DNA from: Chloroflexota bacterium
GTDB lineage: Bacteria > Chloroflexota > Ktedonobacteria > Ktedonobacterales > JADMIN01
DNA: 64,000 nucleotides
Assembly: GCA_021323855.1 (NCBI GenBank)
Contig: JAJPKE010000009.1
Coordinates: 62,001 to 126,000, forward strand
Reading direction: 5' to 3'
The translations under genes and the position numbers were made by a program. The first letter of the stretch is position 1. Each line of letters begins with the position of its first letter. This document shows positions 1-64,000 of this stretch, piece by piece. The notes under the pieces were generated by a model that ran no database searches, was not told the DNA's origin, and saw nothing but the letters and a program-made list of their open reading frames with translations.

Positions 1-1767
1 CTCGCTCCGCTGCGTGACCGGCTCACACTTGAAGAACGGCTCGACGCCATCAGCGAAATTCATGCTGATATTGGCTTGCAGCAACGCCTCAGCGCTGCGC
101 TGGACGGCCTCTGTGATCTGGAACGGCTGACGGCGCGCGTCGTGCAGGGAACGGCAGTGCCGCGTGAGCTACAGGCGCTGCGTATCGGGCTGAAGCAGTC
201 AGCCGAACTGGCGCATGTGCTGCGCAATGTACATGCGCCCGCGCTCAAAAGCGTTCAGCAGACGATAGACCCCTGCCCGCAGGTATGCACGCTGGTCGAG
301 CAGGCGATTGCCGATCATACCGAGCATCCGGGGCAGACTATTCGCCCTGGCTATTCCGCCGAACTGGATGGCATCGTCAGCTCAATTGCAGAAGCGCGTG
401 CCTGGATTGCCGGATTGGAGGCGATAGAGCGCGAGCGCACCGGCATCAAATCGCTCAAAGTTGGCTATAACAAAGTTTTTGGCTACTACCTGGAAGTCTC
501 CAATGCTAACCGGGCGCGCGTGCCGCCGGAATATGAGCGCCGGCAGACGCTGGTGAACGGCGAACGCTATGTGACGGTGGAACTCAAAGAGCGCGAGTCG
601 CTGGTGACGCACGCCGAGGAGCAAATTGCCGATCTCGAAACACGCCTATACCGCGAGGTTTTGCGCGAGATTGCGGCGCATCAGGCGCGGCTACGGGCGA
701 CGGCGCAGGCAGTCGCGCAGGCGGATGTCTGGCTGGCGCTGGCGTTGGTGGCGCGGGCGCGCGGCTACGTGCGCCCCGAACTCTCCGATGCAACTGATTT
801 GCACATCGTGGCTGGTCGCCATCCTATCATCGAGTCCGCGCTCGATGGCGTCGAGTTCATCGCCAACGATACCACCCTCGATTCGCTGGAAAGCGGCGCG
901 GGAGGCACCCGTATCATGCTGCTGACCGGCCCGAATATGGCGGGCAAATCCACCTATCTGCGGCAGGTGGCCACGATTGTGCTGATGGCGCAGGTTGGCT
1001 CGTTTGTGCCTGCACGCGCAGCGCGCATCGGGCTAGTGGACCGCATCTCTTGCCGGGTGGGAGCGGAGGACGACCTGGCACGCGGCCTGAGTACGTTCAT
1101 GCTGGAGATGGTGGAGACGGCGTACATTCTGCGCCAGTCCACCGCGCGCAGTCTGGTGATTCTGGATGAGGTTGGGCGTGGCACCAGCACGCATGACGGG
1201 CTGGCGATAGCGCGCGCTGTCATCGAACACCTGCATGATGCTATCGGCGCGCGTACCCTCTTTGCCACGCATTACCATGAACTGGCGATATTGGAGCGCA
1301 GCCTCGATCATCTGCGCGCCTTTCAGATGGAAGTGGTTGAGCGTGATGGCGAAGCGATATTCCTGCATCGCGTCGTCCCTGGCGCCAGTACACAGAGCTA
1401 TGGCGTGCAGGTGGCGCGTATGGCCGGGCTGCCGCCATCTGTGACTGAGCGCGCCGCCGCCATGCTCTCCGAATCCATACCGATGCCCGGCAATAGCAAT
1501 ATCATCGCTGATGATAGAGATGGCAGGCGCGTGGCTGAGCGTCCACAGGCATATAGAGCTGATGAGGACCGAGACGCCAATGAACCGGACAACGCAGTAG
1601 TCGCCACAGCTCAGCCGCAGGATGAAGAACAGTTACATGCGACACGCGAGGTTGCGCTGGCGCTGGCAAGCCTGAATATTGCTGCGATGACGCCGCTGGA
1701 AGCCATCAATGTGATCTTTTCGCTACAGCAACAGGCGCTTGCCGCCCTGCATATGCAGCGCCCATGA
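1..1767 (+). CDS. mutS: DNA mismatch repair protein MutS, C-terminal part (5' end lies outside the window)
   Basis: Frame open from base 1 (LAPLRDRLTLEERLDAISEIHADIG...); Walker A TGPNMAGKSTYLRQ, Walker B LVILDEVGRGTSTHDG, ATHYHEL motif. Confidence 0.97.
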   Translation, partial: LAPLRDRLTLEERLDAISEIHADIGLQQRLSAALDGLCDLERLTARVVQGTAVPRELQALRIGLKQSAELAHVLRNVHAPALKSVQQTIDPCPQVCTLVEQAIADHTEHPGQTIRPGYSAELDGIVSSIAEARAWIAGLEAIERERTGIKSLKVGYNKVFGYYLEVSNANRARVPPEYERRQTLVNGERYVTVELKERESLVTHAEEQIADLETRLYREVLREIAAHQARLRATAQAVAQADVWLALALVARARGYVRPELSDATDLHIVAGRHPIIESALDGVEFIANDTTLDSLESGAGGTRIMLLTGPNMAGKSTYLRQVATIVLMAQVGSFVPARAARIGLVDRISCRVGAEDDLARGLSTFMLEMVETAYILRQSTARSLVILDEVGRGTSTHDGLAIARAVIEHLHDAIGARTLFATHYHELAILERSLDHLRAFQMEVVERDGEAIFLHRVVPGASTQSYGVQVARMAGLPPSVTERAAAMLSESIPMPGNSNIIADDRDGRRVAERPQAYRADEDRDANEPDNAVVATAQPQDEEQLHATREVALALASLNIAAMTPLEAINVIFSLQQQALAALHMQRP

Positions 1768-1792
1768 GCGGGAAAGGACCGAAGGAACCAGG

Positions 1793-3556
1793 ATGAATGA
1801 ATACAATCGCATCACGACGTTGCCCCGCGCTGTGGTCGAGCGCATCGCCGCCGGAGAGGTAATCGAGCGCCCGGCTTCGGTGGTGCGCGAACTGATCGAG
1901 AACGCGCTCGATGCCCACGCCAGCACCATTCGCGTGGAACTGCGCGCAGGCGGTCTGCGGCTCATCCGTGTTCACGACAACGGCGACGGTATCGCCCCTG
2001 ACGATCTACCGCTCGCCTGCCTGCCCCATACCACTAGCAAAGTGCATGAGCTTGCCGACCTCGAACGCATCAGGACATTGGGGTTTCGTGGCGAGGCGCT
2101 GGCAAGCATCGCCGCCGTCGCTAACCTGGAAATTGCCAGCGCCCATGATAGCAGCGGCGTCGCGCAGGTCCATATGCGCCGCGCAGATGGCACGACGCAG
2201 ACGGCAACGCAGGCGCGTTCGCGTGGCACGACAGTGACGGTGCGCGCGCTGTTTCAATCCATGCCGGCGCGTCTGGCGTTGCTGGGCGCGCCGCGTAACG
2301 AGCTGGCCCGCTGCCAGGCGTTGCTACGGGGCTATGCGCTGGCCTATCCTGGCGTCGCCTTCACGCTGATACACGATGGACAACTCACACTGCACACGCC
2401 AGGGACCAATATCACCGATGCCGTCTCCTCGCTCTATGGCGCAGATGTCGCGCGGGCGCTGCTGCCCTTCGAGACGACACTTGCCGATGGCACGAAGATC
2501 AGTGGTGTCGTTTCGGCGCGCGGCTTTCACCAGGCTGGGCGCGAGGATGTGTGGGTGTTGGTGAACGGGCGCGCGGTGGCAAACCGCACATTGACAGCCG
2601 CCGTCGAATCAAGCTACCGCTCATTGCTGCCGAAGGGTCGCCATCCCTTATTAGTTGCCAGCGTGACGCTTCCACCGGAGCGGCTGGATGTGAATATTCA
2701 TCCTGCTAAGACTGATGTCTTGCTGCGGGATGAGGCTGGTGTCGCCGCCGCGCTGCGCACTGCCGTCCACGATGCGCTGGGCACATCAGCGGCCAGCATC
2801 GTGACGCCCGCGCTTCAGCCTGCGCTGCGCCCGGTCCAAATTCCTCTGAGTGTACCGCGTAAACGGCGGGGACTGCGCCTCAACGAGAAACCCGCTCGTT
2901 ATGGAGGCCATGCTATCGAACCGGAAGATGCGCCCATCGTTGGACCATTGCCAGCGTTGGAGCCATTGGCGCAGTTTGACGATGCGCTCATTCTGGCGCG
3001 TTCGACGGTTGGCGACCTGTTTCTGGTGGATCAGCATCGTGCCCATGAGCGTGTCCTCTATGAACGCCTGCTCAAACAGCGTGCAGCCCTGCTGGAAGAA
3101 GATGGTATGTTGCCGCTGGACGCCGATGAAGTACACAGCGCAGGACAATTGTTGCTGGAACCGCTGCTGGTGGAATTGACGGCAGCGCAGGCGGCGTTGT
3201 TGGTACCACGATTGACGGAACTCAGCGCGCTGGGGTTGGCCTGCCAGCCGTTCGGTGGCAGCGTCTTTCTCGTGCGCTCGGTGCCCTACTTGCCCGGCGC
3301 AGCGCAGGCGCCCGCCGATCTAGCGCGCACACTCACCGAAACCGCCGCCTGGGAAGGCGAGGATTGGATGGCGCGGGTTAGCACCGCGCTCGCGTGCCGC
3401 AGCGCCATCCGCCGTGGCCAACCATTAGCGGCATCAGAGCAACGGTCGTTGCTAGCGGACTTTCAGCAGGTGACGACGCCTGCCGTCTGCCCGCATGGCA
3501 GCCCAATCGTGCTGCGCTATGGCCGCAACTATCTCACCCGTCTCTTCGAGTGGTAA
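1793..3556 (+). CDS. mutL: DNA mismatch repair protein MutL
   Basis: GHKL motifs ERIAAGEVIERPASVVRELIENALDA, DNGDGI, TLGFRGEALASI; directly downstream of mutS; internal ATG at 1793 is the likely start. Confidence 0.97.
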   Translation: MNEYNRITTLPRAVVERIAAGEVIERPASVVRELIENALDAHASTIRVELRAGGLRLIRVHDNGDGIAPDDLPLACLPHTTSKVHELADLERIRTLGFRGEALASIAAVANLEIASAHDSSGVAQVHMRRADGTTQTATQARSRGTTVTVRALFQSMPARLALLGAPRNELARCQALLRGYALAYPGVAFTLIHDGQLTLHTPGTNITDAVSSLYGADVARALLPFETTLADGTKISGVVSARGFHQAGREDVWVLVNGRAVANRTLTAAVESSYRSLLPKGRHPLLVASVTLPPERLDVNIHPAKTDVLLRDEAGVAAALRTAVHDALGTSAASIVTPALQPALRPVQIPLSVPRKRRGLRLNEKPARYGGHAIEPEDAPIVGPLPALEPLAQFDDALILARSTVGDLFLVDQHRAHERVLYERLLKQRAALLEEDGMLPLDADEVHSAGQLLLEPLLVELTAAQAALLVPRLTELSALGLACQPFGGSVFLVRSVPYLPGAAQAPADLARTLTETAAWEGEDWMARVSTALACRSAIRRGQPLAASEQRSLLADFQQVTTPAVCPHGSPIVLRYGRNYLTRLFEW

Positions 3557-3579
3557 TCGCCTTCATAAAAGAACCAGGC

Positions 3580-4512
3580 TCACTGTGATCTCACCCGCTT
3601 GATATCGAAGTCCGCCAGCAGGTCGGTGAGGCTGACAGGTTCGCCAGGCGGCCAGAGGCCACAACTCGACGCAAGTATACCCAACACCTGCGCTGGCGTC
3701 ATGCCCTGCGCGCGCAACGTCGCCAGCCCTGCCGAAGCATCACGTTTCGCCATTCGCACGCCGCTGTCATCCAACAGCAGCGGCACATGGGCGTATTCTG
3801 TGGGGCGCTGATAGCCAAGCGCATCAAAGAGTGCCAGTTGCCGCGCCGTTGAGGAGAGCAGATCAGCGCCACGCACTACCTGCGTTACGCCCATCAGCGC
3901 ATCGTCCACGACGACGGCAAGCTGATAGGACACGATGCCGTCGCTGCGCAACACCACGAAATCGCCGCAGCGTTCAGCCACTGACTCCCTTTGCGGTCCG
4001 GCCAACGCATCGGTGAAGGACAGCGGCGGCGATGGCGCGCGGAATCGTAGCGCCGGTCTCCGTCCCTGCGCCTCATATTGGTGGCGTTGGCGCTTCGTAA
4101 GCGTGCGACAGGTGCCGGGATAGCGCGGGCCATCCTCGCCGGCCTGTGGCGCACTGGCGATCCGCGCCAATTCTGCGCGAGTGCAGTAGCAGGGGTACAA
4201 TTGTCCCTCGGCTCGTAACCGTGCCAGCGCCGCGCGGTAGAGGTCCTGGCGCGCAGACTGGGTATAAGGACCATACAAACCACCGATATCTGGTCCTTCA
4301 TCCCAATCCAGCCCCAGCCAGCGCAAATCGGCGAGAATGCCTGCGGCAGCGCCTGGGCGCACACGTGGCAGGTCAAGATCTTCGATGCGCAGGATGAATG
4401 CGCCACCAACGTGTCGCGCCACTAGCCACGCCAGCAGCGCCGTGCGTAGATTGCCCAGGTGCAGTGCCCCGGTTGGCGAAGGCGCATAGCGTCCGCGCAC
4501 GCCGCCAATCAT
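3580..4512 (-). CDS. gluQ: Glutamyl-Q tRNA(Asp) synthetase
   Basis: RYAPSPTGALHLGNLRTALLAW class I signature, CYCTRAEL...C zinc site, short (310 aa) with no anticodon-binding domain. Confidence 0.9.
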   Translation of the reverse strand: MIGGVRGRYAPSPTGALHLGNLRTALLAWLVARHVGGAFILRIEDLDLPRVRPGAAAGILADLRWLGLDWDEGPDIGGLYGPYTQSARQDLYRAALARLRAEGQLYPCYCTRAELARIASAPQAGEDGPRYPGTCRTLTKRQRHQYEAQGRRPALRFRAPSPPLSFTDALAGPQRESVAERCGDFVVLRSDGIVSYQLAVVVDDALMGVTQVVRGADLLSSTARQLALFDALGYQRPTEYAHVPLLLDDSGVRMAKRDASAGLATLRAQGMTPAQVLGILASSCGLWPPGEPVSLTDLLADFDIKRVRSQ

Positions 4513-5273
4513 CCTACCGGCTCCGTCGGCTCAGCAGGCTCAGGCGCTTCGTCTGCTGGCGTGCCCATTTCATCGGCGGGATATGGCGGTGTACAGGCTC
4601 CCGACCAGGGGCAGGTGCCAGGACGATGGCGCAGGTCCGGCGCTGCCGCTCCTGGCAGCGTCGTATGGTTAAGCAGCGTGGAGACGAGGCAAATAGGCAG
4701 CCCAATGACGCCCAGGTGGCATCCGTGCATTGCCGCCACGGGATGGAAGCCAGGATGTTGTATTGAGTAGGCGCCAGCTTTATCCAGTGGATCGCCGGTG
4801 GCGACATAGGCGGCAATCTCTTCGTCGCTGTAGTCGCGCATCAGCACGCGCGTCGTCGCAGTTGCCGCAACGACGCAGCCATTCTCTTCGGCCAGCGCCA
4901 CGCCGGTCGCCACGATATGCTCACGCCCGCGGAGGTCGCGTAGCATCGTCTCAGCCTCGGCAAGATCGCGCGGCTTCGGCAGTGAACGGCCATCGAGCAG
5001 CACAGTGGTGTCGGCGCTGAGAATGCGCCCCCACTTGTTCTGCTTCACGAGTTCTTCGCGCGCCGCCAGCGCCTTCGCCAGCGCCAGATATTGCCCCAGC
5101 GTCGCCAGGTCGCCGGTATAACCAGCGGTCAGCGCGTCCTCATCCACAGGCACGACAAATAGCTCGAAGGCGATTCCCGCCTGCGTCAGCAGTTGCCGCC
5201 GGCGTGGCGACGATGAGGCGAGATACAGCGGACGCGAGGGTTTCGCTCTCGTGGTCATGGGTATGTGTGGCAT
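4509..5273 (-). CDS. maf: Maf-family nucleotide pyrophosphatase with extra Pro/Glu-rich C-terminal tail
   Basis: LYLASSSPRRRQLLTQAGI, SADTTVLLDG, GAYSIQHPG motifs; 4-nt overlap with gluQ. Confidence 0.9.
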   Translation of the reverse strand: MPHIPMTTRAKPSRPLYLASSSPRRRQLLTQAGIAFELFVVPVDEDALTAGYTGDLATLGQYLALAKALAAREELVKQNKWGRILSADTTVLLDGRSLPKPRDLAEAETMLRDLRGREHIVATGVALAEENGCVVAATATTRVLMRDYSDEEIAAYVATGDPLDKAGAYSIQHPGFHPVAAMHGCHLGVIGLPICLVSTLLNHTTLPGAAAPDLRHRPGTCPWSGACTPPYPADEMGTPADEAPEPAEPTEPVG

Positions 5274-6676
5274 TACGAAGCCTCCAGCACGACGATGGTT
5301 TCGATATGGGCGGTCTGCGGGAACATATCCAGCGGCTGCACAGACCTGATGCGATAGGCGCTCTGTTTCAGGCAGAGATATGCGAGGTCGCGCGCCAGCG
5401 TATCTGGATTGCAGGAGACGTAGATGACGCGCGGCAACGGGCGCTCAACTAGCGCGTCCAGCACAGGACGCTGGCAGCCGGCGCGTGGTGGGTCAATCAC
5501 CAGGCCGTCCAACCGGCACGTCATCGCAGGCAATAGAGCCTCCACTTTTCCCTGAAGTATCTCAACGTTGTTCACGTCGCGCAGATTCCAGCGCGCGTCT
5601 CGCACCGCGCTCGCCGACTCTTCGATGGCGATGACCGAACTGACGCGCTCCGCCATCAGACGCGCGAACGTGCCGACACCACAATACGCATCCACCCACG
5701 TAGTGCCCTCGCCGGAGGGAATACTACCCAGCACCAGCTCGGCCATTTTGTTTGCCTGGGTGGTATTTGTCTGGAAGAAGGAGCTTGGGCGAATCCGAAA
5801 GGAGATGCCGCAAAGCGATTCTTCCATATCGCTCTCGCGCACGGTCAATCCAGCGGCCTCCAATTCTGCACGCGCGCTCGCATCAGGCTCTGGCTGGAGC
5901 AAAAGGTGATTGCTAGCCTCGCTATAGCGCATGAGGACCTGCGGCTGAGGCAGCGGTTGGCGCGAGAGCACCGCCAGCGCGTCGTTGATGCGCTCATGCG
6001 CTATCGGGCAGTTGGTGAGCGGTAGCACGCGATGTGTGCCGCGCGCCGTCAACCCTGCCTGTCCATCACGGTTGACAGAGAAGCGCATATGATTGCGATA
6101 GTGCCAGGGCGAGGCGCAACCGATGGCTGGCAACACTTGCTGCTCTGCGAACCCTGCCCCAGCCAGCGCCGCGCGCACCCGCCCCGTCTTCCAATCGAGT
6201 TGCGCCTGATAGGCGAGATGCTGGAACTGGCAGCCGCCACATGCGCCAAAGACCGGGCAGACGGTTTGCACCCGCTCAGGCGACGCTTCGATGATGGAGA
6301 GCACGCGCACTACCGGCGGCGGCACATGCTTGGCTCGTTTGCGTCCTGGACGCGGCAAGCTCCAGGAGGCTTCTACTTCGACGATTTCGCCGGGCAGCCC
6401 GCCGACGAAGATCAGTTCATCGGGTGTCATCATCTCGCCGCGCCCGTAGACCTCCTCGAATTCGGCAGGCGCAGGCGTGTGCAGTATCTCGATGACTCTG
6501 CCGTGCGCCTCGCCATTGGCAAGGAATCCTTCAACGGCGACGCGATAGCGCCCGACGACATAACGCCGGGCCGGAACTGATGTAGTGATTAGGGCTGCTT
6601 CTGTTGCTTCTAATTTTTCCGTTGCTTCGGATGCGCCTGAAATGATAGTACCGTCCCGCTGTTCTTGTTGCTCCAC
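5273..6676 (-). CDS. Class I SAM-dependent 23S rRNA uracil-C5 methyltransferase (RumA/RlmD-like)
   Basis: CPVFGACGGCQFQHLAYQAQLDWK Fe-S cluster motif, VDAYCGVGTFA, DPPRAGC, VIYVSCNPDTLARDL. Confidence 0.92.
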   Translation of the reverse strand: MEQQEQRDGTIISGASEATEKLEATEAALITTSVPARRYVVGRYRVAVEGFLANGEAHGRVIEILHTPAPAEFEEVYGRGEMMTPDELIFVGGLPGEIVEVEASWSLPRPGRKRAKHVPPPVVRVLSIIEASPERVQTVCPVFGACGGCQFQHLAYQAQLDWKTGRVRAALAGAGFAEQQVLPAIGCASPWHYRNHMRFSVNRDGQAGLTARGTHRVLPLTNCPIAHERINDALAVLSRQPLPQPQVLMRYSEASNHLLLQPEPDASARAELEAAGLTVRESDMEESLCGISFRIRPSSFFQTNTTQANKMAELVLGSIPSGEGTTWVDAYCGVGTFARLMAERVSSVIAIEESASAVRDARWNLRDVNNVEILQGKVEALLPAMTCRLDGLVIDPPRAGCQRPVLDALVERPLPRVIYVSCNPDTLARDLAYLCLKQSAYRIRSVQPLDMFPQTAHIETIVVLEAS

Positions 6677-6842
6677 TGTCTCAGTTGATCCTGATGCTGT
6701 ATGGGTGTTCTTGGTCTCGAAAACAACGAGAGTATAGCATATTTACTGGCGGCGCTTGCTGAGAAGATGCTACGGTAATGAAGAAGTTAGCGCATCAGAC
6801 GGGTGGATGGGCGCATCGAGAGCAAGAGAAGGCAAAAGCACG

Positions 6843-8567
6843 ATGATACAACTCTCGCAGACTAGCCGGGCGGCGGCTTTGGCGCAGATGGCAACAACTC
6901 CGCTGGATGTGCTAGTGATTGGCGGTGGCATAACTGGCGCTGGCGTCGCGTTGGATGCGGTGGCGCGCGGCTATCGCGCCGGCCTGATTGAGCGACACGA
7001 CTTTGCCAGCGGCACCAGCAGCCGCTCTACCAAACTGGTGCATGGCGGGATACGCTATCTGCCGCAGTTCGATGTGCCACTGGTGCGCGAAGCGTTGATC
7101 GAGCGCGGGCGCTTGCTGCGCAACGCGCCGCATCTGGTGCAGCCGCTCTCCTTTATCCTGCCGCTCTACGCGAGTTCGAGGCATCCGGTTGGCTTGCCGA
7201 TTGCGCCGCCGCTCGGTATTGGGCTAGGGCTGATCCTCGGCACTGGGCTGACGATGTATGACGGCCTCGCCGGGCAGGAGAACATTGCGCCGCATCACCG
7301 GCTCACCAGCGAAGAGGTGATCCAGCGCGCACCCTGTCTGCGGCCCGATGGCCTGAAGACTGGATTTGCCTATTTCGATGCGCAGACTGATGACACGCGC
7401 CTGACGCTGGCTGTCTTGCTCTCCGCCGCCGAACGTGGCGCATTGCTGGCTAATTACTGCGAGGCGTTGGCCTTCATCAAGGATCCTGAGGGCGCCATTG
7501 TGGGTGTCGAGGCGCGTAGCACGCTGTGCAATGACGCTGGCGCTGAGGAAGCTACGACCCAGCCAATCACCATTCGCGCGAAGTATATCGTCAACGCAAC
7601 CGGCGTCTGGGCGGAGGAGACAGAACGACTGGCTGGCGACATGCCCAACCTGGATATTGCGCCAAGCAAAGGCACACATCTCGTCTTTGCCAAAGAAGCC
7701 TTTGATCTTGGCGATGAAGCTATCGTCCTGCCGGAGACCGAAGATCAGCGCATCATTTTCATCGTACCCTGGCTCTCACGCGCGCTGGTTGGCACGACGG
7801 ATGAAGCCGCTGAGCGTATCGAAAATCCAGTAGCGACGGAGCAGGAGATTGATTACCTGTTGGAGCATCTCAATCGCTTCATTCGCAAACCTGTCACACG
7901 CGACGATATTCTCGCCACTTACGCTGGCTATCGTCCGCTGCTGAAGCTGCGCAGAAGCCGCACGCCAGCGCGCCTCTCGCGCACGCATACGGTCGTCGAG
8001 GGGGATGATGGCCTGATTTCGATCTCCGGCGGCAAGCTGACGACCTATCGCCGCATGGCGCAGGATGTACTTGACCGCATTGACGAACGCGAAGGCCGGC
8101 ACTCCGGCCATCCAACAACCAGAATGGCGCTGGCGGGCAGCGTCAATTGGTTTGACACGCGCGCAGCGTTCCTGCGGCGTGCGCGTTCTCTTGCGCTGAC
8201 ACCGGCCATTGCTGAACACCTGAGCGCGGCGTATGGCACAGCAGCCAGCGCGATTCTCGATCTTGTTGATGCGCAGGCGGAACTAGGAAGCCGCCTGGTG
8301 GACGATCTCCCCTATATCGCGGCTGAGGTGGTGTATGCCTGTCGCGCAGAACTGGCTCTGACGCTCGAAGATGTGTTAGCGCGGCGGACGCATATCGCCA
8401 TCGAAGAACGTTCGCGTGGTACAACGATAGCGCCCCATGTCGCTACGTTGATGGCGCAGGAACTTGGCTGGCCAGAGGCGGAGCAGCAACGGCAGCTAGC
8501 CGAGTATAACGCTTTTGCGCTCGAACAGGCGGGTCCGCTCCAGCAGGCGATTCCGGCGCTGTCCTAG
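6843..8567 (+). CDS. glpD: Glycerol-3-phosphate dehydrogenase (FAD-dependent)
   Basis: DVLVIGGGITGAGVALDAVARGY Rossmann motif, FASGTSSRSTKLVHGGIRYL, LISISGGKLTTYRRMAQD; start at internal ATG. Confidence 0.94.
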   Translation: MIQLSQTSRAAALAQMATTPLDVLVIGGGITGAGVALDAVARGYRAGLIERHDFASGTSSRSTKLVHGGIRYLPQFDVPLVREALIERGRLLRNAPHLVQPLSFILPLYASSRHPVGLPIAPPLGIGLGLILGTGLTMYDGLAGQENIAPHHRLTSEEVIQRAPCLRPDGLKTGFAYFDAQTDDTRLTLAVLLSAAERGALLANYCEALAFIKDPEGAIVGVEARSTLCNDAGAEEATTQPITIRAKYIVNATGVWAEETERLAGDMPNLDIAPSKGTHLVFAKEAFDLGDEAIVLPETEDQRIIFIVPWLSRALVGTTDEAAERIENPVATEQEIDYLLEHLNRFIRKPVTRDDILATYAGYRPLLKLRRSRTPARLSRTHTVVEGDDGLISISGGKLTTYRRMAQDVLDRIDEREGRHSGHPTTRMALAGSVNWFDTRAAFLRRARSLALTPAIAEHLSAAYGTAASAILDLVDAQAELGSRLVDDLPYIAAEVVYACRAELALTLEDVLARRTHIAIEERSRGTTIAPHVATLMAQELGWPEAEQQRQLAEYNAFALEQAGPLQQAIPALS

Positions 8568-8612
8568 CTGGTTGTCCTAGCTGGTTGTCGAGAGCTGGTC
8601 GTTGAGCCATTT

Positions 8613-9767
8613 TCAATGAGTTTGCGCAAGCACAGGTTTCCCCGCGCCTGAGATTTTCCCCAATTGAGCGGCAATCTGCGCGGCGGCAATCGGCGCTTCC
8701 TGGCGAATATTGTTCAGCGTGCCGGCGATGCCGTAGTTGTAGCCCACGAAGTAGAGGTTGGGATGGTCGAGACTGCGCACGCGGTCACGCTTGGGGAAGC
8801 CCCGCTCGTCGAAGCTGATGAGGCCATCGAGGTAGCCCAACGCTGGCTGGAACCCAGTTGCCAGTAGCACAGCATCAAAGGGCTGGCGCGTACCGTCAGC
8901 GAATGTGACCTCTTGCTCGCCGAACGACGTGACCGCTGGTTTCACCTGGATGCGTTCCTCGCGCACGGCGTTAATGAAGCTCAGACCGATGATGGGGATG
9001 CCATGCGCCTGAAGCAGCGGCTCTGGCGATTTGGGAATACCTGCGCTTTGTAATCGTGCCTCTGCGCGTTTGAGCAGCACTTTTGCGACAACTCGCGTAA
9101 CCGCCGGTGGCAGGCGCAAGACCAGCAAGCCCCAGAGCTGAATGGGAACGCCAAGCAGGCTCAGCGGCACGACGTTCACGCCGTTGCGAATGGCGACGGT
9201 TGTGCTTGCCGCCCGCTTCATTACATCCACGGCGATTTCGGCCCCGGAATTGCCAGCGCCGATGATGAGCACGCGCTTGCCGGCGAACGGTGCGGCATTC
9301 TTATAGCTGGACGTATGCTGGATGCTGCCGCGAAACGTTTCCATACCAGGCCAGTGTGGTTCCACGGGCGCGGCGAAGATGCCGGAGGCCGCGACGAGTA
9401 TCTTGCTGCGGAAGGTATCGCTGGCCGTCGTCACCAGCCATCCGTCGTCGGTCTGTTGCGCAGTCTGGACGCGCTGGCCCGTTCGCGGAACAATGTCAAA
9501 GTGCCGGGCGTAGTCCTGAAGGTAGGAGACCACCTGATCCCGTGATGCGTAGAGGGGATAGGTGCGCGGCATGGGATAGCGCGGCAAGCCCGAATAGCGG
9601 CGTATCGTATGCAGTTTCAACGCATCGTAGCCTGCGGCCCAGCTCTGGGCAGGCGCATCCCCAGCTTCGAGGACGAGCGCATCAATGCCATAGTGTTTCA
9701 GGCAGGCGGCGGTTGCCAGACCGGCAGCGCCCGCGCCGATGATGAGCACATCGCTTGCGGTTTCCAT
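8613..9767 (-). CDS. Flavin-containing monooxygenase / CzcO-type NAD(P)-binding oxidoreductase
   Basis: VLIIGAGAAGLATAACLKHYGI, second Rossmann motif VLIIGAGNSGAEIAVD, LLATGFQP; probable start METASDV at 9767. Confidence 0.9.
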   Translation of the reverse strand: METASDVLIIGAGAAGLATAACLKHYGIDALVLEAGDAPAQSWAAGYDALKLHTIRRYSGLPRYPMPRTYPLYASRDQVVSYLQDYARHFDIVPRTGQRVQTAQQTDDGWLVTTASDTFRSKILVAASGIFAAPVEPHWPGMETFRGSIQHTSSYKNAAPFAGKRVLIIGAGNSGAEIAVDVMKRAASTTVAIRNGVNVVPLSLLGVPIQLWGLLVLRLPPAVTRVVAKVLLKRAEARLQSAGIPKSPEPLLQAHGIPIIGLSFINAVREERIQVKPAVTSFGEQEVTFADGTRQPFDAVLLATGFQPALGYLDGLISFDERGFPKRDRVRSLDHPNLYFVGYNYGIAGTLNNIRQEAPIAAAQIAAQLGKISGAGKPVLAQTH

Positions 9768-9964
9768 CTCTGTCTCCTGTCTGCTAGGACGCGCGCTGTG
9801 GGCAATTTGGCCCATAGCATACGGCATCAGTGGATATCTATGCAATGATTTGGTTGTGTTGGATTGCTCCTCATTACTGGTTATTTGACAGAAGGGTGCG
9901 CTGCTCCTACAATTGCCAGAAAAAGCGCCAATTGTCAGAATGAATGTAGACAGGGAGGAATAGA

Positions 9965-10780
9965 ATGGGAGCGAGAGGAACGCTACAGAGTCCCAGCGCT
10001 GCAAATGCAGATGAAGACGCCCGCGCGCGGTTTCTCGATGAGGCTGGTCACGAGCTACGGACGCCAATTACGGCGCTCAAGGGGCAGATTCAACTCATGC
10101 AGCGGCGTCTGCGCAAGGAATCCGACGACCGAGAGCGTGATCTCACCGATCTCGATAAGATGCTCTACCATATCGAACGCCTCAATCATCAACTCGATGT
10201 CTTTCTCAGCGCCACGCATATCACGCAGAAACGCTATACAGTGGTGACAGCGCCATGCGATATCGTCGCGGTGGCGCGGCGTCTCGTTGCCGTCTATAGC
10301 GCCGGGGTCAGCGGCCATACCATTCGCTTCGAGTCCGCAGAGGATGAACTGATTGGCGAGTGGGACCGTCGTCGTCTCGATGAGGCGCTCTCTGTGCTGC
10401 TGACCAATGCCATCAAATATAGCCGTGGTGGCGAGGTGACGCTCTCCATATCGCGCAAAGGGGACACAGCGCATGTTGAGGTGAGCGACGAGGGGCCAGG
10501 GATACCGGCGCATGAGCGTACCGCTATTTTCCGCCAGTATGTGACGGGAAGCGCGGTGGAAAATGCCGGGTCCGGTCTGGGGCTGTTCGTTGCTCGCGAG
10601 GCTATTCGTCGCCAGCATGGGCGTATCGGTGTGCGCGCTCGCCGTGGCAAAGGCAGCACCTTCTGGTTCGAGGTGCCGCTGACGCAACCTGTGGCCAAAC
10701 GACGGCGGACCGCTGCGCCACCAGCGGAAGCGACAGTTGAAGCGACACTTGCTGCTGTGACTGCTTCATCTGCGGTCTGA
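9965..10780 (+). CDS. Soluble sensor-less histidine kinase (HisKA + HATPase_c)
   Basis: H-box DEAGHELRTPITALKG, N-box VLLTNAIKYS, G1 DEGPGIP, G2 GSGLGLFV; no TM segment in the N-terminus. Confidence 0.93.
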   Translation: MGARGTLQSPSAANADEDARARFLDEAGHELRTPITALKGQIQLMQRRLRKESDDRERDLTDLDKMLYHIERLNHQLDVFLSATHITQKRYTVVTAPCDIVAVARRLVAVYSAGVSGHTIRFESAEDELIGEWDRRRLDEALSVLLTNAIKYSRGGEVTLSISRKGDTAHVEVSDEGPGIPAHERTAIFRQYVTGSAVENAGSGLGLFVAREAIRRQHGRIGVRARRGKGSTFWFEVPLTQPVAKRRRTAAPPAEATVEATLAAVTASSAV

Positions 10781-10852
10781 ATGATCCGCCGCGCTGAACA
10801 TTTCCTGAGTACTTCCCATGCGTCCTTGTCAATTGGCTGCCAGCCGCTTACA

Positions 10853-12226
10853 ATGACTCGCATGAAGAAGATGCTGCACGCGCCACAATCCACTCCGCGC
10901 GGTTCCCTCCCCAGGCCGCTGATGCGCTGGGCGATGCCATTGTTGATGGTCGGCTGCCTGGCGCTCCTCATGCTGGCTGGCTGTGGAATTACCATCCACC
11001 AGGGCGGTGATGAAATCGCCTTCTTGCGTGGTAGCGACCTCTGGGTAATTCAGCCGGATGGCACGAATGCGCGCGCGCTGACTTCCAGCGCAATCGTCAG
11101 CCTGGGGTGGTCTCCCGATCATCACCAGGTTCTCTATCGTGTTCTCTTACACCCAGGAACGCTCCCGCCACCCTCTGAGGCGCGCGCAGTACCCGATGCG
11201 CTCGGCAGCATCGTGGTCATTGGCGTCAATGGCGGCTATCCGCTCGTTCTCACCCGTGGCAGCGATGATCTGCTGCATGGCGACCCGTGGTGGAATCCCG
11301 GCGGCAACCGTCTCCTCTACCGTGAAGAACTGACGCCGACCGCCAACACCGCCTATGCCCCGAGCTATATCGTGTCGCAGAGTGACCAGCCGGCAGGCAT
11401 TGCGCGGAAGGGATTGCTCGATGCCGCCAGCCTTCCGGTGCTTTCAAGCGATGGTCATCAGGTTGCAGTACTAGACGGGGCAGGCAATCTGCGGCTGGGT
11501 GCGCCCGGCGATACTGGCAACATTCTGGCGAGCGGCGCGCTGCTAGCGCTTCCTGGCGCAAACCGCCCGGCGCATCTACTCTGGCAACCGCAACATGATG
11601 CGCTGCTCTACCCCGCGTCCAACGGCTCAGGCGGCGTCAAATTGGTCTTGGTGGGGTTGGACGGCAAAGCCCGTTGGTCGCTTTCCGTGCCTGCGTTGCT
11701 CGATGCCGCATTTTCGCCGGATGGCTCGTTGCTGTTGGTGCGCACACCTTCGCAATTCCAGGTGTTCACTGTTGGCGACTCCGCAAGTTCCAGTGCGCTC
11801 TATAGCTGGCAGGAATCCGACGTTTATGCGGTGCCGTGGTGGGCGCCGGATAGCCAGCGGCTCGTCGTCTACGATCAAACCGGCTGGACCTTCGTAGACG
11901 TGCGACAGCATGTGGTACAACAACTGTTGATGGCGCAGGCTGCGGCTCTTCCTGCTGGTTTCGCTGGTGGTGCGCCTGCGCAGTGGCATCCCGCCACAGC
12001 GGACCCGTGGAATGCCAGCGGCAGCCAGTTGGTGTTTGCTGGCGCAAGCGGCGATAGCTGGCGCGGCAGTGCGTTACCGTCGTCGCATGGGAGCAGCCGG
12101 GGGCTATACGTCGTCTCGATCACTGGCGATCATCCTGGCACGCCAACGCTGATTGATAGCGGTAACGACATTTTGCCTGCCTGGAGCTATCCTGACCCAT
12201 CCACGGCATTTCTGATTGGCGCTTGA
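10853..12226 (+). CDS. Lipoprotein with WD40/TolB-like beta-propeller repeats
   Basis: Lipobox LALLMLAGCG; repeated DLWVIQPDGTNARALT / WSPDHHQVLY / FSPDGSLLLV / WAPDSQRLVV motifs. Confidence 0.8.
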   Translation: MTRMKKMLHAPQSTPRGSLPRPLMRWAMPLLMVGCLALLMLAGCGITIHQGGDEIAFLRGSDLWVIQPDGTNARALTSSAIVSLGWSPDHHQVLYRVLLHPGTLPPPSEARAVPDALGSIVVIGVNGGYPLVLTRGSDDLLHGDPWWNPGGNRLLYREELTPTANTAYAPSYIVSQSDQPAGIARKGLLDAASLPVLSSDGHQVAVLDGAGNLRLGAPGDTGNILASGALLALPGANRPAHLLWQPQHDALLYPASNGSGGVKLVLVGLDGKARWSLSVPALLDAAFSPDGSLLLVRTPSQFQVFTVGDSASSSALYSWQESDVYAVPWWAPDSQRLVVYDQTGWTFVDVRQHVVQQLLMAQAAALPAGFAGGAPAQWHPATADPWNASGSQLVFAGASGDSWRGSALPSSHGSSRGLYVVSITGDHPGTPTLIDSGNDILPAWSYPDPSTAFLIGA

Positions 12227-12273
12227 TGCGCATTTCGTTCTTTGGCTGATTTGGCTGGTGAGGAGCGCACGCA

Positions 12274-12480
12274 ATGTCACAGCACCATCACACGCATGAC
12301 TTCGACGACGACGAAGAACTGGACGATGACGAGTTCGATCCCCAGGAGTATGATCTCATGCTGGAGCTGGAGCGGCTCGAAAGCGTGGAAGAAGAGATGA
12401 TGGAGATGAAAGTGACGACGCTCGAAGAGGTGCGCGAGCGCATCGCCCTGCTCCATCAGCAACTAGACAAAACTCCGTGA
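12274..12480 (+). CDS. Small highly acidic hypothetical protein (68 aa)
   Basis: Plausible RBS (gaggag); Asp/Glu-rich; TGA overlaps the malQ ATG (TGATG), suggesting coupling. Confidence 0.65.
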   Translation: MSQHHHTHDFDDDEELDDDEFDPQEYDLMLELERLESVEEEMMEMKVTTLEEVRERIALLHQQLDKTP

Positions 12481-13985
12481 TGAAAGACGCTAACAAATGG
12501 CCTCGCGGCAGCGGCATTCTTGTCCATCCGACCTCGTTTCCGGGTTCGTTCGGCATCGGTGATCTGGGGCCGTCTGCTGTTACATGGCTGGAGTATCTGG
12601 CGGCCAGCGGGCAGAAATACTGGCAGGTGTTGCCGCTCGGCCCAACTGGCTATGGCAATTCGCCCTACGCGACGCTCTCAGCCTTTGCCGGCAATCCTAT
12701 CTTGATTTCGCTTGAGCGACTGGTGGAAGATGGTTTGCTGGCGCAGAGTGAGATCGAAGATCACCCACACTTCCCGGCAAACCATGTGGATTTTGGCACA
12801 GTTGTTCCCTGGAAGATGGCCCTGCTGCGCGCATCATTTGACCATTTCAAGGACCAGAAGCGTTTTCTGGCGCTGCGAGCGCCATTTGAGGCATTCTGCA
12901 AAGAGCATCACGATTGGCTGGATGATTATGCGCTATTCGCTGCGCTCAAAAACGTGCATCATGGCGCTGCCTGGGTTGAGTGGGACCCGGCGCTTGCTGC
13001 CCATGAACCGGTGGCCGTCGCCGAAGCACAACAGAAGCTCCGCGATGAGATAGCATTTCAGCAATATCTTCAATTCCTGTTTTTCCGCCAGTGGTCAGCG
13101 ATTCGCCAGGCTGCGCATGAGCGCCAGATATCCATTATTGGCGACCTGGCAATCTTCGTTGCGCATGATAGCGCAGATGTGTGGGCGCATCGAGACCTCT
13201 TTCAGCTTGATGCGCATGGTCAGCCGAGCGTTGTCGCAGGCGTTCCGCCGGATTATTTCAGCGCCACCGGGCAACGCTGGGGCAATCCTTTGTACCGCTG
13301 GGACGTGCTGCAAGCGAATGACTATGCCTGGTGGATAGCGCGTGTGCGCCGCGCGCTTGAATTAGAAGATATCATCAGGCTCGACCATTTTCGCGGCTTC
13401 GAGGCATATTGGGAAATACCCGGCAATGACAAAACCGCCGTCAATGGAAGATGGGTGCAGGGACCAGGAGATCTTCTTTTCACCGCGATCCGTCACGCGC
13501 TGGGCGACATCCCTTTTATCGCTGAAGACCTGGGCGTGATAACGCCGGAAGTAGACGCGCTACGCGAGCAGTTGGGGTTTCCAGGAATGCGCGTGCTGCA
13601 ATTCGCTTTCGGCGGCGATGCAAATAATCACCATTTACCGCACAACTATACGCGGGATGCCGTGGTGTACACTGGCACACACGACAATGACACGAGTGCC
13701 GCCTGGTTCGAGGCATGCAGCGAGCGGGAGCGCCGCCATGCGTTGCGCTATCTTCATATCACCGGCGATGAGATCGTCTGGGTAATGATCCGTGCGGCGC
13801 TCGCATCGGTCGCTGCTATCGCCGTGCTGCCACTGCAAGATGCGCTCAGCCTGGGCAGCGAGGCCCGCATGAACTATCCCTCGCGCGCCGCCGGCAATTG
13901 GGAGTGGCGCTATACCGAGCGCCAGCTCACTCATACTATCAGCAAACGCCTGGCGAACCTCTGTGCGCTCTATGGCCGTTCCTGA
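12480..13985 (+). CDS. malQ: 4-alpha-glucanotransferase (GH77)
   Basis: RGSGILVHPTSFPGSFGIGDLG, YWQVLPLGPTGYGNSPY, RLDHFRGFEAYWEIP, PFIAEDLGVITPEV, YTGTHDNDT. Confidence 0.96.
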   Translation: MKDANKWPRGSGILVHPTSFPGSFGIGDLGPSAVTWLEYLAASGQKYWQVLPLGPTGYGNSPYATLSAFAGNPILISLERLVEDGLLAQSEIEDHPHFPANHVDFGTVVPWKMALLRASFDHFKDQKRFLALRAPFEAFCKEHHDWLDDYALFAALKNVHHGAAWVEWDPALAAHEPVAVAEAQQKLRDEIAFQQYLQFLFFRQWSAIRQAAHERQISIIGDLAIFVAHDSADVWAHRDLFQLDAHGQPSVVAGVPPDYFSATGQRWGNPLYRWDVLQANDYAWWIARVRRALELEDIIRLDHFRGFEAYWEIPGNDKTAVNGRWVQGPGDLLFTAIRHALGDIPFIAEDLGVITPEVDALREQLGFPGMRVLQFAFGGDANNHHLPHNYTRDAVVYTGTHDNDTSAAWFEACSERERRHALRYLHITGDEIVWVMIRAALASVAAIAVLPLQDALSLGSEARMNYPSRAAGNWEWRYTERQLTHTISKRLANLCALYGRS

Positions 13986-14013
13986 TTGGCAAAAAGTATG
14001 TGAGTTCACCGTC

Positions 14014-15441
14014 TTACTCTACTAGCGCCTGGGCGAGCAGGTAATCCAGCGCCCCCTCTTCCAGGGAAAGCGCCCGTTGCTGCTGCTCGCTCATCTGCCA
14101 GGTATGCTCCAGAATCGCCGCGTAGGCTTCATAAATGACTGCTGTTGTGGCATGCGGATAGAGGTTTGTCAGTAAGTTCAACAATGGCTGATGATAGTGC
14201 TGGCGCCAATCACGTATCGTCGCTTCCATGCCAACATCATGCCCTGCTCGTTCGCTCAATAGCCACTTATGAACGTTGATCGCCTGATAGATGCGCTGTG
14301 CTGGCTCTGGCGGCACGTGAACACCCAACAGATCGCGCAGGCGCCGCACGTACCAGCCTGGCCGTAGCGTCGCAATTTGTATGTTGGCTACCGGTGGATT
14401 CGCTGTGCTGGGAGTATCCTGCTCTTCATTGGCTCGGTGCGGTATCGCCAGCGATTCAATGCCATGCTCGATGTTATCCAGGCCAGAGCGGACATATTGC
14501 GTGCCAAGCTGCACCACGCCATATCCCAGGTCGTTGAGACGTTGCATTCGCTCGGTGATCTCGCTCAGCGATCCCAGGAGATTGCCGAAACTGCTGGCGA
14601 ACTGGCCTGCGTTGGTGGCATTCGTGCGCTCAGCGCGTAATCCCTCATAGCGCGAAAGAAAATAGTCGCTATCACTCTCAGTGACCAATTGCTGATCTTC
14701 GGGCAACCCGCGCGCCAGGCGAATATCTTCCGCCTGCCAGATCAACGATTCGATAAACATTTCCAGGTCTTGCTGGCGCAACCCTTCGTTCAGCGGACCG
14801 GCTCTGACCTCCGCCGTTTCGGCGTCTGCCATGATAGCTGTCAATCGGTGGCCGCTCAAGTCCATTAGAACATTTGCCAGCGACGGGTCGCCCCAGTAGA
14901 CCCCATGCTCGTGGAGTTCGAGAAGCAATTCAGCGATAGCGTTCCATAGCAGGCGCTTGTTGGTTTCAGTAAATGGGTAGCGGTAGAGGAGCGATTGCGG
15001 CAACACACGTTCCGCCAGCCGGGTAATGCAGTAGCCTATGTCGCCGGATTCGTAGACAATCTGGTTCGCTACTGTGCCTGCGGGAATCGGTTTGCCACGG
15101 AGTACGAGAAAGCCAACCGGGTCCAGCGTGCGGCAATGGCGTTGCTGAATCGTGCGGAATGAGGCAATTTCATGGCTAGCCGCCAGTGGACTGGTCTCTT
15201 TGATGGCATAGCGGCGGCGCTCGATTTCCACGAAGAGTACCGAATGCCGTGATTCGCCTTTGCGGATGGAGAGCAGATTCACCTGTGGCGATGACCACTC
15301 ATCAAATGGCAGATGCCAGGGTAGAAGTGCCAGACGCAGCCAATCGGAACGTGGAATGTCAATCTCGCGGAACCTGCCCGAACGACTGGCACGTCTGGCG
15401 TTCTTTCGCGCTGAAGGTGTGCGGCGGACGTGTACGGGCAT
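14014..15441 (-). CDS. DUF4032 / kinase-like family protein
   Basis: Kinase-like HEHGVYWGDPSLANVLMDL and AIMADAETAE segments; long C-terminal DUF4032-type region. Confidence 0.75.
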   Translation of the reverse strand: MPVHVRRTPSARKNARRASRSGRFREIDIPRSDWLRLALLPWHLPFDEWSSPQVNLLSIRKGESRHSVLFVEIERRRYAIKETSPLAASHEIASFRTIQQRHCRTLDPVGFLVLRGKPIPAGTVANQIVYESGDIGYCITRLAERVLPQSLLYRYPFTETNKRLLWNAIAELLLELHEHGVYWGDPSLANVLMDLSGHRLTAIMADAETAEVRAGPLNEGLRQQDLEMFIESLIWQAEDIRLARGLPEDQQLVTESDSDYFLSRYEGLRAERTNATNAGQFASSFGNLLGSLSEITERMQRLNDLGYGVVQLGTQYVRSGLDNIEHGIESLAIPHRANEEQDTPSTANPPVANIQIATLRPGWYVRRLRDLLGVHVPPEPAQRIYQAINVHKWLLSERAGHDVGMEATIRDWRQHYHQPLLNLLTNLYPHATTAVIYEAYAAILEHTWQMSEQQQRALSLEEGALDYLLAQALVE

Positions 15442-15553
15442 GTGAGATCGTCCTTTATCCTGGATTGGTTAGCGCCACACCAGTGATTGTAGCATCTCAC
15501 ACGATTGATTACGACGGATTTCAGGATGCACAACCTGTAGGATTCTGAATCTG

Positions 15554-16249
15554 CTATGAGTTGTTGCTGTTGCCAAAGATGCGTAGCAGAAACAGGAAGA
15601 GGTTGATGAAATCGAGATAGAGCATCAACGCGCCAAGTATTGCCAGGCGACCACCGTTCTCGCCGCTGGCCTGTGCGCTCATACGTTTGATTTTCTGGGT
15701 ATCGGCGGCAATCAAGCCAACGAAAATCAGGATGCCCAGATAGGTGGTGATCCAGTAAATGATCTCGCTGTGCAGGAAGATATTGACGAGTGAGGCGAGG
15801 ATTAGTCCGATGAGCGCCATCAGCGCCAGATTGCGGATTTTCGTCAGGTCACGCTTGGTGGTATAGCCGTATAACCCCATGATGCCGAAAGTGCCGCCAG
15901 TGATGAAGAACGTCGAAGCGAGCGACGCTTTGGTGTATTCCAGGAAAATCCCCGACAGGCTCAATCCCATGAGGACGGCGTAGAGCAAGAAGAGCGCGGT
16001 GGCCGTGCCGACCGACATGCGCATGATGGCGGCGCCGAGCGCAATGACGAGGATGATCTGCACGACGAAGATGCCAAAGAAGATGAAGACATTGCCAAAG
16101 ACGAGTGAGCGCATGAATGGAGATGTTGCGGTAAATGCGGCGACGGAGCCGGTGACGGCCAGTCCCAGCGTCATCCAGAGATAAACCTGGCTGATGATGC
16201 TTCGTTGGCGCACTTCGGCCTGCGTACCGGCGGCGAGTGAATACGACAT
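15554..16249 (-). CDS. Bax inhibitor-1 / YccA family membrane protein
   Basis: About seven hydrophobic segments, VYLWMTLGLAVTGSVAAF, YTKASLASTFFITGGTFG, LGALMLYLDFINLFLFLLRIFG. Confidence 0.93.
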   Translation of the reverse strand: MSYSLAAGTQAEVRQRSIISQVYLWMTLGLAVTGSVAAFTATSPFMRSLVFGNVFIFFGIFVVQIILVIALGAAIMRMSVGTATALFLLYAVLMGLSLSGIFLEYTKASLASTFFITGGTFGIMGLYGYTTKRDLTKIRNLALMALIGLILASLVNIFLHSEIIYWITTYLGILIFVGLIAADTQKIKRMSAQASGENGGRLAILGALMLYLDFINLFLFLLRIFGNSNNS

Positions 16250-16404
16250 CAATACCCCTCCCTCGATCATCTCAACGATATGATACGCACGATTGTTGCG
16301 CAAGGCCCATGCCAGGACCGGTTGCGTGTGTCTTGTCCACACTTATACTTGCCCATGATAACACGGTGGTGCCAATGCCGAGAAGCTTTCTCCGGCGCAC
16401 AGCA

Positions 16405-16436
16405 AATAGCCGCTATCTAAAGAGATAGCGGCTATT
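16405..16436. terminator. Perfect 14-bp hairpin, probable bidirectional terminator between gyrB and the BI-1 gene
   Basis: AATAGCCGCTATCT-AAAG-AGATAGCGGCTATT just 3' of the gyrB stop; T-tail is weak. Confidence 0.7.
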
Positions 16437-16459
16437 GAATAAACTGCAACGGATGGTTG

Positions 16460-19723
<3,264 letters not shown>

Positions 19724-20265
19724 TCATACACACTAGCCACATATCACAGCCCGAATGGGCATATCGTCGTCGAATCAGCGCCTTCCCTCGCTCGTTCATG
19801 CACTGCCTCGCACTACCTCATCGTCAAAATGTGGTATCGCGCCAGGCGCGATTGCGCTCTGCGAATCGAGTGAACGCAGAGGCAATACCCGCAATACCCG
19901 AAGCGGTGGGCAGCGCCGAGGGTGGAAGAGGTGAAGTGATGCCGTAGCGAGAACGTTGGTCGAGCCATGCCGACGAGGGAAATCGGGGCGTTTCCGAGAG
20001 AACCAAACGATTGCTCCTGCTATACGTACATTGCGGCCAAAAATGGTGCGCAATTTGTCTCGCTTCACCTTAGAATTGTACCACATTTCGGCTGATTTTG
20101 CCGCAGAAACAGGACTCTTGGAGCCGCAATAAATGCGGATTTCCAGGCATCACCGCCAGTTTCCATTGTGGTTGGATTGTTCCGCTCAAAACGAATGTTC
20201 TCTGTGGCCAGGCTGGAACTGGAAATGGTGATAGAAGGCGCCTGAATTATTCTGAATTATTGGCG

Positions 20266-22404
20266 TTATTGGTCTGGCAGAAGGTCCAACAATTCGTCTG
20301 GAGTCGTCACTGGCTGGCGACAGACGAAACCCTGGCAGACATACGCGGTGCTCTTGTCATCCAGCAGCCCACGATACGCCAGCAGCGGGACGGCGGTAGC
20401 CGCCGCAGCATCGTCTGCGCGCGCAACTGCCAGCACAGCGCGCGGCAGATAGCGGCTGGCGATTGCTCGTTCAAGCGAGGCGGCGCTGGCATCGTCTGGA
20501 GTAGCGGCTATCAGCGCGATTTCCTGGAATGGGCCGATCAAATCATCGAGCGCACAGAGAAAGTGACTGAAGGCGGAGGGTTGATCAGCCATTGAAGATG
20601 CCAGTGGTACCAGCACGCGCGCCGCAAAGTCATGATAGCGCCCCTCGCCGGTAAACGCCGCCAACCGGAGCAGCGCCTCGGCAGCCAGGCTTGTGCCGCA
20701 GGGAGTGGCGTTGTCGCTCAATTCGCGCGGGCGCCCGATCAGCGTTTCATGATCGCTGGCAGTATCAAAGAATGAACTGCTTGGCTCGTCCCAGAAGCGT
20801 TGCAGCATCTCATCGGCAAATGTGCGCGCCTGAAGGAAGAAGTGCGTCTCGCCGGTCGTCTCATAGATGCTGAGCAGACCGTTCACCAGCGCCGCGTAAT
20901 CTTCCAGGTAAGCATCGAGTTTGGCTGTGCCCTGCCGCCAGGAGCGACAGAGACGCCCATTGACGATCATCCGCTCCAGCAGAAATGTCGCGTTGGCGCT
21001 GGCGGCTTGCCGGTAGTCGGCGCGGTCGAGAATGCGTCCGGCTTCAGCCATTGCGCGCAGCATAAAGCCATTCCAGGAGGCCAGCACCTTGTCGTCACGC
21101 GCGGGACAGACACGTTTTACACGCGCATCGTAAAGCGTCTTGCGCGTCCGCTCGATGAGGCTGCGCAGTTCTTCCATGCTGATGCCGAGTGTAGCGGCTG
21201 TCTCGCCCTCCGGCTGTGCAAGATGGAGGATATTGTGCCCCTCGAAATTGCCGGATGCCGTCACACCCCAGACCTGTTCGATCAATGTGGCGTCTGCCTC
21301 GCCCAGTGCCTCACGTAGCTCGGCGGGAGTCCAGACGTAGAACGCGCCCTCCACACCACCGCTATCGGCGTCCTGCGTGGAATAGAAACCGCCCGCCGGG
21401 TCGGTCATCTCGCGCAGCACATAGTCGAGCGTCTCTTCGCAGATGCGGCGATAGCGCGGCTCGCCGGTCAATTGCCAGGCATGCAGATACACCGGAGCTA
21501 GCAGCGCATTATCATAGAGCATCTTCTCGAAATGCGGCACCAGCCAGTGTGTATCCGTCGAGTAGCGATGAAAGCCGCCGCCAACCTGATCGTAGATGCC
21601 ACCTTCCGCCATCTTATCAAGTGTCAGGCGGAGCAACAGCATGCGGCGCTCGTCTTCGGCGTCGCGTTCGCCGGTGGCGGGGGCGCGCGCCTCCATTCGG
21701 AGCAGATATTCCAGTCCCATTGGATGCGGAAATTTGGGGGCGCGTCCAAATCCGCCGTTAACCGGGTCAATCGTGGCGACGAGCCGATCTGCCGCCTGCG
21801 ATAGCACATCCGGGTCGAGTTCGATCTGCGCCAACGTCACATTGTCCGGCAGGCGCAGGCTTACTGCGCTACGGCGCGCATAAAACTGGCGAAACTCCTC
21901 CGCCTGTTTCTCCACGTCATCACGGCGTGTGGCGTAAAGTTGCGCCATGCTGCGCAGCACTTTCATGAAGCTAGGCATGCCGTAGCGGTCCTGTGGCGGG
22001 AAATAGGTGCCGCCAAAGAACGGCGCGCCATCTGGCATCAGGAAGACGGTCATCGGCCAGCCGCCGCTGCCGGTCAACGCTTGCACCGCGTCCATATAGA
22101 GCGCGTCAATATCCGGTCGCTCCTCGCGGTCTACCTTGATGCAGACGAAATGCTCATTCATGAAAGCGGCGACCGCCTCATCCTCGAAAGATTCGTGCAT
22201 CTGGACGTGGCACCAATGGCATGCAGCATAACCCACACTCAGAAAAATGGGCTTATCCTCAGCCTTCGCTTTTTCCAAAGCCTCTGGTCCCCAAGCGTAC
22301 CAGTCCACCGGATTGTGCGCATGTTGCAATAGATAAGGGCTAGTCTCATGGATGAGCCGATTTGTATGTTTATGTTCATGCCCCTGATTCAGTTGATCGC
22401 TCAT
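20266..22404 (-). CDS. Thioredoxin domain-containing protein, YyaL/DUF255 family
   Basis: [41 protein letters not shown]-type motif ([19 protein letters not shown]), [11 protein letters not shown]. Confidence 0.95.
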
Positions 22405-22518
22405 CCGGCATTCTCCAAGTCCAGCCTTTATGACTCTTACACAGACTATTCTTCTTGCAGACATTATCTCCCATTATTGTAGGTTCACTCTTGATGGCTA
22501 CACAACCTCCCATGCGCC

Positions 22519-23214
22519 CTACCTGACGCCGACGGTCAGGTCTTTGTCTTCCATTTCCCAGGCGTGATCCAACGTGTGAAATGCGGTGTGCCGGATCAGA
22601 TAGCGGAGCGGCCAGGTGCGGGCTGGCTTGCCTGCTGCATGGAACGCCCGAATGGCGTTGCAATAGGCGTCGCGGTACGCTTGCAGGTCATCTTCGCTTG
22701 GCAGCGCATCCTGCGAAGTCTGAGGAGTCGAGACTCCGACTTTCGTTGCCCAGTCCTGCTCCACGCGAATCACATGCCCGACGATTTGATTTCGATCACG
22801 CCCACCCCCGCGCGGACCCTTCTGCATCTGCTCCGATACGCGCGAACGGACCTCGTCGAAAAATACCCAGCACGCCTGCATCAAAGCCAATTCACGTTCC
22901 AATTCTTCGCTCGACATGTCTAGCCGATCAATCTCCGAGAACGCAAACGAGATGCCCCAGAAGTCGGTTGAGCCGGTGCCCGGATATCGCTCGATCACCT
23001 CAACCGTGTCTACCCTGGTGATGGCCGCAAACGCTTCCTCCATCCCCGCCAGCTTCGCCACTGGCGCATAGCGTGAAAGATAGGAGCGCAGTCGTTCGAT
23101 TGCGGCCTCTTCGGTCTTTGCGCCGCGTTCGAGGCCGGGCCAATCCGGCGCCACAGCCACCACCTTCTTGCCCCTCGGCCCAATTTCGAGCGCCACCCGC
23201 AGTTCATTCGCCAT
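22519..23214 (-). CDS. DinB-like hypothetical protein
   Basis: C-terminal RHTAFHTLDHAWEMEDKD metal-site-like motif; N-terminal short domain VVAVAPDWPGLERGAKTEEAAIERL. Confidence 0.65.
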   Translation of the reverse strand: MANELRVALEIGPRGKKVVAVAPDWPGLERGAKTEEAAIERLRSYLSRYAPVAKLAGMEEAFAAITRVDTVEVIERYPGTGSTDFWGISFAFSEIDRLDMSSEELERELALMQACWVFFDEVRSRVSEQMQKGPRGGGRDRNQIVGHVIRVEQDWATKVGVSTPQTSQDALPSEDDLQAYRDAYCNAIRAFHAAGKPARTWPLRYLIRHTAFHTLDHAWEMEDKDLTVGVR

Positions 23215-23356
23215 CGTTATTTTCCCTTACTCTCAAGAGGCCGCCTCTCTGAAGAAGCTAGAGAAGATGAAATGCGTTGGGGCAGTGAGAGTCTAGCCCC
23301 CTGAAAACCTACAATTCTTGGTCTCTCTATTGCCCGGATAAAAGGTAATGAAGGTA

Positions 23357-24094
23357 TTACACGATGTGCCCGTCGCGCATGTGAACAATGCGGTTGGCGC
23401 GCGCACCGATGTCGGCGGCGTGCGTCACCAGCACTAGCGTTTGGCTGCGGGTGGCGTTCAGGTCCGCAAGCAGGTCCATTACCTCGGCGGCGGCGTCCGA
23501 ATCGAGGTTGCCGGTTGGCTCATCGGCCCAGACAATTGCCGGCTCATTGATGAGCGCGCGGGCAATGGCGACGCGCTGGCGCTGACCGCCAGAGAGTTCT
23601 GCGGGGCGATGGCGCTCGCGGTGCGAGAGACCGACTGCGTTCAGCATATCGCGCGCAGCCTGGCGCGCGACGCTGGCGCGTTTGTGCAGCACCAATAGCG
23701 GTAGCTCCACATTCTCCACGGCACTGAGGACCGGAATCAGGTTGAAGTTCTGGAAAACGAAGCCCATCGTCCGCGCGCGGAAGTCGGTGCGGCGCGCATC
23801 GCTCATGCGCGCAAGATCAACGCCATCAATCAGGACGCTGCCGCTATCCACCGTATCCAGTCCCGCCAGGCAGTTGAGCAGCGTCGTCTTGCCGCAGCCG
23901 CTCGGCCCCATAATGGCCACCATCTCGCCACGCATCACCGTCAGCGTGACATCCGCCAGTGCCGGAACCTCGATGCCATGCGTCCGGTAGGTCTTGAAGA
24001 GAGAATTTGCGCCAACGATGACGCGCTTCGGCTCGAATTGCTCATGCTGCTCTTCCTGGCGTGACTTGCTGACGATGCTCACCGTTGCTTCCAT
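23357..24094 (-). CDS. ABC transporter ATP-binding protein (MacB/LolD type)
   Basis: Walker A GPSGCGKTTLLN, signature LSGGQRQRVAIARAL, Walker B VWADEPTGNLDS. Confidence 0.96.
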   Translation of the reverse strand: MEATVSIVSKSRQEEQHEQFEPKRVIVGANSLFKTYRTHGIEVPALADVTLTVMRGEMVAIMGPSGCGKTTLLNCLAGLDTVDSGSVLIDGVDLARMSDARRTDFRARTMGFVFQNFNLIPVLSAVENVELPLLVLHKRASVARQAARDMLNAVGLSHRERHRPAELSGGQRQRVAIARALINEPAIVWADEPTGNLDSDAAAEVMDLLADLNATRSQTLVLVTHAADIGARANRIVHMRDGHIV

Positions 24095-24134
24095 TTCTCG
24101 CTTGTTGTTTTGACGCTACTATTCCTAAACATCA

Positions 24135-27100
24135 TTACTCATAGCGTAGCGCATCCGCAGGCGCTACCAAGCCCGCCTGGAGTGCTGGCAGAATCGCCGC
24201 AATGAGTGAAGCGGCCAGCGCGGCAGCGCAAATGGCGATCAGTTCGGGCCAGGGAATCACCAGCGATAGGCCCGACTGGAACGACTCAAAGAAGTCTACC
24301 GCGAAAACATTACGGCACAAGACCAGCCCCAAGAATAAGCCAATCACGATACCGATGATCCCGATCAAGAGCGATTCGATCAAAAAGATGATCTGCACAT
24401 GCGCCCGCCGGAAGCCCAGCGCTCGCAGCATGCCGATTTGCTGGCGTCGCTCAACGACCGAGCGCGAGCCAGTGACGGCCAGCGCCGCCATGCCTACCAG
24501 CAGCGTCAGCCCTACCAGGCCGATCAGTACGCGACTGATGAAGACGCGCGTGCCGTTGACATCCAGCAGCACATCCTGCAATACAGTCGTCTCGAAGCCA
24601 TAATTCAGCAGCGTGGAACCAAGAGAAAACGCCACCTGATGCGGGTCAACGCCCGGCTTGACCTTGAAGTAGTAATACTCATTGCCAAATGGCGTCAGCC
24701 CTTGCTCCGCTGGGGCAAACGTGGCGGGCGACCCCATCAGCCCATAGAGCTGTCCATGCGGATTATCAATGATACCGATGATCGTCAGTTTGATGGCTTT
24801 GCCGCCACGCGCGTCAGTCACCCAGATCGGCGTCGGCGCGATGGTTCCTGGACCAAGCACGATGCCGCGCAGCCGCAGTGTCACCTCGCGCAAGGTATAA
24901 GCATCAAGCTCCAACGGCGCTGGTCCAGGCAGGCTTGCAAGTTGCTGATTGGAGTCAGTTGAGCTATTCTGCTGGATAGATTCGAGGCTGGAGAGACCAG
25001 GTAATCCAGCGGCGACCGGCGGACCGATAAAGTCTGCCGCCGTGATTGCTGGCGGCTGCTGCACACCAAGCGCATCGGCATCGGGGGAACTCAGCGCGCC
25101 TGCGTCAATCACGACATCGCCGGGATGCGTCCGCACGGCCTGCCAGACGGCGCTGTCGCTGGCGTACCCCTGCGCGCGGGCGACCAGCGGCAAGCCGACG
25201 CCATCGAGAAACGCCCCCTGAATCTCCGAGGCTGGATAGAGCGACCAGCGCGCATTCGGCGCTCCTGGCTGGATGACGCCGAGCGGCAACGGCGTGCCGC
25301 TGCTGATCGCCGCGATATCGCCGCCTGCGCTGGTTCCCGCAACCTTGTGCTGTAATTGTGTGATGCCGCCGACGGGCGCAAAGAGTGGCTGACCGGCGAC
25401 ATCATAGCCCGCCGCCTGTGTTGGCAGATTGTCGAAGTTCTTGGTGGTGGAGGCGGCGATACAGGCCATCACCACCATCGTAAAGCAGACCAGCGAGAAG
25501 AGCGCCAGGCCAATGCCGGTGCGAAAGCGATGCTGCGACGGATACGAGAGCGCGATGCGGGCGACGTGGCGGCGTCGCCCCACCCGCACCGTCAGCCCGC
25601 GCGCGGGGGCCAGCAGGATATCGAGATTTGGCGCAAGGGCGAAGACGGCGCCGAAGACCATCATGATACCGGCGGCAAAGAACGTCTGAATGCCGCCGTT
25701 GAAGCGTGGCAGTCCCACCGATTGCAGCGCATCGAAGGGCAGCGACCAGTAGAGCGCCAGTCCACCGCCGATCAGCAGCGCCGCCAGGCGGTCCGCTACC
25801 AGCGTCGCGCGCAGCGCAATCCAGAGCGCGGCGTCCGGTTTGCGGGCGCGCGCGATGGCTGTGATGGCGGCCAACGCGGAGGCGCGCAACAGCAGCACGA
25901 TGCCAGCGACGATGCAGGAGACACCCAACGACAACAGCAATAAATCATACTGTTCTGCCGCCTGCCGTAGCAGCAAGAATCCGGCAACCAGCGGAATGAT
26001 GCCGCGTGTGACCAGTCCCCAGAGCAGCGTACCAAGCGCCGCCAGCGCTGCGCCCGGTTGTGAGAAAAGCTGCCGCCAGGAGGCGAGTGTGTTGCGGATG
26101 AGTGCTACGAACGAGAGGTCAGGCGTTGGTGGCTCCGGCAGATCGCGCAGCGCGGCGGCAATGGTCATGCGGCTGACGGTCCAGGCGGCCAGCCAGATCG
26201 TCATCAACGTGAAGAGCAACCCCAGGCAGAAAGCCACAATCATGCTGCCCGGCTGTATCGAGATGGTGAGCGGAAAGCCGATACGCGCAATCGTCGGGCT
26301 GACGAGCTGCACAACGAGAATGCCCAGCCCCAGTCCCGTCAGAATGCCAGCGGTGGCTGCCATTGCATCGTAGGCGCCGCCCTCGAAGAGCAGCATGCGC
26401 ACGATATGGCTACGGCGCATGCCCAGCGCGCGCGCCATCCCCAGTTCGGCGCGACGTTCGGCTGCCAGCAAGACGAAAATCAAGAAGATCAGCAGCAGCC
26501 CAATCGAGAGCGAAAACAGCGTGAAGAGTGTCAGAATGCGACCAAAAATGTCTTGCGCCTGAAGCGACAACTGCACACCCTGCTGTTTCACCTCGGAGAC
26601 GCGCAACTCGTAATTAACGGTATTTTCTATATCATAGGCAATCGTATCGCTATATCCCACGCCTGTCAGTCCATTGCCAGCGTTGGCGATATAGATGTGG
26701 TTGATCTGCCCCTGCGCCTGGACAAGCTGCTGGAGCGCGCTGAGTGACAGCACGATGGCCGGCGCGTCGCCCAATGGCCCGCCGGTGACGATGGCGCGCA
26801 CATGGAAGGTATAGCGTTGCCCCGGCCAGAGCGCCGAATAGAGGTACAGCGTATTGCCGGGACTGCTCCCAAGCAACGTTGCCAGGCTGCGATTGAGATA
26901 GACCTCATTGGCGGCGAGCGCATTAACGGAAACTGGCGCATTGCTCGCGTCGCGTAAATCGCCAAGCGGTCCAGCGTGGTCGGGTTGCCAGGCCAGCGCA
27001 CTGACGCCGCCGCGCACCTGGCGCGCCGTCTCATCCGCCACCAGCATGTTCGGCACGACAAGCGCAGGCGCCATTCCAGCGATTTCTGGATCATTGTGGA

Positions 27101-27449
27101 GTTGCTGCTCAATTGTGACGCTGTAGTCGGTGGAAAAGAGACCAAGCTGACCGGAGCCACCATGCACATCTTCATCAATGCGACCAAGATTGAAGACGGC
27201 AACGGTCTTCACTGCCTGCGTGATGGTGTCATCTACCGCCAGCGACGCCGCGACGAACGTGGTGGAGAGCATCAGCCCGGCGACGATCAGCAACGTGCGG
27301 ACGCGGCGCCGCGAAATGCTGCGCAGGCCGATGCGCGCCAGATGTGGCGCGCGCAGGCTGAGCGCGAGTAAGAGGGCGCAGGCGATCAGCGCCGCAATGA
27401 TGAGTGGTTTTAAGAGACCCGATGGCGAAAAAGAAAAAATTGAGTTCAC
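24135..27449 (-). CDS. ABC transporter permease, FtsX/MacB-like
   Basis: 1104 aa, two FtsX-like modules (RRAELGMARALGMRRSHIVRMLLFEG and RRQQIGMLRALGFRRAHVQIIFLIESLLIG); immediately downstream of its ATPase. Confidence 0.93.
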   Translation of the reverse strand: MNSIFSFSPSGLLKPLIIAALIACALLLALSLRAPHLARIGLRSISRRRVRTLLIVAGLMLSTTFVAASLAVDDTITQAVKTVAVFNLGRIDEDVHGGSGQLGLFSTDYSVTIEQQLHNDPEIAGMAPALVVPNMLVADETARQVRGGVSALAWQPDHAGPLGDLRDASNAPVSVNALAANEVYLNRSLATLLGSSPGNTLYLYSALWPGQRYTFHVRAIVTGGPLGDAPAIVLSLSALQQLVQAQGQINHIYIANAGNGLTGVGYSDTIAYDIENTVNYELRVSEVKQQGVQLSLQAQDIFGRILTLFTLFSLSIGLLLIFLIFVLLAAERRAELGMARALGMRRSHIVRMLLFEGGAYDAMAATAGILTGLGLGILVVQLVSPTIARIGFPLTISIQPGSMIVAFCLGLLFTLMTIWLAAWTVSRMTIAAALRDLPEPPTPDLSFVALIRNTLASWRQLFSQPGAALAALGTLLWGLVTRGIIPLVAGFLLLRQAAEQYDLLLLSLGVSCIVAGIVLLLRASALAAITAIARARKPDAALWIALRATLVADRLAALLIGGGLALYWSLPFDALQSVGLPRFNGGIQTFFAAGIMMVFGAVFALAPNLDILLAPARGLTVRVGRRRHVARIALSYPSQHRFRTGIGLALFSLVCFTMVVMACIAASTTKNFDNLPTQAAGYDVAGQPLFAPVGGITQLQHKVAGTSAGGDIAAISSGTPLPLGVIQPGAPNARWSLYPASEIQGAFLDGVGLPLVARAQGYASDSAVWQAVRTHPGDVVIDAGALSSPDADALGVQQPPAITAADFIGPPVAAGLPGLSSLESIQQNSSTDSNQQLASLPGPAPLELDAYTLREVTLRLRGIVLGPGTIAPTPIWVTDARGGKAIKLTIIGIIDNPHGQLYGLMGSPATFAPAEQGLTPFGNEYYYFKVKPGVDPHQVAFSLGSTLLNYGFETTVLQDVLLDVNGTRVFISRVLIGLVGLTLLVGMAALAVTGSRSVVERRQQIGMLRALGFRRAHVQIIFLIESLLIGIIGIVIGLFLGLVLCRNVFAVDFFESFQSGLSLVIPWPELIAICAAALAASLIAAILPALQAGLVAPADALRYE

Positions 27450-27496
27450 GCTGCCTCGCCTTGTCTACCGTGTATTATCTCAATGCTACCGCTGTG

Positions 27497-28246
27497 CTAC
27501 GCTGCCGGAGTCGCTGCAATGACCTGATCGAAAAGTTCCGCCAACTGGCGTGCGCCCGCCGCCGACGGATGAAAGCCATCATTACTGATGTATTCGGGGT
27601 GGGTTGCGATCTGGTTCCACGCCGAATAAATATCCACTAGCGTCGCTCCTGTTTGCGAGCAGATCGTCGCGATGGCGGCATTCCACTGCTGCACCTCGGT
27701 TCGCAACGCGGTGGGATCGTAGCCATAAAAGTGCGGGATGAGCGTCAGGTCCGGCACATTACCGACGAAGATACGTGCGTGAGTGTCCTGGCGCAGCGCA
27801 GAGAGCAGCGAGTGGAGTTGCTGCGCATAATTCGTGAGCGTCACGCCGTCCGCCAGATCATTGACTGCTAGCCAGACGGTAATGATATTCGGTTTGGCGT
27901 CCAGCGCAATAGGCAGCTCAGTCGAGAGCGCCTGTGAGACAACCTCACCGGGGATGCCAAGATTGATGAGGTGGACATGCTGCCCCAGCATCTGAGAAAG
28001 CACCGTAGGCCAGCTTTCCCTATCGGGATCATCGGTGCCGACGCCGTAGGCATCAGAGGCGCCAAGCGCGACATAGGTGAGCGTCGCTGGTGTTGCGGTG
28101 CCGCTTGTGCGCGCGGTAGTGGTGGAGGCGCTTGCAGGCGACGAGCCGCACGAGGCGAGCGTTATCACAAGCAAGAGTGATAATGCCAGCGCCAGCGGAC
28201 GCCATGATGTGATGAATGGTATCGTCCTGATTTCCCTGGTCAGCAT
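27497..28246 (-). CDS. SGNH/GDSL-family lipase-like lipoprotein
   Basis: Lipobox VITLASCGS, LTYVALGASDAYGVG block I, NLGIPGEV, VWLAVNDLADG, DGFHPSAAGARQLAE. Start at internal MLTREIR is approximate. Confidence 0.85.
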   Translation of the reverse strand: MLTREIRTIPFITSWRPLALALSLLLVITLASCGSSPASASTTTARTSGTATPATLTYVALGASDAYGVGTDDPDRESWPTVLSQMLGQHVHLINLGIPGEVVSQALSTELPIALDAKPNIITVWLAVNDLADGVTLTNYAQQLHSLLSALRQDTHARIFVGNVPDLTLIPHFYGYDPTALRTEVQQWNAAIATICSQTGATLVDIYSAWNQIATHPEYISNDGFHPSAAGARQLAELFDQVIAATPAA

Positions 28247-28395
28247 GGCATCCTCATTCCCGGTTGCTTGCGCTAGAATATCGCCTACTACCCTACTACT
28301 CCACCACACTCTGACGATATGACGTAGGATACGACATAGATTTACGGGCGCTTCCTCGTCGTTGTCATCGCATGGCGCTCATAGTACGTGTCGAG

Positions 28396-29268
28396 TTACG
28401 TGTCGAGGTTCTTGGTGGCATCGCTCACCTGCCAGCCGTTGCTGGCAAAGATTGCCAGCGTTTGCTGGTCTCCTGGCACGTAGGTGACGATGGAATATTC
28501 AGGTGTGCCACTGAAGACAGTGATAGTTGTTCGCAAGGTCAATGCCCCCAGTTGCGAATGGCGCATCTGAAAGACAAAACTCGGTGACATGTTTGTGCCA
28601 GCATCGGAAGAACTGGCGATACGCCGGAAATCCGGCATCGTGCGCAGCGAACGCCATAATTCACGATACTCCGGAAGATAGGTGAGGCTACGGGTGCTGT
28701 GTTTGAAGTCAGCCAGCAGACGCCGCGCCAGCGACTCCCAGGGACGGTATTTGGCGCGGAACACGGGATCGAAGACAATGGCCAGCAGGTTCTGGCTATG
28801 CGTCGCCAGCATTTCCTCATCTACCTCGAAGAGTCGCTTTGCCGGTTCATTGCGGGCGACCACATGCCAGAGACGGTCCAAGCTATGCGCTGGAAAGGCG
28901 GTGTTCTGCACCAGAAGCGTCGCTAGCTCACGCAGGTCCAGCAAATCGCGCTCATCGGCCTCGTCTTCGAGTTGCTGCCCGGTCAGCCGCATAAACTCCT
29001 GGGCGAAGAGCCTGCGGTCGGCGCCGTGGAGTTCCAGCGCCCGCACCAGCGCCCGCGCGACACGTGGCGACGGCGCTTGCCGCTGCCCGGTTTCCAGGTG
29101 ATAGACATAGGTGCGTGAGAGCCGCGCGGCATGCGCAAGCTGCCCCTGTGAAAGCCCGCGCGCCTGCCGGAAGGTTGCCAGCAGGTGGCCAAAATCTGCG
29201 CTGGAATGCTGCGTTTTTCCAGTCTCGATCTGTATCATGAACTGTCTCTCCCTGTACACGGCTTGCAC
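28396..29268 (-). CDS. XRE-family regulator with MmyB-like ligand-binding C-terminus
   Basis: HTH FRQARGLSQGQLAHAARLSRTYVYHLETGQRQAPSPRVARAL; C-terminal VFRAKYRPWESLARRLLADFKHSTRSLTYLPEYRELWRSL. Confidence 0.85.
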   Translation of the reverse strand: MQAVYRERQFMIQIETGKTQHSSADFGHLLATFRQARGLSQGQLAHAARLSRTYVYHLETGQRQAPSPRVARALVRALELHGADRRLFAQEFMRLTGQQLEDEADERDLLDLRELATLLVQNTAFPAHSLDRLWHVVARNEPAKRLFEVDEEMLATHSQNLLAIVFDPVFRAKYRPWESLARRLLADFKHSTRSLTYLPEYRELWRSLRTMPDFRRIASSSDAGTNMSPSFVFQMRHSQLGALTLRTTITVFSGTPEYSIVTYVPGDQQTLAIFASNGWQVSDATKNLDT

Positions 29269-29425
29269 TGAGCGGGATCATGTAAAACATAACAAATCGT
29301 GTTAGCTGGTTTCAATAATATGCCACAAAAGTTGTTAGCCAGCAACGCCGCAACTTGTCTACGGGCCACGTATAATGCAGCCAAAAGAGGTAGCGTGTTT
29401 CCGCTCACAGAGGAGAAGAAGGCAC

Positions 29426-31237
29426 GTGGACGAACACCCTCAAGACCCTGGTTCGGTGGCTGCTGCGCACGATATAGCCCGCGCCATTGCGTATGCGTTT
29501 GATTACACGCCTGAGCGCATATGGGTGGCGCACTATTCGCCCGGCGTGCCCGCAACACTGGATATCCCGCAAAAGCCGCTGACCTGGCTGCTCGATGAAG
29601 CTGCCCGCCAATACGGCGCGAACGTTGCCATCGAGTATTTTGGCACGAAGCTGAGCTATCTCCAGCTTAATTCGCTGGTAGATCGTTTTGCCCGCGCGCT
29701 GGTGCAGTTGAGGTTGCAGCGCGGCGACCGTGTTTCCATTTGTCTGCCCAATATTCCGCAGTTTCCTGTGGCGTTTTTTGGCGTGCTGCGGGCTGGCGGT
29801 GTCGCTGTGCCCACCAACCCACTCTACACTGCGCCAGAACTCGAACACCAGTTGCGTGACTCTGGCGCAGTCATGGCAATTACGCTGGATCAATTTTATC
29901 CGCTACTGGCCTCGATTCGCGCCAACACGCCGGTGAAACAGGTCATCGTTGCCAGCCCAGCCGATTATCTGCCCCCGCTGCTGGCAACACTGTATCGCCT
30001 GAAAGAGTCGAGAGAACGCCGGGGCAATCCACATCTAGATGCGAAGACCATCGAGAACGATCCCACTCTCCATACATTCCGCGAGCTAATCGGCCAGACG
30101 CACAATCGCCGGGGATTCGAGGTGTTTGCGCTACCGGAGCCAGCGGATACGAACGATCTGGCGGTGCTGCAATACACCGGCGGCACCACTGGCGTGTCAA
30201 AGGGCGCGATGCTGACACATCGCAATCTGCTGGCGAACGCGCTGCAAACCTCAGCCTGGAACGAGCAAGAGCCAGGCACCAAACATACGACGCTCTGCAT
30301 CGCGCCGTTCTTCCATGTCTATGGCCTCACCGTCGGCATGAATCTCTCCATTTACAATGGCTGGCGGCTTGTCCTCTTGCCGCGTTTTACTCTGCGCGAT
30401 ACCTTCCGCGCCATCGAGAAATATAAGCCTGACATGTTCCCTGGTGTGCCGACGCTCTACCTTGCGCTGGCGCGCGAGGCTGAGAAGCACAAGCACGACC
30501 TCAGTTCTGTCGCAGTGTGCATCAGTGGCTCGGCGCCGCTGCCACTGGAAGTCCAGCGGCGCTTCGAGAAGGTTTCCAGCGCGAAGGTAGTCGAGGGTTA
30601 CGGATTGTCCGAGGCGTCGCCGGTGACGCACTGCAACCCTGTCTTTGGCGACCGGCGCATCGGCACCATCGGGTTACCGCTGCCGGAAACCGACTCTGCC
30701 ATTATCAACCCCGATACCTGGGAGTTCCTGCCTGCCGGTGAACAGGGGGAGATTGTGGTGCGTGGTCCGCAGGTGATGGCTGGCTACTGGCAGCGCCCTG
30801 ATGAAACCGCCAACGTGTTACGTGATGGCTGGCTACGTACCGGCGACATCGGCTTCATGAATGAGGATGGCTATTTCACCATTGTGGACCGCGCCAAAGA
30901 CATCATCATCGCCGGTGGATTGAAGATTTTCCCGCGCGATGTGGAGGAAGTGCTGTATCAGCACCCGAAAGTGCTGGAGGCGGCGGCGGTTGGCGTGCCG
31001 GACGAGTATCGCGGCGAGACGGTGCGCGCGTATGTCGTCCTCAAGCCAGGCGAACACCTGACGGCTGACGAGTTGATGGCCTTCTGCAAAGAGCGATTGG
31101 CTCCCTATAAGGTTCCGAAGCAAGTGGAGTTTCGAGATAGTTTGCCGAAGTCTCAGCCAATCGGCAAGATACTGCGACGTGCGCTGCGTGACGAATATAT
31201 CGCGCAGCATCAGCCATCCAATGTGCCAGCAAGTTGA
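29426..31237 (+). CDS. Long-chain fatty acid--CoA ligase
   Basis: AMP-binding YTGGTTGVSKGAMLTHRNL, VEGYGLSEASPVTH, GWLRTGDIGFMNEDGYFTIVDRAKDIII; GTG start after aggagaagaa RBS. Confidence 0.94.
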   Translation: MDEHPQDPGSVAAAHDIARAIAYAFDYTPERIWVAHYSPGVPATLDIPQKPLTWLLDEAARQYGANVAIEYFGTKLSYLQLNSLVDRFARALVQLRLQRGDRVSICLPNIPQFPVAFFGVLRAGGVAVPTNPLYTAPELEHQLRDSGAVMAITLDQFYPLLASIRANTPVKQVIVASPADYLPPLLATLYRLKESRERRGNPHLDAKTIENDPTLHTFRELIGQTHNRRGFEVFALPEPADTNDLAVLQYTGGTTGVSKGAMLTHRNLLANALQTSAWNEQEPGTKHTTLCIAPFFHVYGLTVGMNLSIYNGWRLVLLPRFTLRDTFRAIEKYKPDMFPGVPTLYLALAREAEKHKHDLSSVAVCISGSAPLPLEVQRRFEKVSSAKVVEGYGLSEASPVTHCNPVFGDRRIGTIGLPLPETDSAIINPDTWEFLPAGEQGEIVVRGPQVMAGYWQRPDETANVLRDGWLRTGDIGFMNEDGYFTIVDRAKDIIIAGGLKIFPRDVEEVLYQHPKVLEAAAVGVPDEYRGETVRAYVVLKPGEHLTADELMAFCKERLAPYKVPKQVEFRDSLPKSQPIGKILRRALRDEYIAQHQPSNVPAS

Positions 31238-31296
31238 TAGGTATGTGATTGGTATTCTGTTCTGAAAGTACCCAACGTAGGGGAGGACACAAGTTC

Positions 31297-33075
31297 ATGG
31301 CGACCGAAGCGAAGCTCGAAACTGGCGCGGCGTTCCTCACAACTCCGGTGACTGAGGCACACTTTCTGACGCCGGAGCAATTCACCGATGAACAAAAACT
31401 TATCCAGGAATCCGCCGCGACCTTTATTCAGCGCGAAGTGCTGCCGAAGGCTGAGGAAATTCGCCATCAGGAGCCAGGGCTGATGCCGTCGCTCGTCAAG
31501 AAAGCTGGCGAGCAGGGCTTGCTGATGATTGACGTGCCAGAAGAGTATGGCGGCGCGGATTACGGTCTGGTGGTGAGCGCGCTGGTGGCGCATGAGATGC
31601 GCGAGGCCTCGTTCGCCGTCGCGCATGGCGCACATACCACTATCGGCACGTTGCCCATCGTCTTCTATGGCACCGATGAGCAGAAGCGCACCTATCTGCC
31701 GCGCCTCGCCACCGGCGAACTGATCGGCGCCTATGCGCTGACGGAGCCGGGCGTCGGCTCAGACGCGATGGGCATTCGCACCCGCGCCACGCTCTCCGAG
31801 GACGTCCAATACTATATCCTCAACGGTGCGAAGCAGTGGATCTCCAATGCCGGTTTTGCTGACCTCTTTGTTGTCTTCGCCAAAATAGATGACACAAAAC
31901 ATACGGCCTTCATTGTCGAGGGCGCATGGGATGGCATCTCCACCGGCGCGGAAGAGAAGAAGATGGGCATCAAAGGCTCATCCACGCGCACGCTCTATCT
32001 CGACAATGTGAAAGTGCGGGTCGGCAATGTGCTGGGCGAGATTGGCAAAGGCTACAAGATCGCCTTCAACATCCTCAACATCGGTCGCCTGAAGCTGGGC
32101 GCAGGCGCTTCTGGTGGCGCGCGGGCGGCGCTGGATATGGCGGCGAAGTACTCGGATGAGCGCAAAGCCTTCGGACATCCGCTGCATGGCTTCGGCATGA
32201 TTAAGAAGAAGCTGGCGTACATGGCGGCTGATGTCTACGCCGCCGAATCGCTGGCTTTCCGCACTGTTGGTATGGTGGAGGATGCGCGGGTGGCGGCGGG
32301 CGAGGATCGCCAGGCGCAGCTTGCCGCCATCGAAGAGTATGCCATCGAGTGCTCAATTGCCAAAGTCTACGGTTCGGAGGCGCTGGCGCGCTGCGTGGAC
32401 GAGGGCGTGCAGATTTTCGGCGGCTATGGCTTCATGGACGAGTATCCGATCTCCTGGGCCTACCGCGATGCGCGTATCAATCGCATTTTCGAGGGCACCA
32501 ATGAGGTCAATCGCCTCGTCGCCGCAGGCACGCTATTCCAGCGTGCAATGGCCAACAAAGTGGACATCTTCTCAGTTTTCCCAGAGATTGATAGCCAGGT
32601 GAGCAGTGGCACCGCGCCGGATTTCGCCACTGCGGAGACGCCCGCTGCGCTGCGCGAGAGTGTCAATCTGGTCGAGCGCATCAAGCGCGCCGCAATCTAC
32701 AGCGTCATGAAGGGCGCGATGAAGTTCATGACTACCATCCGCGATGAGCAAGAGTTCCTTGAATATACCGCCAACCAGCTTATCAACATTTTTGCGCTGG
32801 ATAGCGCCGTTGCCCGTGCGCTGTCTGCTGCGCGTGAGGGTGGCGTGGATGCCCGCGCGCATGAACTGATGGCGCAGGTGGCGCTGCTCAAGCATTTCAA
32901 CGAGACACGCGCCGCAATGGAAGGTGTGCTGACAATGGCATTCGAGGGCGATGAGCGCCGCCAGGAGATTGCCCGCGTGCGCGCTTATCTGGGCGACCCG
33001 GAGGCGGACATCGTGCCGCTTCAGCGCGAACTGGCCGGTATCATTGCTGAGCGTGGCGGCTATCCGCTGAAATAG
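31297..33075 (+). CDS. Acyl-CoA dehydrogenase
   Basis: YALTEPGVGSDA, KQWISNAGFADLFVVFAK, QIFGGYGFMDEYPISWAYRDARINRIFEGTNEVNR; ggggagg RBS. Confidence 0.96.
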   Translation: MATEAKLETGAAFLTTPVTEAHFLTPEQFTDEQKLIQESAATFIQREVLPKAEEIRHQEPGLMPSLVKKAGEQGLLMIDVPEEYGGADYGLVVSALVAHEMREASFAVAHGAHTTIGTLPIVFYGTDEQKRTYLPRLATGELIGAYALTEPGVGSDAMGIRTRATLSEDVQYYILNGAKQWISNAGFADLFVVFAKIDDTKHTAFIVEGAWDGISTGAEEKKMGIKGSSTRTLYLDNVKVRVGNVLGEIGKGYKIAFNILNIGRLKLGAGASGGARAALDMAAKYSDERKAFGHPLHGFGMIKKKLAYMAADVYAAESLAFRTVGMVEDARVAAGEDRQAQLAAIEEYAIECSIAKVYGSEALARCVDEGVQIFGGYGFMDEYPISWAYRDARINRIFEGTNEVNRLVAAGTLFQRAMANKVDIFSVFPEIDSQVSSGTAPDFATAETPAALRESVNLVERIKRAAIYSVMKGAMKFMTTIRDEQEFLEYTANQLINIFALDSAVARALSAAREGGVDARAHELMAQVALLKHFNETRAAMEGVLTMAFEGDERRQEIARVRAYLGDPEADIVPLQRELAGIIAERGGYPLK

Positions 33076-33085
33076 ATCGCACTCT

Positions 33086-33122
33086 GGCACCCCTCTCCCG
33101 TGCGCGGGAGAGGGGCTGGGGG
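33086..33122. repeat. REP-like GC-rich palindrome, CACCCCTCTCCCGTGCGCGGGAGAGGGGCTGGGGGTGGGG type
   Basis: 11-bp perfect stem CCCCTCTCCCG (33090-33100) / CGGGAGAGGGG (33105-33115), intergenic. Confidence 0.75.
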
Positions 33123-33131
33123 TGGGGAAAT

Positions 33132-33587
33132 ATGGACATAGAGGCAATGAATCGCATGCTGGCGGACTCAGTGCCGTTCAGCCGCGTACTGGGTGTGCAG
33201 GTAGTCTCGGTGAGCGATGAGCAGGCCGAGACGCTTCTGCCTGCCTCGCCAGAACGGCTCAATCATGTCGGCACAGTTCATGCCGTGGCGCAGTTCGGCC
33301 AGGGCGAAACAACCTCCGGCATCCTGCTGGTTGCGCTGTTCAATGACTTACAGGCGCAGGGGATTGTGCCAGTGGCTGCCGATGTAGCGATTCACTATCG
33401 CAAACCGGCGCGCGGCGACCTGCACGGCGCCGCCATCCTACCACGTGACGAGCAGGCGCGTATCCGCGCGGAGGTGCGCGAGACCGGACGCGCCCGCGTC
33501 ACGATTCCCGTCACGTTACGCGATGACGAAGGAACGGTTACGACCGAGTTCGAGATTGATTGGGTGCTGCTCAAGCCACGCGCGTGA
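33132..33587 (+). CDS. Hotdog-fold thioesterase (PaaI/DUF4442-like)
   Basis: LNHVGTVHAVAQFGQGETTSGILL, ADVAIHYRKPARGDL; in beta-oxidation cluster. Confidence 0.75.
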   Translation: MDIEAMNRMLADSVPFSRVLGVQVVSVSDEQAETLLPASPERLNHVGTVHAVAQFGQGETTSGILLVALFNDLQAQGIVPVAADVAIHYRKPARGDLHGAAILPRDEQARIRAEVRETGRARVTIPVTLRDDEGTVTTEFEIDWVLLKPRA

Positions 33588-33694
33588 GTTGTCATACTAT
33601 CGGCGCAAGACGCCAGCGAAAAGTGGAGTAGTAAGAGCCGGAGCAGGTTGCCTCTGACGCTACAACGTTGTAGACACCTAAAAGGAGCCATGTT

Positions 33695-34885
33695 ATGCCA
33701 GAAGCTGTTATCGTCAGCGCCGTTCGCACACCGATTGGGCGCGCGGGCAAAGGAACGCTGCGCACTGTGCGCGCCGATGACCTGGCGGCGGTCGCCATTC
33801 GCGCCGCTGTGGAGCGCGTGCCGAACCTCGACCCCAACCTGATCGAAGACCTAATTCTCGGTTGCGCCTTCCCGGAAGGCGAGCAAGGTATGAACCTCGC
33901 CCGCATTGTCACAGGGCTTGCCGGTTTGCCGGTCAACTCTGGTGGTGTCACTGTCAACCGCTTCTGCGCCAGCAGCCTTCAGGCGGTGAACATGGCGGCG
34001 CAGAGCATCATGCTGGGCCAGGGTGATGTCATTGTCGCTGGCGGCGTAGAATCCATGTCGCGCGTGCCGATGGGCGGCTTCAACCCCAGCTTTAACCCCA
34101 AGCTCATCAACAATCCAGAGGGCATCGAGGCGTGCGGCGTTCCCACTGAGCGGCGTATGGAGTTTACGCAATCATACATTCCAATGGGCATCACCGCTGA
34201 GAATCTGGCGCGCGAATATTCAGTCAGCCGCGAAGATCAAGACAAGTTCGCGCTGCGCAGCCACCAGCGCGCCATCGCCGCGATTGATAGCGGCATCTTC
34301 GCCAAAGAGATCGTGCCGGTGACACTGCCCGACGGTAGCCAGTTCACTACGGATGAGGGACCGCGCCGTGATACCTCGCTCGAAAAGCTGGTTTCGCTCG
34401 AACCTGCCTTCATTGCCGGTGGCACGGTTACTGCCGGCAATAGCAGCCCGCTCAACGATGGCGCATCCGGTGCGGTGCTGATGTCGGCGGAGAAGGCGCG
34501 CGAACTGGGCATCCAGCCGCGTGCGCGCATCATCTCGATGGCGGTTGCTGGCGTGCGCCCGGATATTATGGGCATCGGCCCGGTCCCCGCCGTGCGTAAG
34601 GCGCTCGAACGCGCGCATCTACAACTTGGCGACATTGACATCATCGAACTGAACGAAGCCTTCGCCGCGCAATCGCTGGCGGTCATTCGCTCGCTGGGCA
34701 TAGATGAAGACAAGCTCAACCCACATGGCGGCGCCATCGCGCTCGGCCATCCACTCGGCTGCACCGGCGCGCGCCTGATCGCCACACTCGTCAACGACCT
34801 CGAAACGCTGGACAAGCGGCTGGGCATGGCGACGCTCTGTGTCGGCGGCGGCCAGGGCGTGGCGACGATTATCGAGCGGCTCTAG
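33695..34885 (+). CDS. Acetyl-CoA acyltransferase (thiolase)
   Basis: VNRFCASSLQAVNMAAQSI, GGVESMSRVPM, NGGxxxGHPLGCTGAR variant (HGGAIALGHPLGCTGAR), CVGGGQG. Confidence 0.97.
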   Translation: MPEAVIVSAVRTPIGRAGKGTLRTVRADDLAAVAIRAAVERVPNLDPNLIEDLILGCAFPEGEQGMNLARIVTGLAGLPVNSGGVTVNRFCASSLQAVNMAAQSIMLGQGDVIVAGGVESMSRVPMGGFNPSFNPKLINNPEGIEACGVPTERRMEFTQSYIPMGITAENLAREYSVSREDQDKFALRSHQRAIAAIDSGIFAKEIVPVTLPDGSQFTTDEGPRRDTSLEKLVSLEPAFIAGGTVTAGNSSPLNDGASGAVLMSAEKARELGIQPRARIISMAVAGVRPDIMGIGPVPAVRKALERAHLQLGDIDIIELNEAFAAQSLAVIRSLGIDEDKLNPHGGAIALGHPLGCTGARLIATLVNDLETLDKRLGMATLCVGGGQGVATIIERL

Positions 34886-34903
34886 GGAAGGCGGCGAGAT
34901 TCG

Positions 34904-37288
34904 ATGAGTTATGACATCAAACGCGCCGCTGTTGTCGGCGCGGGCATCATGGGTGCGGGCATCGCCGCGCACCTGGCCAATGTTGGTATTCCGGTGCTGC
35001 TGCTCGACATCGTGCCGGATGACGCCAAAGGCACGACGAATCGCGCAGCGCGCAACCGCATTGCGCAGGCTGGCCTCGATAAAGCCATCAAGGCGAAACC
35101 AGCCTCAGCGTTCTATACCACGCGCTCGGCGAAGCTGGTTACCGTTGGCAATACCGAGGACGATCTGGCGCGGCTGGGTGAGGTAGATTGGATTGTCGAG
35201 GCGGTCTTTGAGCAGCTTGATATCAAGACCGACCTCTACGCGCGCATCGAGCAGGTGCGCCGCCCTGGCACGATCATCAGCTCGAATACATCGGGCTTGC
35301 CCGCGACGATGTTGCTGGAAGGGCGCAGCGAAGATTTCCGCCGTCACTTCCTGATTACGCACTTCTTCAATCCGGTGCGCTTCATGAAGCTGTTGGAACT
35401 GGTGGCCGGACCCGAAACCGATCCGGCGCTGATGGCCTACATGGGCGACTTCTGCACCAACCGGCTTGGCAAGGGCGTGGTCTATTGCAAAGATCGTCCC
35501 AACTTCATCGGCAACCGCATCGGCACCTATGGCTTCCTGGCAACGGTGCATCGTGTGCTGAACGAAGGCTATAAGATCGAAGAAGCTGACGCAATCCTGG
35601 GGCCGGCGATGGGACGTCCGCGTTCGGCGGCCTTCCGCACGGCTGATCTGGCGGGCATTGATACGCTGCTGCATGTCGCCGACAATCTCTATGAGAACCT
35701 GCCGAACGACCCACAGCGAGAACTCTTTCGCATGCCACAATTCGTGCGCGATATGGTGGCGCAGGGCAAACTTGGCGATAAGACCGGTCAGGGATTCTAC
35801 AAGAGAGAAAAGGGCGGCGACAAGCGCACTATCCTGGTGATAGACTCGGCGACACTGGAGTATCGCGCGCAGGATTCCGTTCACTTCTCCTCGCTCGATT
35901 CCGTCAAGGACAATCCCGATGTCTTCGAGCGCATCAAGACGGTCATCAACGCAACCGACCGCGCCGGTACGCTTGCCTGGGAACTGACCGCCGACACACT
36001 GCTCTACACCGCAACTGTGGCGCAGGAAATTTCTAATGATATCGTGAACATAGACAACGCGATGCGCTGGGGCTTCAACTGGGATGCCGGCCCTTTCCAG
36101 ACATGGGACGCGCTGGGCGTAGAGTCACTGGCGAAGCGTATGGCCGCCGACGGGCGCACATTGCCGCCGCTGGTGGAACAGGTGTTGGGCAACGGTACTG
36201 GCCGCTTCTACACGGAGACGCCGGAGCGCAGCTACTTCGACTTCAACAGTGGCAGCTACAAGCCGGTGCCGCAGACTGGCCTATCGCTCAACCTGACGCT
36301 ACTCAAAAAGGCTGGCAAAGTCGTCAAGGACAACCGTAGTGCGGCGTTGATTGACCTGGGCGACGGTGTGCTTGGCATCGAGTTCCATGCCAAGATGAAC
36401 GCGATAGACGACGACCTTACGGCGATGATGAAGGCTGGCATCGAGGAGGCGCAGAAGAACTGGCGCGCGGTGGTCATCGGCAACGAGGCGCCGGACTTCT
36501 CGGTCGGCGCAAATCTGGCGCAGGTGTTGATGGGCGCGAAGATGCGCATGTGGCCGCTGATCGAGAAGGGTGTCAACGCCCTGCAACAGACACATCTGGC
36601 GCTGAAGTACAGTCAGGTGCCGGTGGTTGTGGCTCCTGCCGGGCGTGTGCTGGGTGGCGGTTGCGAAATCGTGATGCACGGCCATAAGGCGCGGGCGGCG
36701 GCGGAGACGTACATGGGTCTGGTGGAGGTCGGCGTCGGGGTAATTCCGGCGGGCGGCGGCTGCAAAGAGTTGCTGGCGCGCTGGGCCACGATGACGCCGG
36801 AGCATGGACCCTTCCCCGCGCCACGCCATGTCTTTGAGATTGTCGCCGTGGCGACCGTTGCCACCAGCGCCGCCGATGCCATGCAGTACGGCTTCCTCAA
36901 GAAGACCGACAGTATCACGTTGGACCGCGAACGCCTGCTGGCGGATGCCAAAGCCGATGCACTGGCGCTGGCGGACGCCAAAGATCGCGGGGAGTGGCAG
37001 CCGCCAGAGCCACCAACCTTCCGTCTGCCGGGCGCGAGCGGTCGCCTGGTGCTGGAGCAGGTGGTGGATGGCTTGCGCTTGCAGGGCAAAGCCAGCGAAT
37101 ACGACGCAGTGGTCGCTGGAAAGCTGGCCTATGTGCTGACGGGCGGCAACTGTTCGCCGCTCGATACGCTGACTGAGCAAGACATCCTCGATTTGGAGCG
37201 TGAGGCATTCGTGAGCCTCTGCGGCAATCCCAAGACGCAGGACCGTATGGAGGCGCTGCTCAAAACGGGCAAGCCGCTGCGCAATTAG
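34904..37288 (+). CDS. 3-hydroxyacyl-CoA dehydrogenase / enoyl-CoA hydratase bifunctional protein (FadN/FadB-like)
   Basis: AAVVGAGIMGAGIAAHLANVGIPVLLLD, HFFNPVRFMKLLELV, RPNFIGNRIG; C-terminal crotonase VGANLAQVLMGAK...GRVLGGGCEIVMHGHKARAAAETYMGLVEVGVGVIPAGGG. Confidence 0.96.
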   Translation: MSYDIKRAAVVGAGIMGAGIAAHLANVGIPVLLLDIVPDDAKGTTNRAARNRIAQAGLDKAIKAKPASAFYTTRSAKLVTVGNTEDDLARLGEVDWIVEAVFEQLDIKTDLYARIEQVRRPGTIISSNTSGLPATMLLEGRSEDFRRHFLITHFFNPVRFMKLLELVAGPETDPALMAYMGDFCTNRLGKGVVYCKDRPNFIGNRIGTYGFLATVHRVLNEGYKIEEADAILGPAMGRPRSAAFRTADLAGIDTLLHVADNLYENLPNDPQRELFRMPQFVRDMVAQGKLGDKTGQGFYKREKGGDKRTILVIDSATLEYRAQDSVHFSSLDSVKDNPDVFERIKTVINATDRAGTLAWELTADTLLYTATVAQEISNDIVNIDNAMRWGFNWDAGPFQTWDALGVESLAKRMAADGRTLPPLVEQVLGNGTGRFYTETPERSYFDFNSGSYKPVPQTGLSLNLTLLKKAGKVVKDNRSAALIDLGDGVLGIEFHAKMNAIDDDLTAMMKAGIEEAQKNWRAVVIGNEAPDFSVGANLAQVLMGAKMRMWPLIEKGVNALQQTHLALKYSQVPVVVAPAGRVLGGGCEIVMHGHKARAAAETYMGLVEVGVGVIPAGGGCKELLARWATMTPEHGPFPAPRHVFEIVAVATVATSAADAMQYGFLKKTDSITLDRERLLADAKADALALADAKDRGEWQPPEPPTFRLPGASGRLVLEQVVDGLRLQGKASEYDAVVAGKLAYVLTGGNCSPLDTLTEQDILDLEREAFVSLCGNPKTQDRMEALLKTGKPLRN

Positions 37289-37305
37289 GCGGTCCTCACC
37301 CCTGG

Positions 37306-37335
37306 CCCCTCTCCTCGCAAGGAGAGGGGTATTTT
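37306..37335 (+). terminator. Rho-independent terminator for the beta-oxidation operon (shares core with REP-like palindrome)
   Basis: CCCCTCTCCT-CGCA-AGGAGAGGGG followed by TATTTTT. Confidence 0.85.
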
Positions 37336-37350
37336 TGTGCAGATTCATCA

Positions 37351-38457
37351 TCAGCCAGTGGTGATCGTCACCATGCTGGCGGAGCTAGAGACTTCGATGT
37401 CGTAGTAGGGGGTATCCACCGTATAGTCGGCGCTTTGTAGCCGCAAGTCACCCCCCATATTGCTGAGCGTCTGGTTGTCGAAGACGAAGGTAGAGACCCA
37501 GCCCTTGAGGTGGGCGCGGACCGCGACCCCAGCGGGCCGTTGAACAATAATTGCTGATGCGCCACCGCTGATTTCGATAGGAACCACGCCGGAGGGTTTG
37601 GGAAGTTCCAGGTGGATTGTACTCATCCCCCCCCTGACCGCCAATCCTGCGAGATCGAGACCATCTAGCAGCGCCGAAATTTCTGATGCTCCGCCCTGGA
37701 CCACGATGTGCCACGGAATAGCAGTGTTGAGCGTTACCTCCGCCGCGCGTTTCTCTCTATCCAGGGGCCACAAACGCTTTGAATAGCGCATGCTGACCAC
37801 ACCATCTTTCACTTTGACCTCCGGCGGCGCTCCCTGAAAACTGGCCTGATAAAGTTCGGACATGGTATCGCCTGCACGCACGGTCAACCCGGAGACCCCA
37901 GCATAGACGACGAGCCGGGCGCTCTTCAGATCGCCAAGTGGAGCGGAGAATAGCTCCTCCTCGCTCGATGGTGTTTCCCGCAACCTGACGATTTCCGTCC
38001 TGGAGAGCGCGTTGCTGCGTGCGAGGACTTGCAGCAGAAAGGCAAGCTGGTCATCGGTGTAGTCCGCTGCCATGTCTTCCCAGGCTTTCCCCAGCGTAGC
38101 GAAGGTTGCATTGATCTTACGCAGTTCGTCCTTCTCTTTTTCTAGCGAGATAATAACCCGGCGGCCATCATTCGGGTCGCGCTCCCGGCGCACGACTCCG
38201 GCTTCCTCCAACCGATTGAGCATCCCGGTGATCGCTCCGGTCGTCAGGCCGGTAAGATCGGCAAGCTGGCCAGCGGTTGCTGGCCCGGCGGTATCCAGGA
38301 TATCAATCACCTCCATATCAGTAACCGTCATACCAACACGCCCCGCCGCCGTCCGAAAGTAGGATGAGCCGAGCGCATTGAACTGCCGCAGCTCGCGCGC
38401 GAGCTGCTCCAGCATCTGCGCACGATGTTCCTCATTGCCTCTATCACCTCTTGACAT
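37351..38457 (-). CDS. MarR-family regulator fused to a C-terminal beta-repeat (DUF4097/toast-rack-like) domain
   Basis: wHTH VTDMEVIDILDTAGPATAGQLADLTGLTTGAITGMLNRLEEAGVVRRERDPNDGRRVIISL; C-terminal about 210 aa of short beta-like repeats with no DNA-binding features. Confidence 0.8.
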   Translation of the reverse strand: MSRGDRGNEEHRAQMLEQLARELRQFNALGSSYFRTAAGRVGMTVTDMEVIDILDTAGPATAGQLADLTGLTTGAITGMLNRLEEAGVVRRERDPNDGRRVIISLEKEKDELRKINATFATLGKAWEDMAADYTDDQLAFLLQVLARSNALSRTEIVRLRETPSSEEELFSAPLGDLKSARLVVYAGVSGLTVRAGDTMSELYQASFQGAPPEVKVKDGVVSMRYSKRLWPLDREKRAAEVTLNTAIPWHIVVQGGASEISALLDGLDLAGLAVRGGMSTIHLELPKPSGVVPIEISGGASAIIVQRPAGVAVRAHLKGWVSTFVFDNQTLSNMGGDLRLQSADYTVDTPYYDIEVSSSASMVTITTG

Positions 38458-38481
38458 CCTCATTTCCTCCTGGTATAGTTC

Positions 38482-38506
38482 AATTACCTTAGTCAATAAG
38501 GTAATT
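38482..38506. promoter_or_regulatory. Putative MarR operator
   Basis: Perfect 10-bp inverted repeat AATTACCTTA-GTCAA-TAAGGTAATT in the divergent marR/ABC intergenic region. Confidence 0.75.
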
Positions 38507-38598
38507 ATCAGATAGTTCACTTAGTCGCATTTGCATTTATTGGCGCTTCGTTTAGCGGCTCAGTGAATTCCAGTATAGCATATGGAGGCGTTCCGGTG

Positions 38599-39597
38599 AT
38601 GATCGAAACCCAGGGGTTGCGCAAAGCGTTCGGCAAGCAGGTGGTCCTCGACGGGCTTGACCTGACAGTAGCGGAAGGCATGATCTTCGCGCTGCTCGGC
38701 CCCAACGGCGCGGGTAAGACGACAACGGTACAGATTCTCTCGACACTGATCCGCGCCGATGGCGGCACTGCACGGGTAGCCGGGTATGACGTTGCCCGCC
38801 AACCTGATGCCGTCCGCAAGGTGATCGGCGTGACTGGCCAGTTCTCGGCGGTGGACAATATGCTCACTGGCGAAGAAAACCTGCTGCTGATGGCGGATTT
38901 GCATCATTTGAGCCGTCGTGAAGGCAGAAAGCTCGCCGCTGATCTGCTTGATCGTTTCGAGTTGACCGATGCAGCTAAGAAGACGCCGGTTCAATATTCT
39001 GGTGGCATGCGGCGCCGGCTGGATCTGGCAATGACGCTGGTAGGCAATCCGCGCCTCATCTTCCTCGATGAGCCGACCACCGGGCTGGACCCCCGCAGCC
39101 GCCAGACCATGTGGCAGATCATCCGCGACCTGGTGGCGCGCGGCGTGACGATTTTCCTGACGACGCAATATCTGGACGAAGCCGACCAGCTTGCCCACCG
39201 CATCGCCGTCCTCGACCAGGGCAAACTGGTAGCCGAGGGCACGCCAGACGACCTGAAACGCCGCATTCCTGGCGGACATGTGCGCCTGCAATTCGCCGAC
39301 GAGCGCAGTCTCGGTCTGGCGGCCAGTACGCTGGGTGTTGGCGCAGGAACGGGCGCGCGCGATGACGAGGCGCTCACGCTGCGGGTGCCCACCGATGGCA
39401 GCGTTCAGTCGGTGAAGGCCATTCTCGACCGGCTCGACTACGGAGCCAGCGCGGATACGGCGGTTGAGGATGCGGGCGTGACGGTGCATATCCCCGACCT
39501 CGACGATGTGTTCTTTGCCCTCACTGGCCATATCAATATGCAGAACGACACGCAGAATGGCTCACAACCTGCTAAGCAGAAAGGCGCTGTACGATGA
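38599..39597 (+). CDS. ABC-2 type exporter ATPase (DrrA family)
   Basis: LLGPNGAGKTTTVQILSTL, YSGGMRRRLDLAMTLVGNPRLIFLDEPTTGLDPRSR. Confidence 0.95.
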   Translation: MIETQGLRKAFGKQVVLDGLDLTVAEGMIFALLGPNGAGKTTTVQILSTLIRADGGTARVAGYDVARQPDAVRKVIGVTGQFSAVDNMLTGEENLLLMADLHHLSRREGRKLAADLLDRFELTDAAKKTPVQYSGGMRRRLDLAMTLVGNPRLIFLDEPTTGLDPRSRQTMWQIIRDLVARGVTIFLTTQYLDEADQLAHRIAVLDQGKLVAEGTPDDLKRRIPGGHVRLQFADERSLGLAASTLGVGAGTGARDDEALTLRVPTDGSVQSVKAILDRLDYGASADTAVEDAGVTVHIPDLDDVFFALTGHINMQNDTQNGSQPAKQKGAVR

Positions 39598-40382
39598 GTA
39601 CCCTGGCTTTAACATTTCGTGATTCGCTGACGATGCTGCGCCGTGATACCAAACATTCCCTGCGCAACCTCATGATGACGGTGAGCGGCATATTGACGCC
39701 GACGATCCTGCTGGTACTATTCAACTATGTCTTCGGCGGCGCGATAGGCGCGGGCCTCGGCGGGGGGATACACGGCTCTTACATCAACTATGTCGCGCCC
39801 GCGATTCTGATTATGGCGGTGGGCAGCGGCTGCGCAACAACGGCGATCAACCTGGTGATGGACCTGAACGAAGGCGTCATCAACCGCTTCCGTACGATGG
39901 CGATTGCGCGCTCCTCGGTGCTGAATGGACAGGTGATCGGCAGCGTGATTCGCACACTGGCGAGCGTCGTTCTCGTACTGGGCGCGGCGCTGTTGATGGG
40001 CTTCCGTCCTACCGCAGACCTCCTGGCCTGGATTGAGGCGTTCGGCCTCATCGCGCTGTTTTCCTTCGCTATCACCTGGATGGGTGTCGTCTTCGGCCTG
40101 ATCGGCAAAACACCTGCTGGCGCCAACAGTCTCTCGCTCATCTTCCAGATTCTGTTGCCGTTTACCAGCAGCGCGTTTGTCAGCCCGGACTCAATGGCGG
40201 GCTGGATACGCTGGTTCGCTCAAAACCAGCCCTTCACCGCTGTCATAGATACGCTGCGTGGGTTGTTGCTCGGAACACCCATCGGCAATAGCGCGGTGTT
40301 TGCCATCGCCTGGAGCGTCGGTATTGCGCTGGTTGGATTCATTCTGGCGCGAACGATTTACAACCGCGCCCCCGCAAAATAA
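39594..40382 (+). CDS. ABC-2 type exporter permease (DrrB family)
   Basis: Six hydrophobic segments, LPFTSSAFVSPDSMAGWIRWFAQNQPFTAVIDTLRGLLLG; 4-nt overlap with the ATPase gene. Confidence 0.93.
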   Translation: MSTLALTFRDSLTMLRRDTKHSLRNLMMTVSGILTPTILLVLFNYVFGGAIGAGLGGGIHGSYINYVAPAILIMAVGSGCATTAINLVMDLNEGVINRFRTMAIARSSVLNGQVIGSVIRTLASVVLVLGAALLMGFRPTADLLAWIEAFGLIALFSFAITWMGVVFGLIGKTPAGANSLSLIFQILLPFTSSAFVSPDSMAGWIRWFAQNQPFTAVIDTLRGLLLGTPIGNSAVFAIAWSVGIALVGFILARTIYNRAPAK

Positions 40383-40397
40383 ATCAAGGGTAAGCGT

Positions 40398-41285
40398 TCA
40401 CTGATCTGTCTGGATGCGCTGGCGCAATGCCCAGCGCACCAGCAGCAGGATGGCGAACGACATCACCAGTAAGACGATAGCCAGGGTGATTGCGGCGCTC
40501 AGATCGAGTTCAAATCCCAGATAGATTGCCAGTGGCATCGTCTGGGTGCGGCCAGGGAAGTTACCGGCGAAGATAATGGTTGCGCCAAACTCACCCAACG
40601 CTCTGGCCCATGTCATCAATGCGCCGCCCATCAGCGCCGCGATGCTGAGAGGCAGCGTGATGCGCCCGAAGACGCCGAACGGTCCCGCGCCATCAACTGC
40701 GGCGGCGTCTTCTATGTCATGATTGACGTTGGCAAATGCGGTAGACGCCGCTTTGATATAGAACGGCGCCGCGACAAAGGTTTGCGCCATCACAACTGCG
40801 ACCGGCGTGAAGGCGATGTCAATGCCAAGCGCATTGAGCCAGTGGCCTAGCAGCCCGAAGCGCCCGAAGGCGACGAGCAGCGCAATGCCGGCGACCGCAG
40901 GCGGCATGACAATCGGCAGGTCGAGCAGCGCATCAAGGATGGTGCGTCCAGGGAACGTGCCGCGCGCCAGCAGATAGGCCAGCGGTGTGCCACCAATCAC
41001 CGTCAGGCCCAGCGTGCAGAGCGTCGTCACGAGGCTCAACTGAATAGCCTGCGCGACGGATGGATCAACCAGATGCGCCAGTATATCCGCCGGGGTCGCA
41101 CGCAGCACCAGCGCCAGCAGCGGCAACAGCAGAAACAGCAGAAACGGCAGGCTGGCGAGGAGCAGCGCCACCTTGCGCCAGTCCACTCGATGCCAGGTCG
41201 CCTCCTGGCGGCGCTCATGCCTCGTTTTTAGCAACTGGGTCGCTGCCGTCTCTGCCATTGCTTCTTCCTCACGCCAATTGCTCAA
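40398..41285 (-). CDS. modB: Molybdate ABC transporter permease ModB
   Basis: LGLTVIGGTPLAYLLARGTFPGRTILDALLDLPIVMPPAVAGIALL, TLPLSIAALMGGALMTWARALGEFGATIIFAGNFPGRTQTMPLAIY. Confidence 0.93.
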   Translation of the reverse strand: MSNWREEEAMAETAATQLLKTRHERRQEATWHRVDWRKVALLLASLPFLLFLLLPLLALVLRATPADILAHLVDPSVAQAIQLSLVTTLCTLGLTVIGGTPLAYLLARGTFPGRTILDALLDLPIVMPPAVAGIALLVAFGRFGLLGHWLNALGIDIAFTPVAVVMAQTFVAAPFYIKAASTAFANVNHDIEDAAAVDGAGPFGVFGRITLPLSIAALMGGALMTWARALGEFGATIIFAGNFPGRTQTMPLAIYLGFELDLSAAITLAIVLLVMSFAILLLVRWALRQRIQTDQ

Positions 41286-41321
41286 ATTGCCTGTCGCTCC
41301 TCATATCTGGTATCTCATCGG

Positions 41322-42200
41322 CTAGCTGGCTGGTGGTGTGTACTGTGGCCCCTGGCTGGCCGCAATGAATCCATAGCTTGCCAGCACGTTCTGCCCATCG
41401 CTCGACATCACATAGGCGATGAATTGCTGCGCTGTACTGCTCTGTTTGGAGTTTTTAAGCGGCGCAATGGGATAGGTTGCAATCACATTGAAGGCGTCGG
41501 GAATGGCAATCGTCGTAACGCTATTCGGCTCAGTAGCCGCGTCGGTAGTATAGACAATGCCAGCGTCGCCCTCGCCAAGCGCAATCTTCGACAAAACCGA
41601 CTTGACATCAGTTTCGTATGACACCACATTCTTCAGCACATTCGCCTGATAGGAAGCGCTAAACGATGGATCGGCGCTGGCTTTGGAGAGAAACGTCAGC
41701 GCATAGCCGCCGACTGGCACCGTTTTCGCCGCCAGTACGATCTTGATGCCTGGTTTCGCCAGGTCTTGCAACGTCTGAATATTTGCCGGATTGTTCTTTG
41801 GCACGATAACCACGAGACGATTATGCGCAAACACCTGAACCGCCGAACTGCTGATCTGGCCGCCTTTAACGACGACATTCATCTGCGCGACATTGGCGGA
41901 GGCGAAGACATCAGCAGGCGCGCCCTGCGTAATTTGTCCAGCGAGCGTATCAGAGCCACCAAAATTGAAGCTCACAGTGACGTTGGAGTGGGCGGTGTGA
42001 AACTGGCTGCCAATCTTGGTGAATGCCCCTTGTAGCGATGCGGCAGCGAAGACATTCAGTGTGATGGGCTGCGAGCCGCCACTATTGGTACCGGTACAGG
42101 CGCTTACCGCGAGCAGTAGCGTGATGAGCAGCGATGCGACGAAAAGGTGCGGTGAGCGGACAGCGTGGAACCGGCGCGATGCAGGCTGAGCAGTGACCAT
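41322..42200 (-). CDS. modA: Molybdate ABC transporter substrate-binding lipoprotein ModA
   Basis: Lipobox LAVSACTG, LNVFAAASLQGAFTKIGSQF, FNFGGSDTLAGQITQGAPADVFASAN. Confidence 0.94.
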   Translation of the reverse strand: MVTAQPASRRFHAVRSPHLFVASLLITLLLAVSACTGTNSGGSQPITLNVFAAASLQGAFTKIGSQFHTAHSNVTVSFNFGGSDTLAGQITQGAPADVFASANVAQMNVVVKGGQISSSAVQVFAHNRLVVIVPKNNPANIQTLQDLAKPGIKIVLAAKTVPVGGYALTFLSKASADPSFSASYQANVLKNVVSYETDVKSVLSKIALGEGDAGIVYTTDAATEPNSVTTIAIPDAFNVIATYPIAPLKNSKQSSTAQQFIAYVMSSDGQNVLASYGFIAASQGPQYTPPAS

Positions 42201-42273
42201 GTGTGCAATCCCTCTCTGTTGATGCCGTTGAAATCGTTGTTGCCGTGTCGCTCGATCATGGTTTTGGATAGAT

Positions 42274-42831
42274 TCAGCGTTCTGCCGTTGATGCTGCGAG
42301 TTCCTCCTGGCACTGATCCAGCCAGGGCAAAATGGCTTCGAGTTGCCCCCGGCGAAACTCCAACACCAGGCGGTCGTAGCGCCGTTCATGGCCGAGCGCC
42401 TGAATATCTGTCTCAATATCTGCGATCCACTGCCGGCAGATGGCTTTCTGGCGCTCGATCAATGCCGTTACTGTTGCCGTTCCCTCGCGTGCCGCAAAGA
42501 AGAGCTTGGCGAGGAATTCGAGGCGGAAGTCGCGCCCATGCTCCACCGGCGCGGCGACCCATGCGGCATAAGCCGCCTTGCCCTCAGCCGTGAGGTGAAA
42601 CACCTTACGCGGTGGGCGGCTGCCCTGCGCCTCGGTGACGCTGGTGATATAGCCGGCCTCCTGCAACCTGGTCAGCAGCGCATAGAGGTGGGCCTGTTTG
42701 AGATGCCACACCAGCCCCAGCGCCTCAGCGCGGAGCAACTGCTGGTGCATCTCATAGGGGTGCATGGGATGCTCCACCAGCAGCCCCAGCAGCGCGTGAT
42801 TGATGCCTGTCGGCAATGGTTCAGCAGGCAT
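42274..42831 (-). CDS. PadR-family transcriptional regulator
   Basis: NHALLGLLVEHPMHPYEMHQQLLRAEALGLVWHLKQAHLYALLTRLQEAGYITS wHTH. Confidence 0.88.
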   Translation of the reverse strand: MPAEPLPTGINHALLGLLVEHPMHPYEMHQQLLRAEALGLVWHLKQAHLYALLTRLQEAGYITSVTEAQGSRPPRKVFHLTAEGKAAYAAWVAAPVEHGRDFRLEFLAKLFFAAREGTATVTALIERQKAICRQWIADIETDIQALGHERRYDRLVLEFRRGQLEAILPWLDQCQEELAASTAER

Positions 42832-42851
42832 AATAATACCCACCAGTTGAG

Positions 42852-42868
42852 TACTCAGAACGTGAGTA
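42852..42868. promoter_or_regulatory. Putative PadR autoregulatory operator
   Basis: Perfect inverted repeat TACTCA-GAACG-TGAGTA about 20 nt upstream of the padR start. Confidence 0.5.
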
Positions 42869-43037
42869 AGTGCTGGCAGTGTACGCATGCTGGCTGGCGC
42901 CTGTCAAGAGTCGGTCAAGAGCGGATGTGCGACAATGAAACGGCGCTGACGGCAGGTGCCGTTATGTGGTTTTGAGGTGCTGTAGCGCGGATAAAGTGGA
43001 TGGCAGCGTTGAGACAATGCGGTGAAGGGGGCAAAAG

Positions 43038-43213
43038 ATGGAATTGAGCGCACGCAACTAGTTACCTGGAACAATCAAACAGGTGACGTTGGGATCAGTG
43101 ATGGCAGAGGTAGTAGTGGAACTCAGTGGCGGGCAGGAAGTGGTATCAGCTATCACACGTGGCTCGGTGGAGCGACTCAATCTGCAGGTGGGCGACCAGG
43201 TGACTGTGATTAT
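43038..43213 (+). pseudogene. Molbindin (Mop domain), N-terminal fragment, with in-frame amber codon, interrupted by an IS200/IS605 element
   Basis: Hand translation from ATG 43038: MELSARN[TAG 43059-43061]LPGTIKQVTLGSVMAEVVVELSGGQEVVSAITRGSVERLNLQVGDQVTVI(I). Classic Mop sequence pattern. Confidence 0.9.
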
Positions 43214-43341
43214 AGGAAAGCCCGTAAAACCGCTGTGCCTTTAGGCTGACGAAGGCCATGCGGATGAAAGGTGCTCTGTCCTGGCTTTAGCCAATAGTAC
43301 GTGCCCTCGACGACTTGTTGATATTGCTGTAGAATATCTAC

Positions 43342-43749
43342 ATGGGCAATAACAAGAATCTCGACTATCAACACGACGAACACCACGTCCATCTGATTGT
43401 CTATCATCTCATCTGGTGCCCCAAGCGGCGGCGCAAGGTGTTGGTAAACCAGATCGGGGCGCGTTGTGAGGCGTTGATTCGCCAGAAGTGCGAGGAGAAG
43501 GGCTGGACAATCTTGGAACTGGCCGTCCAGCCCGATCATGTGCATCTGTTCGTGCGGGTGTGGCCGTCCGTAAGCGCCGCTGACGTGGTGAAAGAGTGCA
43601 AAGGGCTATCCGCCTACCGGCTCCGGCAAGAGTTCCCTGAACTCTTGAAACTGCCGTCGCTCTGGACGCGCTCCTATTTTGCCTCAACAGCAGGCAACGT
43701 GAGCAGTGAGACGATTCAGCGGTATATCGCTGCCCAATCTACCAGTTAA
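43342..43749 (+). CDS. tnpA: IS200/IS605 Y1 transposase TnpA
   Basis: HUH motif QPDHVHLFVRVWP, C-terminal catalytic Tyr helix SSETIQRYIAAQ, HHVHLIVYHLIWCPKRRRKVL. Confidence 0.96.
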   Translation: MGNNKNLDYQHDEHHVHLIVYHLIWCPKRRRKVLVNQIGARCEALIRQKCEEKGWTILELAVQPDHVHLFVRVWPSVSAADVVKECKGLSAYRLRQEFPELLKLPSLWTRSYFASTAGNVSSETIQRYIAAQSTS

Positions 43750-43764
43750 AGAAGGTGCGTCATC

Positions 43765-44886
43765 ATGCTGATCCTTGAATACAAACTCGATGGCAAACCA
43801 ACGCAATACGCGGCCATTGAGGAAGGTATCCGTGTGGTGCAGTTCCTCCGCAACAAGTGTCTACGCGCCTGGGTAGACCGTATAGAGGAAGGCAAAAATT
43901 GCTTTGCCATGAACTCGTATACGGCAGTCCTGGCGAAACAGTACCCCTTTGCGGCTCGGCTCGGCTCACAGGCACGGCAGGCCAGCGCAGAACGTGCCTG
44001 GAAAGCGGTACAACGGTTCTATGACAACTGCACGGCCAAGAAACCGGGCAAGAAGGGCTATCCGCAGTTCCAGCACAACAACCGCTCGATTGAATACAAG
44101 GTCGCTGGCTGGAAACTCTCCTTGGATGGCAAGCACATCACCTTCACCGATGGGTTGGGTATCGGCACCCTACGGCTCATAGGGACGCGCAGCATTGAAA
44201 CCTTCCCACTGGCCCAAATTAAGCGGGTGCGGATTGTGCGTCGTGCCGATGGCTACTATTGCCAGTTCTGTGTTGATGCCCAGCGCAACGTCGTGCATGT
44301 GCCTACCGGCAAACAAGTGGGCATTGATATGGGTCTCAATGCCTTCTATACCGATAGCGAGGGGGAGACGGCAGAAAACCCGCGCCACTATCGCAAAGCG
44401 GAAAAGCAGGTGAAGCGGCTGCAACGGCAGGTGTCACGGAAAAAGAAAGGCTCGAAGAATCGCGCCAAAGCGCGAAAGAAGCTCGCCAGAAAGCACTTGC
44501 ACGTCCAACGGCAGCGTGAAGATCATGCGAGAAAACTCGCATGCGCGCTCGTCACGTCTCACGACCTGATTGCCTATGAAGATTTGCAAGTGCGCAACAT
44601 GGTGAAGAATCACTACCTCGCCAAGAGCATCAGCGATGCCGGCTGGTCACAGTTCTTGGGCTGGGTGCGCTATTATGCGGCGCTGCATGGCATTGAGTGC
44701 GTCGCCGTCCCACCCGCCTACACCTCACAGAACTGCTCAGGCTGTGGAACCTATGTCAAGAAAAGCCTGAGCGTGCGCACGCATAGTTGCCCGCACTGTG
44801 GCCTGATCTTGGACCGGGACCAGAACGCAGCACTCAATATCTTAGAAGCAGCACTCCGTATCCTGGGGCACAGGAAAACGGGCTAG
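43765..44886 (+). CDS. tnpB: RNA-guided nuclease TnpB (OrfB_IS605 / Cas12f-like)
   Basis: RuvC motifs VGIDMGLNAFY, HDLIAYEDLQVRNMV, LDRDQNAALNIL; zinc ribbon CSGCGTYVKKSLSVRTHSCPHCG. Confidence 0.96.
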   Translation: MLILEYKLDGKPTQYAAIEEGIRVVQFLRNKCLRAWVDRIEEGKNCFAMNSYTAVLAKQYPFAARLGSQARQASAERAWKAVQRFYDNCTAKKPGKKGYPQFQHNNRSIEYKVAGWKLSLDGKHITFTDGLGIGTLRLIGTRSIETFPLAQIKRVRIVRRADGYYCQFCVDAQRNVVHVPTGKQVGIDMGLNAFYTDSEGETAENPRHYRKAEKQVKRLQRQVSRKKKGSKNRAKARKKLARKHLHVQRQREDHARKLACALVTSHDLIAYEDLQVRNMVKNHYLAKSISDAGWSQFLGWVRYYAALHGIECVAVPPAYTSQNCSGCGTYVKKSLSVRTHSCPHCGLILDRDQNAALNILEAALRILGHRKTG

Positions 44887-45013
44887 TCTGGCGTGTCCAG
44901 CTAGCGAACGCTTGGGGACAGAGGGGCCGCTGGCGATAGGCAGCAATGGCTATCGGTAAGCCTGCTGGATGAACCAAGAATCTGCTATGGCTTGAGCCTA
45001 TGCAGAGTGTCAA
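44887..45013 (+). ncRNA. Predicted omega RNA (reRNA) 3' segment at the IS right end
   Basis: Position between the tnpB stop and RE; inverted repeats including CGATAG/CTATCG and the imperfect RE hairpin 44982-45005; by analogy to ISDra2 TnpB. Confidence 0.5.
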
Positions 45014-45044
45014 AAAGTCCACCGAAGTCATGCTCGGCAAATAA
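45014..45044 (+). pseudogene. Molbindin (Mop) C-terminal fragment
   Basis: (A)AAGTCCACCGAAGTCATGCTCGGCAAATAA = KSTEVMLGK*, which completes the ...QVTVII fragment left of the IS in frame. Confidence 0.88.
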
Positions 45045-45172
45045 GCACTCTTGGTATCGCGGGCGTCGTTTTTGCCAACGCGCCGATCCTTGATGGGCGC
45101 ATGTATAGGATGAGCGCGATGATAGAGCAGCGTCATCGCGCTCATCCAGCCGCGTAATGTGCTATCTGGCAG

Positions 45173-45364
45173 TTATGCCGCCTTCGCGCGTCCACCCATC
45201 ATAGACATAACCACACCGATGACGAGTACTACGGCGCCGACCACACCGACGATGAGGCTAATGTGGGCCGTGCTGCCGAGGAAGTGCTTCACGAAATGAT
45301 CAATAGCGGCAGCCGCGATGACGAGAATGCCAATGATGGCTACAACATAGCCGACAGACTTCAT
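45173..45364 (-). CDS. Small two-TM hypothetical protein
   Basis: MKSVGYVVAIIGILVIAAAAIDHF...ISLIVGVVGAVVLVIGVVMSMMGG; aggagga RBS upstream. Confidence 0.75.
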   Translation of the reverse strand: MKSVGYVVAIIGILVIAAAAIDHFVKHFLGSTAHISLIVGVVGAVVLVIGVVMSMMGGRAKAA

Positions 45365-45627
45365 AGTCTCCTCCTGTGTGCTGAACACACAAATTAAGTA
45401 GCTCGAAGACAACGTGCCGGGATTCCAGATTGTCTACCAGAGGCACAACGCACCCTGGCTGAGGCGAGTATAGCGATATCCGCCTAATCTGTCAACGTAC
45501 ATTTGTCCTCAGAGGAACTATTGGTTTATACTGCTGGAATGGTGTGGGAAAAATGGCTCATGGCGGCAGCCATATAATGACATGCTGGATAGATACTAAC
45601 GGCCCGGCAGAGCGGAGATTAACCCAG

Positions 45628-48351
45628 ATGGCGCAGGAACGGCAGACGACAACAACAGGGCAAGGCGGCACAGCGTTGACACCGCTCGTTGAACGCGCGC
45701 GCCGCATCTTGCTCTACGAGCAGCGCACCGGCCACGAAGATGCCGCCGTCAAGCCGGGCGGCATGGCGTCGTTCATCGCCCGCTGGACCGCTGATATGCA
45801 GGATGCGCGCATTCACAACGCATTGCCTGCGCCTGGCTCTTCCACCGTGCCGCCGGAAGAGGCGATGGCGGTCCTCTTCACTGGCTATCGCGCACTCGAC
45901 CCGATGCAGCGCGCCGCCAAAGTGCGCGCTGCGCTGGCGTTGCTCGATACGCTTGCTTCCGTTTCTTCGACTGCTCCAGCAGCCCGACCATCCGCGCCAG
46001 CCTCCCATACGCCACCACGCACGCCAGCGAAACGCCCAGAGCCGCCACAATTCGGCTCGCGCCGCCCGGCAAAGCCGCAGCACGCCGACGACAGCGAACG
46101 CTGGCCGCTGGCGTCGCCTTTGCCCGAACCGCCGAAATTGCCCGCGCAGCAGACGCATGAGACCCGCGATAGACTGCGGGCCGCGCCAGCGCCGCGACCA
46201 GAAGACGAATATCTCTTGCGCGCGCCGGTCTCGTCTGTGCCGGGCGTGGGCAAGACCCAGGAACAACGGCTGAATCGCCTGGGCATCGAGACGGTGCGCG
46301 ATCTGCTCTTCACCTTCCCGCGCGAGCATCTCGATTACAGCAAGCTCGATAAGATCGGCACATTGCCGTTCGGTGAGGTGCGCACGGTGCTGGGGTTGAT
46401 CTGGGAGGTGGAGAATCAGCGCACCAGCGGCGGGCGTGTCCGCACGATTGCACGCATCAATGATGAGACCGGCTCCATCCGCGTCACCTGGTTCAATCAG
46501 CCTTATCTGCTCAAGCAGTTGCCGCGCGGCGCCTATGTCGTCGTGACGGGCATCAAGCAACGCTTTGGCAATCGCGTCGAGTTCAGCGTGCGCAGTCACG
46601 AACTGCCGGAGCAGGGCGACCTCATCAACACCGGGCGACTGGTGCCGGTGTATGGACTGACCGAGGGGCTGAGTCCGAAGGTGATGCGGCGTTTCACCAA
46701 ATGGGCGGTGGATCATTGCGCCGCGCTGGTGCCTGATCATCTGCCACCGTCGCTACGCGCGCAGATGCGCCTGATGGCGCTACCGGAAGCTATCGCCCAG
46801 ATGCACTATCCCGATAGCGCCGCTGAACTGGAAGAGGCGCGGCGACGGCTGGCCTTCGATGAGTTGTTCCTGATTCAACTTGGCATGCTCACTCGCCGGG
46901 CAAATGTGCGCGAGGGACCGCCAGCGCCATCACTGCCTGTTCCAGAATCGCTGATCTTTAGCAGTGTGCAGGTTGATGGCGAAGAGACAACGGACCAACC
47001 AGCACCAGCGTCCGCAGTAGCAGGCGGCGGTCTCTGGCCGCTGACGGCGCAATGCTTCGAGCAAACGCTACCGTTCCAACTGACCGGCGCGCAGCGCCGC
47101 GCCATCCGCGAGATACTGGCAGACCTGCGCAAGACACAGCCGATGACACGGCTGCTTCAGGGTGATGTTGGTTCTGGCAAAACGGTGGTGGCCGCCGCTG
47201 CATTGCTGGCGTGCGCCGCGAATGGCTACCAGGGCGCGCTGCTGGCGCCGACGGAGATCCTGGCGGAGCAGCATTATCGCGGCCTGAGTGCGCTGCTTGC
47301 GCCGTTCGGCCTGCATGCCGTCCTGCTGACGGGCAGCCAGCGCGCCAAAGAACGCGCCGCCGCTCGCGATGCGCTGGCGAATGGACAGGCCGCCGTAGCA
47401 ATTGGCACACATGCGCTGATTCAGGATGATATTGCGTTCAAGCGGCTGGCGCTGGCGATTGTGGACGAGCAGCATCGCTTCGGTGTGGAGCAGCGCGATG
47501 TGCTGCGCAAGAAGGGCCTCAATCCGCATATGTTGGTGATGACAGCGACGCCGATTCCACGCACGCTCGCGCTGACCCTCTATGGCGATCTCGATGTCTC
47601 GGTGCTTGATGAGATGCCGGTCGGCAGGCTGCCAATTATTACACGCTGGCGCTCCGGTGGGCAGCGCCAGGAAGCCTATCGTCTCGTAGCAGAGGAAGTG
47701 GCCGCTGGACGCCAGGCGTATGTCATCTGCCCGCTGGTCGAGGAATCCGAGGCGCTGGAAGCCAAATCCGCCATTCAGGAATATGAGCGCCTCAAAAAAG
47801 AGGTGTTTCCTGACCTGCGATTGGGATTGGTACATGGTCAATTGCGGCCAGCGGAGAAAGATGCCGTCATGCGCGCTTTCCGCGACGGCGCAATTGATGT
47901 GCTGGTGGCGACGGCGGTGGTGGAGGTGGGCGTGGATGTACCCAACGCAACGGTCATGCTCATCGAAGATGCCGACCGTTTCGGTCTTTCGCAGGTGCAT
48001 CAGTTCCGTGGGCGGGTTGGCCGTGGTCAATATCAGTCGTACTGCTATCTGTTGAGTAAGGAGGCCGGCGCACAGGCGCGCGAACGCCTCAGTGTGCTGG
48101 AGCGCACGAACGATGGCTTTGTGCTGGCGGAAGAAGATTTGCGGCTACGCGGCTCCGGCGATTTCTTTGGCACACGCCAGAGTGGCATGCCGGACCTGAA
48201 AGTGGCGAGTCTTGCCGATACGAAGCTGCTGGTCGAGGCGCGTGCGCGGGCTGAATGGCTCTGGCAGCGCGACCCGTATTTGCGTGCGCTGGAGCATGCG
48301 CCGCTGCGTGAGCGTGTCTTCCTCTTCTGGCAGGGGTTCATGGCGCATTGA
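45628..48351 (+). CDS. recG: ATP-dependent DNA helicase RecG with extended N-terminus
   Basis: LLQGDVGSGKTVVAAAALL, APTEILAEQHY, VDEQHRFGVEQR, TATPIPRTLALTLYGDLDVS, HQFRGRVGRGQYQSYCYL. Confidence 0.95.
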   Translation: MAQERQTTTTGQGGTALTPLVERARRILLYEQRTGHEDAAVKPGGMASFIARWTADMQDARIHNALPAPGSSTVPPEEAMAVLFTGYRALDPMQRAAKVRAALALLDTLASVSSTAPAARPSAPASHTPPRTPAKRPEPPQFGSRRPAKPQHADDSERWPLASPLPEPPKLPAQQTHETRDRLRAAPAPRPEDEYLLRAPVSSVPGVGKTQEQRLNRLGIETVRDLLFTFPREHLDYSKLDKIGTLPFGEVRTVLGLIWEVENQRTSGGRVRTIARINDETGSIRVTWFNQPYLLKQLPRGAYVVVTGIKQRFGNRVEFSVRSHELPEQGDLINTGRLVPVYGLTEGLSPKVMRRFTKWAVDHCAALVPDHLPPSLRAQMRLMALPEAIAQMHYPDSAAELEEARRRLAFDELFLIQLGMLTRRANVREGPPAPSLPVPESLIFSSVQVDGEETTDQPAPASAVAGGGLWPLTAQCFEQTLPFQLTGAQRRAIREILADLRKTQPMTRLLQGDVGSGKTVVAAAALLACAANGYQGALLAPTEILAEQHYRGLSALLAPFGLHAVLLTGSQRAKERAAARDALANGQAAVAIGTHALIQDDIAFKRLALAIVDEQHRFGVEQRDVLRKKGLNPHMLVMTATPIPRTLALTLYGDLDVSVLDEMPVGRLPIITRWRSGGQRQEAYRLVAEEVAAGRQAYVICPLVEESEALEAKSAIQEYERLKKEVFPDLRLGLVHGQLRPAEKDAVMRAFRDGAIDVLVATAVVEVGVDVPNATVMLIEDADRFGLSQVHQFRGRVGRGQYQSYCYLLSKEAGAQARERLSVLERTNDGFVLAEEDLRLRGSGDFFGTRQSGMPDLKVASLADTKLLVEARARAEWLWQRDPYLRALEHAPLRERVFLFWQGFMAH

Positions 48352-48638
48352 TATCAAGGTCTATAGCGCCATGTGAACAGTGGAGACTGGCGCAGAGGTG
48401 GGCGACGCATGCTATACTGTAATCTGAAGCATCAGCGCCAACAGGGATGAACCTTCCAACAGCTTCATTCCTCATCCGTATGTCATCTATCTATGTCATA
48501 CGCGCTCCATGCCTGGGCTGGCGCTGGGGTGGCAACTCGCAATGCTAGAAAGTCGAGACGTTGCGTGCATGGCCCGTCGCGCACGATGTAGTGCGCGGAG
48601 CGCGGCAGACGCGGCTGTCACGAAAGGGATAGTGACGC

Positions 48639-50477
48639 ATGAGTACTCCGGATACCTCCTTGAATCTGGACCCAGATGCCGGTCTTGATGAGATGTATTA
48701 CTCGGAAGAAGCCGAGCCTGATTGGTACAAGACCAATATTCCCTGCCAGGTTGGCTGCCCGGCACATACCGATGTCGCCAACTATATCGGCTTGATCTCG
48801 CAGGGGCGCTTCGATGAGGCATACGTCCTGAACCGCCAATGCAATGTGGTGCCGGGAGTATTGGGCCGCACCTGCGCTCGCCCTTGCGAGCCGGTCTGCC
48901 GCCGCAATAAGATTGACGGCAACCAGGTGGCTATCTGCTGGCTCAAGCGCGCTGCCCACGATCACCGCCAGTATCGCCATCTGCCAGAGCGCCCGAAGAT
49001 CACCAAAGATAAGAAGGTGGCGATTGTCGGCGCTGGCTCTGCGGGCATCGCCTGCGCACGCGAACTGGCCGAGCGCGGCTATCCAGTGACGATCTACGAC
49101 ATGTATCCCGCTCCCGGCGGTATGATGGTCGGCGGGATTCCGGTCTGGCGTCTGCCGCGCGAAGTTACGCAGGAAGAGTGCGACGAATATCTGGATGCGC
49201 TTGGCATCGAGGTCAAGCTCAATACCACCGTCGGCAAGGATGTTCAACTCACCGATCTGTTGCGTGACTACGATGCGGTCTATCTTGGCCCTGGTTGTAT
49301 GCTCTCCAATCCCTTGACCGGCCCGGATGGCAAAGAAGTCCCCGGCGCGCACCTGGAAGGTGTAGTGCCTGGCTTGCCGTTCCTCGAAAAAGTCAATTTT
49401 GGTGAGCCGGTCTTCGTCGGCAAGCGTGTTGCAGTGCTTGGCGGCGGCTTCACGGCGATGGACTGCTGCCGCTCATCGGTGCGATTTGGCGCGGAGAAAG
49501 TATACGTCCTGTATCGCCGCTCGAAGGAAGAAATGCCCTCGGATGAGTATGAGGTGGATGAGGCGACGCTTGAGCATGTTGAATTCATCTATCTCGCCCA
49601 GAACGTGGGCATGGAGAGCGATGACGGCGTACATGTCAGCCGCATCAAGATGATTCGCAACCGGCTGGGTGACCCAGACGCTAGCGGTCGGCGCAAGGCG
49701 ATTGCCGTTCCTGGCAGCGAATTCACACTCGATGTCGATACCGTGATCGCGGCCTATGGGCAGTATGCCGATACCTCCTGGATTCCGGCGCAGGAATTAG
49801 GACTTGAAGTCAACAAGTGGGGTATTCCGCTGGTGGACCGCGATACCTGGATGACGAACCATCCCGGTCTCTTTGCCGGTGGCGACTTCACTGAAGGCTC
49901 GCGCAATCTGATTTCGGCGATTGCCGACGGCAAATCCGCTGCGAGCGCGATCAACCGCTACCTGGGCGGCGAGGATATCCCGGCTGAGGAGGCGGCGGAG
50001 ATCGAACTGCCAGACTTCCGGCGCGGCATGGTGGACAATTATGAATCCATCCCGTATCAGGTTATCCCATCGCTGCCGCTGCAAAAGCGTTTCAGCATCA
50101 GCGTGGAGTCGGAGACTGGCTACAGCCCGGAGGAAGCGATCACCCAGGCGCGGCGCTGCCTGCAATGCCAGCTCAACATCACCATTGACCCCTCCATCTG
50201 CATCCTGTGCAGTGGGTGCGTGGACATCTGCCCCTACGACTGCATCAGTATGGAAGGGCTGACCCGCGTGGTGAAGGGCGACCCGCTGCACCAGATTGCC
50301 GAAGAAACCTGGGAACGTGGCGCCGATATGATTATTGATGAGGAGAAGTGCATCCGCTGCGGCCTCTGCATCGTGCGCTGCCCGACCGATGCCATCTCGA
50401 TGGTCCAGTTTGAGGTGAAGAGCGCGAACGACCGCTGGAATGTCTCCAAGATTCCGGTTATCAACGCTCCGCGCTAG
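48639..50477 (+). CDS. GltD-like NAD(P)/FAD oxidoreductase with C-terminal 2[4Fe-4S] ferredoxin domain
   Basis: N-terminal CQVGCPAHTDVANYI...CARPCEPVCRR, VAIVGAGSAGIACARELAERGYPVTIYD, C-terminal CILCSGCVDICPYDC and CIRCGLCIVRCPTDA. Confidence 0.92.
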   Translation: MSTPDTSLNLDPDAGLDEMYYSEEAEPDWYKTNIPCQVGCPAHTDVANYIGLISQGRFDEAYVLNRQCNVVPGVLGRTCARPCEPVCRRNKIDGNQVAICWLKRAAHDHRQYRHLPERPKITKDKKVAIVGAGSAGIACARELAERGYPVTIYDMYPAPGGMMVGGIPVWRLPREVTQEECDEYLDALGIEVKLNTTVGKDVQLTDLLRDYDAVYLGPGCMLSNPLTGPDGKEVPGAHLEGVVPGLPFLEKVNFGEPVFVGKRVAVLGGGFTAMDCCRSSVRFGAEKVYVLYRRSKEEMPSDEYEVDEATLEHVEFIYLAQNVGMESDDGVHVSRIKMIRNRLGDPDASGRRKAIAVPGSEFTLDVDTVIAAYGQYADTSWIPAQELGLEVNKWGIPLVDRDTWMTNHPGLFAGGDFTEGSRNLISAIADGKSAASAINRYLGGEDIPAEEAAEIELPDFRRGMVDNYESIPYQVIPSLPLQKRFSISVESETGYSPEEAITQARRCLQCQLNITIDPSICILCSGCVDICPYDCISMEGLTRVVKGDPLHQIAEETWERGADMIIDEEKCIRCGLCIVRCPTDAISMVQFEVKSANDRWNVSKIPVINAPR

Positions 50478-50651
50478 CGCGTCGGGCTGGTGATAGCTCA
50501 CATAGTATGCCTTTTCAGTGCGGCTCCGTGACATTTGCGGGGCCGCACTCGTGTTGGTGAAGGGGATATTTCTCTCTATTGGATGCTGGCATGCTACTTG
50601 TTTACAGATAGCCTTTGATAGCAGTTGCTGATGTGCGTAGGAGGTTAACGT

Positions 50652-52058
50652 GTGATGAGGATGAGGGAAGGGAAATGGGGTAGAGGAGGTCGAGCGGTGA
50701 ACATCGCGCAAGGAGCGACATGGCGGCGGAGATCTCGCGCGCTCGTGTTGTCTCTGGGATGTATTCTGGTGCTTGGACTGCTTGTGACGGCTTGCTCTCT
50801 CAGCGATACCACTTCAGCGCCAGTGGGCACAGGGGCCGGTGATGTAGTTCCCACAGCCACGGCGTCCAGTGATTCTTCCTATCTGCATGTGCCACCAAAG
50901 GGTGATAGCTTTCAGGCGCGCGTAAATTATACCGTCAACTGGTATCTGAACCATATGACACTCGATCAGAAGCTGGGCCAGATGTTTCTCATTGAGACGT
51001 ATGGGCAGAGCTACAATGCTGACGTAGACAACATGGTGCGTAATCTCTATGCAGGCGCGATGATTATCTATGGCAAAAATATGCAGACGCCGCAGCAGTT
51101 GCATGATTACATCGCCGCCATTCAGTCGCATGCGCAAATCCCCCTGATGGTGACGATGGATGAGGAGGGCGGCGTCGTAGATCGTCTGGGATACTTTCAC
51201 TTCGATCCGCCATTGCCGTCGGCGCAGCAACTCGCAGCGGGCAGCCTCCAGCAGACGGAAGAAACCGGCGCACAAGCGGCGAAGGAAATGCAGGCGTTGG
51301 GCATCAATACCGACCTCGCGCCGGTGGTGGATGTGCGCTCGGTGCCCAACGCTGTCGAATACACCCGTCTCTTTGGCAATGACCCAACGACCGTGACAAA
51401 GTATGCCGGCGCATTTTTGACCGGCCTGCAAGAGAATGGCGAGATTGCCTGCCTCAAACACTGGCCCGGCATCGGCAGCATCACGCTCGATCCGCACAAG
51501 ACACTGCCAACCATCACGCGCAGCCTGGATCAACTCCAATCAACCGATTTTGCCACCTTCCGCTCGTTGTTGGCCTTGCAGCCAGGCATGATTATGGTGA
51601 CGCACGTAATCGTGCAGGCGCTGGACCCCACCATGCCGGCCACGCTCTCGCCGATTCTGGTGAACGGCGTGTTGCGCGGCCAGCTTGGCTATCAGGGCGT
51701 CGTAATGACCGACAGCCTCTATATGGATGCCATCAGCCAGAAGTACACGCTGCCGCAGGCGGCGGTTCTCTCGGTGATTGCCGGTGACGATCTGCTGGAA
51801 GGCGCATTCGACAGCTATTCAATGAGCGGGATGCTGGCCGCGCTGCATACAGCAATTGACAGCGGCAGCATCACCACTGACCGCATTGACCAGTCCGTCA
51901 ACCGCATCCTGCGGTTGAAGGCGCGCTTCGGTCTCCTGCCGCTCAAGCCGTTGCCAAATGTCACCTATCCCGGCAGCCCCACAGCACCAGCCGCCACCGC
52001 AACGACAGCTTTTGCTAGCTTCAATGCCGATTTCCGGCATGATGACACGGCGGCATAA
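50652..52058 (+). CDS. Glycoside hydrolase family 3 lipoprotein (NagZ-like)
   Basis: Lipobox LLVTACSL, LDQKLGQMFLIETYG, GGVVDRLG, NTDLAPVVDV, CLKHWPGIGSITLDPH, VVMTDSLYMDAI. Confidence 0.9.
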   Translation: MMRMREGKWGRGGRAVNIAQGATWRRRSRALVLSLGCILVLGLLVTACSLSDTTSAPVGTGAGDVVPTATASSDSSYLHVPPKGDSFQARVNYTVNWYLNHMTLDQKLGQMFLIETYGQSYNADVDNMVRNLYAGAMIIYGKNMQTPQQLHDYIAAIQSHAQIPLMVTMDEEGGVVDRLGYFHFDPPLPSAQQLAAGSLQQTEETGAQAAKEMQALGINTDLAPVVDVRSVPNAVEYTRLFGNDPTTVTKYAGAFLTGLQENGEIACLKHWPGIGSITLDPHKTLPTITRSLDQLQSTDFATFRSLLALQPGMIMVTHVIVQALDPTMPATLSPILVNGVLRGQLGYQGVVMTDSLYMDAISQKYTLPQAAVLSVIAGDDLLEGAFDSYSMSGMLAALHTAIDSGSITTDRIDQSVNRILRLKARFGLLPLKPLPNVTYPGSPTAPAATATTAFASFNADFRHDDTAA

Positions 52059-52070
52059 GCGATTTCTCGC

Positions 52071-52901
52071 TTATTCGACCAATGCCCGCGTCAGCATCAC
52101 CATCGTCACGAAGGTGCGGAAGACTTCAAGTGGGTCATTGCTGACAAAGCGCACGGTGCGCGCATCGCCGCTGGATAGCTCAACGCCGTGCAGCCATGCC
52201 GCCATCTCTGCCATATCGGCGGTGAGGAACGTGACGCCGAGTTCAATGGTGCCCTGGAAGATAGGCGGTGTCGCCGGGCGCTGGCTGGTGAGAGCGAGAC
52301 GCGCACCCTCACGAATACGCTCGCAGGCCACCTCTGGATGCAGGCTCTCGGCGGCGTAGCGAGAAACCGAGCGTTTGACCTCGACACAATGTGGCGCAGG
52401 CGAGAGCTGGCGCGCCTCTGCCGCCGTCACTTGGTCGCCCGTCACCAACGCAATCGGCACGCCGTAGTGTGCCGCCACCAGCGCATTGAGCGCCGTCTCG
52501 CCGACAATTTCGCCGTTCAGCCGCGCCTCCCAGATGGCGCGCGGATTGTAGCTATGGCTGAGAATCGCCTGGCTGGCGCCGATGGAACCGTGATAACCCA
52601 GGAAAAAGATCGCGTCGAACGAGCTATCCAGCCCTTCCATCATATACATCGGCTTGTGCTTGCCGCTGAGCAGCGAGGCGCGGCCATGCAGCAGGTCTGG
52701 TTCGAGGTTGCGCATGCTGCTATGCGAATCGTTGACGACGAACGCATCGGCTCCCGCGTCGGTTGCCCCGTCTATCGCCGCGTTCAACTCGCCCAGCAGC
52801 AGCCGCCTGCCCAGCGCATAGTCATGGCTGCCGACCATAATCTGATCCCAGTCCACGATGCCGGCCACGCCCTCAAAATCGGTCGAGATGAAGACTTTCA
52901 T
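52071..52901 (-). CDS. M55 family D-aminopeptidase (DppA-like)
   Basis: KVFISTDFEGVAGI, AFVVNDSHSSMRNLEPD, FLGYHGSIGASQAILSHSYN, GETALNALVAAHYGVPIALVTGDQ. Confidence 0.93.
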   Translation of the reverse strand: MKVFISTDFEGVAGIVDWDQIMVGSHDYALGRRLLLGELNAAIDGATDAGADAFVVNDSHSSMRNLEPDLLHGRASLLSGKHKPMYMMEGLDSSFDAIFFLGYHGSIGASQAILSHSYNPRAIWEARLNGEIVGETALNALVAAHYGVPIALVTGDQVTAAEARQLSPAPHCVEVKRSVSRYAAESLHPEVACERIREGARLALTSQRPATPPIFQGTIELGVTFLTADMAEMAAWLHGVELSSGDARTVRFVSNDPLEVFRTFVTMVMLTRALVE

Positions 52902-53407
52902 CGCTCTATCGCCTTTCCTGCTGATTCATGCTGCACTGGTTGCGATTGTTGCGAATGTGGAGATTGACGGCCAATTGGTCGTTGCTGTTCGTCGCGCGGA
53001 AGTTTATTTTTGCCGGGGGTGTTGCGATAGCGCAGCCGCTTGACCGGCTTGCCGCCAATCAGATGCTCGCGGACAATCTCTTCGGCGTCCTCTGGCTGCA
53101 CGCCGCAATACCAGACGCCCTCTGGATAGACGACCACCATCGGGCCGTGGCCGCATTGATCGAGACAGCCGCTCTGGTTGATACGCACCTTGCCCTTCAA
53201 CCCAGCCTCAGCGACGAGCTTCTTCAACGCTTTATGCACGCCGAGTCCATCGCCGTCCTGGCAGGGACACCAATCGCCACTGGTGCAAACGAACACATGC
53301 TTCTCCCAGATCAAATCGGTGATTGGCTGCTCGTCGCTCACTGGCTCTATTGCTTTCGTTGTATGGTGATTTCGGTGGATTTGCTGATCTTTCCGTTTCT
53401 CGCTCAA
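52898..53407 (-). CDS. Thioredoxin-like (2Fe-2S) ferredoxin domain protein
   Basis: HVFVCTSGDWCPC...VRINQSGCLDQCGHGPMVVVYPEGVWYCGVQPEDAEEIVREHL; 4-nt overlap with the M55 gene. Confidence 0.88.
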   Translation of the reverse strand: MSEKRKDQQIHRNHHTTKAIEPVSDEQPITDLIWEKHVFVCTSGDWCPCQDGDGLGVHKALKKLVAEAGLKGKVRINQSGCLDQCGHGPMVVVYPEGVWYCGVQPEDAEEIVREHLIGGKPVKRLRYRNTPGKNKLPRDEQQRPIGRQSPHSQQSQPVQHESAGKAIER

Positions 53408-53668
53408 TGTGCTTGTCTCCTGGGTGAATCATTCCTGCTCCCATCCATTCGGCGGAGTTCAGGAAGTCTCTTGTCTCGCATCGTACAGCATGTGGCGTGC
53501 AATGCGCCAGACGGCAAGGAGAGAAAAATCAGGAAGTTGTAAGAGTGATACTGGTAGCTGTGCGTCCGTGCCCGCACAGCGTATAATTTAGTTTGGCGCA
53601 CGCATATGGGCGCAATCAGCAATATATAGCAGTCGCGTAGGCGACGACACAAGGATATTAGAGGCAGC

Positions 53669-54703
53669 ATGCAAGTTCTTCCCCAGGCACTTTTCCTCGT
53701 GATGCTCGAGCTGACGGTCGGTTCGTTCGTCAGCCTGTACCTGTTGGATCTGCGCGGAGGCACGACAAAGGGCTTTCTGACCTTTCAGGGTGTCCTCTAT
53801 ATCGTATTCGGCGTGTTGACGCTACTGGCGATGAACAACTTTGCCACGCCGCAAATCGTGCATGGCACCGGACTCGATGAGGCATGGCTCAATGCGCAGG
53901 GGCCGCTGGTCCTGGCCTTCGTTCTGCTGATGATTCCGTGGAACGTCTTGCTCTGGAGATCAGCGCCACCGGCAAAGAAGAAAAATGAAACTGCGGCAAA
54001 AACGGCAGAAGCTATTGATGATGGCGAGGCTGTCGCTACGCCACCTGCCCGGCAATCCAGCCGGATGCCACGCGCCATCACTGGCGCTGTTGTCTGCGCC
54101 GTTGGCGTCGTGGCGCTGTTCGTCGTGGCAATGGCGTATCGTACCCTTGCCGATAGCCGGCTCGACGGCGCGTTCGTCGTGCTAACGTTCCTTGCCGGCG
54201 CGATGGCGCTTGGAGGCGTGATGACAGCGATGCTGCTAGGTCATTGGTATCTCAACACGCCCACGGCCTCTGGCAAGCCGCTGGAATTCGTCACTACGTT
54301 CTTGCTGATTGCGCTGGCGGCGGAGTTAGCGTTTACCCTGGTGATGGGACCGAGTACGGCGCATCTGGCGCCGGGCGCGACCCCCATCACCCCCGGCACG
54401 ACGATTCAGACAACGGGCAACGGCGTCAAAGTCAGCACTCCGACGGCAACGGCGGGCCAGAAGAGCGGCCAGAGTGTGCAGACTGCTGAGCCGCGCCAGG
54501 CGCCGCTGGGGCAGGGGGCGATGATCTGGCTTCAGTTTCTCATGGGCTTCATTGCGCCGCTGATTCTGGGCGGCGTTGCGCTCTATCTGACGCGCGGGCG
54601 CTCGTTCCAGTCCGCGACTGGCATGTTATACCTGTGCGTCTCATTTATCTTCATCGGCGAAGTGCTTGGGCGCGGGATGCTGTTGCTGCCTGTGTTGGGC
54701 TAG
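53669..54703 (+). CDS. Multi-pass membrane protein, possibly DmsC/NrfD-like
   Basis: About 8 hydrophobic segments; C-terminal LYLCVSFIFIGEVLGRGMLLLPVLG weakly resembles DMSO-reductase anchor subunits. Confidence 0.6.
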   Translation: MQVLPQALFLVMLELTVGSFVSLYLLDLRGGTTKGFLTFQGVLYIVFGVLTLLAMNNFATPQIVHGTGLDEAWLNAQGPLVLAFVLLMIPWNVLLWRSAPPAKKKNETAAKTAEAIDDGEAVATPPARQSSRMPRAITGAVVCAVGVVALFVVAMAYRTLADSRLDGAFVVLTFLAGAMALGGVMTAMLLGHWYLNTPTASGKPLEFVTTFLLIALAAELAFTLVMGPSTAHLAPGATPITPGTTIQTTGNGVKVSTPTATAGQKSGQSVQTAEPRQAPLGQGAMIWLQFLMGFIAPLILGGVALYLTRGRSFQSATGMLYLCVSFIFIGEVLGRGMLLLPVLG

Positions 54704-54726
54704 TGCGATACATCTGCTGAGCGTAG

Positions 54727-54751
54727 AGTAGGCGAGTAGGCGAGTAGGCGA
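54727..54751 (+). repeat. Three tandem 8-bp units AGTAGGCG just upstream of the RBS
   Basis: AGTAGGCG AGTAGGCG AGTAGGCG A, followed by AAAGG and ATG at 54764. Confidence 0.9.
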
Positions 54752-54763
54752 AAGGACCAGTGT

Positions 54764-56122
54764 ATGGCGGAGTCTTCCCAGATAGATCCCAGCATTTTCA
54801 AGTCATATGATATACGTGGCGTCTATCCCGAAGAACTGAATGACACAACCGCCTATGCGGTTGGCCGCGCGATGGTGCAGTTCCTCGCTGCACCGCAGGT
54901 TGCGGTTGGCCGCGATATGCGGGTTTCGTCGCCTGCGCTGGCCCAGGCGATCATGCGCGGCATCACTGACCAGGGCGCCGATGCGATTGATCTCGGCCTG
55001 ACGACCACCGATGAACTCTACTTCGCGGTTGGCAAGTTCGGCTATCCTGCCGGTGTTATGATTACCGCGTCACATAACCCGGCAAAGTATAACGGTATGA
55101 AGATATGCCGCGCTGAGGCGGTGGCGCTGAGTTCAGAGACCGGCGTCAATCAGATACGCGATATCGCGCTCAGCGGCCAGTTTGCGGAGCCTGCGCGCAA
55201 GGGACAGGTGATTCAGCGCGATGTCGCAGACGCTTATGTCGAACATGTGCTGTCGTTTATAGACGTGGCGAAGATCAAGCCGTATAAGATTGCAGTAGAC
55301 GCTGGCAATGGTATGGCCGGCATGATGATCCCGAAGGTATTCAAGCGCCTGCCCTGCGAGTTGGTGCCGCTCTACTTCGACCTCGATGGAACGTTCCCCA
55401 ATCACCCCGCCAGCCCGATTGAGCCGGAGAACACCGAGGAATTGCGCCGTGTGGTGGTTGAGCAACACTGCGACATGGGCGTAGCCTTCGATGGCGACGC
55501 GGATCGCATGTTCCTCATCAGCGAAAGAGGGCAATTGCTGGGCGGCGATATGGTGACGGCGCTGGTATCGCAGAGTTTGCTACAGCATGCGCCCGGATCA
55601 ACCATTCTTTACAACCTAATCTGCTCGCGGAGCGTACCTGAAGTGATCGAACGCAACGGCGGGCATGCGATTCGCACGCGGGTGGGCCACTCGTTCATCA
55701 AGGCGCAGATGCGCGAGAACAATGCAATCTTCGGCGGCGAACATTCGGGGCATTTTTATTTCCGCGACAACTGGTACGCAGATTCCGGTCTGATCGCTTT
55801 TTTGATCGTGCTGGAAATGATCAGTGTCAGCGGCAAATCGGTCTCTGAATTGTTAGCGCCGATTGATACCCGTTTCCGGAGCGGTGAGATCAACTCTGAA
55901 GTGACCGATCAACAAGGGCGGATGGCTGCCATCGAGCAGCATTACGCGGCGCTCGGCGCGCAGATTGACCATCTGGATGGCATTACAATTGCATTCCCGA
56001 CCTGGTGGTGCAATGTGCGGCCATCCAACACCGAGCCATTGCTGCGATTGAACGTGGAGGCAGATTCGCGCGCAGAGCTAGAAGCGCGGCGCGATGAGCT
56101 TCTCCAGTTGATCCGCCAGTAA
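54764..56122 (+). CDS. manB: Phosphomannomutase/phosphoglucomutase
   Basis: IFKSYDIRGVYPEELN, MITASHNPAKYNGMK, GVAFDGDADRMFLI, RPSNTEPLLRLNVEA. Confidence 0.95.
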   Translation: MAESSQIDPSIFKSYDIRGVYPEELNDTTAYAVGRAMVQFLAAPQVAVGRDMRVSSPALAQAIMRGITDQGADAIDLGLTTTDELYFAVGKFGYPAGVMITASHNPAKYNGMKICRAEAVALSSETGVNQIRDIALSGQFAEPARKGQVIQRDVADAYVEHVLSFIDVAKIKPYKIAVDAGNGMAGMMIPKVFKRLPCELVPLYFDLDGTFPNHPASPIEPENTEELRRVVVEQHCDMGVAFDGDADRMFLISERGQLLGGDMVTALVSQSLLQHAPGSTILYNLICSRSVPEVIERNGGHAIRTRVGHSFIKAQMRENNAIFGGEHSGHFYFRDNWYADSGLIAFLIVLEMISVSGKSVSELLAPIDTRFRSGEINSEVTDQQGRMAAIEQHYAALGAQIDHLDGITIAFPTWWCNVRPSNTEPLLRLNVEADSRAELEARRDELLQLIRQ

Positions 56123-56183
56123 GCTAGTAAGTATTGTACCTGCCAACGTGGCGGTATACGCGAACCCTCGCAGGAGGCTATCA

Positions 56184-56944
56184 GTGGGCGTCCTTTCCCG
56201 TTTCACCAACTACATCAAGACGGTGATGAGTTCATTCCTGGATCGTGCGGAAGACCCAGGGCAAACGCTCGATTACTCATATGAGAAGCAACTCGAACAG
56301 TTGCAGAATCTCCGCCGTAGCATTGCCGATGTCGTCACCAGTGAGAAGCGGCTCGAACTGAAGAGGCGCAGATCAACGCGCAGATCGAAAAGCTTGATGG
56401 CCAGGCGCGCACCGCGCTGGCAAACAACCGCGAAGACCTGGCACGTCTGGCGTTGGAGCGCAAGCAGGGTCTCCAGACGCAACTCGCCACCTTTGACCAG
56501 CAGATCGCCCAACTCAAGGATCAGCAGCAGAAGTTTGTGGCGATGGAGCAGCGGCTCTCCACTCGTGTTGAGGCGTTCCGCACGCAGAAGGAGATGGTGA
56601 AGGCCCAGTATGGCGCTGCCCAGGCGCAGGTGCGCATCCAGGAGGCTGCCACCGGCATCTCCGAGGAGATGTCAGACGTCAATCTGGCCGTCGAACGCGC
56701 ACAGGACAAGGTGCTGCAAATGCAGGCGCGCGCCAATGCGATGGACGAGTTGACAGCGTCTGGTACACTACCGGAGATTGGTGGTGGCGACACGTTGGAT
56801 CGCCAGTTGGCTCAACTCACCAGCAAATCTGATGTTGATAACGAGTTGGCAGCCATGAAGGCCCAGATGCAACTTCCAGGGGCAGGCTCTAGCCAGCCGC
56901 AGCTACCACCGGCCAATGGCTCTGCAAGCAGCGCAAGCAACTAA
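56184..56944 (+). pseudogene. pspA: PspA/IM30 phage-shock protein gene, split by an apparent 1-nt deletion
   Basis: GTG start with AGGAGG RBS; MGVLSRFTNYIKTVMSSFLDRAEDPGQTLDYSYEKQLEQLQNLRRSIADVVTSEKRLEL, then frame change near 56361-56366 to EAQINAQIEKLDGQARTALANNREDLARLALERKQGLQTQLATFDQQIAQL... Confidence 0.88.
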
Positions 56945-56977
56945 CGAGTAGCCGTTGCGAAGGGAAAGGGTGGCCTC

Positions 56978-57280
56978 GTGATCGTACGCATCATGGCAGA
57001 GGACCAGTATCGGTTGGATGATAGCCATCTGGCGCAGATCGAGCAGCTTGATAATGTAATGGAGCAGGCGCTGAATGATGGCGATGAGGAGAAGTTTCAG
57101 CAGGCGCTTCGCGACCTCATCGCCTCGATCAAAGAAAACGGCCAGGTTGTGCCTGTAGATGAGATTGTCGTCTCCGATCTGATCGTTCCCGCGCACGACA
57201 TGACGCTGGCGGAGGCTCGTTCGCGTCTGCATCATGCCAACGGTACGAGCGGAACAGCATCGCCAGAGAGCGACGAATAA
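56978..57280 (+). CDS. pspAA: PspA-associated protein PspAA
   Basis: IVRIMAEDQYRLDDSHLAQIEQLDNVMEQAL...VPVDEIVVSDLIVPAHDMTLAEARSRL; downstream of pspA. Confidence 0.85.
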   Translation: MIVRIMAEDQYRLDDSHLAQIEQLDNVMEQALNDGDEEKFQQALRDLIASIKENGQVVPVDEIVVSDLIVPAHDMTLAEARSRLHHANGTSGTASPESDE

Positions 57281-57310
57281 GTTGCGCAGAGAAGATACGT
57301 AGCGCGATAA

Positions 57311-57351
57311 GCGGGTGGAATGCGGATTCTTTCATTCCACCCGCTATTTTT
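57311..57351 (+). terminator. Rho-independent terminator of the pspA-pspAA unit
   Basis: GCGGGTGGAATG ... CATTCCACCCGC followed by TATTTTT. Confidence 0.88.
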
Positions 57352-57376
57352 GCCTTAATCGAGAGCTTACAATCGC

Positions 57377-57964
57377 TCAGAATGGCAAATCCCAGACGGG
57401 ATACCAGCGTTCGATCTCTTGCTCGATGGGCAGTTCCTTGTCCATCGCCGCCGCCAGTCGCAATTCCTCTGGATTGTTGCGGCGCCGCAGTTTATCATGC
57501 GAATTGACTTGTGGCACAAAGGGAAAGAAGAAGCCGCGCTTGTAGTTGTAGATCCAATACATCGTCGTATTGTTGGTGGTAGTAAACGGGAAGATCGCAA
57601 ACAGAAGTTGGCTGCCGTAGCCCTGGTCGAGCAGCGTGCGGCTGGCGACATGGATCGTCGTCACCAGCCCCTGGAAGTCGCTGCTCTCAAAGATGAGCCA
57701 GGAATAACCCAGGTCATCCTTGAACGGGCGATAGTGCAGCGTGTCATCGTTCTTTGCCGCCACTTGCAACATCTGCTCCAGATCGTTTTGTATCTGCGTG
57801 AATGGCCCAGATGCAACACCCTTAAAACACATGGCGGCGGTTCCTGCTGGTGTCAATCCTTGATCGGCTTCCAATGTGATCTGCGCGGTACTCATAGCAA
57901 AGAGCCGCTCCGGGCCGACTGGCACTGGTTTCTGGCGGCCAAAGAGGCTGTCGAGAATCCCCAT
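57377..57964 (-). CDS. pspAB: PspA-associated protein PspAB
   Basis: MGILDSLFGRQKPVPVGPERLFAMSTAQITLEADQGLTPAGTAAMCFKGV; next to htpX and convergent to pspA/pspAA. Confidence 0.85.
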   Translation of the reverse strand: MGILDSLFGRQKPVPVGPERLFAMSTAQITLEADQGLTPAGTAAMCFKGVASGPFTQIQNDLEQMLQVAAKNDDTLHYRPFKDDLGYSWLIFESSDFQGLVTTIHVASRTLLDQGYGSQLLFAIFPFTTTNNTTMYWIYNYKRGFFFPFVPQVNSHDKLRRRNNPEELRLAAAMDKELPIEQEIERWYPVWDLPF

Positions 57965-58032
57965 AACGTGTGTACTCCTTGCACTGTCGGTGACAACCGG
58001 CCCGGAAGCGCGGGAACGATAATTCGTCCAGC

Positions 58033-58968
58033 TTAATGGCTATGGCCCTGGCTCTCCATCTGCCGCTGCATCGCCATCAGGCGCTCGATGCGCTCCTCAG
58101 TGGAGGGGTGCGTCGAGAAGAGCGAGGCCAGCGAATCGCCACGTAGCGCCGGCACGATGAAGAGCGCATTGACGGCCTGCGCGCGGCGGAAGTCCTGCTG
58201 CGGGATGCGTGTCATGGCGCCACTGATGCGCTGCAATGCCGACGCCAGATTTTGCGGCGCCCCGGTGATGAGCGCAGAGCCACGATCAGCGGCCAGTTCG
58301 CGGTAGCGCGAGAGCATACGCACGAGCAGGAAGCTGATGAAATAGGCGATGCCGGTAGCGACCATGATGAGTAAGATGGCCTCACCTTCATCGTTGCGTC
58401 GTCTGCCATAGCCGCCACCCATGCCGCCGAACATACCCATCCACATCAGATTGTTCAGCATCAGCGAGAGGACCATCGAGAAGAACATCGCAATGGTCAT
58501 CACCAGCATGTCGCGGTTGATGACGTGTGTGAGTTCGTGCGCCAGCACCGCTTCAAGCTCTGGCTCGCTCAACTGATTGAGAATGCCAGATGTCACAGCG
58601 ACGACCGCATGATTTTTGTCGCGGCCCGTCGCAAACGCATTGGGCACGCTGGAGTTGACGATGGCAATCTTGGGCTTCGGTAGATTGGCCTGCGCCGCCA
58701 GTCGCCCAACCATATCATGCAATTCTGGGGCCTCGGCCTCGCTCACCTCACGCGCGCCCATCGAGGCAAGCGCAATCTTATCAGCGAAAAAGAGTTGTAC
58801 GCACGCCAGGATGACGGCAATCGGGATAAAGAAGAGTCCATAGCCGATCCTGAACATGAAGATGCCGAAGATCAGATAAACGGCTCCAAGCAGGAACATG
58901 GTCAGCACCATGCGGAACCCTAATCCGACATCCGGTTTATACCAGGCGGGGCGTGTATGGGTCATCAT
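58033..58968 (-). CDS. htpX: M48 zinc metalloprotease HtpX
   Basis: AVLAHELTHVINRDMLVMT zinc motif, AIVNSSVPNAFATGRDKNHAVVAVTSGI, FSTHPSTEERIERL. Confidence 0.96.
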   Translation of the reverse strand: MMTHTRPAWYKPDVGLGFRMVLTMFLLGAVYLIFGIFMFRIGYGLFFIPIAVILACVQLFFADKIALASMGAREVSEAEAPELHDMVGRLAAQANLPKPKIAIVNSSVPNAFATGRDKNHAVVAVTSGILNQLSEPELEAVLAHELTHVINRDMLVMTIAMFFSMVLSLMLNNLMWMGMFGGMGGGYGRRRNDEGEAILLIMVATGIAYFISFLLVRMLSRYRELAADRGSALITGAPQNLASALQRISGAMTRIPQQDFRRAQAVNALFIVPALRGDSLASLFSTHPSTEERIERLMAMQRQMESQGHSH

Positions 58969-59248
58969 GTGATGTACTCCTGAGTTAGCTACTGTGCAAC
59001 GCGACTACGAGAAACGGTTCGCCAGTGTAGGTGTGTTCGCTGTTGCCCAGTCCACTAGAGTATACGTCCGAGTGGACGTAAAGTGGTAATCAGATCGTGT
59101 CATAGGGAGATTGGAAAGCGATGAGAATGACGAGAATGCAGATGAAAGTGATGCACGAAGCAGACCACTGAAGTAGCCTGTATCGGCCCTCAGCAGCCTG
59201 CTGCATAAACCTACATGAATGTGATGTGTCAGAACGAGAGAAAGTTGC

Positions 59249-59590
59249 TTATTTCTTCTTTTCTTTGGCTTTCTGCTCCCGGTAATAACTATGTGGACGT
59301 GGATGGTGTTCGTTGTCTTCGTATGCCGGTCGCACATCGTCATCACTCTGGCGGCGTGCGTCATGTTCGGACATCAATTCTTGCAGATCGTTGTAAATGG
59401 CGTAGTTGTCAATGGCCTCACGCTGCTTCAAGAGATGGCGAATCATCATAATTTGCGGTACGGAGGTCTGGCTCAAGCGTTCAGACTCGGCACGCGCCAC
59501 AAATTTCTCGACCAGCGCAATCGAATCTTCGTGTGCCCCGTTGAGTTCGAGCTGGTCTCGAATCGCCGTCAATTGCTCGTATGCGTTCAC
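59249..59590 (-). CDS. Hypothetical hydrophilic protein (113 aa)
   Basis: Helical, charged, no TM; isolated ORF in otherwise open region. Confidence 0.55.
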   Translation of the reverse strand: MNAYEQLTAIRDQLELNGAHEDSIALVEKFVARAESERLSQTSVPQIMMIRHLLKQREAIDNYAIYNDLQELMSEHDARRQSDDDVRPAYEDNEHHPRPHSYYREQKAKEKKK

Positions 59591-59753
59591 CCCTGGCTCC
59601 CTTCAAAGCGCCCCACATGTAGCGTAGAGCGCCTGGCGTGCGCTCTCGCTCTCATCATGTCGCGTTATGCTCCCAGCTACTATCGAATACCCAACTGCAT
59701 ATTATACGGCGAATGTTGCATCGCTGTCACGTCAGGTGGGTGGACGAAGGCGG

Positions 59754-60335
59754 CTAACGCTTGGTACGCGTGAACACGCAGAGGTATTGCTGATCGTTCA
59801 ATTCACGCTGTTCATCCAGATAGAGTCCGGCGGCATGGGCATCGGCCAGTAATTCTTCTTGCGAGATACGGTCGGCGAATGGCGGGCCATTGGGCTGTTG
59901 CTCTTTCTCCCATTCCAGCACCGCAAGACGGCTGTTCGGCTTGAGCAGCCGCGCCGCGCGATGCAGAAACGAAGATCGCTGCTCTATCTCATCGAGGACG
60001 AACGCCAGCAGTACGAGGTCGCAGCTTGCTTCTGGTATCGGGATTTCTTTATCGCTGGTTTTGACGACGTGAACATTCGTCAACCCATACTCTGCCGCGC
60101 GGCCCTTGACGGCGGTGAGCATCTCCCCCTGGATATCGGCTGCCAGCACCACTCCGCTCTCCCCGACGATCTGCGCTGCCGGTATCGTAAAGAAGCCCGG
60201 CCCACAGCCGATATCTGCGATGGTATCACCGCTATCCAGTCCGAGCCGACGCAGCAGCTTCTCCGGTTGCAGCGATGCTTGCCGTTCTTCGCTGAGCAAC
60301 TCATGCCTCAGCCGTGTATCGAACTTTTGCGGCAT
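59754..60335 (-). CDS. Class I SAM-dependent methyltransferase
   Basis: DTIADIGCGPGFFTIPAAQIVGESGVVLAADIQGEML; start MPQKFDTR at 60335. Confidence 0.9.
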   Translation of the reverse strand: MPQKFDTRLRHELLSEERQASLQPEKLLRRLGLDSGDTIADIGCGPGFFTIPAAQIVGESGVVLAADIQGEMLTAVKGRAAEYGLTNVHVVKTSDKEIPIPEASCDLVLLAFVLDEIEQRSSFLHRAARLLKPNSRLAVLEWEKEQQPNGPPFADRISQEELLADAHAAGLYLDEQRELNDQQYLCVFTRTKR

Positions 60336-60712
60336 TAGTGAACTCCTTTGCGTGGTCCGCATGAGAGTGTCTGAAAAGAACACAAAATCACCCTTTCGAT
60401 GGTAGCACAGGCGGCGTTGTATCGCCATGTTTCGCAGAATACTGCGGCAATTGCTGGCATTTCTTGCAATCCTTGTAACTCCCAGGCGTATTCAGCAACA
60501 GCACATCGCGGTGCTATCGGGAAGCTTCCACAGACACGTAACCAACGCTTATAAGCACTTTACGCATTCGCTGTTCATGGAGTAGACCGGCCCCAAAGCC
60601 GTGGACAGTAGACCATGAGATGAGCTCAGCCACGATCAGGGAACGATCATCGAAATCGAACAAATTACAGCAAGCGCAACGAGCGCAGGCAGAAAGAAAA
60701 GACCAACGTTCT

Positions 60713-61831
60713 ATGGAACACGAAGCACAGCGCGCAAAACGCACTACCAGCCGCCGTTCTTTTCTACGCACCAGCGTCGCGGTAGGAGCAGCAACCACCA
60801 TCAGTTCGGGACTGTTGACCACAGCAGTACCGGCTTTCGCCAGGGCAAGCGGTACGAGTAGCAGCGGCCTCACCAAAGGGGATGTGGCAATTCTCCGGTT
60901 CCTGGCTGCCGCCGAAATCATTGAAAGTGATTTGTGGCAACAGTACAATGAACTCGGAGGCATCCAGGATAAGGAGGTGCCAGGCGGCAGTGGCAGCGCC
61001 ATCTACACCAGGCACCTGCTGAAGCTGGACACAGACATGTCGCAGTATATCCACGACAATACTGAGGATGAGATTAGCCATTTCACCTTCATTGATGCGT
61101 ACCTGAAGTCCCAGGGCGCCGATCCTGTCAACCTCGACCATTTCCGCCACCTGCCGAGCAGCAAGGCAACGGGCGCCCAGCAAATTGGGCGGCTCACGAA
61201 CCTGATGCAACTCACCGTGGATACGAGCTGGTGGACACGCTATCGCAGCCGCACCGAGAATCCTGATCTTGGTGATACGTTCGCGCAGGCGGTTCCTGGG
61301 TTGAGTAAGGGGCAGTTTCCGGCGATACCCAGGAGCGATGATGACCTGGAACCCAGAGATCATATTCAAGCCATCGCCAACACGGCGGGCTTCCATTTCG
61401 GGTTTATCGAGCAGGGAGGGAGTAGTCTCTATCCCTCGCTGGCGCAGCGAGTCACCAATCCAGAAGTGTTGCGTATCTTGCTCAGCATCGGCCCGACGGA
61501 AACGTCGCACTTTCAAACATGGCATGACAAGGCTGGCAATGCGCCGTCGTTGACTGATCCCAAGAGTGGGTTGGTGTTTCCGAATCTCAACGCCGCGCCG
61601 TTTGGTGGTCAGGACTTCCAGACGAACCTGATTATGCCGGAACCGACGGTATTCCTCAATCGCAAGTTCCCGCCGGTTTCGATTATTCGCCCAACGCAGA
61701 CTGAGGGTGCGGCGATGGGGGCCGTCAAAGCGCTAACCGATGACGGCCTCTTCATCGGTCAATCACCGGAGTTCCTGGCGTTGCTCAACGACCTGGCACA
61801 ACAGGCGGATGCCGCCGTGCGCGGCGCCTGA
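60713..61831 (+). CDS. Tat-exported ferritin-like domain protein
   Basis: Twin-arginine signal TSRRSFLRTSVAVGAATTISSGLLTTAVPAFA; LRFLAAAEIIESDLWQQYNEL...TEDEISHFTFIDAYLKSQG. Confidence 0.88.
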   Translation: MEHEAQRAKRTTSRRSFLRTSVAVGAATTISSGLLTTAVPAFARASGTSSSGLTKGDVAILRFLAAAEIIESDLWQQYNELGGIQDKEVPGGSGSAIYTRHLLKLDTDMSQYIHDNTEDEISHFTFIDAYLKSQGADPVNLDHFRHLPSSKATGAQQIGRLTNLMQLTVDTSWWTRYRSRTENPDLGDTFAQAVPGLSKGQFPAIPRSDDDLEPRDHIQAIANTAGFHFGFIEQGGSSLYPSLAQRVTNPEVLRILLSIGPTETSHFQTWHDKAGNAPSLTDPKSGLVFPNLNAAPFGGQDFQTNLIMPEPTVFLNRKFPPVSIIRPTQTEGAAMGAVKALTDDGLFIGQSPEFLALLNDLAQQADAAVRGA

Positions 61832-62212
61832 GACTACTTGAGTTCGTCTGATGTTTAACATCGTATGGCATATTCGCACGCTCAACGAGTATGTCATACG
61901 GTGCCTGACCCGGCTGCGAAGGAACGAGAGATAATCACCGCCTGTGCATTCTATCTCCGGTTGACTCGCTCGCAGTGTGGCGGCATAATACTATCTCACA
62001 TTTTCATCTCATTCTTAGGCGTGGGGTGTATAGTGAGCCAGAGGCCAGAAGCGGAGCCACAGGCATGGTACACATACAGGATGGTCCTCCGAGATTGGCC
62101 TGGCAGTTGCGTAGGTAGTCAACTCACAGGTAGTGACGTATAATGTTGGAGATGGTTCCTAGCGCCGGAATGTGCCCCGGATGAGCTAGGAACCGAGAAG
62201 CGGAGTGAAGCC

Positions 62213-62428
62213 ATGCACTATGAAATCTTGATCCCCATTCTTGTTCTGGGTCTGGGTTTCTTGATTATTGGGCCGAAGAAACTGCCGGAGATGGGTTCGG
62301 CAATCGGCAAGACGATCAGAGAATTCCAGAAGTCCATGAGTGAAGTTAAGGCGCCTGAGAAGACAGAGCAGGCTGAGCCGAAGCAGATTGCAGCCAGCAC
62401 AAGTACCACAGATGTAAAGGCCGAATAA
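62213..62428 (+). CDS. tatA: Sec-independent translocase TatA/E
   Basis: LIPILVLGLGFLIIGPKKLPEMGSAIGKTIREFQKSMSEV. Confidence 0.93.
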   Translation: MHYEILIPILVLGLGFLIIGPKKLPEMGSAIGKTIREFQKSMSEVKAPEKTEQAEPKQIAASTSTTDVKAE

Positions 62429-62606
62429 GTCGCGGATATCAGGATATTCAGGATATTCAGTGACGACATTCCGCTGCTGCAACTAGGCTATTCGTTGCGA
62501 TAGCGTGGCGTTTGGTACCCTTGATGCTGTCTCCTGCGTCTCAGGTATGAGATGGCATGATGGGTACCGGTTTTTTCGCCTGGTTAGCAGTGTGAAGGGG
62601 GCGCGT

Positions 62607-63425
62607 ATGGCGGCACAGCACGTAGAGACAGAACAGGAACAGGCGACTCTTTCCACCGGTCTCCAGTCAGCTACCGAGGAGCCAGAAGAGGAGGAAGAGG
62701 GCGCCGTCATGACGCTGGTGGAGCATCTCGAAGAGTTGCGCCGGCGCATTATCCGCTCTTTCATCGCTGTCGTGGTCGCCTCGATTGCGGGGTTCTTCCT
62801 CTGGGATCGTGTGCTCAATCTGCTGACCAATCCATTGCCGGACATTGCTGCTAAGCTTCCGCATACTCATGGTGGCCAAAAGCTCATTACTACCGACATC
62901 GGTGAGCCATTTTTGATTGCGCTGAAACTGGCGCTGGCCATCGGTATCGTCATCGCTTCTCCTTATATCCTCTATCAGATTGGCGCGTTCTTCACGCCTG
63001 CTTTGACCCGGAAGGAGCGTAAGTATGCGATTCCGTTCGCGCTGCTGGGCATTGGCCTCTTCGTTATCGGCATAGTCGTCGGCTACTTCGTGTTGCGGTA
63101 TCCGGTAGATTGGCTGATTAACTTCGGCAATTCGCAGTTCGATATGCTTATCAAAGCCGACAGCTATCTAACGTTCGTCGCCTACTTCCTGCTGGCGTTC
63201 GGCATTACCTTTGAGTTGCCGCTGGTGCTGACGTTTCTGGGAGTGGTAGGCATCATCAACAGCAGGATGTTGCGCGCGAAGCGCATGTATATCCTCTTTG
63301 GCCTCTGGATTCTCTCCTGTTTTATCACTCCTGGCGCGGACCCCTATAGCCCGGTGATCGTTGGCGTTGCGCTAACGCTCCTGTTCGAGTTTTCGATCAT
63401 CCTGCTGCGCATCATCAAACGCTAA
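62607..63425 (+). CDS. tatC: Sec-independent translocase TatC
   Basis: MTLVEHLEELRRRIIRSF, six TM segments, FGITFELPLVLTFLGVVGI, FITPGADPYSPVIVGVALTLLFEFSIIL. Confidence 0.95.
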   Translation: MAAQHVETEQEQATLSTGLQSATEEPEEEEEGAVMTLVEHLEELRRRIIRSFIAVVVASIAGFFLWDRVLNLLTNPLPDIAAKLPHTHGGQKLITTDIGEPFLIALKLALAIGIVIASPYILYQIGAFFTPALTRKERKYAIPFALLGIGLFVIGIVVGYFVLRYPVDWLINFGNSQFDMLIKADSYLTFVAYFLLAFGITFELPLVLTFLGVVGIINSRMLRAKRMYILFGLWILSCFITPGADPYSPVIVGVALTLLFEFSIILLRIIKR

Positions 63426-63451
63426 ACGTTCAGTGCATCACTGTACAAAGA

Positions 63452-63485
63452 AAAGCCACGTCATTCGCTACGAAGACGTGGCTTT
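63452..63485. terminator. Hairpin, probable bidirectional terminator between convergent tatC and the downstream minus-strand gene
   Basis: Perfect 11-bp stem AAAGCCACGTC / GACGTGGCTTT. Confidence 0.8.
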
Positions 63486-63508
63486 CGGCGTCTAATCAGG
63501 TGGTGGCG

Positions 63509-63967
63509 CTAGCGGGTGCCTGCGCGGGCGGAACGTTTATTCTTGGGCTGCGGGATGTAGCGTTGCTTGACATGGTACGCGCGATATTGGTCACGCTGTT
63601 CCTTGTACTTGAACATGAAATAATACGCCCAATAGACGACGATGATCGCCAGCCAGACCAGCCAGAGATAGCGCCAAATGCGGTCCGAGAAGAACGAGCT
63701 ATCCATCGCGATGCGGGCAAACCAGATGAACGGACCGACAAACGCGACCAGCGCAAACTGATTCAGCATCTTATCGAAGATGCCTCTGTGCAGCGCATTA
63801 TTGCCAAAGAAGCGGCGACGCCCTTCCAGATGATAATACAGATAGATGAGCAGGATGATGCCGCAGAAAGTGAGCCACTGCCAGGTGTAGTGGAAAACCT
63901 CTGGGTGTGTTGGGTCCCCGGTTGCGTCCTGGGGATTCGTAAACAACCACTGTCGAAGATGGTCCAT
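63509..63967 (-). CDS. Multi-pass membrane hypothetical protein
   Basis: Three to four hydrophobic segments, basic C-terminus; MDHLRQWLF start near window end. Confidence 0.75.
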   Translation of the reverse strand: MDHLRQWLFTNPQDATGDPTHPEVFHYTWQWLTFCGIILLIYLYYHLEGRRRFFGNNALHRGIFDKMLNQFALVAFVGPFIWFARIAMDSSFFSDRIWRYLWLVWLAIIVVYWAYYFMFKYKEQRDQYRAYHVKQRYIPQPKNKRSARAGTR

Positions 63968-64000
63968 TGCGCGTTCTGTTCCTCCCGCCGCCCGACGTTT

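What the first reader, a model, noticed from the sequence alone, without database searches (positions are those of the whole stretch)
43038..45044. Molbindin (Mop) gene split by an IS200/IS605 element; both halves rejoin exactly in frame
Left of the IS, reading from ATG 43038 gives ...NLQVGDQVTVI(I). Right of it, 45014-45044 encodes KSTEVMLGK*. Joining ...GTGATTAT (ends 43213) to AAAGTCCACC (from 45014) gives V-I-I-K-S-T-E-V-M-L-G-K*, a canonical 68-codon Mop protein end. This fixes the IS boundaries at 43214-45013 without a target duplication, as expected for this family. The gene lies divergent to padR-modA-modB, so it fits a molybdate-homeostasis locus. The supplied ORF track reports neither fragment.
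Basis: partly seen in the sequence, partly recalled or inferred. Interest (0 to 1): 0.68.

Follow-up and report, generated by a model that had tools for sequence, protein, structure and literature searches.

The report
Mop gene broken by IS608-type element

Summary
The split is real. An 1800-bp IS200/IS605 element of the IS608 type (TnpA, TnpB, both hairpin ends) occupies 43214-45013 inside codon 59 of a 68-codon mop gene. Eighteen right ends in related genomes stop at the same base, and 29 intact orthologues read straight through the junction. It is the only stand-alone Mop found in this genome: the gene looks dead twice over. The padR/modAB link is supported in one relative (padR-modA-modB-mop on one strand), not in most. 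New detail: the left flank is TTAT where 79 of 88 related left ends have TTAC, and the left guide is AAAA instead of AAAG, the base expected to pair with the changed flank base. Orthologues always carry Ile/Val/Phe at codon 59, so TTAT was probably the original target. This may be a natural change of target specificity, but with one example (Fisher p=0.09) it may equally be decay. The left hairpin has a unique 10-nt insertion. Overall: ordinary gene disruption by a known kind of element.

The parts
43038..43213 (+). 5' part of mop (codons 1-58 and two bases of codon 59), interrupted by TAG at codon 8
43059..43061 (+). amber stop codon TAG at mop codon 8 (Gln or Arg codon in all intact orthologues)
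43210..43213 (+). TTAT, the left flank / cleavage tetranucleotide (TTAC in 79 of 88 related left ends)
43214..45013 (+). IS608-type IS200/IS605 element, 1800 bp, single copy in this genome
43226..43229 (+). left guide GL = AAAA (AAAG in 81 of 88 copies), directly 5' of the left hairpin
   Evidence: role by comparison with IS608 (PMC5934647)
43230..43263 (+). left hairpin (IPL); contains a 10-nt insertion TGACGAAGGC (about 43247-43256) seen in no other copy
43342..43749 (+). tnpA, Y1 HUH transposase, 135 aa; H66/H68, Y128, Q132 present
43765..44886 (+). tnpB, RNA-guided endonuclease, 373 aa; RuvC residues D188, E272 and the DRD motif at 350-352 present
44850..45013 (+). right end: probable reRNA scaffold (conserved folded region, 18 of 37 pairs with double changes), ending in the right hairpin
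44978..44981 (+). right guide GR = GAAT
44981..45006 (+). right hairpin (IPR)
45010..45013 (+). right cleavage site TCAA, last bases of the element
45014..45044 (+). 3' part of mop: last base of codon 59, codons 60-68 and TAA; first ~16 nt would be the TnpB guide (inferred)
42274..42888 (-). padR-type regulator, divergent neighbour
41322..42416 (-). modA (mechanical ORF, true start probably further downstream in the gene), molybdate-binding protein
40398..41285 (-). modB, molybdate permease

Best explanation
An IS608-type single-strand transposon inserted 3' of TTAT in codon 59 of mop, a small molybdate/tungstate-binding (molbindin) gene, by the peel-and-paste route: the TnpA-made circle joins behind a tetranucleotide read by the left guide, with no target duplication. 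This removes the last strand and the oxyanion-ligand lysine (Lys60) from the product. mop also has a nonsense mutation at codon 8, so it is a pseudogene. Shown by sequence: boundaries, frame, both lesions, intact-looking catalytic residues, guides and hairpins. Inferred: the mechanism (from IS608), loss of function, and TTAT as the original target (about 60%). Whether the AAAA guide caused the choice of TTAT is open (about 35%).
For: Ends match 18 right-end and more than 80 left-end copies in related genomes. TnpA matches IS608 TnpA structures (2a6m, 2vhg) and TnpB matches ISDra2 TnpB (8bf8), with catalytic residues present. Guide/cleavage pairs are GAAT/TCAA as in IS608 and AAAA/TTAT in place of AAAG/TTAC. 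The rejoined protein is Mop, and 29 orthologues run uninterrupted through the junction. TAG at codon 8. No other stand-alone Mop in the genome. No group I intron or other Rfam RNA that could splice the element out. Codon 59 is Ile/Val/Phe in every intact orthologue, which fits ATT-AT|A and not ATT-AC|A (Thr).
Against: No same-species empty allele was available; the closest orthologue is about 82% identical in protein. The reconstructed codon 59 would be ATA, a minor Ile codon here (12 of 161 Ile codons in seven neighbouring ORFs), so bases next to the junction may have changed after insertion. Three related copies have TTAT with the ordinary AAAG guide.
Confidence: 0.9

Rival explanations
1. 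TTAT and the AAAA guide are both decay: the element landed behind TTAC with an AAAG guide, and C-to-T and G-to-A changes followed, as did the amber (CAG to TAG) and the left-hairpin insertion.
For: All three point changes are G:C to A:T; TTAT with AAAG occurs in 3 other copies and AAAA with TTAC in one; the left hairpin is altered; association of AAAA with TTAT is only p=0.09.
Against: Requires Thr at codon 59 of the intact gene, never seen in 29 orthologues; both ORFs of the element are intact.
Confidence: 0.4
2. A reversible switch: precise excision of the element restores mop in part of the population.
For: IS200/IS605 excision is precise and the flanks rejoin in frame; TnpA looks intact.
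Against: TAG at codon 8 remains after excision; single copy, no excised allele seen; left hairpin altered.
Confidence: 0.04
3. A truncated but useful Mop is made from the internal GTG at 43083 and ends inside the element (53 aa).
For: ORF 43083-43244 is open.
Against: It would lack the N-terminal SARN segment (Ser4, Arg6) and Lys60, positions that line the oxyanion site in the homologue Tub (PMC11980592).
Confidence: 0.04
4. The amber codon is a sequencing or assembly error and mop was intact until the insertion.
For: Draft assembly of 45 contigs at 89% completeness; no reads available.
Against: No frameshift or other defect in the surrounding mop codons, as would be expected of a low-quality stretch; a clean one-base change from CAG.
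Confidence: 0.1

Closest known systems
IS608 (ISHp608) of Helicobacter pylori, IS200/IS605 family
   Same: TnpA and TnpB, Y1 HUH transposase, right cleavage site TCAA with guide GAAT, left guide 5' of a hairpin, insertion 3' of a tetranucleotide without duplication
   Different: Left flank TTAT and guide AAAA in the window instead of TTAC/AAAG; 10-nt insertion in the left hairpin
Copies of the same subfamily in the same bacterial order (G007:C197, G019:C131, G015:C176 and others)
   Same: 67-76% DNA identity, same ends, same reRNA-like right end
   Different: TTAC/AAAG in nearly all; many copies are deleted or non-autonomous
Mop / MopII molbindins (1fr3 Sporomusa, 1gug Clostridium) and Tub (9beb)
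   Same: 68-codon single TOBE domain, SARN-type start, K-S-T-E/D-V-M-type end
   Different: Interrupted by an IS at codon 59 and by TAG at codon 8
Engineered retargeting of IS608 by changing the left guide (described in PMC5934647)
   Same: A guide base change matched by the corresponding target base
   Different: Here it would be natural, and is seen once only

Membership tests
IS200/IS605, IS608 group | TnpA Y1 HUH transposase with HUH, Tyr and downstream Gln | tested here: met
   PF01797 129.5 bits, NF033573 144 bits, alignment to 2vhg/2a6m; H66/H68/Y128/Q132
IS200/IS605, IS608 group | Subterminal hairpins, no target duplication | tested here: met
IS200/IS605, IS608 group | Right end TCAA with guide GAAT | tested here: met
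   compared with PMC5934647
IS200/IS605, IS608 group | IS608's own target TTAC with guide AAAG (varies between members of the wider family, e.g. TTGAT in ISDra2, so not a defining feature of the family) | tested here: not met
   Window has TTAT and AAAA; relatives TTAC 79/88, AAAG 81/88; ISDra2 TTGAT
IS200/IS605, IS608 group | Transposition or excision activity | not testable with these tools
   single copy in the genome; no reads
TnpB RNA-guided nuclease | RuvC D, E, D residues and zinc ribbon | tested here: met
   NF040570 282 bits; alignment to 8bf8
TnpB RNA-guided nuclease | reRNA from the right end, guide from the flank | tested here: inconclusive
   Conserved foldable right end with covarying pairs; no Rfam match; no RNA data
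Mop (molbindin) | Single TOBE/Mop domain of about 68-70 aa | tested here: met
   rejoined sequence with X at codon 8: PF03459 70.5 bits, TIGR00638 69.6 bits
Mop (molbindin) | Intact reading frame | tested here: not met
   TAG at codon 8 and IS at codon 59; it is a mop pseudogene
Mop (molbindin) | Binds molybdate or tungstate | not testable with these tools
   assay needed
IStron (IS with group I intron) | Group I intron allowing splicing | tested here: not met
   no Rfam match to any intron in 42800-45300

The most novel reading that the evidence does not exclude
A natural one-base change of the left guide (AAAG to AAAA) has shifted this IS608-type lineage from TTAC to TTAT targets, and the mop insertion is a product of that shift: a wild counterpart of engineered IS608 retargeting. 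It would also confront TnpB with a donor site whose adjacent motif is TTAT.
Probability: 0.33. Interest if true: 0.42.

Novelty: new member of a known kind. Interest (0 to 1): 0.22.

Why it matters
As a gene disruption it is ordinary: one more IS200/IS605 insertion into an accessory gene, with a second inactivating mutation in the same gene. The guide/flank pair is a small natural data point on whether IS608-type elements change target specificity by single guide mutations, which can be tested with sister copies. The correction matters in practice: 'excision restores Mop' must not be claimed.

Tried and rejected
Other copies of the element in the same genome to define the ends: none, only short TnpB 3'-end matches, so ends were defined from relatives. 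A same-species empty site: none held. IMG/VR search with TnpA gave four distant copies only. Rfam for an intron or a listed omega RNA: nothing credible. A phylum-wide pattern search for more AAAA-guide copies: none beyond L279. Statistical link between AAAA and TTAT: not significant alone (p=0.09). Two papers with the detailed base-pairing of IS608 (PMC3201880, PMC3597680) are not held, so the pairing of guide base 4 with flank base -1 is inferred from the two ends (GAAT/TCAA and AAAG/TTAC) and from the A16 to T-3 and A17 to T-4 pairs given in PMC5934647.

Full report
Observation. The window at 43038-45044 was read directly and translated. From ATG 43038 the frame reads MELSARN*LPGTIKQVTLGSVMAEVVVELSGGQEVVSAITRGSVERLNLQVGDQVTVII and then runs into an insertion element. 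From 45014 it resumes as KSTEVMLGK*. Joining 43213 to 45014 restores a 68-codon frame that matches TOBE (PF03459, 70.5 bits) and Mop (TIGR00638, 69.6 bits, above its cut-off) and solved Mop structures. It missed that codon 8 is TAG (43059-43061), where intact orthologues have a Gln or Arg codon.

Boundaries. The element is single-copy in its own genome, so ends were set from relatives of the same order; two of those genomes share contigs with Thermogemmatispora tikiterensis and a Ktedonobacteria MAG, which places the window in or near the Ktedonobacteria. Eighteen right ends align up to window 45013 and diverge from the next base on, all ending ..GTGTCAA. Left ends begin directly after TTAC in most copies, which in the window corresponds to 43214 after TTAT. 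No target duplication is present.

What the element is. TnpA (43342-43749) is a Y1 HUH transposase aligned to IS608 TnpA structures, with H66/H68, Y128 and Q132 in place. TnpB (43765-44886) aligns to ISDra2 TnpB with the RuvC residues in place. The right end has guide GAAT, a hairpin and cleavage site TCAA, identical to the IS608 scheme described in PMC5934647. The last ~160 nt form a conserved fold in 17 sequences with 18 of 37 pairs showing double changes, as expected of a TnpB reRNA scaffold (compare PMC8612924); no Rfam family matches credibly and there is no intron.

The left end is where the window differs. Among 88 left-end copies in the order (window included), 79 have flank TTAC and 81 have guide AAAG. 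The window has flank TTAT and guide AAAA. By the pairing logic of both IS608 ends, guide base 4 pairs with flank base -1, so a G-C pair has become an A-T pair. Only one other AAAA guide was found (L279, flank TTAC, decayed copy), and three other copies have TTAT with AAAG. The association is thus not significant alone (Fisher p=0.09), and copies within a genome are not independent. The stronger argument comes from the host gene: all 29 intact orthologues have Ile, Val or Phe at codon 59 and none has Thr, so the undisturbed gene more probably read ATT-AT(A) than ATT-AC(A). I take TTAT as the likely original target (about 60%) and guide-driven targeting as possible (about one third). The left hairpin also carries a 10-nt insertion (about 43247-43256) that no other copy shows; in a DNA fold the basal stem survives with a 10-nt loop in place of 4 (one of the two relatives folded there prefers a different fold, so the energies are only a guide). 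It may weaken excision.

What happened to mop. The insertion falls between Ile59 and Lys60. In the homologue Tub, Ser4, Arg6, Ser40 and Lys60 line the oxyanion site (PMC11980592), so the interrupted product would lose a ligand and the last strand. With TAG at codon 8 as well, excision alone would not restore the gene. Which lesion came first cannot be told. No other stand-alone Mop was found in the genome; the other TOBE hit lies in a 401-aa ORF.

Genome context. padR, modA and modB lie divergent to mop in the window. In G004, a same-family genome, padR-modA-modB-mop run on one strand with mop 16 nt after modB. G007 has a modB-like gene next to mop; the other 14 relatives examined show no window-type mod gene in the stretch read. 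The molybdate link is therefore supported, but the divergent layout is not conserved.

Verdict. A real, correctly bounded insertion of an IS608-type element into a mop gene that is also broken by a stop codon. Known kinds of gene and element; modest interest through the guide/flank variant.

Noticed in passing
L209, L223, L241, L254, L262, L264, L275 (genomes G012, G015, G017, G019): Very short elements of 46-48 nt bounded by TTAC and TCAA (or a near variant) that look like the left guide and half-hairpin fused to the right half-hairpin, probably single-hairpin deletion products of this family.
   Followed up: partly
L127-L131 (G012): Non-autonomous copies of about 330 bp with both ends but no tnpA/tnpB that keep the reRNA-like right end.
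   Followed up: partly
window 43247-43256: Ten-base insertion TGACGAAGGC in the left hairpin, absent from all other copies examined.
   Followed up: partly
window 38563-40382: DrrA/DrrB-type ABC exporter genes run towards modB on the opposite strand; no modC was seen beside modA-modB.
   Followed up: no
window 45173-45412: Small 78-79 aa ORF on the minus strand with hydrophobic segments and no Pfam match, just right of the split mop.
   Followed up: no
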